In this document: positions 1 through 38,548 of the stretch, piece after piece
Numbering within the stretch: the stretch's first letter is position 1
Layout: the number at the start of each line of letters is the position of its first letter
Assembly: GCA_016842085.1 (NCBI GenBank)
Contig: JAEVEX010000071.1
Span: 1 to 38,548, forward strand
Direction of reading: 5' to 3'
Length of the DNA stretch: 38,548 bases
Source of the DNA: Candidatus Thermoflexus tengchongensis
GTDB lineage: Bacteria; Chloroflexota; Anaerolineae; Thermoflexales; Thermoflexaceae
Notes under the pieces: model-generated
The model's input: only the letters and a program-made list of their open reading frames with translations
What the model was told of the DNA's origin: nothing
The model's database searches: none
Program-made: the position numbers and the translations under genes

Positions 1-117
1 CGACGCCGCTGGCGGCCTCGCTCGCCAGCGATGGTCGCCGGCTTGACCGACCATATTTGGACTGTTAAAGAGCTACTGATGACCGTTGTGGCTCCTGAAG
101 TCATCAACACAAAATAG
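1..117 (+). pseudogene. IS1-like transposase, C-terminal fragment (copy 1)
   Basis: The frame is open from the window edge to a TAG at 115-117 and encodes the last 38 residues of a transposase, including the segment [13 protein letters not shown]. The same segment occurs at 4136-4216, so the two are copies of one element. I place it in the IS1-like DDE group because the second copy also keeps a zinc-ribbon-like N-terminal piece. The remainder lies outside the window, so I cannot say whether this copy is intact. The last residues differ between copies ([10 protein letters not shown] here, TIPVPAGNT in the other), which shows they have diverged. Confidence 0.7.
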
Positions 118-127
118 GGAGACTACC
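118..127. repeat. Right-end sequence of IS copy 1
   Basis: GGAGACTACC directly follows the transposase stop. The identical ten bases follow the second copy at 4220-4229. They are probably the terminal bases of the element. I could not find the matching inverted end (GGTAGTCTCC) on the left side of the second copy, so the inverted-repeat interpretation is unproven. Confidence 0.5.
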
Positions 128-131
128 CACC

Positions 132-282
132 ATGAAGCAGGCAGGTTATTGGGCATGGGCCCGGCGCCACAGGATCCCTATGCGGCCTCTGGATGAAATG
201 CACGGCCAGGGATCCGGATCGGCAATCCGGATGCCGCAGGTTGTTCATGAGGCGGATGTGCTGATCGCACTGCCTCGATTGA
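132..282 (+). pseudogene. Possible gene remnant resembling DUF362, joined to EIIC
   Basis: Between the IS end and the EIIC gene, one frame reads through a stretch including MPQVVHEADVLIALPRL, which resembles the segment of DUF362-type proteins where a metal-cluster or cofactor domain follows 'LEADVLINLPKLKTH'. The similarity stops near 280, and EIIC coding sequence begins within about 15 bases in a different frame. The simplest reading is a leftover of an unrelated gene fused to EIIC by a deletion. The resemblance is short, so this is tentative. The ATG at 132 has no convincing ribosome binding site. Confidence 0.3.
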
Positions 283-315
283 CCGGAAGCGGTCCTGCAG
301 CGTATCGGGCGTTCA

Positions 316-1374
316 TTGATGCTGCCGATCGCTGTGCTTCCGGCAGCGGGGATCCTCCTGCGGTTCGGCCAGCCGGATCTCCTGAACATCCCATGGCTGG
401 CGGATGCGGGCGGGGTGATCTTCGGCAACCTTCCATTGCTCTTTGCCGTCGGCGTGGCCATCGGCTTCACCGCTGATGTCGGGACAGCTGGTCTGGCCGG
501 GGCGGTCTGCTACTGGGTGATGACGAAGGTCCTTGCGGATATCAGCACCAGCGTCTATCACCTGGAGAAGCCGTCCGATATGGGTGTGCTGGCCGGCATC
601 CTGAGCGGCCTGCTGGCGGCCTATCTTTACGAACGGTTCCACACCATTCAATTGCCGGAGTGGCTGGCCTTCTTCGGTGGCAAGCGTTTTGTTCCCATCG
701 TGACCGCCTTTGCCGCGGTGATTCTGGGCATCGTGTTCGGGCTGATCTGGCACTGGCCAGAGCAGTGGCTGGCCGCGGTGGGGAACTGGGCCACCCAGGC
801 CGGGCCTCTCGGAGCTGCTGTCCACGCCTTCCTGAACCGCCTGCTGATCCCCTTCGGGCTCCATCACATTATCAACTCGATCGTCTGGTTCCAGTTCGGC
901 GATCTCACCCGGTTCTTCGAGACGCGCGGGGCGGAGGGCGGCCTGTTCATGACCGGGTTCTTCCCCATTATGCTCTTTGGTTTGCCGGGGGCCGCCCTGG
1001 CCATGTATATGACGGCGGATCCCAAGCGCCGTCCCATTGTGGGTGGCATTCTATTCTCAGCAGCGCTTACCTCCTTTGTCACCGGGATCACTGAGCCAGT
1101 GGAGTTCGCTTTCATGTTCGTCGCTCCAGTCCTCTATGTGCTGCATGCGGTGCTGACCGGGATCTCCGCCTTCGTCACGATTTCCCTGGGGATCCGGGAT
1201 GGTTTCACCTTCTCCGCAGGGATCATCGATTACATTATTAACTTTGGGATCGCCAAGCAGCCTTTATTGCTCCTGGTGGTGGGAGTGGTGTTCGGAGTGA
1301 TTTACTATGTGCTCTTCAGCTGGCTGATCCGCGCTCTGAACATCCCCACCCCGGGTCGGGAGCCTGAGGCTTAA
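316..1374 (+). CDS. PTS sugar transporter EIIC, glucose/GlcNAc type, 5' end damaged
   Basis: This is the membrane-channel subunit of a phosphoenolpyruvate-dependent sugar transporter of the glucose/N-acetylglucosamine superfamily. It shows MLPIAVLPAAGILLRFGQ at the N-terminus, a run of hydrophobic helices, the FGLHHIINSIVW segment and the signature GITEPVEFAFMFVAP. Family members usually begin 10-15 residues earlier with a short amphipathic helix. Here that helix is still readable in frame (LQRIGRS, from about 295), but a TGA at 280-282 cuts it off from any ATG. Translation would have to start at TTG 316 or ATG 319, and neither has a good ribosome binding site. The gene may be silent or produce a slightly short protein. 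Glucose versus GlcNAc cannot be decided. EIIB and EIIA follow. EI and HPr are not in the window. Confidence 0.8.
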   Translation: MMLPIAVLPAAGILLRFGQPDLLNIPWLADAGGVIFGNLPLLFAVGVAIGFTADVGTAGLAGAVCYWVMTKVLADISTSVYHLEKPSDMGVLAGILSGLLAAYLYERFHTIQLPEWLAFFGGKRFVPIVTAFAAVILGIVFGLIWHWPEQWLAAVGNWATQAGPLGAAVHAFLNRLLIPFGLHHIINSIVWFQFGDLTRFFETRGAEGGLFMTGFFPIMLFGLPGAALAMYMTADPKRRPIVGGILFSAALTSFVTGITEPVEFAFMFVAPVLYVLHAVLTGISAFVTISLGIRDGFTFSAGIIDYIINFGIAKQPLLLLVVGVVFGVIYYVLFSWLIRALNIPTPGREPEA

Positions 1375-1555
1375 GAGCAGCTGGGGCAGGCATCCCCCGC
1401 ACCTCCCCAATCAACTGGGATCAGCCGAGGGCCTGCTGGCATCCCTTTCGAGGAACACAGGGTGTGGGGTGGCCTCAGGCACCCCGCACCCTGTCCATCC
1501 TTCACCATCGCCCTTCGCGCTGGCGAGAGGAGAGATTTCAGGGAGGCCGTGAAGG

Positions 1556-1801
1556 ATGCGGGATAAGGCACTACGCTATATTGAAGCGCTGGGGGGTCGT
1601 GAGAACATCCGGGAACTTGACGGCTGTATCACCCGACTGCGGGCGACCCTTGTGGACCCCAGCAAGGTGGATGAGGCCAAGCTGCGGGCGGCCGGGATGA
1701 TCGGGCGGCCGATTCGAATGGGAAATGGGATTCAGATCGTGGTGGGCACCCATGCGGAGCTGATCGCCACGGAGATCAATAAGATTCTTCGGGGAGGTTA
1801 G
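1556..1801 (+). CDS. PTS EIIB domain protein, glucose/GlcNAc type
   Basis: An 81-residue free-standing EIIB domain, which takes phosphate from EIIA and passes it to the sugar carried by EIIC. The phosphorylated cysteine is Cys24 in the motif LDGCITRLRATL, typical of the family, and the C-terminal half keeps GNGIQIVVGTHAELI. In many bacteria this domain is fused to EIIC, whereas here it is separate, 181 bases downstream of the EIIC stop. It ends one base before the EIIA start, so the two are almost certainly translated together. The gap upstream contains no other gene that I can support. Confidence 0.88.
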   Translation: MRDKALRYIEALGGRENIRELDGCITRLRATLVDPSKVDEAKLRAAGMIGRPIRMGNGIQIVVGTHAELIATEINKILRGG

Positions 1802-2272
1802 ATGGTGCCCATCCTGTCTCCTTTCACCGGCCGGGTCGTGCCCCTGGATGAGGTTCCGGATCCGGTGTTTGCGGAGCGCATGCTGGGAGAGGGCGTCGCT
1901 GTCGATCCAGGGGAGGGGATCGCCGTGGCGCCCATCCGCGGCCGCCTCGTGGTGCTGCACTCGGCCAACCATGCATTCGCCATCGAGGCGGAGAACGGTC
2001 TGAAAGTCCTGGTGCATATCGGCCTGGACACCGTTCACCTGCGGGGGGAGGGTTTTGAGCGACTGGCCCATGAGGGGGATTGGGTGGAAGCGGGCCAGCC
2101 CATCGTGCGCTTTGAGCCCGGGCGGATCCGGGCAGCCGGCTACTGTCTGCTTTCCCCGGTGGTCCTGCCGGATCTCCCGGAGGGCTATCGAATTCAACAT
2201 GTTACCGCTTCTGAAGTGGTCGCAGGGCGGGATCCTCTGCTTTACGTCATGGTAGTGAGCCATGCCGGCTAA
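1802..2272 (+). CDS. PTS EIIA protein, glucose (Crr-like) family
   Basis: A 156-residue single-domain EIIA of the Crr type. It shuttles phosphate from HPr to EIIB in the cytoplasm. The phosphorylation site is His72 in VLVHIGLDTVHL, with the supporting active-site histidine His57 in NHAFAIEAENG. The 15-residue spacing matches the His75/His90 pair of the E. coli protein. The sequence runs the full length of the domain. It abuts EIIB and overlaps the next gene by 11 bases, so the three form a tight unit. In some bacteria this protein also regulates other uptake systems, but nothing here shows that. Confidence 0.9.
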   Translation: MVPILSPFTGRVVPLDEVPDPVFAERMLGEGVAVDPGEGIAVAPIRGRLVVLHSANHAFAIEAENGLKVLVHIGLDTVHLRGEGFERLAHEGDWVEAGQPIVRFEPGRIRAAGYCLLSPVVLPDLPEGYRIQHVTASEVVAGRDPLLYVMVVSHAG

Positions 2273-3194
2273 GCGCCTGCTGGAAGCCTTCGCCAGTGAT
2301 TTTCGCGCAATGAATGGCCGGGAACTTCTGGACAGCATCCGGCGCTCGGAAGGGCGGGTCCTGTGTGCGGAGGTTCTGACGCTCGCTCCTCCCCTGGTCG
2401 ATGGGGTCAGCAATGCGGAGCTTGCAGCCGCGATGGGAGCTGATCTGATCCTGCTGAACGGTTACAACGTGCTTCAGCCGCAGGTACCCGGTTTCCCGAG
2501 CGAAGCCGAGCTGGATGTGGGGTGGGTGCGCCTGTCCACCGGCACAGGCACGACTCCTGCGCAGGTGAAAGCGTGGATTGGGCGCCCGGTCGGTTTGAAC
2601 CTGGAACCGATTCCGGATCCCGAGAAAGCCGCTCAGGCGATAGGGCGACTGGCCACCCCGGAGAATGCCCGGCGCGCCCTCGAGCAGGGTGCGGATTTCC
2701 TGGTGATCACTGGCAACCCGGAGACAGGTGTGACCGGGGAGGGAATCGCCGGGGCAGTCGCGCAAATTCGGAAAGCGATCGGCAGCGTTCCCATGATATT
2801 GGCTGGGAAGATGCACCGGGCTGGAGCGGATGAGCCGGTGATCTCGGAACGGGATGTAGAGGCGATGATTGAGGCGGGGGCGGATGGGATCCTGATCCCT
2901 CTGCCCGGGACCGTTCCAGGCGTGACGGAGGAGGAGGCCGCCCGGCTGACCGCGCGAATTCACCGAGCAGGCTGTCTGGTGGTGGGAACCATTGGCACCT
3001 CTCAGGAAGGTGCCACGCCCTCCGTAATAGAACAGCTGGCATTGGCGGGCAAACGGGCAGGAGTGGATATCTTTCACATCGGCGATGCGGGGTTCATGGG
3101 GATAGCCTTCCCGGAAAACATCTATGCCCTCTCTCTGGCCATCCGCGGCCGACGGCACACCTGGCGCCGGATGGCCGCCTCTCTTCATCGCTGA
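2262..3194 (+). CDS. DUF7916-type TIM-barrel protein (PEP mutase-like fold)
   Basis: A 310-residue protein beginning KRLLEAFASDFRAMNGRELL and ending in RGRRHTWRRMAAS, both hallmarks of a family often annotated as PEP phosphonomutase-like or DUF7916 and repeatedly found beside PTS genes. Internal segments such as GADLILLNGYNVLQPQV, VGLNLEPIPDP, LVITGNPETGVTGE and ILAGKMHRAG, together with an IGTSQEG loop, fit a beta/alpha barrel. The reaction is not established, to my knowledge. Position in the PTS unit suggests work on the phosphosugar product or a control role, which is inference. The start overlaps the EIIA stop by 11 bases. Length is normal for the family, so this gene looks intact although EIIC does not. 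Confidence 0.75.
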   Translation: MPAKRLLEAFASDFRAMNGRELLDSIRRSEGRVLCAEVLTLAPPLVDGVSNAELAAAMGADLILLNGYNVLQPQVPGFPSEAELDVGWVRLSTGTGTTPAQVKAWIGRPVGLNLEPIPDPEKAAQAIGRLATPENARRALEQGADFLVITGNPETGVTGEGIAGAVAQIRKAIGSVPMILAGKMHRAGADEPVISERDVEAMIEAGADGILIPLPGTVPGVTEEEAARLTARIHRAGCLVVGTIGTSQEGATPSVIEQLALAGKRAGVDIFHIGDAGFMGIAFPENIYALSLAIRGRRHTWRRMAASLHR

Positions 3195-3288
3195 GCTACA
3201 TTATGGCACCACCCTATTCCGCAGGCTCCTGAGGGCGAGGTGGATAACGAAGCTCCACCCCGCCCCTGCATTTCCCATGGGGTGAAGC

Positions 3289-3738
3289 CTAATCCAGTTT
3301 CTCTGGCAACTTGTGGGAAAGTAGCCGGGGAACCAGGTCCGGGCATGAAAAGCGAACGAAAGCCAGCTCCAGCATCAACGGACCTGCCAGGAAGATAAGA
3401 GCTCCTGGAGCGATCTTCGCCTTTTTGAGATAGAAAGGACCTGCCCGGACTTCCACCTGACCCTCCTGGATGGTCTGTCGCCATCGCTCCCAGGTTCGAG
3501 TGCCGATCCGCCTCCGATGATTCTGCACATCCCGATAGATAGTTGCCGCCGAGATGCGAATGCCCAGATTGCGCAGCATGAAAGCGGCGGCCGCCCCAGA
3601 GAAACCGGCCAGATACAGGAGCACCCCCAGGGCTCGAAGCGTCTGGCTTCGTTGCTGACCGGTCTCCACCACCTCCGGCTGAGCTGTCCACGTCATTCCA
3701 CATTGCTTACAGCGGAAGCGAATCTGCCCCAGCAACAT
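3289..3738 (-). pseudogene. Truncated zinc-ribbon/HTH transposase-like gene
   Basis: The 149-residue frame begins with the second half of a zinc ribbon (IRFRCKQCGMTWT). It continues into a helix-turn-helix-like stretch (NLGIRISAATIYRDVQNHRRR) and a beta-rich part that may be the start of a catalytic domain. The first CxxC pair of the ribbon should lie just upstream, but that DNA is now the left edge of the IS1-like remnant at about 3740, so the N-terminus was probably lost by insertion or deletion. No catalytic Asp/Glu set can be recognised, and the C-terminus is short for a transposase. It may instead be a diverged DNA-binding protein. It points toward the PTS genes, tail to tail. Confidence 0.45.
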
Positions 3739-3759
3739 GGGAGTTAAATCTCGAACCCA

Positions 3760-4229
3760 TTCAGCAGCGAAATATCAAGAAGGTCGGCAAGACCAAGGGG
3801 GGCCGTCAGCGATACCCATGCAAGACCTGCAAGCGGACCTTTACCGAGACCAAAGGGACGGTCTTCTATTGCCCCGCCGCCGACCGTCTCCGATGGCTGT
3901 GGCGGCATCCGCGAAGCAATGGTGGAAGTCTACGGGAAGGTGCCGGAGTATATGGGGATAGGGCGACCGCCAACCAGGAAGCGGAAGACGCTGGCCTACT
4001 CCAGGGGGCCTGGAGATGCACCGAGCGGCTGCCGCCTGGGAAGACATCGTTTACAACCTAGTCCGCCCCCTCAAGACCTTGCGCCTCGAGATCGCCGATG
4101 ATCCGCAGCGCCGCTGGCTTCCCAGAACACCGGCGATGGCGGCCGGCCTGACCGATCATATTTGGACGGTTAAAGAGCTACTGACGACTATACCTGTCCC
4201 CGCTGGCAACACTTAACATGGAGACTACC
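3760..4229 (+). mobile_element. Decayed IS1-like element (copy 2), internally deleted
   Basis: Pieces of one transposase can be read in order but in different frames. First comes a zinc-ribbon end (KKVGKTKGGRQRYPCKTCKR, then TFTETKGTVFY, about 3775-3870). Next is a catalytic-region piece (VSDGCGGIREAMVEVYGKV, about 3880-3950, with GRPPTRKR after it). Last is the C-terminal piece from about 4013 to the TAA at 4214-4216 (WEDIVYNLVRPLKTLRLEI, then [17 protein letters not shown]). Large parts between the pieces are missing and frames shift, so it cannot make transposase. Its last 80 bases match 31-127 of the window. The left end is absent; the right end GGAGACTACC is at 4220-4229. Confidence 0.75.
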
Positions 4230-4351
4230 AGATGTTTCTGTCGCATTTTATATGTTCCATTATTTGGAACAAGGTTTCTCTATACGGAATCTTAAGTTTT
4301 TGTGGAGCATCCGTCAATGGGCTTCGCAAACTTGGTGGAAATCCCCTTTTA

Positions 4352-4381
4352 TCCCCCCTGGGTTTGATCCGGCAGGGGGGA
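4352..4381 (+). terminator. 9-bp perfect hairpin, possible terminator
   Basis: TCCCCCCTG at 4352-4360 pairs perfectly with CAGGGGGGA at 4373-4381 across a 12-base loop. Downstream there is only CATTTTGGGG, a weak T-run. It could stop read-through from the IS/PTS side into the catabolic block, or be a remnant of a mobile element. The flanking CCCC (4343-4347 region) and GGGG (from about 4391) extend the symmetry loosely. Confidence 0.4.
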
Positions 4382-4476
4382 CCCTCATTTTGGGGGCCGG
4401 GAAGACCGCTTCGGCAGCTCTCCAACCCCAGAAACCCAGACAGATGATTCCCCGAAGAAACACAGGAAGACGGCAC

Positions 4477-4505
4477 TTGACAAAATATCCAGATCTTCAT
4501 ATCAT
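4477..4505 (+). promoter_or_regulatory. Sigma70-type promoter for the gntR-led operon
   Basis: TTGACA at 4477-4482 and TATCAT at 4500-4505 are separated by exactly 17 bases, a near-consensus housekeeping promoter. Transcription should start around 4511-4513, inside the operator that follows, 90 bases before the regulator's ATG. It is the only promoter of this quality seen before the long run of plus-strand genes that begins at 4602. Confidence 0.75.
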
Positions 4506-4510
4506 GTATG

Positions 4511-4542
4511 CTGGTCATACCACCATATCATATGCTGACCAG
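4511..4542 (+). promoter_or_regulatory. FadR/GntR-type operator overlapping the start site
   Basis: TGGT-CAT-ACCA at 4512-4522 is a perfect dyad with the four-plus-four-base, three-base-spacer layout typical of FadR-subfamily operators. A larger dyad, CTGGTCA (4511-4517) and TGACCAG (4536-4542), and a perfect CATATCATATG palindrome (4524-4534) overlap it, so two dimers could bind side by side. The position immediately downstream of the -10 box fits repression by the product of the adjacent gene, which carries the matching FadR-type DNA-binding domain. That this protein binds here is inference. Confidence 0.7.
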
Positions 4543-4601
4543 ATGATCGGCCGAATCAGGTGGAGGTCTTTCAACGCCGAGGTTAAGTGAAGGGGGGCGT
4601 T

Positions 4602-5303
4602 ATGTATACGCCGGTGCGTCTGGCAAGGCTTTATGAGCAGATTGTGGAACAAATTGAGGCACGAATCCGCAATGGGGAGTTGAAGCCGGGGGACCAGCTG
4701 CCTTCCGAGCGGGAGCTGGCCGAGCAGTTTGGAGTGAGCCGCACGGCGGTGCGGGAGGCCATCAAAGCGCTGCGGGAAAAAGGCCTGGTCGAGGTTCATC
4801 CCGGGCGCGGCACTTTCGTAACGGACAATGTCCATCAGGTGGTTCGGCAAACCCTGGGCCTGCTGCTGCGTCGCGAACGGGCCCGCCGGATCTCCGATCT
4901 GATGGAAGTCCGGGAACTGCTGGAGCCCTCGATCGCAGCTCTGGCAGCGGAGCGGGCCACCGAGGAACATCTGGAGGCCATGCGCCGCGCGGTCGAAATC
5001 ATGGATGCCTCTTTCGATGATCCAGAGCAGTTTGTGGAAGCGGACCTGGATTTCCATCTGGCGCTGGCGGAAGGGACCGGAAACCCGCTCATTCCTCTTT
5101 TGATTGACCCCATTATTGACCTGCTCCGGGAGCACCGGATCCAGGTGTTCCTGGTCGGTGGAGCGGCGCGGGGCCAGTTCTACCACAAGCAGATCCTGGA
5201 GGCGGTCACACGGCGAGACCCCGAAGCCGCGCGGGCCGCTATGATCGCTCACCTCCAGCAAATCCGGGAGGACAGCGCGCATATCCTGGAGGAAACCCCC
5301 TAA
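4602..5303 (+). CDS. FadR-family (GntR) transcriptional regulator
   Basis: This 233-residue DNA-binding repressor or activator has an N-terminal winged helix-turn-helix (LKPGDQLPSERELAEQFGVS, then RTAVREAIKALREKGLVEVHPGRGTFV). The C-terminal all-helical FCD ligand domain includes DLMEVRELLEPSIAALAAER and an acidic/histidine-rich metal-binding pattern (DLDFHLALAEGTGNP, later HKQILEAVTRRD). FCD domains usually bind carboxylic acids through a metal ion. I chose ATG 4602 because AGGGGGG lies 4 bases upstream. A GTG at 4587 is in frame but lacks a binding site. It heads the catabolic block and has an FadR-type operator in its own promoter, so autoregulation and control of the following genes are likely. 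The effector is unknown. Confidence 0.9.
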   Translation: MYTPVRLARLYEQIVEQIEARIRNGELKPGDQLPSERELAEQFGVSRTAVREAIKALREKGLVEVHPGRGTFVTDNVHQVVRQTLGLLLRRERARRISDLMEVRELLEPSIAALAAERATEEHLEAMRRAVEIMDASFDDPEQFVEADLDFHLALAEGTGNPLIPLLIDPIIDLLREHRIQVFLVGGAARGQFYHKQILEAVTRRDPEAARAAMIAHLQQIREDSAHILEETP

Positions 5304-5315
5304 GGAGGGGCCGGA

Positions 5316-6197
5316 ATGGCCAATCTGGGATTCGTCGGATTGGGCACGATGGGTGGCCGGATCGCTAAGCGGTTGATGGATGCCGGCCATGTGGTGACCG
5401 GCTACAACCGGACCAGGGAGAAGGCCCGATGGCTGATCGAAGCCGGGATGCAATGGGCAGATAGCCCCCGGGCTGTGGCTGAAGCGGCAGACATCATTTT
5501 TTCCATGGTTACAGATACCCGAGCCCTGCAGGCCATTGCCCTGGGGCCGGATGGGATCCTGGCGGGTCTGGGGCCGGGCAAGATTTACATCGATATGAGC
5601 ACGGTCAACCCGGCCTTCAGCCGGGAGCTGGCGGCTCAGGTGGCTGCCCGGGGGGCCGCTATGCTGGATGCCCCGGTCTCCGGCAGCGTTTCCACCCTGG
5701 AAGCCGGCCAGCTTTCCATTATGGTGGCTGGAGATCGAGAGGTCTTCGAACGGGTGCTGCCGATCCTCCAGGATATCGGGCCCACGGTTACCTATGTTGG
5801 ACCCAATGGGCTGGCAGTAGCCATGAAGATCGCTGTTAACCTGGGCCTGGCCGTTCAGATGCTGGCTTTCAGCGAAGCCGTCCTGCTGGCAGAGAAGAGC
5901 GGCATCCCTCGAGAAATCGCCGTGCGCGTCCTGCTGAACAGTGTGGCCGCTTCCCCCATGTTGAAATATCGGGGTCCCTTTGTCCTCCAGATGCCAGAGG
6001 AAGCCTGGTTTGATGTGAATATGATGCAAAAGGATCTTTTGCTGGCCCTGGAGATGGGCCGCAACCTGGATGTTCCATTGCCCACCACGGCCGTAGCCAA
6101 CGAGTTCCTGACCGCGGCGCGAGGGATGGGGCTGGCCCATCAGGATTTCGCCGTTGTTTTCCATGTCCTGGCCCGCATGTCAGGCCTGGAAGCCTGA
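5316..6197 (+). CDS. NAD(P)-dependent beta-hydroxyacid dehydrogenase
   Basis: The protein has 293 residues, full length for the 3-hydroxyisobutyrate dehydrogenase / tartronate semialdehyde reductase family. The Rossmann dinucleotide loop is GFVGLGTMGGRIAKRL at residues 5-20, the substrate loop is DAPVSGSVSTLEAGQLS, and the catalytic lysine is Lys171 (AVAMKIAVN; the usual motif is GxxxKxxNN). It would interconvert a 3-hydroxy acid and its semialdehyde in the cytoplasm. The start lies 12 bases after the regulator stop behind AAGGAGG. With an aldehyde dehydrogenase further down the same operon, it could handle a semialdehyde intermediate. The exact substrate cannot be read from sequence. Confidence 0.9.
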   Translation: MANLGFVGLGTMGGRIAKRLMDAGHVVTGYNRTREKARWLIEAGMQWADSPRAVAEAADIIFSMVTDTRALQAIALGPDGILAGLGPGKIYIDMSTVNPAFSRELAAQVAARGAAMLDAPVSGSVSTLEAGQLSIMVAGDREVFERVLPILQDIGPTVTYVGPNGLAVAMKIAVNLGLAVQMLAFSEAVLLAEKSGIPREIAVRVLLNSVAASPMLKYRGPFVLQMPEEAWFDVNMMQKDLLLALEMGRNLDVPLPTTAVANEFLTAARGMGLAHQDFAVVFHVLARMSGLEA

Positions 6198-6218
6198 TCC
6201 ATGGCTGGAGGAGCATCG

Positions 6219-7247
6219 ATGATGTCAACCCCAGGGCCGAAGATCCGCGCGGAGCGTTCAGGATACCTGTCGATCGATGGAGAGCAATGGCTTCACATGT
6301 ATCGACAGATGCTGCGGATCCGCCGTTTCGAAGAGCAGGTAAACGAGCTCTACCTGAGCGCGAAAATGCCAGGACTGGCCCATCTGTATATCGGCCAGGA
6401 GGCAGTGGCTGTTGGGGTCTGTGAGGCATTGCGTCGGGATGATTACATCACCAGCACTCATCGGGGGCACGGCCACTGCCTGGCTAAGGGGGCTTCAATG
6501 GATCGCATGTTCGCCGAGCTGCTGGGGAAGGCCCCCGGCTATAACCGGGGCAAGGGCGGCTCCATGCACATCGCGGATCCGGACACGGGGAACCTGGGGG
6601 CCAATGCCATCGTAGCAGGGGCTGTGGGTATCGCCACAGGCGCCGCGTTTTCCGCCAAAATGCGGGGGACCAATCAGGTGGTTGTCTGCTTCTTTGGGGA
6701 GGGTGCCCTTGGTCAGGGCGTGCTCTACGAGGTGATGAACATGGCGTCTCTCTGGAAACTCCCCATCCTCTATGTCTGCGAAAACAATCTCTACACTGAG
6801 TATACCCCTTATCACGAAGTTCTGGCTGGTGAGATTCTGGATCGCCCCCGGGCGTTTGGTCTCCATGCGGAGGCGGTGGATGGACAGGATGTGCGAGAGG
6901 TGTATGTCACCGCCCAGCGGTTGATTGAGCGCGCGCGGGCCGGGGAGGGGCCCGCCTTCCTGCTTTGTAACACCTATCGCTACTATGGCCACCACGTGGG
7001 AGATATCGACCGCTCTTACTATCGCTCCCGCGAGGAGGAAGAGCGATGGAAAAACGAGCGGGATCCGATCCGCTTGCTGGGCTCATGGCTGCTCCAGGAA
7101 CACCTCGCTGACGAACGGGTCCTGGAGATGATCGATCGTGAGGTCCGCGAGGAGGTTGAAGCCGCTCTGGCGTTTGCGCTGAATGCCCCTTATCCCGATC
7201 CGGATGAGGTGAGGCGGCATGTCTACGCCGATGAAGCACAGCTCTGA
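6219..7247 (+). CDS. Thiamine-dependent 2-oxoacid dehydrogenase E1, alpha subunit
   Basis: This is the catalytic alpha subunit of a pyruvate/branched-chain 2-oxoacid/acetoin dehydrogenase-type complex. The thiamine diphosphate motif runs from GEGALGQGVLYE (about residues 160-171) to the closing ENN (about 184). Other landmarks are YIGQEAVAVGVCEAL, STHRGHGHCLAKG and NRGKGGSMHIAD near the active site, and TYRYYGHHVGD. The motif opens GEG rather than the common GDG, a seen and conservative variant. ATG 6219 is preferred to 6201 because GGAGGAG (6207-6213) lies 5 bases before it. Acetoin-type, pyruvate and branched-chain enzymes are too alike to separate here. The beta subunit follows, and E2 lies one gene further on. 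Confidence 0.9.
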   Translation: MMSTPGPKIRAERSGYLSIDGEQWLHMYRQMLRIRRFEEQVNELYLSAKMPGLAHLYIGQEAVAVGVCEALRRDDYITSTHRGHGHCLAKGASMDRMFAELLGKAPGYNRGKGGSMHIADPDTGNLGANAIVAGAVGIATGAAFSAKMRGTNQVVVCFFGEGALGQGVLYEVMNMASLWKLPILYVCENNLYTEYTPYHEVLAGEILDRPRAFGLHAEAVDGQDVREVYVTAQRLIERARAGEGPAFLLCNTYRYYGHHVGDIDRSYYRSREEEERWKNERDPIRLLGSWLLQEHLADERVLEMIDREVREEVEAALAFALNAPYPDPDEVRRHVYADEAQL

Positions 7248-7266
7248 AGGCAAAGGGGCGGATCGG

Positions 7267-8241
7267 ATGATCTCGATGGCCCAGGCAATCCGGGAGGCCC
7301 TGGCCGAGGAAATGCGCCGGGATCCTCTGGTGTTCATCATGGGCGAGGATGTGGCGGAAGCGGGAACCCCCTTCAAGGTCCTGAAAGGTCTGGTAGAGGA
7401 ATTCGGTCCCCAGCGTGTGATCGATACCCCCATTTCAGAAGCCGGCTTCACTGGCATCGCAGTCGGGGCAGCCATGACGGGGATGCGGCCGGTGGTGGAC
7501 ATCATGTTTGGCGACTTCCTTACACTGGCGATGGACCAGATTGTCAATCAAGCCGCCAAAGCGCATTACATGTCCGGCGGAAAGTGGAAGGTTCCTATGG
7601 TGATCCGCACCACCATGGGCGCTACGCTGCGGAAGGCAGCTCAGCACAGCCAGAGCTTGCACGCCTGGTTTGCTCACATCCCTGGTCTGAAGGTAGTGAT
7701 CCCCTCCACCCCTTATGATGCCAAGGGCCTGTTGAAAACCGCGATACGCGATGATAATCCGGTCCTCTTCTTTGAGCACAAAGCGATGTATAGCATGCGC
7801 GGATACGTTCCCCCTGAAGAATACACGATCCCATTCGGCGTGGCGGACGTCAAACGGGAGGGGCGGGATCTCACGATTGTAGCTATCGGCCGTATGGTCC
7901 ATGTCGCGCTGGAGGCAGCTCAGCAGCTGGCAGAGCTGGGCATCGAGGCTGAGGTGATCGACCCCCGGACGCTGGTTCCCCTGGATCGGGAGACGCTGAT
8001 CGAATCTGCGCGGAAAACAGGAAGGGTCATCATCCTCGATGAGGGTCACCAGAGCTACGGGGTGACGGCCGAGCTGGCCTCTGTGATCACCGAAGGCGCG
8101 TTTTACTATCTGGACGCACCAGTGGTCCGCATGGGAGCGATGGATGTCCCTGTGCCGTTCTCACCGCCCCTGGAGGATCTCACTGTGCCCACTTCGGAGC
8201 GAGTGGTGGAAACAGCGAAAGCCCTGTGCGGCCGAGCCTGA
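7267..8241 (+). CDS. 2-oxoacid dehydrogenase E1, beta subunit
   Basis: The beta partner of the thiamine enzyme, 324 residues from ATG 7267. An upstream in-frame ATG at 7219 would overlap the alpha gene by 29 bases and add an unconserved tail. Conserved stretches include VFIMGEDVAEAGTPFKVLKG, TPISEAGFTGIAVGAAMTGM, the central MDQIVNQAAKAHYMSGG and VIDPRTLVPLDRETLIES. Together alpha and beta form the heterotetramer that decarboxylates a 2-oxoacid, or cleaves acetoin, and loads the acyl group on the E2 lipoyl arm. The gene is intact and of normal length. Confidence 0.9.
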   Translation: MISMAQAIREALAEEMRRDPLVFIMGEDVAEAGTPFKVLKGLVEEFGPQRVIDTPISEAGFTGIAVGAAMTGMRPVVDIMFGDFLTLAMDQIVNQAAKAHYMSGGKWKVPMVIRTTMGATLRKAAQHSQSLHAWFAHIPGLKVVIPSTPYDAKGLLKTAIRDDNPVLFFEHKAMYSMRGYVPPEEYTIPFGVADVKREGRDLTIVAIGRMVHVALEAAQQLAELGIEAEVIDPRTLVPLDRETLIESARKTGRVIILDEGHQSYGVTAELASVITEGAFYYLDAPVVRMGAMDVPVPFSPPLEDLTVPTSERVVETAKALCGRA

Positions 8242-8257
8242 ACAAAAGGAGGGCGCC

Positions 8258-9616
8258 ATGGGACTGAAAACCTTCGGCACGATGGGTGTGGACTGGGAGG
8301 CCCGTGTAGATTTCGAGCGTCTGAGGCGGGAGCGACTCCATCGGATCCGAACCTTGCTTCAGCAGTCCGAGCTGGGCGCATTGTTGTGCTTTGATATGGC
8401 CAATATCCGCTACATCAGCGCCACTCACATCGGCACCTGGGCAATGGACAAGGTGGCCCGCTTCTGCCTGCTTCCTCGAAACGATGAGCCCATCGTATGG
8501 GATTTCGGCTCGGCAGCCCGCCATCATCAGCTCTATTGCCCCTGGCTGGGAACCGAGCGCTCACGAGCAGGGATCTCCACGCTGCGGGGCGCGATGCCCC
8601 CAGAGGCCCAGCGGGCAGAGGATGTGGCCCGCAAGATTCGAATCGAGCTGGAGGAACGAGGCCTGCACCGAGAGCCTCTGGGGGTGGACATCGTGGAGCC
8701 TCCGGTGCTGTTTGCCCTCCAGAAGGAAGGGTTAAAGGTGGCAGATGGGCAGCAGTTGTTGATGGAAGCCCGAAAGATCAAGACGCAGGATGAGATCGTC
8801 CTGATCAATACGGCCTGCGCCATGGTCGATGCCGCTTACGAAGAACTATATCGGGCCATGCGGCCAGGGGTGCGGGAGAACGAGCTCGTTGGCCTGGTCG
8901 CTAAAGTGCTTTATGACCTGGGCTCTGAACACGTGGAAGGCGTCAACGCCATCTCGGGTGAGCGCTGTAATCCCCACCCCCACGTCTTCAGCGATCGCAT
9001 CCTGCGGCCAGGCGATCCCGCTTACTTTGACATCCTTCACAGCTATAACGGCTACCGTACGTGTTATTACCGCACCTTCTTCGTTGGAAGCGCCTCCAAA
9101 GCCCAGATCGATGCTTACAAGCGATGCCGGGACTACCTGGATGCGGCCATCGAGCTCATTCGACCCGGCGTGACCACGGCGGATGTGGTGAAGGTCTGGC
9201 CACGGGCCGAGGAATTCGGCTTTCCCAATGAAGAGGCAGCGTTCGCCCTCCAGTATGGCCACGGCGTAGGGCTATCGATTTGGGAGAAACCGATTTTCAG
9301 CCGTCTGGTCTCTCTGGATCATCCGGAGGTGATCGAAGAGGGGATGGTGATCGCTCTGGAGACCTTCTGGCCGGCCTCGGATGGCTGGTCAGCGGCTCGC
9401 ATTGAGGAGATGGTGGTGGTCACCAAAGAGGGCTGTGAGGTGATCACCCGCTTCCCTGCGGAGGAGCCCATTGTAGCTGGAACCCGCTACTACACCGCTA
9501 CGGGTCCTCTTCCAGCCACTCGAGAGACCCAGTCGAATCTCAACAACATGGGAGCTTTGAGCCGGGTTCAGGCGGTGGTGGAAAGCGCCCAGTGGGAAGG
9601 GATGCCAGTGCGTTGA
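8258..9616 (+). CDS. M24 (pita-bread fold) peptidase/amidohydrolase family protein
   Basis: The product has 452 residues with an N-terminal creatinase-like domain (LGALLCFDMANIRYISATHIG) and a C-terminal M24 domain. In true M24 metalloenzymes the ligands are Asp, Asp, His, Glu, Glu. Here they read Asp258 (YFDILHS), Cys269 in place of the second Asp (GYRTCYYRTF, exactly 11 residues on), His335 (YGHGVGLS), Glu368 (ALETFWP) and Glu383 (ARIEEMVVV). A changed metal site suggests a reaction other than dipeptide cleavage; the M24 fold also includes creatinase, ectoine hydrolase and the DMSP lyase DddP. It sits between E1beta and E2, so it belongs to the same pathway. ATG 8258 has AAAGGAGGG just upstream. 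Substrate unknown. Confidence 0.8.
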   Translation: MGLKTFGTMGVDWEARVDFERLRRERLHRIRTLLQQSELGALLCFDMANIRYISATHIGTWAMDKVARFCLLPRNDEPIVWDFGSAARHHQLYCPWLGTERSRAGISTLRGAMPPEAQRAEDVARKIRIELEERGLHREPLGVDIVEPPVLFALQKEGLKVADGQQLLMEARKIKTQDEIVLINTACAMVDAAYEELYRAMRPGVRENELVGLVAKVLYDLGSEHVEGVNAISGERCNPHPHVFSDRILRPGDPAYFDILHSYNGYRTCYYRTFFVGSASKAQIDAYKRCRDYLDAAIELIRPGVTTADVVKVWPRAEEFGFPNEEAAFALQYGHGVGLSIWEKPIFSRLVSLDHPEVIEEGMVIALETFWPASDGWSAARIEEMVVVTKEGCEVITRFPAEEPIVAGTRYYTATGPLPATRETQSNLNNMGALSRVQAVVESAQWEGMPVR

Positions 9617-9660
9617 TTCCCTGAACATTGCACAAAGGCCTAAAAGGAGGAATGGCCCCG

Positions 9661-10941
9661 GTGCGCGAAGTGATCATGCCCGCTCTGGGCGCAGCCCAGC
9701 GAACGGGTCGGCTGGTGCGCTGGCTGAAGCGAGAGGGGGAGCTGGTGCAGGCCGGCGAGCCGCTCATGGAGATCGAGACCGATAAGGTGACGGTCGAGAT
9801 CGAGGCGCCCGCTTCCGGAATCCTCACGGGGGTCCGTCTTCGAGAGGGGGAAGAAGCTGCCGTGGGTCAGGTCATTGCATGGATCGCGGCACCCGGTGAA
9901 TCTGCGCCTCAGTCGGAAAGTCCCCCTTCATCGGGTGAAAAATCCGCCCCCTCGGGAGCAATTTACGCGGGAATTCGGGCGACGCCGGTAGCGGCCCGGC
10001 TGGCCGCGGAGCACGGTATTGATCTTCAGGAGATCCGGCCGGAAGGCGGATGGGTTCGCAAACAGGATGTCCTGGCCTATCTGGAACAGCGCCAGCGCCT
10101 GACGTCTCCATCGCATCCAGAGGGGCGGATCCCGGCTTCCCCGAAGGCTCGCCGTCTGGCTCAGGAGCTGGGAATCGATCTGCGCCAGGTGCCGGGCTCC
10201 GGCCCGGAAGGAGCGGTGCGGGCTGCGGATGTGCTGGCTTTCCACGCTTCCCGGCAGGCGGCGGTGTCTTCACCTCCCCCGCTTCCCGGTGTATGGCGGG
10301 CAATGGTGGATCGCCTGACCCGGAGCTGGCCTCAGACACCTCATTTCTACCTGCAGCGGGAGGTCCATGCAGCCCGTCTGCTCACCTGGCATGAGCTGGC
10401 TCAGAAACGAAGCCCCATCCGCCTGACCTACACCGACCTTTTGATCAAACTGGTGGCAGCTGCCCTGCGAGCGCATCCACGCATCAACTCCTGGTGGCAT
10501 GAGGGCACCATTGTCATTCACGAAGAGATCCACATCGGTCTGGCGGTGGCGACGGAGGAGGGGCTGGTGGTGCCGGTGATCCATCACGCAGACCGGCTCA
10601 CCCTGGAGGAAATCGCAGCCCGCCGACAGGAACTGGTGGAGCGGGCCCGGACCGGGCGGTTACGACCCGAGGATGTGCAGGGCGGGACGTTCACGATCAG
10701 CAATCTGGGAATGTATGGCGTGGACACCTTCATGCCGGTCGTCAATCCACCCCAGGCGGCCATTCTGGCGGTGGGACGGATTACGGAGCGGGTCGTTCCG
10801 GCGCACGGGCAGCCAGCGGTTCAGCCGATGCTCACCCTGACGCTGGCGTGCGATCACCGGGCAATCGATGGGGCGCGAGCCGCGCAATTCCTGGCAACCC
10901 TGGCCGAGCTGATCGAAGAACCCCTGGGGCTTCTCCACTAA
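9661..10941 (+). CDS. 2-oxoacid dehydrogenase E2, lipoyl acyltransferase with two E3-binding-like domains
   Basis: Dihydrolipoamide acyltransferase core of the complex. Reading from GTG 9661, the lipoyl domain covers residues 2-78 with the lipoylated Lys42 in IETDKVTVEIEAP. Two peripheral-subunit-binding-like domains follow, about 106-141 (ATPVAARLAAEHGIDLQEI) and 158-195 (ASPKARRLAQELGIDLRQV). The catalytic domain ends in the DHRAIDG active-site motif. Most E2 proteins have one binding domain. The start is uncertain: AGGAGG at 9645-9650 is only one base before ATG 9652, too close, but 10 bases before GTG 9661. No E3 (dihydrolipoamide dehydrogenase) gene is in the window, so E3 must be shared from elsewhere. 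Confidence 0.9.
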   Translation: MREVIMPALGAAQRTGRLVRWLKREGELVQAGEPLMEIETDKVTVEIEAPASGILTGVRLREGEEAAVGQVIAWIAAPGESAPQSESPPSSGEKSAPSGAIYAGIRATPVAARLAAEHGIDLQEIRPEGGWVRKQDVLAYLEQRQRLTSPSHPEGRIPASPKARRLAQELGIDLRQVPGSGPEGAVRAADVLAFHASRQAAVSSPPPLPGVWRAMVDRLTRSWPQTPHFYLQREVHAARLLTWHELAQKRSPIRLTYTDLLIKLVAAALRAHPRINSWWHEGTIVIHEEIHIGLAVATEEGLVVPVIHHADRLTLEEIAARRQELVERARTGRLRPEDVQGGTFTISNLGMYGVDTFMPVVNPPQAAILAVGRITERVVPAHGQPAVQPMLTLTLACDHRAIDGARAAQFLATLAELIEEPLGLLH

Positions 10942-10959
10942 CTGTGCAGGAGGCCGAGG

Positions 10960-12453
10960 ATGGGCAATGAAGGGCGATTGCGAGGATCCGCAACGCTGGC
11001 AACGGAAGGGATTCGATCTGAGGAACTCCTCCTGGGCGAATATGGAATCCTGGTGGCGGGTCGCTGGATTCGCACCGGGGATGCAGTGGAGGTGCGGAGT
11101 CCGTACAACGAATCCCTTGTGGCTGTGGTGCATCGAGCGGGACCCAACGAGCTGGAGGCGGCAATGGCCGCTGCGAGCCGGGCCTTTGAGGCCACACGGC
11201 GGATGCCCTCCTGGAAGCGAGCAGAGATTCTGGAACGGATCAGCGCGGGGATCGCAGCCCGCCGGGAGGAGTTCGCCCGCACCATCGCTCTGGAAGCCGG
11301 GAAGCCTATCCGCACAGCCCGGGTGGAAGTCGATCGGGCGATCTTCACTTTCAAGGTCGCTGCTGAAGAGGCCAAACGGATCTACGGCGAGATCGTGCCC
11401 CTGGACTGGGTCCCGGGGACAGAGGGGCGCATCGGATATGTGCGTCGAGTTCCCCTGGGGCCTGTCCTGGGGATCACCCCCTTCAATTTCCCGCTGAATC
11501 TGGTGGTTCATAAAGTCGCCCCCGCGCTGGCGGCCGGCAACCCGATTCTGATCCGGCCTTCCACCAAAACACCGGTCAGTGCCCTGAAGCTGGGAGAGGT
11601 CATCCTGGAAGCCGGATGGCCTCCGGAAGGCTTCGCGGTGGTCCCCTGCACGACCCAGGATGCGGAACTCATGGTGCAGGATGATCGGATCCGCATGCTG
11701 ACGTTCACGGGAAGCCCGGCGGTCGGATGGGGATTGAAGGTCCGGGCCGGGCGCAAACGGGTAACCCTGGAGCTTGGGGGAAACGCCGGGGTGATCATCC
11801 ATCAGGATGCTGATCTGGATTATGCTGCCGAACGGGTAACCTGGGGCGGGTTCACCTATGCCGGTCAATCCTGCATATCTGTGCAGCGGGTCTACATCCA
11901 CGAGGAAGTCTATGAGGCCTTTGTGGATCGCCTCCTGCGGCGAGTTTCCGCTCTCCACGTGGGAGATCCTCTGGAAGAGACAACGGACGTCGGCCCTGTA
12001 ATCGATCGAGAGGCCGCCGAGCGCATTGAGGCGTGGGTCCAGGAAGCCATCGCAGATGGTGCGAAAGTGCTGACTGGAGGGCGACGAACCGGGAATCTGT
12101 GGGAGCCCACCGTCCTGACCTCGATCCGGGAAGACATGAAGGTCTCCTGTCAGGAGGTCTTCGGTCCGCTGATCGGACTCCATCGATATGCGGATCCAAT
12201 GGAGGCTATCCGGGCGGTTGATCGCAGCGATTACGGATTGCAGGCTGGGATTTTCACCAGTGACCTCCGGCTTGTTGAGGCAGCCTTCGAGCACATTGAG
12301 GTCGGAGGTCTGGTGGTCAATGATGTGCCCACATTCCGGGTGGATCATATGCCTTATGGAGGCGTCAAGCTTTCTGGGTTCGGACGGGAGGGAGTGCGCT
12401 ATGCCATCGAGGAGATGACCGAATTGAAGTTAATGGTTCTGAATCGACGGTAA
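10960..12453 (+). CDS. NAD(P)-dependent aldehyde dehydrogenase
   Basis: A 497-residue member of the ALDH superfamily, oxidising an aldehyde to an acid. The catalytic cysteine is Cys305 (AGQSCISVQRV) and the general base is Glu271 (TLELGGNAG). The cofactor-binding PFNFPLNLVVHK and the GSPAVGWGL glycine loop are present. The LELGGN motif argues against the CoA-acylating methylmalonate semialdehyde type. The text around the cysteine is closest to lactaldehyde / phosphonoacetaldehyde / glyceraldehyde dehydrogenase-like groups. A roughly 35-residue N-terminal extension precedes the usual domain start (YGILVAGRW), and a later start is possible. It follows E2 by 18 bases and would oxidise an aldehyde made in the same pathway. 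Confidence 0.88.
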   Translation: MGNEGRLRGSATLATEGIRSEELLLGEYGILVAGRWIRTGDAVEVRSPYNESLVAVVHRAGPNELEAAMAAASRAFEATRRMPSWKRAEILERISAGIAARREEFARTIALEAGKPIRTARVEVDRAIFTFKVAAEEAKRIYGEIVPLDWVPGTEGRIGYVRRVPLGPVLGITPFNFPLNLVVHKVAPALAAGNPILIRPSTKTPVSALKLGEVILEAGWPPEGFAVVPCTTQDAELMVQDDRIRMLTFTGSPAVGWGLKVRAGRKRVTLELGGNAGVIIHQDADLDYAAERVTWGGFTYAGQSCISVQRVYIHEEVYEAFVDRLLRRVSALHVGDPLEETTDVGPVIDREAAERIEAWVQEAIADGAKVLTGGRRTGNLWEPTVLTSIREDMKVSCQEVFGPLIGLHRYADPMEAIRAVDRSDYGLQAGIFTSDLRLVEAAFEHIEVGGLVVNDVPTFRVDHMPYGGVKLSGFGREGVRYAIEEMTELKLMVLNRR

Positions 12454-12583
12454 GGCTTCGCTGCAGCGATTCTCACGGGTGAGCGCACCCCCGTTCGAGG
12501 CAGAGTTGTTTCCAAATCCATGGGGTCCAAAAGGGCCTCAGGGGATGGTCAAATCAAATCCCAAGGCAGGAAAGGAGGAGATC

Positions 12584-13951
12584 ATGAAGCAGCTTCGCTA
12601 TGCCGTTCTCGTTCTGGCCCTTCTCCTCAGCGCCTGTGCAGGAGCTACCGCGACTCCCACAGCAGCTCCATCCGCGCCAATGCCCGCCGCACCCACGCCG
12701 ACCGCCCCTTCGGCGACGCCGACCACACCGCCTCGCCCAATCCGTATTGGCCTCTCTGTCCCCCTGACGGGTGATCTCGCGATCGCCGGCACAAAACATC
12801 GAGATGGATATCAGCTTTGTGTGGATCTCATCAATCAGAAAGGCGGTCTGCTCGGACGGCCGGTGGAGTTGCTGGTGGAAGACAACCGCTCCGATAACGA
12901 GGTCACGGTCTCCCAGTATGAGCGGTTCATCAATGTGGAGAAGGTAGATCTGCTACTTGGCACTTTCTCCAGCCGTTTGAACTTTGCAGCCTCCGCTGTA
13001 GCGGAGAAAGCCGGTTATGTTTACCCCATCCCATCCGGCGGCGCGCTTCGGATCTGGGAGCGCGGGTTCAAGTATATTTTCTATTTCCAGCAGAACGCAG
13101 TGGAATACATCGGCAGCGCGCCGCTGCGTGCCCTCATGGCCTACCGGGACAAAGGGATCATCCCGGCAGATGATTTCCCCAAGACCGCCGCGGTGGTCCA
13201 TGCGGATGAGTTTTACGGCAACGCGATCGCCACGGGCCTGCTGGGCGGCAAAGTTCAGATCCCGGGGACGGATAAAGTGATCGATCTGGCACCGGGATTT
13301 CTCGCGCAGGCAGGCATTCAGGTGGTGTTCACCCAGAAATGGCCCGAGGGCTTCACGGACTGGCTGACCCTGGCCAATGCGATTAAAGCCAGCAACCCCG
13401 ATCTGGTCATGGCCGCTTCGGGTTCCCCCGATGATATCATCCAGCTGGTCCGTGCCCTGAAGACCGTGGGCGCCAATCCCAAGATGATCTATACCGCTCA
13501 GGGGACCCAGGTCGAATTTAAGGAGGCGCTGGGTGATGCAGTCAACGGCATCATCATCCATGCCTCCTGGCATCCACTGGCCCCCTATGTGGGGCTGCTG
13601 GCAGGCGAGCCCTTCAGCAATCAGGATTTCATCCAGGCTTTCAAGGCGAAATATGGCCGGGAGCCGGATGAGGATGAGGCTATCCCCTTTGCGGTCTGCC
13701 AGGGCCTTGAGCAGGCTGTCCGGGCTGTGGGCTCGACGGACAACAAAGCGATCCGGGATTGGCTGGCCTCACGAACGAAGGACAACCCGGTGAAGACCAT
13801 TATGGGAGACTTCTACTGGGATGAGCGAGGTTTGCCAATTGGACGCGACTATCTGGTCACCCAATGGCAGAACGGCGAGCTGAAATTTGTCTATCCCATT
13901 GGGGAATTTGAGGGCGTGGTGGATTTGCTGTGGCCACGGCCCAGGTGGTAA
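12584..13951 (+). CDS. Liv-type ABC transporter substrate-binding lipoprotein
   Basis: The extracytoplasmic receptor of a branched-chain amino acid (HAAT) family importer. The signal peptide ends in LLLSAC with the lipidated Cys18. A Thr/Pro/Ala-rich linker follows (about residues 19-50), then the periplasmic-binding fold beginning IRIGLSVPLTGDLAIAGTKH. Conserved parts include YQLCVDLINQKGGLLGRPVELLVEDNRSD. I chose ATG 12584 because AAAGGAGGAG lies 5 bases upstream and the signal peptide starts there. This family also carries amides, aromatic acids and other compounds, so the partner genes suggest the pathway substrate rather than leucine. A 130-base gap separates it from the aldehyde dehydrogenase; no clear promoter was seen in it. 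Confidence 0.9.
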   Translation: MKQLRYAVLVLALLLSACAGATATPTAAPSAPMPAAPTPTAPSATPTTPPRPIRIGLSVPLTGDLAIAGTKHRDGYQLCVDLINQKGGLLGRPVELLVEDNRSDNEVTVSQYERFINVEKVDLLLGTFSSRLNFAASAVAEKAGYVYPIPSGGALRIWERGFKYIFYFQQNAVEYIGSAPLRALMAYRDKGIIPADDFPKTAAVVHADEFYGNAIATGLLGGKVQIPGTDKVIDLAPGFLAQAGIQVVFTQKWPEGFTDWLTLANAIKASNPDLVMAASGSPDDIIQLVRALKTVGANPKMIYTAQGTQVEFKEALGDAVNGIIIHASWHPLAPYVGLLAGEPFSNQDFIQAFKAKYGREPDEDEAIPFAVCQGLEQAVRAVGSTDNKAIRDWLASRTKDNPVKTIMGDFYWDERGLPIGRDYLVTQWQNGELKFVYPIGEFEGVVDLLWPRPRW

Positions 13952-13990
13952 GCGAGGGGGAATTCAGATGGGGCGATCCGGAGGGCGACA

Positions 13991-14725
13991 ATGGCGTTAC
14001 TGGAAGTTCGCGATCTGACCAAGGATTTCGGGGGCCTTCGGGCTGTGAACCGGTGCTCCTTCACCGTCGAACAGGGGAGCATCACGGCGCTGATCGGCCC
14101 GAATGGAGCCGGGAAGACCACCGTGTTCAACCTGATCACGGGGCTGCTTCGGCCGACTTCTGGACGGATCTACTTCCAGGGCCAGGATATCACTGCCATG
14201 CCGCCCCACCGGATCGCCCGGATGGGCATCTCCCGGACGTTCCAGATCACCCGGGAGCTGGCTGAGCTGACCGTCCTGGAGAATGTGGTGGTGCACGCTG
14301 CTCGGGACGGGCTGACCGGGCTTATCCGGGGCAGCATCCTCCAGCACGAGGCAGAGCGGGCCATGGCGCTGCTGGAGTTTGTGGGACTGGCCGCCATGGC
14401 CCGCGAGAAAGCGGGGAAGCTTTCTTACGGGCAGAAGAAATTAATGGAGCTGGCAGGGGCGTTGATGGCCGAGCCTCGACTGATCATGCTGGATGAGCCA
14501 GCTGCTGGAGTCAACCCCGCGTTGCTGGAGGAGATCATGGAACGCATTCTACAGTTAAACCGCTCGGGCATGACCTTCCTGATCATTGAACACAACATGG
14601 ATGTGGTGATGAGCCTCAGCCATCAAGTCGTGGTCATGGCTCATGGGGAAGTGCTCTGCCAGGGAGCGCCGGAGGCCGTCCGGCAGGATCCTCGTGTGCT
14701 CGATGCTTATCTGGGGGCAGCCTGA
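13991..14725 (+). CDS. livG: Liv-type ABC transporter ATPase (LivG-like)
   Basis: The first of two ATPases that drive the importer from the cytoplasmic face. Walker A is GPNGAGKTT (about residues 36-44), the signature is LSYGQKKLMELAGAL, Walker B is LIMLDEPAAGVNP, and the switch histidine lies in LIIEHNMDVVM. The protein has 244 residues, full length. GGAGGG sits 5 bases before the ATG. The stop overlaps the start of the next gene (TGATG), a sign of coupled translation. The name is given by family; the transported compound is unknown. Confidence 0.92.
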   Translation: MALLEVRDLTKDFGGLRAVNRCSFTVEQGSITALIGPNGAGKTTVFNLITGLLRPTSGRIYFQGQDITAMPPHRIARMGISRTFQITRELAELTVLENVVVHAARDGLTGLIRGSILQHEAERAMALLEFVGLAAMAREKAGKLSYGQKKLMELAGALMAEPRLIMLDEPAAGVNPALLEEIMERILQLNRSGMTFLIIEHNMDVVMSLSHQVVVMAHGEVLCQGAPEAVRQDPRVLDAYLGAA

Positions 14726-15468
14726 TGCTGATCCTGGAAATCGAAGAGGTCTCCGCCGGGTATGGAATGGGCCCGGATATTCTGAGCCGGGTCTCCGTCC
14801 GCTTTGAAGCCGGCCTCATTCACTGCCTGATCGGCCCGAATGGAGCAGGCAAATCGACCCTGCTTCGGGTGATCGCCGGCCTGCTTCGCCCCCGCTCAGG
14901 ACGGGTACTTCTGGAAGGGAAGGTGATCTCGGGATTGCGGCCGGACCAGATCCTGGCCCATGGCATCTGCCTGGTACCTCAGGATCGCAGTCTCTTTCCA
15001 GACATGACGGTTCGCGAGAACCTGTTGATGGGTGGCTATATCGAACGGGACCAGCGCCAGGTATCCCGCCGGATGGAAGAGGTGCTGGAGATTTTCCCGG
15101 AAGTCCGTCGGCATCTGAACCACAGGGCCGGGACTCTATCCGGCGGCGAGCAACAGATGGTGGCCATCGCGCGGGGTCTGATGGTCCATCCCCGGGTCAT
15201 GATGCTGGATGAGCCCAGCCTGGGCCTTGCCCCCCTGGTGGTCGATCGGATATTTGAGGCGATCTCCCGATTGAAAACCATGGGGATCACTGTTCTTATC
15301 GTCGAGCAGAATGTGCGTAAAGGCCTGGCCTACGCGGATCGGGGGTATGTGCTGGATATGGGGCGTCTCTCCTTCGAAGGGCCTGCCCGGGAAGTCATGG
15401 AAGATCCTCGACTGCAGGAACTCTATCTGGGGCGGATGGTGCTCTCAAATCGGGAGGTGCAGGGATGA
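14725..15468 (+). CDS. livF: Liv-type ABC transporter ATPase (LivF-like)
   Basis: The second ATPase of the importer, 247 residues. Walker A is GPNGAGKST, the Q-loop region is CLVPQDRSLFPDMTVRENL, the signature is LSGGEQQMVAIARGLM, and Walker B is VMMLDEPSLGLAPL. The 'LFPDMTV' text after the Q-loop is typical of LivF. It overlaps livG by one base at its 5' end and the permease gene by four bases (ATGA) at its 3' end. Intact. Confidence 0.92.
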   Translation: MLILEIEEVSAGYGMGPDILSRVSVRFEAGLIHCLIGPNGAGKSTLLRVIAGLLRPRSGRVLLEGKVISGLRPDQILAHGICLVPQDRSLFPDMTVRENLLMGGYIERDQRQVSRRMEEVLEIFPEVRRHLNHRAGTLSGGEQQMVAIARGLMVHPRVMMLDEPSLGLAPLVVDRIFEAISRLKTMGITVLIVEQNVRKGLAYADRGYVLDMGRLSFEGPAREVMEDPRLQELYLGRMVLSNREVQG

Positions 15469-16337
15469 CCAGCGGGCTTCAAATCCTGATCCTGGGGCTG
15501 GCGCTGGGAGGCGTCTACGCCCTGATGGCCATTGGCCTCTCCCTAACCTATGGCGTGATGAGGATCCTGAACCTGGCGCATGCGGCTTTCATGGTCCTGG
15601 GAGCCTATCTGGCTTACTGGGCACTGCAGATCCTTCATATCGATCCACTGGTATCGATTCTGATCAACGGACCGCTCTTTTTCATCCTCGGGATTGTTCT
15701 CTATCGGATCCTGTTCGTTCCCCTGGCCGGGCGCTCTCGTTATACAGAGGCCACTCTTTTGCTTTCCTTCGGCCTTGCGCTGGGCATCGAGGGCATAATG
15801 GGAGCCATGTGGACCGGGATCTACCGGCTGGCCAACCCCTCTTATGCAACCCGATCTCTTGTATTCGGTTCGTTCTATATCCCGGAGGGCCAGATGTATG
15901 CCACAGCGGCGAGCCTGGGGATCCTCATCGCCCTCTGGGGATTTCTGCAGAAGACGCGGCTCGGCCGTGCGATACGGGCGACGATGCAGAACCGGACCGC
16001 CGCCCAGATTGTCGGCGTCCATGTGGAAAGAATCTCCGCGCTGGCTTTCGGATTGGGGATGGCCTCCGCGGGGGTTTCCGGATCCCTTCTGAGTTTTCTT
16101 TTCCCCTTCTTCCCGGGCAAGCACTGGCAGTGGATCTCCATCCTGCTCTCTCTGGTCGTCCTGGGAGGGATGGGCAGCCTGATCGGGACGGTGGTTGGGG
16201 CGTTGATGCTGGCCGTGGCTTCCGTGTATGTCAGCTCGGCCCTGGGCCCCACATGGTCGCCGGCCACATTTTACGCCGCGCTGTTCCTGGTATTAATGAT
16301 CCGCCCTCAGGGCCTGTTCGGGAAGAGGGAGGTGTGA
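15465..16337 (+). CDS. livH: Liv-type ABC transporter permease (LivH-like)
   Basis: A membrane permease subunit of 290 residues, with the family opening GLALGGVYALMAIGLSLTYG, then VMRILNLAHAAFMVLGAYL and the usual eight or so hydrophobic segments. The cytoplasmic coupling loop (RAIRATMQNRTAAQIVGVHV) is present before the last helices. It pairs with the LivM-like protein encoded immediately after. Its start is fused to the livF stop (ATGA). Confidence 0.92.
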   Translation: MTSGLQILILGLALGGVYALMAIGLSLTYGVMRILNLAHAAFMVLGAYLAYWALQILHIDPLVSILINGPLFFILGIVLYRILFVPLAGRSRYTEATLLLSFGLALGIEGIMGAMWTGIYRLANPSYATRSLVFGSFYIPEGQMYATAASLGILIALWGFLQKTRLGRAIRATMQNRTAAQIVGVHVERISALAFGLGMASAGVSGSLLSFLFPFFPGKHWQWISILLSLVVLGGMGSLIGTVVGALMLAVASVYVSSALGPTWSPATFYAALFLVLMIRPQGLFGKREV

Positions 16338-16338
16338 G

Positions 16339-17340
16339 ATGACGCTGCTGGATCAAATCCGGATCGCAACCCCTCACCGACTGGAGACCCGATCGCTCAT
16401 CCTGCTGAGCCTGGCGCTTGTCCTCTTCCTTCTCCCGCTTCTGCAGGTAGTCTCCGATGGCTACAACTATGTGCTGCACGTCCTGATGGTGATCTTCATG
16501 TATATCGCCATGGCCTCCGGATGGAACATCATCGGTGGCTACGCGGGATACACCTCGCTGGGGCATCCGGTCTTCTTTGCTCTTGGGGCCTATTTCTCGG
16601 GGGTGCTGCTGGTTTATCGAGGATGGTCCCCTTTCTGGACAGCGCCGATCGCCGGGCTGGTGGCCACGCTGTTCGGATTTGCCTTCGGTCTGGTCGCCCT
16701 GCGCACCCGCGGGCCAGCCTTCGTGATCTCAACCATCGCCCTGCTTCTCCTCGCCCAGTTGATCCTGGATAACTGGGAATGGGTGGGGGGGTCCAACGGA
16801 CTGAGCCTTCCGATGATCGGCTGGCCCTATCGGTTCTACAAGATCCCCTTTTACTACGGAATGCTGCTCACCGCTTTGCTTGCGATATGGGTTTCCTATC
16901 GGATCCGGCATTCCAAGCTCGGCCTGTTCCTTCGGGCAATTGCGATGGATGAGACGAAGGCCGAAGTCGCCGGCATCGATACTCGTATGTGTAAGGTGAT
17001 CGCCTTCGCGATCAGTGCTTTCTTCGCCGGCGTTTGCGGTGCGTTGTGGGGTTATCAGCAAACCTATCTGCGCCCCACCATCTTTCTGACCATCGGTGCT
17101 GCCGCAGATCTGGTGCTGATCAACCTGGTGGGAGGGCGCGGGACCGTGGCCGGCCCCGTGCTGGGAGCGGCGTTACGGGTTGGTCTGGATGAGCTGGTGG
17201 TGAACCAGGTTGGCTCGACCGAGCTGAACATCACGGTGACCGGTTTGCTGATGGTCCTGATCGTGCTCTTCTTCCCCGGCGGGATCGTTGGGGCACTGCG
17301 GGAACGCCGACACCTGCCCCGCCTGCTGGACTGGGATTAG
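16339..17340 (+). CDS. livM: Liv-type ABC transporter permease (LivM-like)
   Basis: The second permease subunit, 333 residues. The N-terminus is hydrophilic for about 25 residues, then ten or so membrane segments follow. Conserved parts are IAMASGWNIIGGYAGYTSLGHPVFFALGAY, split over two helices, and the coupling loop LFLRAIAMDETKAEVAGIDT. The start is one base after the livH stop. With the lipoprotein, two ATPases and LivH it completes a five-gene importer. The following gene begins 73 bases downstream. Confidence 0.92.
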   Translation: MTLLDQIRIATPHRLETRSLILLSLALVLFLLPLLQVVSDGYNYVLHVLMVIFMYIAMASGWNIIGGYAGYTSLGHPVFFALGAYFSGVLLVYRGWSPFWTAPIAGLVATLFGFAFGLVALRTRGPAFVISTIALLLLAQLILDNWEWVGGSNGLSLPMIGWPYRFYKIPFYYGMLLTALLAIWVSYRIRHSKLGLFLRAIAMDETKAEVAGIDTRMCKVIAFAISAFFAGVCGALWGYQQTYLRPTIFLTIGAAADLVLINLVGGRGTVAGPVLGAALRVGLDELVVNQVGSTELNITVTGLLMVLIVLFFPGGIVGALRERRHLPRLLDWD

Positions 17341-17413
17341 AAGCCATCATAAAGGTCAAGCGGTCGTCGAATACCCTGGAACACAAGGCTCAGCAGATCC
17401 CCAGGAGGTTCGG

Positions 17414-17899
17414 ATGCTTGTGTGCGAAGTGGAAGCTCGCGTTCTGGAAGGGATGCGCAAGCTGGCGATCGCTCGGATGATCCGTGGGGATCAGGTCTCC
17501 GAAGTATTCACCCTGGTCAGCGATGAGGGAGCCCATCTGAATGGGGAAGGAAGCGCTCCGACCCCTCTGATGTATTTCGTGGCTGGCGTGGCGTTCTGAG
17601 TGCTCACTCAACTCGCGCGGTGCGCGAGGGACCTTAAGGTTCCGCTTGAGGAAGCGCGGGCCAGGGTGGTGGGACGATTCCAGCGAACAGGCTCTGTGCT
17701 TCAGGGCACAGCACGAGGAGAATGTCTGGGGTTCGAAATCATCCTGAGTCTGCGGACCGATGCGGACATCGAGGTGGTGCGCCGGGTTTTGATGCTGGCT
17801 CATGCCACCTGTTATACCGAAAACGCTCTGCGCAGCGAGATCCCTCTCGTTTTGCGGCATGAAGTGAATGGGGTCCCGCTGGAGCTCATGGCTCCGTAG
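17414..17899 (+). CDS. OsmC-family protein, predicted selenoprotein (UGA at codon 62)
   Basis: The frame from ATG 17414 (AGGAGG at 17403-17408) to TAG 17897-17899 is 161 residues with one internal TGA at 17597-17599. Before it the protein reads GEGSAPTPLMYFVAGVAF; after it, VLTQLARCARDLKVPLEEAR. Both are clear OsmC-family sequence, and the TGA replaces precisely the first redox cysteine of the family (usual form PLxYxLAGxxxC). The second redox cysteine is present as Cys133 (AHATCYTENAL). OsmC/Ohr proteins are cytoplasmic thiol peroxidases or related redox enzymes, and OsmC-like selenoproteins are known from bacterial genome surveys. A SECIS-like hairpin follows the TGA. The alternative is a one-base nonsense mutation (TGC or TGT to TGA) or an assembly error. 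Confidence 0.75.
17612..17628 (+). promoter_or_regulatory. Predicted bacterial SECIS hairpin
   Basis: CTCGCGC (17612-17618), loop GGT (17619-17621) and GCGCGAG (17622-17628) form a perfect 7-bp GC-rich stem. The loop begins 19 bases after the UGA, inside the window expected for bacterial SECIS elements, and a G in the first loop positions followed by U is the feature SelB-type recognition uses. A second small dyad overlaps the UGA itself (TGAGT at 17597-17601 with ACTCA at 17606-17610). The hairpin lies within the coding frame, as bacterial SECIS elements do. Confidence 0.65.
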
Positions 17900-18039
17900 C
17901 TCCCAGCAGTCTCTGTCCACATGATAAGGGGCGCCGCCAAAGGTGGCCCCCGATCCCCTCCTCCAGATGGAAGCCAGGCTGAATAAGTTCGATCCGGATT
18001 CATTGCCGGAACACCGGGGGATTCATCGAAGAGGATGCT

Positions 18040-18465
18040 ATGGGGATCCTGTGGGCTGTGCTATCGGCGATCGGTTTCGCGCTCTTCCAGGTCGTGAACC
18101 GCCGTGCAGGCCTGGGCATCGATGTCCTTCGAGCGACCTTCATGCTCATCCTGATCAGTTCTCTGGCGCTGACCGGGATCGCCTGGGCCGCGGAGGGATC
18201 GGCCCCATTGCAGCAGCTGTCCGCTCCTGCGTTCCTGGCCTTCGCCCTCTCCGGGGTATTCCATTATGTGCTGGGCTGGACCATGCTGGGGCTCAGCCAG
18301 CGAGCTGTGGGCGCGGCCCGAGCAGGGGCCCTGGTGGGGATCAGCCCTTTGTTTGCCACCGCTATCGCATGGATTGTCCTGGGGGAGCATATCTCCTCCA
18401 CCGCTTTGCTGGGAATCGCCTTCATCGTTCTCGGCGTTTACCTTGTTTCCACAGAATCCCGCTGA
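18040..18465 (+). CDS. EamA-type transporter, N-terminal half
   Basis: A membrane protein of 141 residues with about five hydrophobic helices and one EamA (drug/metabolite transporter) domain, from MGILWAVLSAIGFALFQVVNR to LLGIAFIVLGVYLVSTESR. Usual EamA proteins have two such domains in about 300 residues. The other half is encoded 13 bases downstream in a different frame. The two could be a natural heterodimer, as in small DMT pairs, or one gene broken by a frameshift. The start is 140 bases after the OsmC gene. Confidence 0.75.
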   Translation: MGILWAVLSAIGFALFQVVNRRAGLGIDVLRATFMLILISSLALTGIAWAAEGSAPLQQLSAPAFLAFALSGVFHYVLGWTMLGLSQRAVGAARAGALVGISPLFATAIAWIVLGEHISSTALLGIAFIVLGVYLVSTESR

Positions 18466-18478
18466 GGATCTCTTCCAG

Positions 18479-18952
18479 ATGGTCGACCGGATGTCCTCCG
18501 TTCGCTGGTTTTCTATGAAGACCCGTCTGGGCACTGGATGGGGATTGGGGGCAGCTATCTGCTGGGCTATCGATCCCGTGTTCATCCGCTGGGGATTGGC
18601 TCATTTCTCTTCTCCGCTCTGGGGAGCTGCGCTCAGCCTGCTGGCCTGCCTGGGGATCTATGGAGTGCTCGTGGTGCTTCGCCGTCGGTCCGATCGGCTT
18701 CCTCCCGCTTCGATCCTGGGATGGCAAATCGCGGCCGCGATCCTGGTGGCACTGTCCACATGGATCAAATGGCTGGCGCTTCGCGAGGTTCCCGCGGGGA
18801 TTGTGCTGGCCCTGGGGCGGCTCTCCGTCCCTCTCGTGGTCATCCTGTCCCCACTGATCATCGGCCGATCCCTGGAACGCCTGACCCTTCGGCTGGTGAT
18901 CGGAGCCGGCCTGATCACCATCGGCACAATGCTGCTGATCCGCTCGGGGTAG
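18479..18952 (+). CDS. EamA-type transporter, C-terminal half
   Basis: The second EamA-like domain has 157 residues, with text like WGLGAAICWAIDPVFIRWGL at the start, then ALREVPAGIVLALGRLSVPL and a last helix near LVIGAGLITIGTMLLIRSG. Joined to the preceding gene it would make a 10-helix protein of about 298 residues, the family norm. ATG 18479 lies in the short linker. I see no strong ribosome binding site before it, which mildly favours a frameshifted single gene. An export or import role for a pathway metabolite is plausible but not shown. Confidence 0.7.
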   Translation: MVDRMSSVRWFSMKTRLGTGWGLGAAICWAIDPVFIRWGLAHFSSPLWGAALSLLACLGIYGVLVVLRRRSDRLPPASILGWQIAAAILVALSTWIKWLALREVPAGIVLALGRLSVPLVVILSPLIIGRSLERLTLRLVIGAGLITIGTMLLIRSG

Positions 18953-18961
18953 AAGCCTGCT

Positions 18962-19951
18962 ATGGTTGTTGATATCCATGCACACATCCTGGTTGAAGAG
19001 CTGACCCGATCCACTGTTTCAGAGGAAACCTGGCGCCCCCTGGTGGTTCGCGTGGATGGGAAGGAACGCATCGAGATCAACGGGAGGCCGCTGACCTCGG
19101 TGCTGAGGCCCTTCGTGGACCTTGAAGCCATCCTGCAAGCCCAGGAGGCGAAGGGGATCCAGATCACCGTGCTTTCGCCATGGATCGCACTGCTGCGGGA
19201 GGAGGCCGACGCCGAGGAGGCGCTGCGGGTCACTCGCTGTCTCAATGAGGCGCTGGCCCGGCGCGTCCAGCAGTATCCTGATCGCCTTCGTGCTTTCGGG
19301 GCAATTCCTCTGAATGATCCGGAGCAAGCGGCCCGGGAGCTGGAGCTGCTGATGCAGGAGCCCGGGATGGTCGGGGCAGAGATCCCGGCGCGCGTGCGCG
19401 GAGATTTCCTCGGACATGAGCGGTTCGAGCCTCTGTGGGAAGCAGCCGAGGCGCTCGGTGCCTTCATCTTTGTCCATCCCACTGCGCGCAGCGATGCATT
19501 CCCCGGCCTTCAGGACTATTACCTGTGGAATGCCATTGGCAACCCATTCGAGACCACCATCACAGCGGCCCAGATCGTGATGGCCGGCGTTCTGGAGCGC
19601 CACCCTCGCTTGAAGATTCTGCTCGCCCATGGCGGCGGGGCGCTGCTTCATCTGAAAGGCCGGCTCCAGCACGCATGGCACCAGCGCCCGGAGGCCCGTC
19701 AGCGTCTTCAGGAGCCTCCAGAGGCTTCCATACGCCGATTTTATCTGGATACGGTGACTCATGATCCAGATACGCTGCGGATCCTGATCAAGTTCGCTGG
19801 AGCTGATCAGGTCCTCATGGGCTCCGACTATCCCTTCGATATGGGCCTCGAAGAGCCCGTTGAATTCGTTCGAAGCCTGAGCCTTCCGCCGGAGCAGGAA
19901 GCGAAGATCCTGGGAGGAAACGCGGCCCGTCTGTTCGATCTGGAGGGATAA
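18962..19951 (+). CDS. Amidohydrolase family 2 protein (ACMSD-like)
   Basis: A 329-residue metal-dependent TIM-barrel protein of the group containing aminocarboxymuconate semialdehyde decarboxylase and gamma-resorcylate decarboxylase. Metal-binding features are the HxH of His6/His8 (VDIHAHI), His172 (FIFVHPT), His223 (LLAHGGGAL) and Asp289 (MGSDYPFDMG), all conserved. Family enzymes decarboxylate aromatic or muconate-like acids, and some hydrolyse lactones or amides. The context, with a molybdenum hydroxylase and a C-C hydrolase in the same run, suggests a ring-derived acid as substrate (inference). It starts 9 bases after the transporter and ends one base before the cupin. Confidence 0.85.
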   Translation: MVVDIHAHILVEELTRSTVSEETWRPLVVRVDGKERIEINGRPLTSVLRPFVDLEAILQAQEAKGIQITVLSPWIALLREEADAEEALRVTRCLNEALARRVQQYPDRLRAFGAIPLNDPEQAARELELLMQEPGMVGAEIPARVRGDFLGHERFEPLWEAAEALGAFIFVHPTARSDAFPGLQDYYLWNAIGNPFETTITAAQIVMAGVLERHPRLKILLAHGGGALLHLKGRLQHAWHQRPEARQRLQEPPEASIRRFYLDTVTHDPDTLRILIKFAGADQVLMGSDYPFDMGLEEPVEFVRSLSLPPEQEAKILGGNAARLFDLEG

Positions 19952-19952
19952 G

Positions 19953-20327
19953 ATGGCGAAAGTGTTTTCAAAGGAAGAGCTGCCCCACTGGGTTTCCACA
20001 CGGGACACCCGGGACCGCCTGGATCTGATCACCGAGCATGTGCCGGTGGGCGCGAAACGCCTCCGGGCGGATCGGATTCGATATCATCCCGGAGACACTT
20101 CTGCCAGGCATTATCACGTCGATTGCGTCCACCTGTTCTGGGTGCTGGAGGGGCATGGCCTTCTCCATACAGGCACAGACTCCATCCGTCTCTCGCCTGG
20201 CGAGGTGGCCATCATCGGGCCCGGGGAAGTCCACTGGTTTGAAAACGACACAGAGGAAGATTTCGTCTTCATCGAGCTCTGGATCCCCCCTCCGAAAGAG
20301 ACCATCTGGATCACGGATGACCAGTGA
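19953..20327 (+). CDS. Cupin-domain protein
   Basis: A single-domain cupin of 124 residues. The first cupin motif can be seen as HYHVDCVHLFWVLEGHG and the second as GEVAIIGPGEVHWFEND, giving likely metal ligands from HxH, Glu and His. Such small cupins are isomerases, dioxygenases or ligand-binding proteins and cannot be told apart by sequence alone. It follows the amidohydrolase by one base. A hairpin lies just after its stop (20341-20359). Confidence 0.8.
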   Translation: MAKVFSKEELPHWVSTRDTRDRLDLITEHVPVGAKRLRADRIRYHPGDTSARHYHVDCVHLFWVLEGHGLLHTGTDSIRLSPGEVAIIGPGEVHWFENDTEEDFVFIELWIPPPKETIWITDDQ

Positions 20328-20340
20328 ACGTGGGCCTGCA

Positions 20341-20359
20341 GGGCCTGAGGTTCAGGCCC
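20341..20359 (+). terminator. 8-bp GC-rich hairpin after the cupin gene
   Basis: GGGCCTGA and TCAGGCCC pair perfectly around a GGT loop, 13 bases after the cupin stop. No T-run follows (CGCTGGCTTCCTCT), so it is at most a weak or factor-assisted terminator, or an mRNA end-protecting structure inside the operon. It divides the gene run at the 123-base gap before the flavoprotein. Confidence 0.4.
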
Positions 20360-20450
20360 CGCTGGCTTCCTCTGATTCGTCTGTTTGCGCCGCTTGGTTT
20401 CCCCCGCAGGGAGCAGGAGATGGAGGAGCAGCTCTGAAGGGAGGGAGCCC

Positions 20451-22046
20451 ATGGGAGAGATCCTCGAATTCGACGTGGTGGTAGCGGGCGGCGGGCATAA
20501 TGGGCTGGTTTGCGCAGCTTACCTGGCCAAAGCGGGGCTCCGTGTTCTGGTAGTTGAGGGCCAGGAGATCCTGGGCGGTGACACTACCACGGAACCTCTC
20601 ACACTGCCCGGGTTTCGCCATGACCCCTGTGCAACCGCGTTTGAGCTCTTCCAGGGAAGTCCTATCGTTCGTTACGATGAGCTGGGCCTCCGACAGCGCG
20701 GGCTCCGCTTCCTTTATCCTGACCCTGTGGTCACCATGCCTTTTGAGGATGGAACCTCCCTGACCATGTGGCGGGATCGACAGCGCACGATCAGGGAGAT
20801 CGCCCGTTTCTCCCATCATGATGCGGAGGCCTATCAGGAGCTGCTCGCTGAATATGACTCCGTCAGGGAGATCTTCAACGCCCACCGCTACACGCCGATC
20901 GGATACGGGCCCTCGCTGGAGGAACGGCTGGATGCGTTGCCGAACGGGGGCTACTGGAAGCGACGGTATCGCCAGAGTGCCCTGGAGATTATCACTGAAT
21001 ACTTCGAGGATGATCACGTGCGTGCTTTTATGCTCTGGCTGGCCTTCATGACCCTCCAGCCGGTGGATCGGCCTTACACCGGACGTCTGGCCTATGCGCT
21101 GCCCCACGGCCGCCAGACCAACTCATGGACGCTTCCAGCAGGAGGGGCGGGTGTCCTGCCCGGCCTCCTGGCGGAAATCATCCAGGAGAAAGGAGGGGAA
21201 ATCCGAACCGGCCGCTGGGTTGTCGAGCTCCTGATGGAGAACGGGCGATGTGTAGGGGTCCGGACCTCGGACGGCTCGGTTTACCGGGCCCGCCAGGCTG
21301 TGGTCTCCTCCATCCACATCAAGCATCTGGTGGACATGGCCCCACGAGAAGCATGGGGGGAAGCATTTCTGAAGGGCGTGGCGCAATGGCAGGCTGGATG
21401 CACCATGTTCGTCGCCCACTATGCCCTGCGGGAGCCGCCACGATATCCTGTGAACGGGGAGCCTCTTCCGGTGGTCACCGCAGGCATCGCAGGCTCCGCG
21501 GACAACATGCTCCGGTTGATAAGCGATTTCCGTCGAGGCCAGCTGCACCTGGATACTCCCGTCCTTCTGGTCCTCACGCCCTCCGTGGAGGATCCCAGCC
21601 GGGCGCCGCATGGGTATCACACCCTGAAGGTGGTCTCTTTCCTGCCCTATGAGCTGGCTGGCGGCGATCCCTCTCGCTGGGACACGCTCAAGGAAGATGT
21701 AGCCCGCCAGCTGCTGGATTATCTGCGCCGCTTCGCTCCCAACCTCCGGGATGAGGTGATCCTGGCCCATTATGTGGAGAGCCCTCTGGATCTGGAACGG
21801 CGCAACCCTCACAACTGGCATGGGACATGTCACGGCGGGGATATGTCCCCTGCGCAATCCGACGAGCTGCGGCCCGTTCCCGGCTGGGCGACGCACCGCA
21901 TGCCGATCCCCGGGCTCTATCAGACGGGATCGACCACGCACTCGGGTGGCTCAGTGACTGGGGGGCCTGGTCGGAACGCGGCCTGGGTGATTCTGGACGA
22001 CCTGGGCATGCCCGCGGAGGCCATTCTGCGGGCGCCACTCCCTTGA
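20451..22046 (+). CDS. FAD-dependent oxidoreductase, phytoene dehydrogenase-like
   Basis: A 531-residue flavoprotein with the N-terminal dinucleotide motif DVVVAGGGHNGLVCAAYLAK (residues 8-27) ending in VLVVEGQEILGGDTTT, and the C-terminal FAD motif GLYQTGSTTHSGGSVTGGPG. This is the CrtI / 'phytoene dehydrogenase-related' superfamily. Most members outside carotenoid clusters have unknown substrates, and there are no carotenoid genes here, so desaturation or oxidation of a pathway intermediate is more likely than carotenoid synthesis. ATG 20451 was chosen for its GAAGGGAGGG ribosome binding site; an upstream in-frame codon at 20385 adds an unconserved tail. Confidence 0.85.
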   Translation: MGEILEFDVVVAGGGHNGLVCAAYLAKAGLRVLVVEGQEILGGDTTTEPLTLPGFRHDPCATAFELFQGSPIVRYDELGLRQRGLRFLYPDPVVTMPFEDGTSLTMWRDRQRTIREIARFSHHDAEAYQELLAEYDSVREIFNAHRYTPIGYGPSLEERLDALPNGGYWKRRYRQSALEIITEYFEDDHVRAFMLWLAFMTLQPVDRPYTGRLAYALPHGRQTNSWTLPAGGAGVLPGLLAEIIQEKGGEIRTGRWVVELLMENGRCVGVRTSDGSVYRARQAVVSSIHIKHLVDMAPREAWGEAFLKGVAQWQAGCTMFVAHYALREPPRYPVNGEPLPVVTAGIAGSADNMLRLISDFRRGQLHLDTPVLLVLTPSVEDPSRAPHGYHTLKVVSFLPYELAGGDPSRWDTLKEDVARQLLDYLRRFAPNLRDEVILAHYVESPLDLERRNPHNWHGTCHGGDMSPAQSDELRPVPGWATHRMPIPGLYQTGSTTHSGGSVTGGPGRNAAWVILDDLGMPAEAILRAPLP

Positions 22047-22071
22047 TCAAGCGCTGGGCGGGAGGAAGAGA

Positions 22072-23127
22072 ATGGCCGATCCCCGTGTGCGGGCAGCCAT
22101 AGAGCACTGGATGCCTCGCTTCGTGGCCCAGGGTGTGGATGTGAACGATTTCTTCCGCACGACCGCCCGGATTGAGCGCTGGGAGCAGTGGCTGGAGGCC
22201 TGGTGCGAGCTCGGGGATATGCACCGGGATCTGGCGCGCGAGGCGGAGGCGAAAGGCCGGAGCCGGACAGCAGGGGAGGCCTACGTGCGGGCGGCCCTCT
22301 GCTACCACTTCGCTCAGTTTCTGTGGCTGGTGGATCTGGAGCGACGCCGCACTGCTCATCGGCAGGCCATCGAAGCTCTCTATGCCGCCCATCGCCATCT
22401 GGATCCAGGGGCAGAGCGGGTGGAGATCCCTTTTGAAGGCACCCGGCTGGTGGGGAACCTGCGTCGACCGCCCGGCACGGCGCGCTCCCCACTGGTGCTG
22501 CTGCTCCCCGGCCTGGATTCCGCGAAGGAGGAGTTCTTCCACTGGGAAGAGGTCTTCCTGCTCCGGGGCATGGCCACGTTCTCCCTGGATGGGCCCGGTC
22601 AGGGGGAGGCTCGGGAGAACACCGTGATCCGCCCGGATTACGAGATCGCTGTGAAAGCGGTTCTGGACAAGCTGGCCAGCCGTAGGGATCTGGATCTGGA
22701 ACGCGTGGGGGTCGTGGGGGTGAGCCTGGGAGGGTATTACGCCCTGCGGAGCGCGGCTTTTGAGCCGCGAATCCGGGCCGTGGTCGCTATCGGCGGGCCT
22801 TATGATTTCGGCGCCTGCTGGCCTGATCTGCCGACCCTAACAAAGGAGGCCTTCATCCACCATGCCGGCGCACGCGACGAGGCTGAAGGCCGGCGTCGCG
22901 CGGCCGAGCTCACCCTGCGAGGCCTCCTGCATCGGGTGCGCCAGCCGGCGCTGGTTGTCTTCGGGAAACAGGATCGCCTGATCCCCTGGACGCAGGCGGA
23001 GCAGACGGCATCGGAGCTGCCCAATGGCCAGCTGGTGATGTATCCAGAGGGCAACCACGTGTGCAACAACATCCCTTACAAATATCGGCCTCTGGTGGCC
23101 GATTGGATAAGGGAACAACTCGCCTGA
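22072..23127 (+). CDS. Alpha/beta hydrolase, dihydroxypseudooxynicotine hydrolase-like
   Basis: The 351-residue protein has a helical N-terminal cap domain (to about 110), then an alpha/beta-hydrolase core. The nucleophile is Ser218 (VGVSLGGYYAL), the acid Asp301 (VFGKQDRLIPW) and the histidine His329 (EGNHVCNN). The layout and the GLDSAKEEFFHWEE oxyanion-side segment match the family of the C-C-bond-cleaving 2,6-dihydroxypseudooxynicotine hydrolase of nicotine degradation. That enzyme acts right after a molybdenum hydroxylase, and a molybdenum hydroxylase is encoded 3 kb downstream here. Whether the substrate is a pyridine compound is inference. Starts 25 bases after the flavoprotein. Confidence 0.82.
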   Translation: MADPRVRAAIEHWMPRFVAQGVDVNDFFRTTARIERWEQWLEAWCELGDMHRDLAREAEAKGRSRTAGEAYVRAALCYHFAQFLWLVDLERRRTAHRQAIEALYAAHRHLDPGAERVEIPFEGTRLVGNLRRPPGTARSPLVLLLPGLDSAKEEFFHWEEVFLLRGMATFSLDGPGQGEARENTVIRPDYEIAVKAVLDKLASRRDLDLERVGVVGVSLGGYYALRSAAFEPRIRAVVAIGGPYDFGACWPDLPTLTKEAFIHHAGARDEAEGRRRAAELTLRGLLHRVRQPALVVFGKQDRLIPWTQAEQTASELPNGQLVMYPEGNHVCNNIPYKYRPLVADWIREQLA

Positions 23128-23171
23128 AAGAAAAAGGAGGCCCTCCGCATCTCTCCAGGAGGGATGTCCGA

Positions 23172-24377
23172 ATGGTGGAACCCTTCTCCGAATCGGAAAT
23201 GAAACGCCGCTGGCAGCTGGCCCGCGACATGATGCAGCGCCATGAGCTGATCGGTCTGCTGATCCACGGCAACTCGGGCCTTCATCGACATAATCAGGCG
23301 AATGTGTTCTGGCTCACCGATTATATGGACTGGCACCACTGCTATCTCTTTGCCCCCATTGATGAGGAGGTGGAGCCTGTCCTGTGGGTTGGTCTCGCCA
23401 ACCACGTGGCGAGCGCCCGGGAGGTCAGCTTCGTGCGCCGGGTGGAATGGGGTGGTTACCATCCGGCCGCGCGCGTCGTCGAACATCTGCGCCGGTTCGG
23501 CCTCACAAAGGGGCGCCTGGGCCTGGTGGGGATCAACGCGAAGTTTGGGATCGGCATGCCGTATCTCCATTACCTCCATCTCCGGGAAACCATGCCGCAC
23601 CTGGAACTCGTGGATGTGACTGCAGCATTCATCCGGCTGCGGATGGTGAAATCCGGAGAGGAAATCGACCGGCTGCGCCGGGCGGCGGAGCTAACCGATC
23701 GAGCGATTTACGCCCTGTGGGAGAAAATCCGTCCGGGGATGCCCGATCATGCCCTGGTGGAGATCGTGGAGAGCGCCTACCGGGGTCTGGGCGGAACGCC
23801 TCACGTGACCTACATCCGGACCATGCCGATGGATCGACCTAACGGTTGCGCGCCGTCTCAGAATCCGATCGGACGCATTCTGGAGCGCGGGGATGTGGTG
23901 CTCACAGAGATCAGTGCTTCCTGGGGCGGCTACTCCGGGCAGATTCACCGTCCGCTGTTTGTCGGCGTGGATCCCTCCCCGGAGTGGCATCGCCTGTTTG
24001 ATGTGGCCCTGGAGGCTTACCGCCGCATGGCATCGGCCCTTCGCCCCGGCACCTGTGAGCGAGATGCCATCCGGGCGGCCTCGGTGATCGGTGAGGCTGG
24101 CTACGGGATCTACGATGACCTGCTCCATGGGTTTGGAGTTGACATCACGCCTCCCCTGATTGATCGCTCCTGCGCCCAGTACTGGCCATGGGATGAGACC
24201 CGGACAGCTCCCGAAGGCGAGCGCTTCGAACGAAATATGGCGATCGTTATCCAGCCCAATCCGATCACCCCCGACGAGCGTATGGGGCTGCAGGTCGGCG
24301 CCCTCACAGTGGTCACGGACGAGGGTGCGGTCTCCCTGCATCAGGTTCCCTTTGAGTCCCTGATCGTGCGGGTTTAG
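23172..24377 (+). CDS. M24-fold protein lacking the metal ligands
   Basis: This 401-residue protein has the creatinase-like N-terminal and M24 C-terminal architecture, but four of the five metal-ligand positions are changed: Glu246 (LTEISASWG) for Asp, Gln257 (GGYSGQIHRP) for Asp, Gln361 (IVIQPNPI) for Glu and Gln374 (GLQVGAL) for Glu. His319 (LHGFGVDI) is kept. Creatinase itself works without a metal, using such a histidine, so a metal-free amidinohydrolase-like or C-N hydrolase reaction is possible. It is not a dipeptidase. ATG 23172 lies 8 bases after AGGAGGG (23157-23163). It is the second M24 member in this operon. Confidence 0.8.
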   Translation: MVEPFSESEMKRRWQLARDMMQRHELIGLLIHGNSGLHRHNQANVFWLTDYMDWHHCYLFAPIDEEVEPVLWVGLANHVASAREVSFVRRVEWGGYHPAARVVEHLRRFGLTKGRLGLVGINAKFGIGMPYLHYLHLRETMPHLELVDVTAAFIRLRMVKSGEEIDRLRRAAELTDRAIYALWEKIRPGMPDHALVEIVESAYRGLGGTPHVTYIRTMPMDRPNGCAPSQNPIGRILERGDVVLTEISASWGGYSGQIHRPLFVGVDPSPEWHRLFDVALEAYRRMASALRPGTCERDAIRAASVIGEAGYGIYDDLLHGFGVDITPPLIDRSCAQYWPWDETRTAPEGERFERNMAIVIQPNPITPDERMGLQVGALTVVTDEGAVSLHQVPFESLIVRV

Positions 24378-24431
24378 AGGGCGCCGAAAAAGACAAAGGA
24401 AATTTCCCCGCGTGTTTTACAGGAGGTTCGA

Positions 24432-24776
24432 ATGCCGATGCGAATCCAGGCGGAGAAGATGCTTCGGCATGTCGGGACAGGCTGGCAGGAAATCGTCATG
24501 GCAAACATTGACGGTATGGATATCCCAGGGGTTCGCCTATCTCGGTGGAAGCTGGATCCCGAGACGATGGGGCCGGAACAATACCACGGCAACGCCGAGG
24601 GATTTCTCTATGTGTCCCGCGGAAGCGGCACGATATGGGCGAATGGGCACCCATGGCCCCTGGACCATGAAACGGTCGTCTGGCTGGAACCTGGAGATCG
24701 TTATCGGATCCAGTCAGGAAACGAAGGCATCGAGATCCTGCATGTAGTTGTTGAAATAAACGATATGACCGCCTGA
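24432..24776 (+). CDS. Small cupin-domain protein
   Basis: A 114-residue single cupin domain, with EQYHGNAEGFLYVSRGSG as the first motif and a second strand pair near TVVWLEPGDRYRIQS. The metal-binding set looks incomplete: one His in the first motif and none at the usual second-motif place, so it may bind ligand without metal. AGGAGG lies 6 bases before the ATG. The role is not recognised; position just before the molybdenum hydroxylase genes links it to that step. Confidence 0.7.
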   Translation: MPMRIQAEKMLRHVGTGWQEIVMANIDGMDIPGVRLSRWKLDPETMGPEQYHGNAEGFLYVSRGSGTIWANGHPWPLDHETVVWLEPGDRYRIQSGNEGIEILHVVVEINDMTA

Positions 24777-24876
24777 CGACTTCCGGCAGGGCAGGGAGGA
24801 CAATCCACAGAAATCAAAGCCCGGAACAATTGCGACGTTCGATCCGTTGGGATGGATTTTCCAGGAGGAGAATCGA

Positions 24877-25326
24877 ATGATCATCCGTGAAACATTCGAG
24901 GTAGAGGTCCCCCTGGAGCAGGTGTGGGCCTTTCTCCAGGATGTGCCGCGCCTGGCCACATGCGTGCCGGGGGTGGAAAAGGTGGAAGAGATTGGGTCCG
25001 AACAATACCGGGGTCAGCTGGCTGTCCGAATCGGCCCGCTGAGCGCCCGATTTGAGGGGATCGTCCGGATCACCCGGCGGGAGCCTCCGACCTGTCTGGA
25101 GGCGGAGATCGAAGGCCGGGACGGCGCTTCCGGTTCCTTTGTGAAAGCGGCCTTCCGGGGCACCCTGGAACCTGTGGCGAAAGGAACCCGCCTGGCCTGC
25201 GAGGTGAATCTCACCCTGCGGGGGCGCCTGGCCCAGTTCGGAAGCCCGGTTTTCGAGGCGACCGCCCGCCGGATGATCGCCGAGTTTGCCCGGCGGCTCC
25301 GGGAAGCCATGGAGGAACCCTCATGA
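24877..25326 (+). CDS. coxG: CoxG/SRPBCC-family carbon monoxide dehydrogenase subunit G-like protein
   Basis: The product is 149 residues with the SRPBCC (START-like) fold: FEVEVPLEQVWAFLQDVPRL, then CVPGVEKVEEIGSEQYRGQL and VNLTLRGRLAQFGSPVFE, the typical CoxG signature. Proteins of this family accompany molybdenum hydroxylases; one proposal is that they handle quinones or help membrane attachment of the enzyme. Unlike longer CoxG forms it has no C-terminal membrane anchor. CCAGGAGG precedes ATG 24877, and the stop overlaps the next start (ATGA). Confidence 0.88.
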   Translation: MIIRETFEVEVPLEQVWAFLQDVPRLATCVPGVEKVEEIGSEQYRGQLAVRIGPLSARFEGIVRITRREPPTCLEAEIEGRDGASGSFVKAAFRGTLEPVAKGTRLACEVNLTLRGRLAQFGSPVFEATARRMIAEFARRLREAMEEPS

Positions 25327-26204
25327 GCCCTGAGGTGCTCCATCCCGCCACTCTGGAGGAGACGCTGACCATGCTGGAGGCCTACGGCGAAGAGGCCCGT
25401 CCCCTGGCCGGGGGAACGGCTCTGGTGTTGCTGCTACGCCACGGCCTGATCGCCCCCCGGGCCCTCATCTGCCTGGAGGAAGTGTCCGAATTGCAGAGCA
25501 TCCAATTCAACGAGGACCATGTCTGGATCGGCGCGATGGTTCGCCTCCAGACCCTGGCCCGCTCCCCCCGGATCCACACCCGTTTCCCGGTTCTGGCGAT
25601 GGCCTGCGGCGAGGTCGGGAACATCCGGATCCGCTATCAGGCGACTCTGGGCGGCAATCTGGCGGAGGCGGACTATGCCTCCGACCCCCCCATCGCCCTG
25701 ATGGTCCTGGACGCCATCGTGTGGGCCCAGAGGGCGAAGAGCAAACGGGCCATCCCCATCGCCGGGTTCTTTCATGGTCTTTATACAACCGCCCTGGAAC
25801 CGAATGAACTCATTGTCGGGATCCAGATCCCATATCCTCCACCCGGAGCCCGCATGGCTTATCTCAAATTCCGCACACGATCGGCCGAGGATCGGCCCTG
25901 TGTGGGCGTGGCGGCCCTGGGGATCTTTGAGGATGGGGGCTGTCGGGATCTGCGTGTGGCAGTCGGGGCAGCATGTGAGCGGCCCCAGCGCCTCCCGGAG
26001 GTGGAACGGCTCGCTACAGGACGTTCGCTGGATGAACGGATGATCCGCCTGATCGCGCAGGGCTACGCGGATCAGATCGAGACCCTGAGTGATCTGCGGG
26101 GATCCGCCGATTACCGCAGGCGCATGATCGAAGTCCATGTTCGAAGGGCTCTGGAGGAGGTATGCAATGGCGGTGGGGCGGTCGGTGCCAGTGCGGGACG
26201 CTGA
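25323..26204 (+). CDS. coxM: Molybdenum hydroxylase, FAD subunit (CoxM-like)
   Basis: The medium subunit of a xanthine-dehydrogenase-family enzyme, 293 residues. FAD-binding motifs are PLAGGTALVLLLRHG (about residues 28-42) and TLGGNLAEADYASDPP (about 109-124). The C-terminal half is the CO_deh_flav_C-type domain. It carries electrons from the iron-sulfur subunit to an acceptor. It overlaps coxG by four bases and extends 38 bases into the start of the large-subunit gene, so all are translated together. Confidence 0.9.
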   Translation: MSPEVLHPATLEETLTMLEAYGEEARPLAGGTALVLLLRHGLIAPRALICLEEVSELQSIQFNEDHVWIGAMVRLQTLARSPRIHTRFPVLAMACGEVGNIRIRYQATLGGNLAEADYASDPPIALMVLDAIVWAQRAKSKRAIPIAGFFHGLYTTALEPNELIVGIQIPYPPPGARMAYLKFRTRSAEDRPCVGVAALGIFEDGGCRDLRVAVGAACERPQRLPEVERLATGRSLDERMIRLIAQGYADQIETLSDLRGSADYRRRMIEVHVRRALEEVCNGGGAVGASAGR

Positions 26205-28410
26205 AGCGAGGGTGCGTGGAACGATCCCCTATCTTGCAGATCTCCGGCTCCCGGGGATGCTGGTGGCGAAGATCGTGCGCAGCCCCTTCCCCCATGCCCG
26301 GATTCGGCACCTGGACCCCCGGCCGGCTATGGGGATCCCCGGGGTGGTCGCCGTGCTCACCGCGCACGACTTTGACCGACCCGGGGCTCCGCGCCTCTTT
26401 TACGGAGTGGATCGAAAGGATCAGCCCATCGTCGCCCGGGATCGGGTCCGCTATATGGGCGAGCCAGTGGCGGCGATCGCCGCTGAGACCCCCGAGGCCG
26501 CGGAGGAGGCGGCACGAGCCATCGAGGTGGAATACGAGGAGCAACCCGCCGTGTTCGATCCTGTTGAGGCCATGCAGCCCGGGGCGCCTCTTGTTCATGA
26601 AGATTGTCCGAATAATATCTTCCTCCACACCCGTTTGCGCCATGGCGATCTGGAGGCGGGATTCGCGGCGGCCGACCTGATCGTCGAGGAAACCTATACC
26701 ACTCCCCCTGCCTCCCATGCAGCCCTGGAGCCCCATGGGGTCATCGCATGGTGGGAAGGGGGCCATCTCACCCTCTGGAGCACCACCCAGGCCCCCTTCG
26801 TGATCCAGGAAACCCTGGCGGAGATCTTCGGGCTTCCCCGCGAGTCCGTGCGGGTCATCGTTCCCCCCCTCGGGGGCGGATATGGAGGCAAAGGATACGT
26901 CCGCCTGGAGCCTATCGCCGCTGCCCTGGCCTGGAAGGTCCATGGGCGACCGGTCCGGCTGATTCTGGATCGCTTCGAGGAGTTTGTTACCCTCACTCGA
27001 CACACCGCCTGCATCCACATCCGGACCGGCGTTCGACGTGATGGGACGCTCACCGCCCGCCAGGTGGAGGTGTATTGGGGCGCTGGAGCCTACGCGGACA
27101 TCACCCCGCGCCTGCTCCGCAGCGCAGGCCTGGTGCGAGTGGTGGGGCCTTACCGTATCCCCGCTGTTCATGTGGATGCCTATGGGGTCTACACCCACCT
27201 GCCCCCTGCAGGACCTTTCCGGGGCACCATGAGCTTTGAGGGGGCGTGGGCCTATGAGTCCCACATGGATACCATCGCCCATCGATTGGGGATGGATCCC
27301 CTGGAACTCCGACGAAAGAACATCCTGCGTCCGGGCGATCGCTTCTGCACCGGGGAGGTAATCGATGAGGCCTTCTTCCTGGAGTGCCTGGAGGCTGCAG
27401 CTCAACGCCTGGGATGGGGGCAACCATATGAGAAAGGGGAAGGAACCCGACGACGGGGGCGTGGGCTGGCCATAATGATGAAGAGCACCCTCCCGCGTTC
27501 CCGCTCGGAATGCCGGCTGATCCTGCGAGCGGACGGCATGCTCGAGCTTCACACCGGCACTGTGGAGATGGGGCAGGGGGCCCATACGGCCCTGGCCCAG
27601 ATCGCCGCGGCAGAGATGGGCCTTCCCCTCGAACGCATCGAAGTGATCGGGCCAGACACCGCACGGGTCCCCTATGATGCCACCACCAGCGCCAGCCGAT
27701 CGACCAGCATGATGGGTGCGGCCGTCCAGAAAGCAGCGGCCCGGCTGAAGGAGGAAATCCGCCAGCGGGCTACCCCCCTCCTGGAAGCGAACCCGGATGA
27801 GATCATCATCCAGGCGGGAAGGGCATGGCTCCAGGGCCGACCGGAGATCGGGCTCCCATGGGAGGAGATCCTGCGCCGGCATGGCCTGGAAGCCCTGGAG
27901 GCCCACGGCGTCTTCGAGACGCAAGGCGGCCTGGATCCGGAGACCGGGCAGGGGATCGCCTCGCCTCACTGGCATCAGGGTGCAGGGGCCTGCGAGATCG
28001 AAGTGGACACGGAAACCGGGAAGATCCGGATCCTGCGCTACTGCGCGGCAGCTTACGCGGGGCAGGTGGTCAACCCGGCCCTGGCGGAGCTCCAGAACCA
28101 GGGCAACGTCGTTTTCGGGCTGGGGCAGGCCATGATGGAGCAGATCGTCTTCGATCAGGGCCAGCCGGCAAACGCGAACCTTTCGGATTATCCGATTCCC
28201 TCCCTTCGGGATCTCCCCAACGAGCTGATCAGCCTGCTTCTGGAGTCCCCGGAGGGAAGCATCCACGGGCTCGGCGAGATGACGCTTCCGCCGGTGGCGC
28301 CGGCCATCGCCAACGCCCTGTTCGACGCCATCGGCGTCCGCATCCGCGATCTGCCGATCACACCGGAGAAAGTATGGAGGGCTCTCCATGGCGATGAAGC
28401 AGACCTTTGA
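26167..28410 (+). CDS. coxL: Molybdenum hydroxylase, large molybdopterin subunit (CoxL-like, form II)
   Basis: A catalytic subunit of 747 residues. Landmarks are the GGGYGGKGYV loop (about 236-245), AGPFRGTMSFEG (about 347-358), GTVEMGQGAHTA (about 464) and the active-site Glu704 in HGLGEMTLPP. The AYRCSFR loop that marks true aerobic CO dehydrogenase is absent, so this is not a CO oxidiser but a form II enzyme that hydroxylates an aromatic ring or oxidises an aldehyde. Start: ATG 26167 is 6 bases after GGAGGAGG; an upstream ATG at 26137 lies deep within coxM. The ATG at 26162 is out of frame. The cofactor insertion genes (XdhC/CoxF, CoxD, CoxE) are not in the window. Confidence 0.9.
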   Translation: MAVGRSVPVRDAEARVRGTIPYLADLRLPGMLVAKIVRSPFPHARIRHLDPRPAMGIPGVVAVLTAHDFDRPGAPRLFYGVDRKDQPIVARDRVRYMGEPVAAIAAETPEAAEEAARAIEVEYEEQPAVFDPVEAMQPGAPLVHEDCPNNIFLHTRLRHGDLEAGFAAADLIVEETYTTPPASHAALEPHGVIAWWEGGHLTLWSTTQAPFVIQETLAEIFGLPRESVRVIVPPLGGGYGGKGYVRLEPIAAALAWKVHGRPVRLILDRFEEFVTLTRHTACIHIRTGVRRDGTLTARQVEVYWGAGAYADITPRLLRSAGLVRVVGPYRIPAVHVDAYGVYTHLPPAGPFRGTMSFEGAWAYESHMDTIAHRLGMDPLELRRKNILRPGDRFCTGEVIDEAFFLECLEAAAQRLGWGQPYEKGEGTRRRGRGLAIMMKSTLPRSRSECRLILRADGMLELHTGTVEMGQGAHTALAQIAAAEMGLPLERIEVIGPDTARVPYDATTSASRSTSMMGAAVQKAAARLKEEIRQRATPLLEANPDEIIIQAGRAWLQGRPEIGLPWEEILRRHGLEALEAHGVFETQGGLDPETGQGIASPHWHQGAGACEIEVDTETGKIRILRYCAAAYAGQVVNPALAELQNQGNVVFGLGQAMMEQIVFDQGQPANANLSDYPIPSLRDLPNELISLLLESPEGSIHGLGEMTLPPVAPAIANALFDAIGVRIRDLPITPEKVWRALHGDEADL

Positions 28411-28873
28411 GCTCCGGGTCAACGGCCGCATCCATCGGGTCGAGGCTGCCCCTGACCGCCGGTTGCTGGAGGTCTTGCGGGAGGACCTGGGATTGGGGAG
28501 CGTGCGGGAAGGTTGCGGCATCGGGATGTGTGGGGCATGTACCGTGCTCCTGGACGGCCGGCCGGTCAGCAGCTGCCTGCTGCTGATCTCCCAGGTCCAC
28601 CATCAGGAAATCGTGACGGTGGAAGGCCTGGGGGGGCACGGCACGCTCCATCCGGTGCAACAGGCCTTCATCGAGCATTTCGCCTTCCAGTGTGCCTACT
28701 GCACTCCAGGCTTCATTCTCTCGGCAGTCGCCCTGCTGGAGAGGGAACCTGATCCAGACGAGCAGGTTCTTCTCGAATATCTATCGGGGAACCTGTGCCG
28801 ATGCGGAAGCTACCTCAACATCCTGAAGGCTGTCCGCGCGGCGGCTCAGGGCCGAAAGCCTCCTTCCTCCTGA
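28388..28873 (+). CDS. coxS: Molybdenum hydroxylase, [2Fe-2S] subunit (CoxS-like)
   Basis: The small subunit, 161 residues, has eight cysteines in two clusters: a ferredoxin-type set Cys43, Cys48, Cys51, Cys63 (REGCGIGMCGACTVLLDG) and a second set Cys102, Cys105, Cys137, Cys139 (CAYCTPG and NLCRCGSY). All are conserved, so electron transfer from the molybdenum site to FAD is possible. It overlaps coxL by 23 bases. The gene order M-L-S completes the enzyme and is the last step of the long gene run. A 134-base gap follows. Confidence 0.93.
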   Translation: MAMKQTFELRVNGRIHRVEAAPDRRLLEVLREDLGLGSVREGCGIGMCGACTVLLDGRPVSSCLLLISQVHHQEIVTVEGLGGHGTLHPVQQAFIEHFAFQCAYCTPGFILSAVALLEREPDPDEQVLLEYLSGNLCRCGSYLNILKAVRAAAQGRKPPSS

Positions 28874-29007
28874 TCGTTAATTTCAGCCCGGGAGACAGCC
28901 CACCTCTGCGCCGCTTTTATGCAGGAAGGCGGCCATGGGGCTATGATGGGGATTGTGGCCGCTTCATCACAGCCATCCCCATCGGATCGCTCAGCGAAAG
29001 GAGCCCT

Positions 29008-29457
29008 ATGGGAAAATCCATCCAGATTCAAGCCATGAAAGACGAGCAGGCCTTCGTGCATGCGCTGGCCGACGCCCTGGAACAACTGGGGTGGGAGATC
29101 GTTCACCGTCCCTCCCTCGAGAACGAGCCCCTCATCGTCCGCCGCCCCTCCACGTATCGCATCCTGTTGCGCTATGTCCACCATCAACCCCAGATCAACC
29201 GCATCCTGATCTACGTCCTTTTCGGCGGGCGGGGGCCGGAGAACCTGGGCCTGGAGGCGCTGCGCGCGGTGAACCGGTTGAACGACACCTATAACCTGGC
29301 CAAACTCTCTTTTGACGAAGATGGGGATGTCTGGTGCCAAACGGTCTTCCCGTTCGGCCCCACCCTGGACGCCGAGCTGTTCTCCGCATACCTCGAGTGG
29401 TGGGACGCGGCGCTCACCGCATGGGCCCAGGAGCACCTGGAGCCCTTCGTGGCATGA
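29008..29457 (+). CDS. YbjN-domain protein
   Basis: A 149-residue cytoplasmic protein with no signal peptide or membrane segment. Text such as YRILLRYVHHQPQINRILIYVLFGG, followed by LGLEALRAVNRLNDTYNLAKLSFDEDGDVWCQTVFPF, resembles the YbjN / type III secretion chaperone-like fold. The function of the family is unclear; it has been tied to stress response and protein binding. AAAGGAG is 6 bases before ATG 29008. It is probably not part of the molybdenum enzyme unit, though it is on the same strand. Confidence 0.75.
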   Translation: MGKSIQIQAMKDEQAFVHALADALEQLGWEIVHRPSLENEPLIVRRPSTYRILLRYVHHQPQINRILIYVLFGGRGPENLGLEALRAVNRLNDTYNLAKLSFDEDGDVWCQTVFPFGPTLDAELFSAYLEWWDAALTAWAQEHLEPFVA

Positions 29458-29550
29458 GACGCCCGGGAACAGACGGGGAGAAGAGACCTCTCCATACTCC
29501 CGGATAGGAGCCGAACAATCAACCAGCCATATGCCCTCCTGTCCTCCCCC

Positions 29551-29579
29551 TTGACAGCTGGCACCGTTTGGATTATCCT
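29551..29579 (+). promoter_or_regulatory. Sigma70-type promoter for the lacI-like gene
   Basis: TTGACA at 29551-29556, a 17-base spacer, and TATCCT at 29574-29579. This is the second near-consensus promoter in the window. The LacI-type operator at 29583-29598 begins four bases after the -10 box and covers the expected transcription start, so the regulator probably represses its own gene. Confidence 0.75.
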
Positions 29580-29582
29580 GGA

Positions 29583-29598
29583 ATTGAAACGATTCAAT
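29583..29598 (+). promoter_or_regulatory. LacI-family operator O1
   Basis: ATTGAAACGATTCAAT is a 16-base dyad with a central CG and only one mismatched pair. This is the standard LacI/GalR-family operator shape (an AACG core between flanks). A related site with the same GAAACG core lies at 30679-30690 upstream of the next gene. Confidence 0.75.
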
Positions 29599-29642
29599 CC
29601 CGGTGACCGATTGGACTCCTCGGGTCGGCAGGGGAGGGCGGG

Positions 29643-30638
29643 ATGGCGACGATCCGGGATGTGGCCCGGCGGGCAGGGGTTTCCCCGGCCACGGTGTCCT
29701 ATGTCCTCAATAACTCCGGGCCGGTGCGGCCGGAGACCCGGGAACGGGTGTTGCGGGCCATCGCCGAGCTGGGTTACCATCCCCATGCCGGAGCCCGACA
29801 GCTGAAGCGCCGCCGTTCCGACACCGTCGGCCTGATCCTCCCCACTGGCGAGCGCCGCCTCAGCGACCCCTTCTTCCTCGAGCTCATTCACGCCCTCGGG
29901 GATGCCTGCGCGGATCACCACCTCGATCTCCTGATCGCCACCTGTCGGGACCCCGCCGCCGATCTCCGCCTGATCGATCGTCTCTATAAAGGCCGACGGG
30001 TGGATGGCTTCCTCCTCATCGACCTCCAGCGCCAGGATCCCCGCATCCCGCATCTGCAGCAGGCCGGCATCCCCTTTGTGGCCTTCGGACGGGTGGAGGG
30101 CAACGGCGAGTTCCCCTGGGTGGATGTGGACGGCGCGGCCGGGATGCGGGAGGCTGTGGCCTACCTGGTCGGGAAGGGACACCGCCGCATCGCCTACCTG
30201 AGCCCACCTCTCTCCTTCACCTTCGCCTACCACCGCTTCCGGGGCTACCAGCAGGGACTGATCGAGGCGGATCTCCCCTTTGAAGAGGCCCTGTTCCGGA
30301 TCACCCGCCTGACCATGGAAGGCGGCTATGAGGCGACCCGGGCGCTTCTGAGCGAAGGGGTTCCCTTCACCGCCCTGATCGCCGCCACTGATCTGATGGC
30401 CCTCGGAGCGATGCGAGCCCTTCACGAGGCCGGCCGGACGCCGGGGCAGGATGTCGCGGTGATCGGCTTCGATGACATCCCGATGGCCGCGCAAGCCCAT
30501 CCGCCCCTCACCACCCTGCGCCAGCCCATGGACCAGATCGGCAAAGCCCTGGTCCGCACCTGGCTGGCCGCGGTGAACGGCGAATCACCCCCTTCCACCC
30601 TGATCCCACCGATCCTGATTCGCCGGGAATCCGCCTGA
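29643..30638 (+). CDS. LacI-family transcriptional regulator
   Basis: A repressor of 331 residues. The helix-turn-helix is TIRDVARRAGVSPATVSYVLN (residues 3-23) and the hinge helix follows (VRPETRERVLRAIAELGYHP). The ligand-binding domain runs to the end, with GYQQGLIEADLPF and TDLMALGAMRALHEAGRTPG as family landmarks. It probably senses a sugar taken up by the ABC importer encoded downstream. Operators in its own promoter and before the glycosidase gene fit that. GGGAGGGCGGG precedes the ATG. Confidence 0.92.
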   Translation: MATIRDVARRAGVSPATVSYVLNNSGPVRPETRERVLRAIAELGYHPHAGARQLKRRRSDTVGLILPTGERRLSDPFFLELIHALGDACADHHLDLLIATCRDPAADLRLIDRLYKGRRVDGFLLIDLQRQDPRIPHLQQAGIPFVAFGRVEGNGEFPWVDVDGAAGMREAVAYLVGKGHRRIAYLSPPLSFTFAYHRFRGYQQGLIEADLPFEEALFRITRLTMEGGYEATRALLSEGVPFTALIAATDLMALGAMRALHEAGRTPGQDVAVIGFDDIPMAAQAHPPLTTLRQPMDQIGKALVRTWLAAVNGESPPSTLIPPILIRRESA

Positions 30639-30678
30639 AGCGCTCATCCCAGAGATTGCTCGGATGATCTCCGAAAAC

Positions 30679-30690
30679 TGAAACGTTTCG
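30679..30690 (+). promoter_or_regulatory. LacI-family operator O2 before the glycosidase gene
   Basis: TGAAACGTTTCG contains the perfect palindrome GAAACGTTTC (30680-30689) with the AACGTT core of LacI/CcpA-type operators. It lies 14 bases before the ATG at 30704 and 40 bases after the regulator's stop. A bound repressor could block transcription running through from the regulator gene or a local start. No clear -35/-10 pair was seen between 30639 and 30678. Confidence 0.7.
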
Positions 30691-30703
30691 AACGGAGCGA
30701 TCG

Positions 30704-32815
30704 ATGCGGCTGCCTCGGGATTATTACCACGTGTTTCTGGGGAACGGGCATGACGGGGTGCTGATCGGCTACACCGGGGCGATGGTGCCGGACCGCCCGC
30801 CGAACGGCTGGCACCCCTATCTGGATCGCTGTCAGTGGTATAAGTCCGACCGCTACTATCCGGAGGACCGCCTGGTGGATGTGGTCCCTCCGCGGCATCC
30901 GCCCTTCGCGGAGGCCTTGCCGAAGACCGGGAAGCCCTGGGCGGAACTGGCCCCCCTGGGTTACACCGCTTATGAGGTGGAAGTCGAAGGTCAGGCTGGA
31001 CAGGTTCAGGGCTTCACCCAGACCTTTGTCCCGGAGGAAGGAACGGTTTACACCACGGTGGATTGGGGGGTGGCCCGGGCGGAGGTGACCACGTTTCTCT
31101 GCCCGGATCGTCCCCTCCTGGTGATCCGCTACCGTTTCAACCGGCCGGTTCGCCTGCGGGTCCGGGCCGCGCCGGGCGTATGGCAGGAGGAAGGCCACGA
31201 GACGGATCCCTTCGACGCCCTGACCTTCCTGGATGGACGTCCGGCGGCTTTCTACCAGCTGGGCCCTTATCGAGGCTTCATCGAGGTGGCGCTGGACGGG
31301 GCCCAGCGCTGGGGCCGCGAGGGGAAGGTCTGGTGGCTGGAAGGGGAGGGGACCGTCTTCACCCACTACTTTGCCATTGCCGATGATTATGCGGGTCCCC
31401 TGGAGGCCGAGGTCATCCCCCGGGCCATGGCCGAGGGGCCGGAGGCGCTTCATGCGCGCACCCGGGCGTTCTGGCGGGACTACTTCGCTGTCTCGCGTTT
31501 TGAGCTCCCGGACCTGGCCTTCGATCGGGTCTACCGGACCAGCCGGTATCTGTTCAAGGCCATCCAGAACCCGGTCTCAGGCGGGCTCCCGGTCGGCAAC
31601 CTGCGGCTGACCTGGTCTTCCCACCTGTTCTGGGACGCCTATTTCATCCACCGGGCGCTTCTGGAGGCCAACCATATCGCGGAGGGAGAGGCGGCCATCG
31701 GCTTCTTCCTGCGAACCCGGGAGGCGGCGGAGCGCCACGCCCGGGAGGATTTCGACGCCCCGGGCCTGAAATGGGACTGGGAGCTCACCCACCGGGGCGA
31801 GCCCGCTTATGGGATCTGGGTGCACCAGAAGGAGCAGGTCCACAATAACGCGGCCTACGCCAACATGCTGTTCCAGCAATACGCCTTCACCCGGGATCGC
31901 CATATCCTGGAGCAGGTTCTCCCGCTGCTGGAAGGACTGGCGGTCTTCTTCCTGCACGCGGTGGTGGAGGAGACGCCGCGCGGCTTCGAGATCCGCCCCA
32001 TGGTCGGAGTGGATGAGCGGCCAGTGCGGGTGCGCAACGAAGGGATCACCCTCGCCGGAACCATCCGGTTGCTGGAACGGTATATCCAGGCCGCCCGTCT
32101 GCTGGGCCGGGAGGATGGGCGGGTCGAGCGGAGCGCCCGGGTCGCCGTCGGGTTGCGCCGCACCCTGGACTACCTCTATAACGGCCGCTATTTCCAGGCC
32201 TCGGAGGCGGAGGATCACCTCAACGTCAGCAGCCTGGCCCCCATCTACCCGATGGAAGTGATTCCCCCGGAAGATCCGCGGGCGATCCAGACGGTTCGGG
32301 CTTACCGGGAGCGGTATGCCGGACGCATGGTGGGCCATGGCAACAGCGAGTGGGGGTTCCCCTGGGCGGCGGCGGTGCTGGCCACCATCCAGGCATGGCA
32401 GGGGGATGGCGAAGGCGCATGGCAGACGTTACAGGAGATCCGTCCCGCTTTCTCCATGCACGGTGGGATCGCGGAGACCGTGGACGACGAGGGGCGATGG
32501 AATATGCAGTATTTCGGGACGGCTCACGGGGCCCTGTGCACCGCCCTGCACCACCTGGTGGTCCAGATCCGGGAGGATAGGATCCAGATCGGGACGAGCC
32601 TGCCGGCGGCCTGGGAAAGCGGAGCCTGGGAGAACTGGCGCGCCCACGGCCTGCTCCTTTCCGGGGAGTGGGATCGTCGACGGAATCACCTCGAGGCCTC
32701 GCTGCGCAATCCGACCCGGGAGCCCATCTCCATACGGTTGCGGATCGGCCGGATGGAAGGGGAGTTCACCGTCGCGCCGGGCGAGGCGCGACGGATCCAA
32801 ATCTCTTTATTCTGA
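30704..32815 (+). CDS. GH65-like (clan GH-L) glycoside hydrolase or phosphorylase
   Basis: A cytoplasmic enzyme of 703 residues without signal peptide. The N-terminal beta-sandwich domain (to about 250) is followed by an alpha/alpha barrel with a motif LTWSSHLFWDAYFIHRALLE, matching the 'FWDTE' region of GH65. A likely general acid is Glu438 in PMVGVDERPVRVRNEG, which aligns with the GH65 'GPDEYH...NN' segment. GH65 includes trehalose, maltose and kojibiose phosphorylases; GH95 and GH15 are more distant options. The specific sugar cannot be decided. It is followed 12 bases later by a sugar importer, so it likely cleaves the imported disaccharide or oligosaccharide. Confidence 0.7.
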   Translation: MRLPRDYYHVFLGNGHDGVLIGYTGAMVPDRPPNGWHPYLDRCQWYKSDRYYPEDRLVDVVPPRHPPFAEALPKTGKPWAELAPLGYTAYEVEVEGQAGQVQGFTQTFVPEEGTVYTTVDWGVARAEVTTFLCPDRPLLVIRYRFNRPVRLRVRAAPGVWQEEGHETDPFDALTFLDGRPAAFYQLGPYRGFIEVALDGAQRWGREGKVWWLEGEGTVFTHYFAIADDYAGPLEAEVIPRAMAEGPEALHARTRAFWRDYFAVSRFELPDLAFDRVYRTSRYLFKAIQNPVSGGLPVGNLRLTWSSHLFWDAYFIHRALLEANHIAEGEAAIGFFLRTREAAERHAREDFDAPGLKWDWELTHRGEPAYGIWVHQKEQVHNNAAYANMLFQQYAFTRDRHILEQVLPLLEGLAVFFLHAVVEETPRGFEIRPMVGVDERPVRVRNEGITLAGTIRLLERYIQAARLLGREDGRVERSARVAVGLRRTLDYLYNGRYFQASEAEDHLNVSSLAPIYPMEVIPPEDPRAIQTVRAYRERYAGRMVGHGNSEWGFPWAAAVLATIQAWQGDGEGAWQTLQEIRPAFSMHGGIAETVDDEGRWNMQYFGTAHGALCTALHHLVVQIREDRIQIGTSLPAAWESGAWENWRAHGLLLSGEWDRRRNHLEASLRNPTREPISIRLRIGRMEGEFTVAPGEARRIQISLF

Positions 32816-32827
32816 AAGGAGGTTGCC

Positions 32828-34132
32828 ATGAAAAGGTTCCTGCTCCTGCTCGCGGTTCTTGCCCTGGCCGTGACGGCCTGTGCGCCGGCGGCCACGCCCA
32901 CCCCCGCGGTCACCCGGGAGGTGGTGGTGACCCGGGTGGAGGTTACCCGGGAGGTGGAGAAACCCAAAGCCACCGTGCGGCTCTCCGGCTGGGCGGCCAA
33001 CCCTCAGGAGACGGCCCTGCTGGAGTCTCTGCTGTATCGATGCTCCCTGAAGAACCCGGACGTCGTGGTCAAATACGAGCCCATCACCGGGGACTACTGG
33101 GCCAAGATCAAGACGCTGGTCGCCTCCGGCGAGGAGCCCGACATCTACTACATGGATATCTTCCAGTTCCCCTTCTTCGTCTCCAAGGGCGTCCTGGTGC
33201 CCCTGGATGACTATATGGCGAAGTCCGGCGTGAAGAAGGAGGACTTCATCAAGACCCTGATCGATGCCTTCACCGGGCCGGACGGCAAAGTCTACGGCAT
33301 CCCCAAGGACTTCAACACCCTGGCCCTGTTCTACAACAAGGACCTCTTCGCCCAGGCCGGGATCCCGGAGCCGAACGAGAACTGGACCTGGGACGATCTC
33401 AAGAACGCCGCCCGCAAGCTCTCGGATCCCGCGAAGGGCATCTACGGCCTGGGCGTCCCGGCCGATCCCGGCCGCTTCCCGATCTTCGTCTTCCAGAACG
33501 GCGGGCGTATCATGACGCCGGATTTCAAGGACACGCTGCTGGACAGCCCGGAGGTGATCGAGGCGGCGAAGTTCTACACGTCCTTCCGGGCGGAGAAGAT
33601 CGGGGCGATCCCGGCCGACGTGGGGGTGGACTGGCAGGGCACGGGCTTCGGCCAGGGGAAGCTGGCGATGGTCTTCGAGGGCGGGTGGTTGATCCCCTAT
33701 CTCCGGGAACAGTTCCCGAACCTCAAGTGGGGCGCCACCTTCCCGCCGAAAGGCCCCAAGGGCCGCGGGAACCTGATCTTCACCGTGGCCTACGTGATCT
33801 CCAAGAACAGCAAGAACCCGGAGGCCGCCTGGAAGACCATCGAGTGCCTGACCAGCGAGGAGAGCCAGACGGTGGTGCTCTCCACCGGGTTCGCCCTGCC
33901 GTCCCGCGCCAAGCTCACGGAGCATGAATACTTCAAGACCCACCCCGAATCCCTGGTCATCTTCAAGGGGGCGGAGTTCGGCACGCCCTTTATGTGGGGC
34001 CTGCGGGGCGACGTGGTGAACGAGCAGATGGGCAAGGCCCTGGAGCGGATCTACCTCGAAGGCCAGGATGTGGAGGCCAGCTTCAAGCAGGCCGCTGAAG
34101 AGGTCCGCAAGGCCCTCAAGGAGCAGCAGTAG
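32828..34132 (+). CDS. Sugar ABC transporter substrate-binding lipoprotein
   Basis: Family-1 type solute-binding protein, 434 residues. The signal peptide ends in ALAVTAC with lipidated Cys18, followed by a linker with repeats of VVVTRVEVTREVE that is a typical Chloroflexota feature. Sugar-binding landmarks are EEPDIYYMDIFQFPFFVSKGVL, GIPKDFNTLALFYNKDLF and the C-terminal aromatic-rich parts. AAAGGAGG lies before the ATG. Two permeases follow; the ATPase (MalK/MsmX type) is not here and is presumably shared. Confidence 0.93.
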   Translation: MKRFLLLLAVLALAVTACAPAATPTPAVTREVVVTRVEVTREVEKPKATVRLSGWAANPQETALLESLLYRCSLKNPDVVVKYEPITGDYWAKIKTLVASGEEPDIYYMDIFQFPFFVSKGVLVPLDDYMAKSGVKKEDFIKTLIDAFTGPDGKVYGIPKDFNTLALFYNKDLFAQAGIPEPNENWTWDDLKNAARKLSDPAKGIYGLGVPADPGRFPIFVFQNGGRIMTPDFKDTLLDSPEVIEAAKFYTSFRAEKIGAIPADVGVDWQGTGFGQGKLAMVFEGGWLIPYLREQFPNLKWGATFPPKGPKGRGNLIFTVAYVISKNSKNPEAAWKTIECLTSEESQTVVLSTGFALPSRAKLTEHEYFKTHPESLVIFKGAEFGTPFMWGLRGDVVNEQMGKALERIYLEGQDVEASFKQAAEEVRKALKEQQ

Positions 34133-34142
34133 AGCGACACCA

Positions 34143-34178
34143 GCGGGGTGGGCGGGAGCTCATGCCCGCCCACCCCGC
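34143..34178 (+). promoter_or_regulatory. 14-bp perfect hairpin between binding-protein and permease genes
   Basis: GCGGGGTGGGCGGG (34143-34156) pairs with CCCGCCCACCCCGC (34165-34178) across an 8-base loop, with no T-run after it. Such structures between a binding-protein gene and its permease genes usually protect the 3' end of the upstream message or reduce read-through, so that far more binding protein is made than permease. It lies 10 bases after the lipoprotein stop. Confidence 0.7.
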
Positions 34179-34199
34179 CTCGCCCGAGGGGAGGACAGG

Positions 34200-35078
34200 A
34201 TGCCCCGGATCCGTCGCCGTCAGTTGGGAGAGTGGATCGCCGCTTACGTCCTGCTCTCGCCGTATCTTTTCGTTTTCCTGGTTTTCAACGTCTTCGCCAT
34301 CGCTTATGCCCTCTATCTCTCCTTCACCTACTTCGACCTGTTCAGCCCGCCCCGCTGGATCGGGCTGGGGAATTATCTCTATCTGCTCCGGGACAACCTC
34401 TTCCTCCAGAAGGCCGTCCCCAACACCTTGAAGTATGTCGCGGTGGTGGTCCCGGTTCAGACCGTCATCAGCCTGCTGCTGGCTTTCGCCCTGGATCAGG
34501 AGATCAAGTTCCGCCGGTTCTTCCGCACCCTCTTTTACGTCCCCTCGGTGACCTCCTCGGTGGTGATCAGCCTGATCTTCCTGTGGTTGTTCAAAAAGAC
34601 GGGGGTGATCAACCAGATCCTGGGCCTTTCCATCGACTGGCTGACCAGCCCGACCTTCGCCCTGCCGACCATCATGATCGTGAACATCTGGGCCACCACA
34701 GGGACCATGATGGTGATCTTCCTGGCGGGCCTTCAGGACATCCCGGTCACCTACTATGAGGCGGCGATGATCGACGGGGCCAACCGCTGGCAGATGCTCC
34801 GCCACATCACCATCCCCCTGCTGCGGCCGGTGATCTTCTTTGTCGTCACCATGGGGGTCATCGGCTGCTTCCAGGTGTTCGATCAGATCTACGTGATGAC
34901 CGCAGGGGGACCGCTGGATTCCACCACCACCATCGCCTACCTGATCTATAAGTGGGCTTTCCAGAGCACCACCCCGTTCATGGGGCGGGCCTCGGCCGTG
35001 GCCTTCGTGCTGGCCGGGATGATCCTGATCGTGACCGTGATCCAGCGCCGCCTGATCGAGCGCCCAGCGGAGGTGTGA
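34200..35078 (+). CDS. Sugar ABC transporter permease (MalF/UgpA type)
   Basis: The permease has 292 residues and six membrane segments. The first is IAAYVLLSPYLFVFLVFNVF, and the EAA loop that contacts the ATPase is YYEAAMIDGANRWQMLRHI. ATG 34200 is preceded by GGGGAGGAC. An upstream in-frame ATG at 34068 lies inside the lipoprotein gene and was rejected. It is followed by its partner permease one base after the stop. Confidence 0.92.
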   Translation: MPRIRRRQLGEWIAAYVLLSPYLFVFLVFNVFAIAYALYLSFTYFDLFSPPRWIGLGNYLYLLRDNLFLQKAVPNTLKYVAVVVPVQTVISLLLAFALDQEIKFRRFFRTLFYVPSVTSSVVISLIFLWLFKKTGVINQILGLSIDWLTSPTFALPTIMIVNIWATTGTMMVIFLAGLQDIPVTYYEAAMIDGANRWQMLRHITIPLLRPVIFFVVTMGVIGCFQVFDQIYVMTAGGPLDSTTTIAYLIYKWAFQSTTPFMGRASAVAFVLAGMILIVTVIQRRLIERPAEV

Positions 35079-35079
35079 G

Positions 35080-35967
35080 ATGGCTGTGGAAGCGATGGCG
35101 CCTGCCAAGCCCGCCGTTCGCTACCGGGACGAGTTCGCATGGTGGGATCGGATCAAGAAGCCGCTCTTTTATGGGGTGCTGATCGGGTGGTCCATCATCG
35201 CCGTCACCCCCTTCTTCCTGACCGTGGTCTTCTCCCTCAAGCCGCTCACGCATCTCTATGAGCCGCCGTTCCTCCTGCCGATTCCCTTCACCCTGGAAAA
35301 CTACCTGAAGGTGGTCACCGAGTTCCGGCATCTCTTCCCCCGCTGGATGCTCAACAGCGCCTTCGTGGCCGGGCTGCTGGCGGTGGTCCGCACCCTGTTT
35401 TGCGCCATGGGGGGCTATGCTTTCGCCCGGCTGCGCTTCCCGGGGCGAGATCTGCTCTTCTGGGCCATGCTGGTCACCATGATGATCCCGGGCCAGGTCA
35501 CCCTGATCCCGAACTTCCTGATCATCCGCCAGATGAAGCTCCTGGACAGCCTGATGGCCCTGATCGTGCCGGGGATCGCCGGGGCCTTTGGGGTATTCAT
35601 GATGACCCAGTTCTACAAGAACCTCCCCCGGGAGCTGGAGGAGGCCGCCATGATCGATGGGGCCGGGTGGTTCACGATCTTCTTCCGCATCGTCCTGCCC
35701 ATCAGCCGGCCGGCCCTGCTCACCCTGGCGCTGTTCACCTTCCAGGGGGAATGGAACGCCTTCATGTGGCCCCTGATCGTGCTCAACTCCCCCGAGAAAT
35801 TCACGCTGCCCCTGGGCCTGAGCTGGTTTAAAGGGGAATACTACACGGTTTACTCGGTGGTGCTGGCCGGATCGATGTTCAACAGCGTGCCGATCCTGCT
35901 GCTCTTCTTCCTGTTCCAGGGCTACTTCACCCGGGGCATCGCCCTCACGGGGTTGCGGGAAGGGTAG
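35080..35967 (+). CDS. Sugar ABC transporter permease (MalG/UgpE type)
   Basis: The second permease, 295 residues. A hydrophilic N-terminus of about 30 residues precedes six membrane segments. The EAA loop is ELEEAAMIDGAGWFTIFFRI, and PGQVTLIPNFLIIRQMKLL is a typical loop. It ends the sugar unit. No obvious terminator follows before the minus-strand genes that converge from 36065. Confidence 0.92.
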   Translation: MAVEAMAPAKPAVRYRDEFAWWDRIKKPLFYGVLIGWSIIAVTPFFLTVVFSLKPLTHLYEPPFLLPIPFTLENYLKVVTEFRHLFPRWMLNSAFVAGLLAVVRTLFCAMGGYAFARLRFPGRDLLFWAMLVTMMIPGQVTLIPNFLIIRQMKLLDSLMALIVPGIAGAFGVFMMTQFYKNLPRELEEAAMIDGAGWFTIFFRIVLPISRPALLTLALFTFQGEWNAFMWPLIVLNSPEKFTLPLGLSWFKGEYYTVYSVVLAGSMFNSVPILLLFFLFQGYFTRGIALTGLREG

Positions 35968-36064
35968 GGATACCGGCGCTCACGGTTCGAGCAGGCAGAA
36001 GGCCATTTCAGCAACGCAAACCTCCAGCGTGTGGGGCTGGGGCGGAGCAGGCCGCATGGCGGAC

Positions 36065-36403
36065 CTATCGCTCTCCTCCTGTTAGGGCCTCTGACCCGCC
36101 CACTCGACGCAGGAAGTCCGCGAAGCGGATGCCAGGGATCTCCGCCGACATCTGCACGAGCAGATCTCGATGCCCGTCCGGCCCTCCGGGCTGGCCTCCA
36201 TCGACCTCCCGGGCGATCTCCTGGAAGATCCGCTCCACCCCGGTGTAAAATCCGTGGAGGTTCAGGGCGACGCCATCCCAGTAGCCATCATCCCCGGTCC
36301 GCAGGGCTTTCTCACAGAGATCCCGGGCCCGCCGGGTGGAGCGGGAAACCTCCACCAGCTCCTCGCGCATCCATCCGATGAGTGGCAAGAAGCGAGCGCT
36401 CAC
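36065..36403 (-). pseudogene. HepT-like (HEPN) toxin-type protein, C-terminally truncated
   Basis: The 112-residue reading frame matches the N-terminal two thirds of the HepT-like family: FLPLIGWMREELVEV, then DGVALNLHGFYTGVERIFQEIA and HRDLLVQMSAEIPGIR. Family members continue for about 40 more residues with a RFRHxxRN-type segment that holds the RNase motif Rx4-6H. Here the similarity ends right after IPGIR, and a stop comes 18 codons later in unrelated sequence. The catalytic histidine motif is absent, so toxin activity is unlikely. It overlaps the nucleotidyltransferase gene by four bases, as in an intact hepT/mntA pair. Confidence 0.6.
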
Positions 36404-36765
36404 AGCGGCACTCCCTCATCCTCGATTCGCTGGCGAAGCGGCGGCGAGGCATCCTCCAGCCGCACCACATCGATGGGGAATTCGGGGTCCAGAGCCTGGA
36501 GCTGGCCGACCGCCCGGCACAGATCCCGCTCCGCAAGACCGATAACGGCCAGATCGATGTCCGAACGCTCACCCAGTTGATCCCGGACCAGGGAGCCGAA
36601 AGCCCAGACCTGCTGGACGCCGAAGGACGCTTTGAGGATGCAGGCCGCACAGGCCGCTACATACCAGGCCCTGCGCTGCCGTGCCATTCGCTCGGCCTGG
36701 CGGACCCTATCTCGCCATCGCCCTCCGATCCGGTAGCGCTCCAGATCGTCCGGTCGTTCGCTCAT
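36400..36765 (-). CDS. Minimal nucleotidyltransferase (MntA-like antitoxin)
   Basis: A 121-residue protein with an unusually long N-terminal helix before the nucleotidyltransferase domain. The catalytic motif is VWAFGSLVRDQLGERSDIDLAV, read in two parts as Gly57-Ser58 and Asp69/Asp71. In HepT/MntA systems this enzyme AMPylates the HEPN toxin to silence it. All key residues are present although its partner is truncated. GGAG lies about 8 bases before the ATG. It is transcribed leftward from the 155-base gap at 36766-36921. Confidence 0.8.
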   Translation of the reverse strand: MSERPDDLERYRIGGRWRDRVRQAERMARQRRAWYVAACAACILKASFGVQQVWAFGSLVRDQLGERSDIDLAVIGLAERDLCRAVGQLQALDPEFPIDVVRLEDASPPLRQRIEDEGVPL

Positions 36766-36921
36766 GTCTTTCTCCGCATGACCGGATTATCCGCTATCAT
36801 AGTAAAACTTTGGGTGTTATGCGGCCAGATGCAGTGCGGCTTGTGGGGTGAGCTGATCGGAGAACCGACAAACAGTTCCCATCAGCTCGCAGATCCCTAT
36901 CGCAGCTGAAACTTTCGATTT

Positions 36922-38340
36922 CTACATCCGATAGACCCCATGTCGGAGCGGCTCCGGTCCATCCGCTGTGATCCCGCTGAGCGGCAGAAATCCCCATTCG
37001 CCATCCACCACGCGCAGGTAGCCGAACAGGAGCGGCAACTCCTTCATGATCATCGCGTGCTCGGATGGCCACGGATCCTCATAGCCGGCGGAGAGATCGC
37101 TTGTTTTCCAGTACTTCTCGATAGGATCCTCCCATGATTCAGCCCGCTGGATCCGTTCTGGGAAAGGGCGGATGAGAAGCCGGAGCAGATCCCCTGTCTC
37201 ATCAGCCAGCCAGGCCTGGCCCTGCCACCAGATGTATCGGGCTGGCGCCACCAGGGCGGTCAGGCTCGGAGGAGCAAAGGGGTCCGCCAGATGGTCCTGA
37301 GCGATCTGTCTCAGGGCATGCACAGATCGTATCGCATGAGAGGAGAGGGCAACCACCCAATCTGAAGGCCGTGGGAGAGGCTGGGCGGAGAAAATCTTGA
37401 TCCGCCGGGGGACATATCCCGGGTAGATCCCAATCCGCTCGGCTCGTAGGGGCTCGGGCCACGATGGCTTTGGCTCGGCCGTTGCCTGGGGGATATGTAA
37501 GGGGACGATGCGCATCTCCCGATAGAGGGTCCCACGATCGAGGTCGATCATGTGGCTGATCTCGATTCGGAATCCGGTCGGGGTGATGAGGGTCTCATAG
37601 GCGAGCTCCGCAAGGCAAACATCCTCCAGAATCTCCAGATCCTTGTCCCGCCAGGTATGCCCGAGCATCTCCTCGAGCTGCTGCTCCGGGAGAGGTCGAC
37701 GCCCGGCGAAATGTTCCTGCAGCGCGCGGGCAGTGAGCCATAGTCGGGTGAGCAGCTCGACATAGGCGTCCTCCGTGACCGGAGCCCCGGTTTCATGAGC
37801 GGATCTCAGCATACTGGCGATCTGTTGCACCGATTGCGCCAGGCGGCGGGTTTTCATCGCGAATAGGTTTTCCGAGATCTGGAGGAGCTGGGCAATGTGT
37901 TCCTGGGATACATTCAGCATCCCCACGCGTGCCAGATGGAGGGTCAGCCGGATCGTTTGATCGATGCTCTGGACCTGGAGGGTGGTGCGGTCTACCTTCT
38001 CCCGCCTAACACGCTGCGTGGGGGCAGGGGCGGTGCGCTGCGATGGATCCTCCCCCCGCACGAATCGCTCCGGGGACTCCACCCACAGAATGAGGACGGC
38101 CACGGCATGCTTGCAGAACGGGCGAGACCGGGCGGCGGGGCAGGTGCACCTGGCTGTCACCTTCCCTTCGGAGAGGCGAATCGTCACCGCATAGGGTTGA
38201 GTGCCCATGACCCGGGCGAAGAGCGCGATGTCGGTGCGGGCCGTATCCTGAACAGCGCCGTCCGCAACGATCCGACGCGCGCTCCGGAAAGTGGATTCAT
38301 CACACAATCGACGGATCTCCTCCAGGGTCATGGGTTCCAT
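36922..38340 (-). CDS. SWIM zinc-finger protein
   Basis: A cytoplasmic protein of 472 residues, with a SWIM zinc finger near the N-terminus (CTCPAARSRPFCKHAVAVLI, the CxC...CxH pattern). The rest, with helical and mixed segments, is not recognised. SWIM domains bind nucleic acid or protein and often sit beside SNF2 helicases or VWA/MoxR genes. The start is ambiguous. ATG at 38340 has GGGAGGG about 4 bases upstream and begins where the family usually does. ATG at 38391 is in frame and overlaps the preceding stop (ATGA), which suggests translational coupling. I prefer 38340. Confidence 0.75.
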   Translation of the reverse strand: MEPMTLEEIRRLCDESTFRSARRIVADGAVQDTARTDIALFARVMGTQPYAVTIRLSEGKVTARCTCPAARSRPFCKHAVAVLILWVESPERFVRGEDPSQRTAPAPTQRVRREKVDRTTLQVQSIDQTIRLTLHLARVGMLNVSQEHIAQLLQISENLFAMKTRRLAQSVQQIASMLRSAHETGAPVTEDAYVELLTRLWLTARALQEHFAGRRPLPEQQLEEMLGHTWRDKDLEILEDVCLAELAYETLITPTGFRIEISHMIDLDRGTLYREMRIVPLHIPQATAEPKPSWPEPLRAERIGIYPGYVPRRIKIFSAQPLPRPSDWVVALSSHAIRSVHALRQIAQDHLADPFAPPSLTALVAPARYIWWQGQAWLADETGDLLRLLIRPFPERIQRAESWEDPIEKYWKTSDLSAGYEDPWPSEHAMIMKELPLLFGYLRVVDGEWGFLPLSGITADGPEPLRHGVYRM

Positions 38341-38387
38341 GGTCCCTCCCATTCGCCCTGATGAGTTTTGACGATCAAGTTCGGTAA

Positions 38388-38548
38388 TCATGGGCCATGG
38401 ATTGCCTGGGCCAGTTTGCCATCGCCCAACAGTCCCACATACCGGAGCAACTCCTGAGAGCCGGAGGCGAATTGATCCAGGAAAGCATCGACACGGCGTC
38501 TGAGTGCTTCCCCATCCTCTGCCAGGCGGTGCATCTTAAGCACATCCT
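38388..38548 (-). CDS. 3' end of an unknown gene, cut by the window edge
   Basis: A frame open from the window edge to TGA at 38390-38388 encodes 52 residues (for example LAEDGEALRRRVDAFLDQF and LLRYVGLLGDGKLAQA), helical in character. I do not recognise it. Its stop overlaps a possible start of the SWIM-protein gene, so the two are likely in one operon, and its full sequence would probably explain the SWIM protein's context. Confidence 0.5.
   Translation of the reverse strand, partial: DVLKMHRLAEDGEALRRRVDAFLDQFASGSQELLRYVGLLGDGKLAQAIHGP

What the first reader, a model, noticed from the sequence alone, without database searches (positions are those of the whole stretch)
17414..17899. OsmC-family gene with in-frame UGA at the redox cysteine: a likely selenoprotein
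Both sides of the TGA at 17597-17599 are well-conserved OsmC sequence in the same frame, and TGA replaces the first redox cysteine (codon 62); the second redox cysteine, Cys133, is intact. A random nonsense mutation has no reason to fall on this one codon. If translated, the protein has a Sec-Cys pair and should be a faster peroxidase. Standard annotation would give two unrelated small proteins. OsmC-like selenoproteins have been reported in bacterial surveys, but I know of none in this gene context.
Basis: partly seen in the sequence, partly recalled or inferred. Interest (0 to 1): 0.9.

Follow-up and report, generated by a model that had tools for sequence, protein, structure and literature searches.

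The report
OsmC-like selenoprotein gene in Thermoflexus
A bacterium of the genus Thermoflexus carries a gene for a small OsmC-type redox protein whose apparent stop codon very probably encodes selenocysteine at the active site; the protein family is already known as a selenoprotein family, so this is a sound new example rather than a new kind of thing.

Summary
The finding is correct. Window 17414-17899 is one 161-residue OsmC-like gene with an in-frame TGA at codon 62, the column where Cys-type homologues have the first redox cysteine; Cys133 is intact. The genome encodes the full selenocysteine machinery: tRNA-Sec (TCA anticodon), SelA, SelB, and a SelD that itself has a TGA. The same TGA occurs in Thermoflexus HRbin22, in Armatimonadota, and in 26 of 27 strong matches in 400 phylum genomes; the 27th has TGC. 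A hairpin with a G-containing loop lies 19-20 nt after the UGA. Over 31 distinct family members its stem keeps 5.3 of 6 pairs, against 3.2 under synonymous shuffling (z = 12); the close Cys homologue lacks it. Both halves are under purifying selection. The family is known: NCBIfam NF041052 'OsmC-related (seleno)protein'; 'OsmC-like protein, UxxT' of the 2005 Sargasso Sea survey. New details: the gene groups with Armatimonadota homologues and sits between a branched-chain amino-acid ABC permease and an EamA gene that adjoin directly in a congener, suggesting lateral gain. Peroxidase activity is inferred only; a Glu of the Cys-type homologues near the active site is missing. New member of a known kind.

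The parts
17414..17899 (+). OsmC-like selenoprotein gene (161 aa, Sec62, Cys133, motif U-V-L-T = UxxT)
17597..17599 (+). in-frame UGA, selenocysteine codon 62
   Evidence: same column is TGA in 34 family rows and Cys (TGC/TGT) in 5
17612..17630 (+). SECIS-type hairpin: CUCGCGC-GGU-GCGCGAG (17612-17628) starting 12 nt after the UGA, loop 19 nt after it; the family-consensus register of the stem reaches 17630
17403..17408 (+). AGGAGG ribosome-binding site, 5 nt before the ATG
   Evidence: read from the sequence
17810..17812 (+). Cys133 codon (TGT), putative resolving cysteine, invariant in alignment A1
16339..17340 (+). upstream neighbour: branched-chain amino-acid ABC permease (BPD_transp_2), end of a liv-type operon starting at 12479
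18040..18465 (+). downstream neighbour: EamA-family membrane protein

Best explanation
This is a genuine selenoprotein gene of the known OsmC-related (seleno)protein family. SelB carrying Sec-tRNA-Sec binds the hairpin just downstream of UGA62 in the mRNA, and the ribosome inserts selenocysteine instead of terminating. The product folds as an OsmC/Ohr-type protein in which Sec62 is the attacking selenolate and Cys133 resolves the selenenic acid as a selenenylsulfide, to be reduced by a cellular thiol. Shown here by computation: gene, machinery, conserved UGA, conserved hairpin, OsmC fold. Inferred: insertion in the cell, and the Sec-Cys redox cycle. Substrate unknown: organic peroxide by analogy only.
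For: NF041052 match 146 bits across the TGA. Own genome has tRNA-Sec with TCA anticodon (80.8 bits), SelB (302 bits, 328 with its C-terminal piece, cut-off 242), SelA (564 bits), SelD (378 bits, itself with in-frame TGA at CAGU). Same TGA in HRbin22 and in Armatimonadota, whose two named genomes also have tRNA-Sec. In 400 phylum genomes 26 of 27 over-cut-off matches hold exactly one TGA and none a TAA or TAG; all that were aligned have it at the same column, and L087 has TGC. Stem: 5.32 of 6 pairs per sequence against 3.20 +/- 0.18 under synonymous shuffling, 0 of 2000 shuffles reaching it; register 48 pairs 89% while the other registers scanned (42-54) pair 29-64%; compensatory pair types CG/TA/GC at several pairs; loop holds a G in nearly all. 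Only 1 difference in the 51 nt after the TGA between window and HRbin22, against 23/183 before and 28/243 after. dN/dS 0.09 and 0.29. AlphaFold2 model pLDDT 88.9, pTM 0.84, best PDB match OsmC-like 3cje.
Against: No protein or reporter evidence. tRNA-Sec was not found in the HRbin22 bin, which is 90% complete and has SelA, nor in G189, nor in the bin of L027. The single-sequence folding z-score is weak (-1.6), and the hairpin P for the window alone is 0.014; the strength comes from the family. The Glu found at alignment column 53 in most of the Cys-type homologues is Met/Thr/Ser in the Sec rows, so the peroxidase role is uncertain.
Confidence: 0.95

Rival explanations
1. The TGA is a nonsense mutation or sequencing error in a Cys-type OsmC pseudogene.
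For: Close Cys homologues exist (L087 has TGC at this column).
Against: Same TGA in independent assemblies across two phyla and never TAA/TAG; purifying selection on both sides; conserved hairpin.
Confidence: 0.01
2. UGA is read as another residue genome-wide (a recoded UGA), not as selenocysteine.
For: One UGA is open in this gene; SelD also has one.
Against: SelA, SelB, SelD and tRNA-Sec are all present; UGA sits exactly on a redox Cys column with a SECIS-type hairpin; neighbouring genes in the window end normally in the standard code.
Confidence: 0.01
3. UGA is decoded as Sec, but the protein is not a peroxidase: it is a thiol/selenol redox or scavenging protein of the OsmC fold with another substrate, perhaps linked to the neighbouring amino-acid transporter or amidohydrolase.
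For: Column-53 Glu is absent in the Sec rows; the best structural match 3cje likewise reads PPPLALF there and is structurally annotated only; gene lies at the end of a liv-type operon.
Against: Homologues in Armatimonadota lie in unrelated neighbourhoods (DUF3179 and MoeA/MobB; LigD-type primase and an AhpC-TSA/DsbD-like gene), so no constant partner is seen.
Confidence: 0.4

Closest known systems
NCBIfam NF041052, OsmC-related (seleno)protein
   Same: Full-length match, 146 bits against a cut-off of 95; Sec at the same place
   Different: Nothing that sets it apart
OsmC-like selenoprotein, UxxT motif, Sargasso Sea and GOS surveys (PMC1088965, PMC2398784; listed in reviews PMC9312934 and PMC13188914)
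   Same: OsmC fold, UxxT motif (here U-V-L-T), bacterial SECIS after the UGA
   Different: Those were marine metagenome reads; this is a Thermoflexus genome with its machinery. Their sequences were not compared here residue by residue
Ohr/OsmC organic hydroperoxide reductases
   Same: Fold (3eer, 1n2f, 6ebg among structural matches), two redox positions 62 and 133
   Different: First redox Cys replaced by Sec; Ohr model far below its cut-off (26 of 240 bits); Glu near the active site not kept

Membership tests
Bacterial selenoprotein | in-frame UGA aligned with Cys in homologues, conserved on both sides | tested here: met
Bacterial selenoprotein | SECIS hairpin immediately downstream with a G in a small apical loop | tested here: met
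Bacterial selenoprotein | tRNA-Sec, SelA, SelB, SelD in the genome | tested here: met
Bacterial selenoprotein | selenocysteine present in the protein | not testable with these tools
   needs mass spectrometry or 75Se labelling
NF041052 OsmC-related (seleno)protein | score over the curated cut-off | tested here: met
   146.1 against 95 bits
OsmC fold | OsmC domain and fold | tested here: met
   Pfam 42.4 against 27.5 bits; model matches OsmC/Ohr structures
Ohr/OsmC peroxidase | peroxidatic and resolving residues | tested here: met
   columns 62 (U/C) and 133 (C) invariant in A1
Ohr/OsmC peroxidase | active-site Glu near the first Cys | tested here: inconclusive
   column 53 is Met/Thr/Ser in Sec rows and Glu in most Cys rows; not checked against a solved Ohr active site
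Ohr/OsmC peroxidase | peroxide reduction | not testable with these tools
   needs an assay

The most novel reading that the evidence does not exclude
A selenocysteine OsmC gene was acquired laterally by a sublineage of Thermoflexus from an Armatimonadota-like donor, landed at the end of a branched-chain amino-acid transporter operon, and does a redox job other than classical hydroperoxide reduction.
Probability: 0.25. Interest if true: 0.4.

Novelty: new member of a known kind. Interest (0 to 1): 0.3.

Why it matters
It is a clear case of a gene that standard-code ORF calling splits in two (17288-17599 and 17600-17899 here). It shows that the little-studied OsmC-like selenoprotein family, first known from a few marine reads, is spread through Chloroflexota and some Armatimonadota, mostly in the Sec form, with one close Cys homologue lacking the hairpin as a natural comparison. 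Its biochemistry has, as far as the papers searched show, not been studied.

Tried and rejected
Nonsense mutation, sequencing error and decaying frame: rejected. Folding the single sequence as proof of a SECIS: too weak alone (z -1.6), so a family-wide synonymous-codon control was used. Other 1-TGA matches of low score (G286, L047) were checked: L047 is a Cys-type OsmC with TGC-type active site and the TGA outside the core; not counted. A profile search of viral contigs could not be run (alignment too diverse). Searching outward from the Armatimonadota genomes was not possible by locus id. A paper search for Thermoflexus with selenocysteine gave only a Chloroflexi single-cell paper, not read further.

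Full report
Observation. The reading frame given is exact. From ATG 17414 to TAG 17899 there is a single frame broken only by TGA at 17597-17599 (codon 62), with AGGAGG five bases before the ATG. The read-through protein matches Pfam OsmC (42 bits) and NCBIfam NF041052 'OsmC-related (seleno)protein' (146 bits, cut-off 95) in one alignment that spans the TGA. Cys133 is intact and invariant in the alignment.

Organism. The window lies in a 3.9 Mb assembly (95% complete). Its close congener with the same gene is HRbin22, 'Candidatus Thermoflexus japonica', so the window is from a Thermoflexus, Chloroflexota.

Machinery. The same assembly has a tRNA-Sec with anticodon TCA, SelB, SelA and SelD. SelD has its own in-frame TGA within CAGU-ASK near the start of the matched region, i.e. 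it is itself probably a selenoprotein. Six of the eight other genomes of the genus searched have a strong tRNA-Sec match; G001 and HRbin22 do not, though both have SelA, and both are incomplete.

Conservation of the TGA. In HRbin22 the protein is 89% identical with the same TGA; three loci from two Armatimonadota bins and one unassigned bin are 65-70% identical with the same TGA where the codon is covered. In 396 genomes of the class the five best NF041052 matches have one TGA each. In 400 genomes of the phylum 27 matches pass the cut-off: 26 have one TGA, none has TAA or TAG, and one (L087) has none. Aligned, 34 rows have TGA at the codon-62 column, and five without it have TGC or TGT there, including the close homologue L087.

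Hairpin. CUCGCGC-GGU-GCGCGAG begins 12 nt after the UGA, its loop 19 nt after it. Bacterial SECIS elements lie just downstream of the UGA with a small apical loop holding a conserved G (PMC1088965). Because the stem overlaps conserved codons, the control was synonymous recoding: alone the window gives P = 0.014. Over 31 distinct Sec-type sequences the stem in one common register keeps 5.32 of 6 pairs against 3.20 (sd 0.18) for recoded versions, with pairs exchanged between CG, GC, TA and AT types; the other registers scanned pair 29-64% against 89%. Three rows that pair poorly in that register (L084, L085, L097) appear by eye to have a stem shifted by one base or placed a little further on. 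The five Cys-type rows have 0-3 of 6 pairs. Between window and HRbin22 the 51 bases after the UGA differ at one site, against about 12% on either side.

Selection. dN/dS between window and HRbin22 is 0.09 before and 0.29 after the UGA. The numbers are small, but neither half is drifting.

Structure. An AlphaFold2 model of the read-through protein (Cys in place of Sec; 13 sequences) has pLDDT 88.9 and pTM 0.84. Best PDB matches are OsmC-like 3cje and Ohr proteins; profile search agrees.

Mechanism. Most likely Sec62 attacks an electrophilic oxygen (or sulfur) substrate, and Cys133 resolves it. This follows from established Ohr/OsmC chemistry and is not shown here. A Glu that most Cys-type rows have at column 53 is Met/Thr/Ser in the Sec rows, so a substrate other than organic hydroperoxides is quite possible.

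Context and origin. The gene follows a liv-type operon (binding protein 12479, two ATPases, two permeases to 17340) and precedes an EamA gene; HRbin22 shows the same arrangement. Another Thermoflexus, G005, has the same permease and EamA genes with only about 17 bases between the aligned blocks and no OsmC gene; six other congeners lack a close match to both the permease and the OsmC gene. In the tree, window and HRbin22 group inside the Armatimonadota sequences (support 100/94 with L026, 99/91 with L025 added), apart from other Chloroflexota Sec forms. Together this suggests lateral gain from an Armatimonadota-like source, although only two Armatimonadota sequences are in the tree and loss in G005 is not excluded.

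Known or new. OsmC-like selenoproteins with motif UxxT were described from the Sargasso Sea in 2005 (PMC1088965), again in 2008 (PMC2398784), and are listed in recent reviews (PMC9312934, PMC13188914). The window's motif U-V-L-T fits. NCBI has a model for the family. The finding is therefore right, and it is a new member of a known kind.

Noticed in passing
L020 (own genome G000:C90:11133-12068): SelD of this genome has an in-frame TGA at the CAGU-ASK motif: a second probable selenoprotein.
   Followed up: partly
window 17338-18040 against L115 (G005): In congener G005 the permease and EamA genes adjoin directly, without the OsmC gene: an empty-site arrangement.
   Followed up: yes
L039 (G349): Tandem OsmC fusion; the first domain has Ser and the second Cys at the column of Sec62.
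   Followed up: no
G001, G008 (Thermoflexus), G189: SelA present but no clear tRNA-Sec in the draft assemblies; G008 and G189 carry the Sec OsmC gene. Probably assembly gaps.
   Followed up: partly
L026:6517-7278 (-): In one Armatimonadota genome the OsmC-Sec gene lies beside an AhpC-TSA/DsbD_N-like gene, which would fit a redox role.
   Followed up: no

Follow-up and report, generated by a model that had tools for sequence, protein, structure and literature searches.

In the SECIS element of E. coli fdhF, the apical G-U is contacted by SelB and the stem has a bulged U. OsmC-like selenoproteins and their SECIS elements have been in print since 2005, when a Sargasso Sea metagenome paper listed three OsmC-like sequences and named an OsmC-like SECIS in the legend of its Figure 3 (PMC1088965); the Thermoflexus hairpin described here, which is genuine, is thus of an already described type. 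The OsmC-like family is listed with a UxxT motif in two reviews (PMC13188914, PMC9312934). The bSECIS model, as given in the first of these, has a loop of 3–9 nt, an upper stem of 4–16 bp, a G at loop position 1 or 2, a distance of 16–37 nt between UGA and loop, and a free energy no higher than -7.5 kcal/mol (PMC13188914). A literature search for Thermoflexus with selenocysteine found no paper on Thermoflexus selenoproteins.

The window, i.e. the whole stretch of DNA analyzed, comprises 38,548 nt of Candidatus Thermoflexus tengchongensis. The OsmC-like locus in it displays the following features:

17403–17408, + strand: likely ribosome-binding site AGGAGG, 5 nt upstream of the ATG (direct reading)
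17414–17899, + strand: predicted gene for an OsmC-like selenoprotein of 161 residues, Sec at position 62, with a TAG end (translated with TGA as U)
17597–17599, + strand: in-frame UGA, codon 62, predicted to be read as selenocysteine; the same column is UGA in 54 orthologues and Cys in 13 others
17597–17610, + strand: 5-bp dyad TGAGT/ACTCA which holds the UGA; it folds here and is not conserved
17612–17628, + strand: candidate SECIS hairpin with a 7-bp stem, CTCGCGC (17612–17618) with GCGCGAG (17622–17628), and the loop GGT (17619–17621)

The product of 17414–17899 is assigned to OsmC by Pfam (42.4 bits) and scores 146.1 bits against the NCBIfam family OsmC_like_Se (NF041052), which is above the curated cut-off of 95. 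The UxxT motif is U62-V-L-T65 and the second Cys is C133. Both U62 and C133 align with Cys residues of the OsmC/Ohr chains PDB 3cje and 3eer, and we take residues 62 and 133 to be the two redox cysteines of the OsmC fold. Membership in OsmC_like_Se is supported by the score over the cut-off, by the UGA at the first redox Cys together with the UxxT motif, and by the selenocysteine machinery of the genome. The OsmC protein of ‘Candidatus Thermoflexus japonica HRbin22’ displays 89% identity to the window protein. Directly upstream of the gene on the same strand (12479–17340) is a branched-chain amino acid ABC transporter set, i.e. a binding protein, two ATPases and two permeases; an EamA-like transporter, an amidohydrolase, a cupin and a flavin amine oxidoreductase are found downstream at 18040–22046.

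The genome has selA (564.3 bits), selB (301.6 bits), a tRNA-Sec gene, selC (80.8 bits, UCA anticodon), and selD (378.2 bits). The selD gene has its own in-frame TGA (L048 positions 1531–1533, on G000:C90) in a Gly-U-Ala-Ser-Lys context, and SelD itself is therefore a predicted selenoprotein; no clean hairpin is seen directly downstream of the selD UGA in the minimum-energy fold. The sequence of this gene alone would also be compatible with a suppressor or an altered code that decodes the OsmC-like UGA as some other residue, e.g. Trp or Cys. However the site is Cys and not Trp in homologues, a canonical tRNA-Sec with the UCA anticodon is present along with selA, selB and selD, and a SECIS hairpin would be needless, which makes such decoding extremely improbable.

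Distribution within the genus is patchy. A match to OsmC_like_Se over the cut-off is found in two of nine genomes and a tRNA-Sec match in seven of nine; six congeners have a tRNA-Sec and no OsmC_like_Se match over the cut-off, and this counts against the SECIS reading. Genome G008 of the same genus has the UGA gene (L018), and its draft, about 90% complete, is without a tRNA-Sec match at E<=1e-10, possibly owing to an assembly gap; this, too, counts against the SECIS reading.

The hairpin was first described in an earlier note as a perfect 7-bp stem with a GGT loop located 19 nt from the UGA, and its coordinates, stem, loop and spacing are all exact on re-reading. The hairpin was also said to conform to the bacterial SECIS rules. 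This holds for loop and G position (GGU, 3 nt, G first), for the stem (7 bp), for the UGA to loop distance (19 nt) and for energy (-10.7 kcal/mol alone, -12.3 in context). In the MFE structure of 17590–17640 (-17.1 kcal/mol) both dyads form. A rival explanation is that the hairpin arises as a by-product where GC-rich codons encode a conserved peptide and is unrelated to UGA read-through, and the single sequence offers it some support. Given its composition, 17590–17640 does not fold with unusual stability (z -0.44, with 59 of 200 shuffles at least as good), which counts against a SECIS. Perfect 7-bp stems that enclose a 3-nt loop occur four times in the window. Among the 1104 TGA triplets on its two strands, 79 are followed by a hairpin that conforms to the rules at -7.5 kcal/mol or below; for 23 of the 1104 the hairpin is at least as stable as the Thermoflexus one, and in seven of these it has a GG/GT apex 17–21 nt away. 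In view of the shuffle z-score and these background counts, what was observed in the single sequence is correct but no more than mildly unusual. When the amino acids are held fixed and synonymous codons are resampled, however, the hairpin is unusual (z -3.10, p 0.007), and this stands against the by-product explanation.

An Rfam scan of the whole window gave no matches at the gathering threshold. A covariance model built from 54 orthologues has its sole convincing match in the genome at the OsmC-like locus (32.2 bits, E 3.8e-6), a match that is by construction, since the sequence of the locus was in the model. Eleven further matches have E-values of 0.012 and worse, and the eight inspected by eye display no UGA followed by a hairpin in an evidently coding frame.

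The strong evidence for a SECIS is comparative and is not the fold of a single sequence. Orthologues were collected by family searches of the class, where eight of 396 genomes are over the OsmC_like_Se cut-off and five of the eight matches have TGA, and of the phylum, where 27 of 400 genomes are over it. The Cys site usually has UGA, as 26 of the 27 phylum matches over the cut-off have one TGA. A scan of named genomes gave 68 more loci; in the 42 that were read the site is UGA in 30 and Cys in 12. The 90 rows read in total are made up of 48 plus these 42 of the 68 named-genome loci. The reading left out 26 loci with short partial matches (L149–L174) and most of the weak family-search matches. 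Eighteen rows were dropped for a mismatch to the site motif, i.e. more distant Cys homologues together with L068 and L076, in which the match has a stop close to its end. Removal of five rows with an identical site region left 56 UGA rows and 11 Cys rows. Two of the 56, L038 and L044, belong to a second OsmC group, which gives 54 UGA rows of the OsmC_like_Se family, 48 of them distinct. For the tree and for counts of hairpin presence, L146 and L148 were restored as Cys rows, giving 13. The nearest orthologue outside Thermoflexus (L108, 66% identity) keeps the UGA; its source is a metagenome bin labelled Armatimonadetes, which suggests transfer or a mislabelled bin.

In the ungapped alignment of the 54 UGA rows, 84.2% of cells are paired in a 7-pair stem that surrounds the apex. 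Two-sided changes are found in 64 cells of this stem, compared to 20.6 +/- 3.1 in shuffles, and none of 500 shuffles reached as high. The covariation score is 0.506, against 0.100–0.162 for slid versions of the stem. RNAalifold, run on the UGA rows with no structure given, predicts six of the stem pairs, each with two-sided changes. The position of this stem in the Thermoflexus sequence is as follows:

17612–17630, + strand: stem in the register of the family, mainly 17613–17619 with 17623–17629, loop 17620–17622

Thus the UGA orthologues preserve, by compensatory changes, a stem around this apex, which is not expected of a by-product of codon composition. The exact register CTCGCGC/GCGCGAG reported in the earlier note is another matter. 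The hairpin around this apex is conserved, but 17612–17618/17622–17628 was rejected as the structure of the family, since it is paired in 49.7% of cells and shows no clear covariation, whereas a shift by two raises the pairing to 84.2%. The family register is broken by a G-A mismatch in the Thermoflexus sequence and is less stable there (-7.6 kcal/mol, versus -12.3 for the 17612–17618/17622–17628 register, in which this sequence folds best). For L108 the family register is the more stable of the two (-13.1 versus -6.2 kcal/mol). G17620 and U17621 stay in the loop under either register. The stem appears to have slipped by two around a fixed apex, and the Thermoflexus register would be a variant of the family stem.

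The earlier note described the UGA-containing dyad and the hairpin as two stacked hairpins. Both do fold in Thermoflexus, but the UGA dyad is not conserved among the 48 distinct sequences, where its pair 3–12 is found in 8 of 48 and its pair 4–11 in 2 of 48, with no two-sided changes. It was rejected as part of the SECIS element for this lack of conservation and is probably incidental.

Orthologues with Cys in place of the UGA do not display the stem. The same seven pairs are formed in 23.4% of cells of the 11 Cys rows, which is no better than shuffles, and prediction of a consensus structure from these rows found none. In the synonymous test 44 of 56 UGA rows (median z -2.49) and none of 11 Cys rows reach p<=0.05 (Mann-Whitney p 3e-5), with the caveats that the energy window was picked after the hairpin was seen and that the codon sampling models GC3 only. 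Twelve of the 56 UGA rows fall short in this test, among them L103 (z -0.32), and these count against a SECIS. All 54 Sec rows have a rule-based hairpin and none of the 13 Cys rows does; this count and those above overstate independence because the rows are related. At least six changes of the Sec/Cys state are required on a maximum-likelihood tree, four of them forced by well-supported branches. Hairpin presence tracks the Sec/Cys state in four of four supported pairs, although the pairs are too few for significance (tree-corrected sign test, p 0.125).

The hairpin, as a stem around a fixed apex and not as the 17612–17618/17622–17628 register, is therefore kept in UGA orthologues and absent in Cys ones. 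The Cys orthologues have similar peptides without the stem. This again speaks against the by-product explanation, which is very improbable. The central claim of the earlier note, a SECIS hairpin upheld by codon choice, is supported by the covariation among UGA rows and by the absence in Cys rows. From these sequence comparisons, the hairpin is very probably a bacterial SECIS that lies within the reading frame for an OsmC-like selenoprotein. By the comparison with Cys orthologues, the element is selected at the RNA level within a coding region and is gone where the UGA is gone. Orthologues can settle a hairpin of this kind where folding by itself cannot.

The locus might instead be a pseudogene, or a gene that ends at the UGA with a 61-residue product. 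The TGA does break the frame, and standard gene calling would stop at it and misread the OsmC-like gene as a truncated 61-residue ORF. In comparison to the nearest relative (L107), synonymous codon changes are 12 of 23 downstream of the UGA, which is less than the 15 of 20 upstream. However TGA occupies the identical column in 54 orthologues, the downstream frame runs on to the conserved Cys and the C-terminus, 16 of 29 downstream base changes relative to L107 are at third positions, and the Sec machinery is present in the genome. Loss of function or termination at codon 62 is accordingly most unlikely.

For the OsmC-like gene read through as a selenoprotein, known biology provides a probable course of events. 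The ribosome would reach the UGA at 17597–17599, SelB with GTP and Sec-tRNA-Sec would bind the hairpin via its apical G-U, and selenocysteine would be delivered at position 62, where the OsmC fold has its first redox residue. Sec62 would pair with C133, and the product would act in peroxide or thiol redox chemistry.

A search of the class also gave a second OsmC-like group; of its 16 matches, 15 have TGA at the position equivalent to the Cys:

UGA-containing loci of the second group, from the class search: L044, L193–L204, L206, L207

A rule-conforming hairpin is present in 15 of the 15 UGA members, 18–20 nt after the UGA, with the loop start at 20 nt in 14 of 15 and a loop that is mostly GGUC. 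The single Cys member is without that hairpin. Three members tested against NF041052 score 27–36 bits, which is below the cut-off, and the group is thus possibly unnamed as selenoproteins. In their accessible portions, PMC1088965, PMC13188914 and PMC9312934 were not found to contain a second OsmC-like family. A joint reading, for and against which we judge the chances to be even, is that the two separate Sec-OsmC groups of Chloroflexota, NF041052 and the unnamed one that scores below its cut-off, have a single SECIS geometry in common, with a GGU/AGU apex some 20 nt past the UGA, built from different codons. The element would be lost wherever Cys replaces Sec, partly by synonymous differences, and the Thermoflexus stem would have slipped two bases with the apex unmoved. 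If this is true, selection holds the position of the apex and not the exact stem.

Compared to the described systems, the Thermoflexus hairpin has an apical G-U of the same kind as the SECIS of E. coli fdhF, although the bulged U of fdhF is not found in its stem. Relative to the bSECIS consensus, it has nothing outside the model. The protein is like the NF041052 OsmC-like selenoproteins in that Sec replaces the first OsmC Cys and the UxxT motif is present. It differs from them in that this member is from a thermophilic genus of Chloroflexota and has a stem register that is shifted with respect to its relatives.
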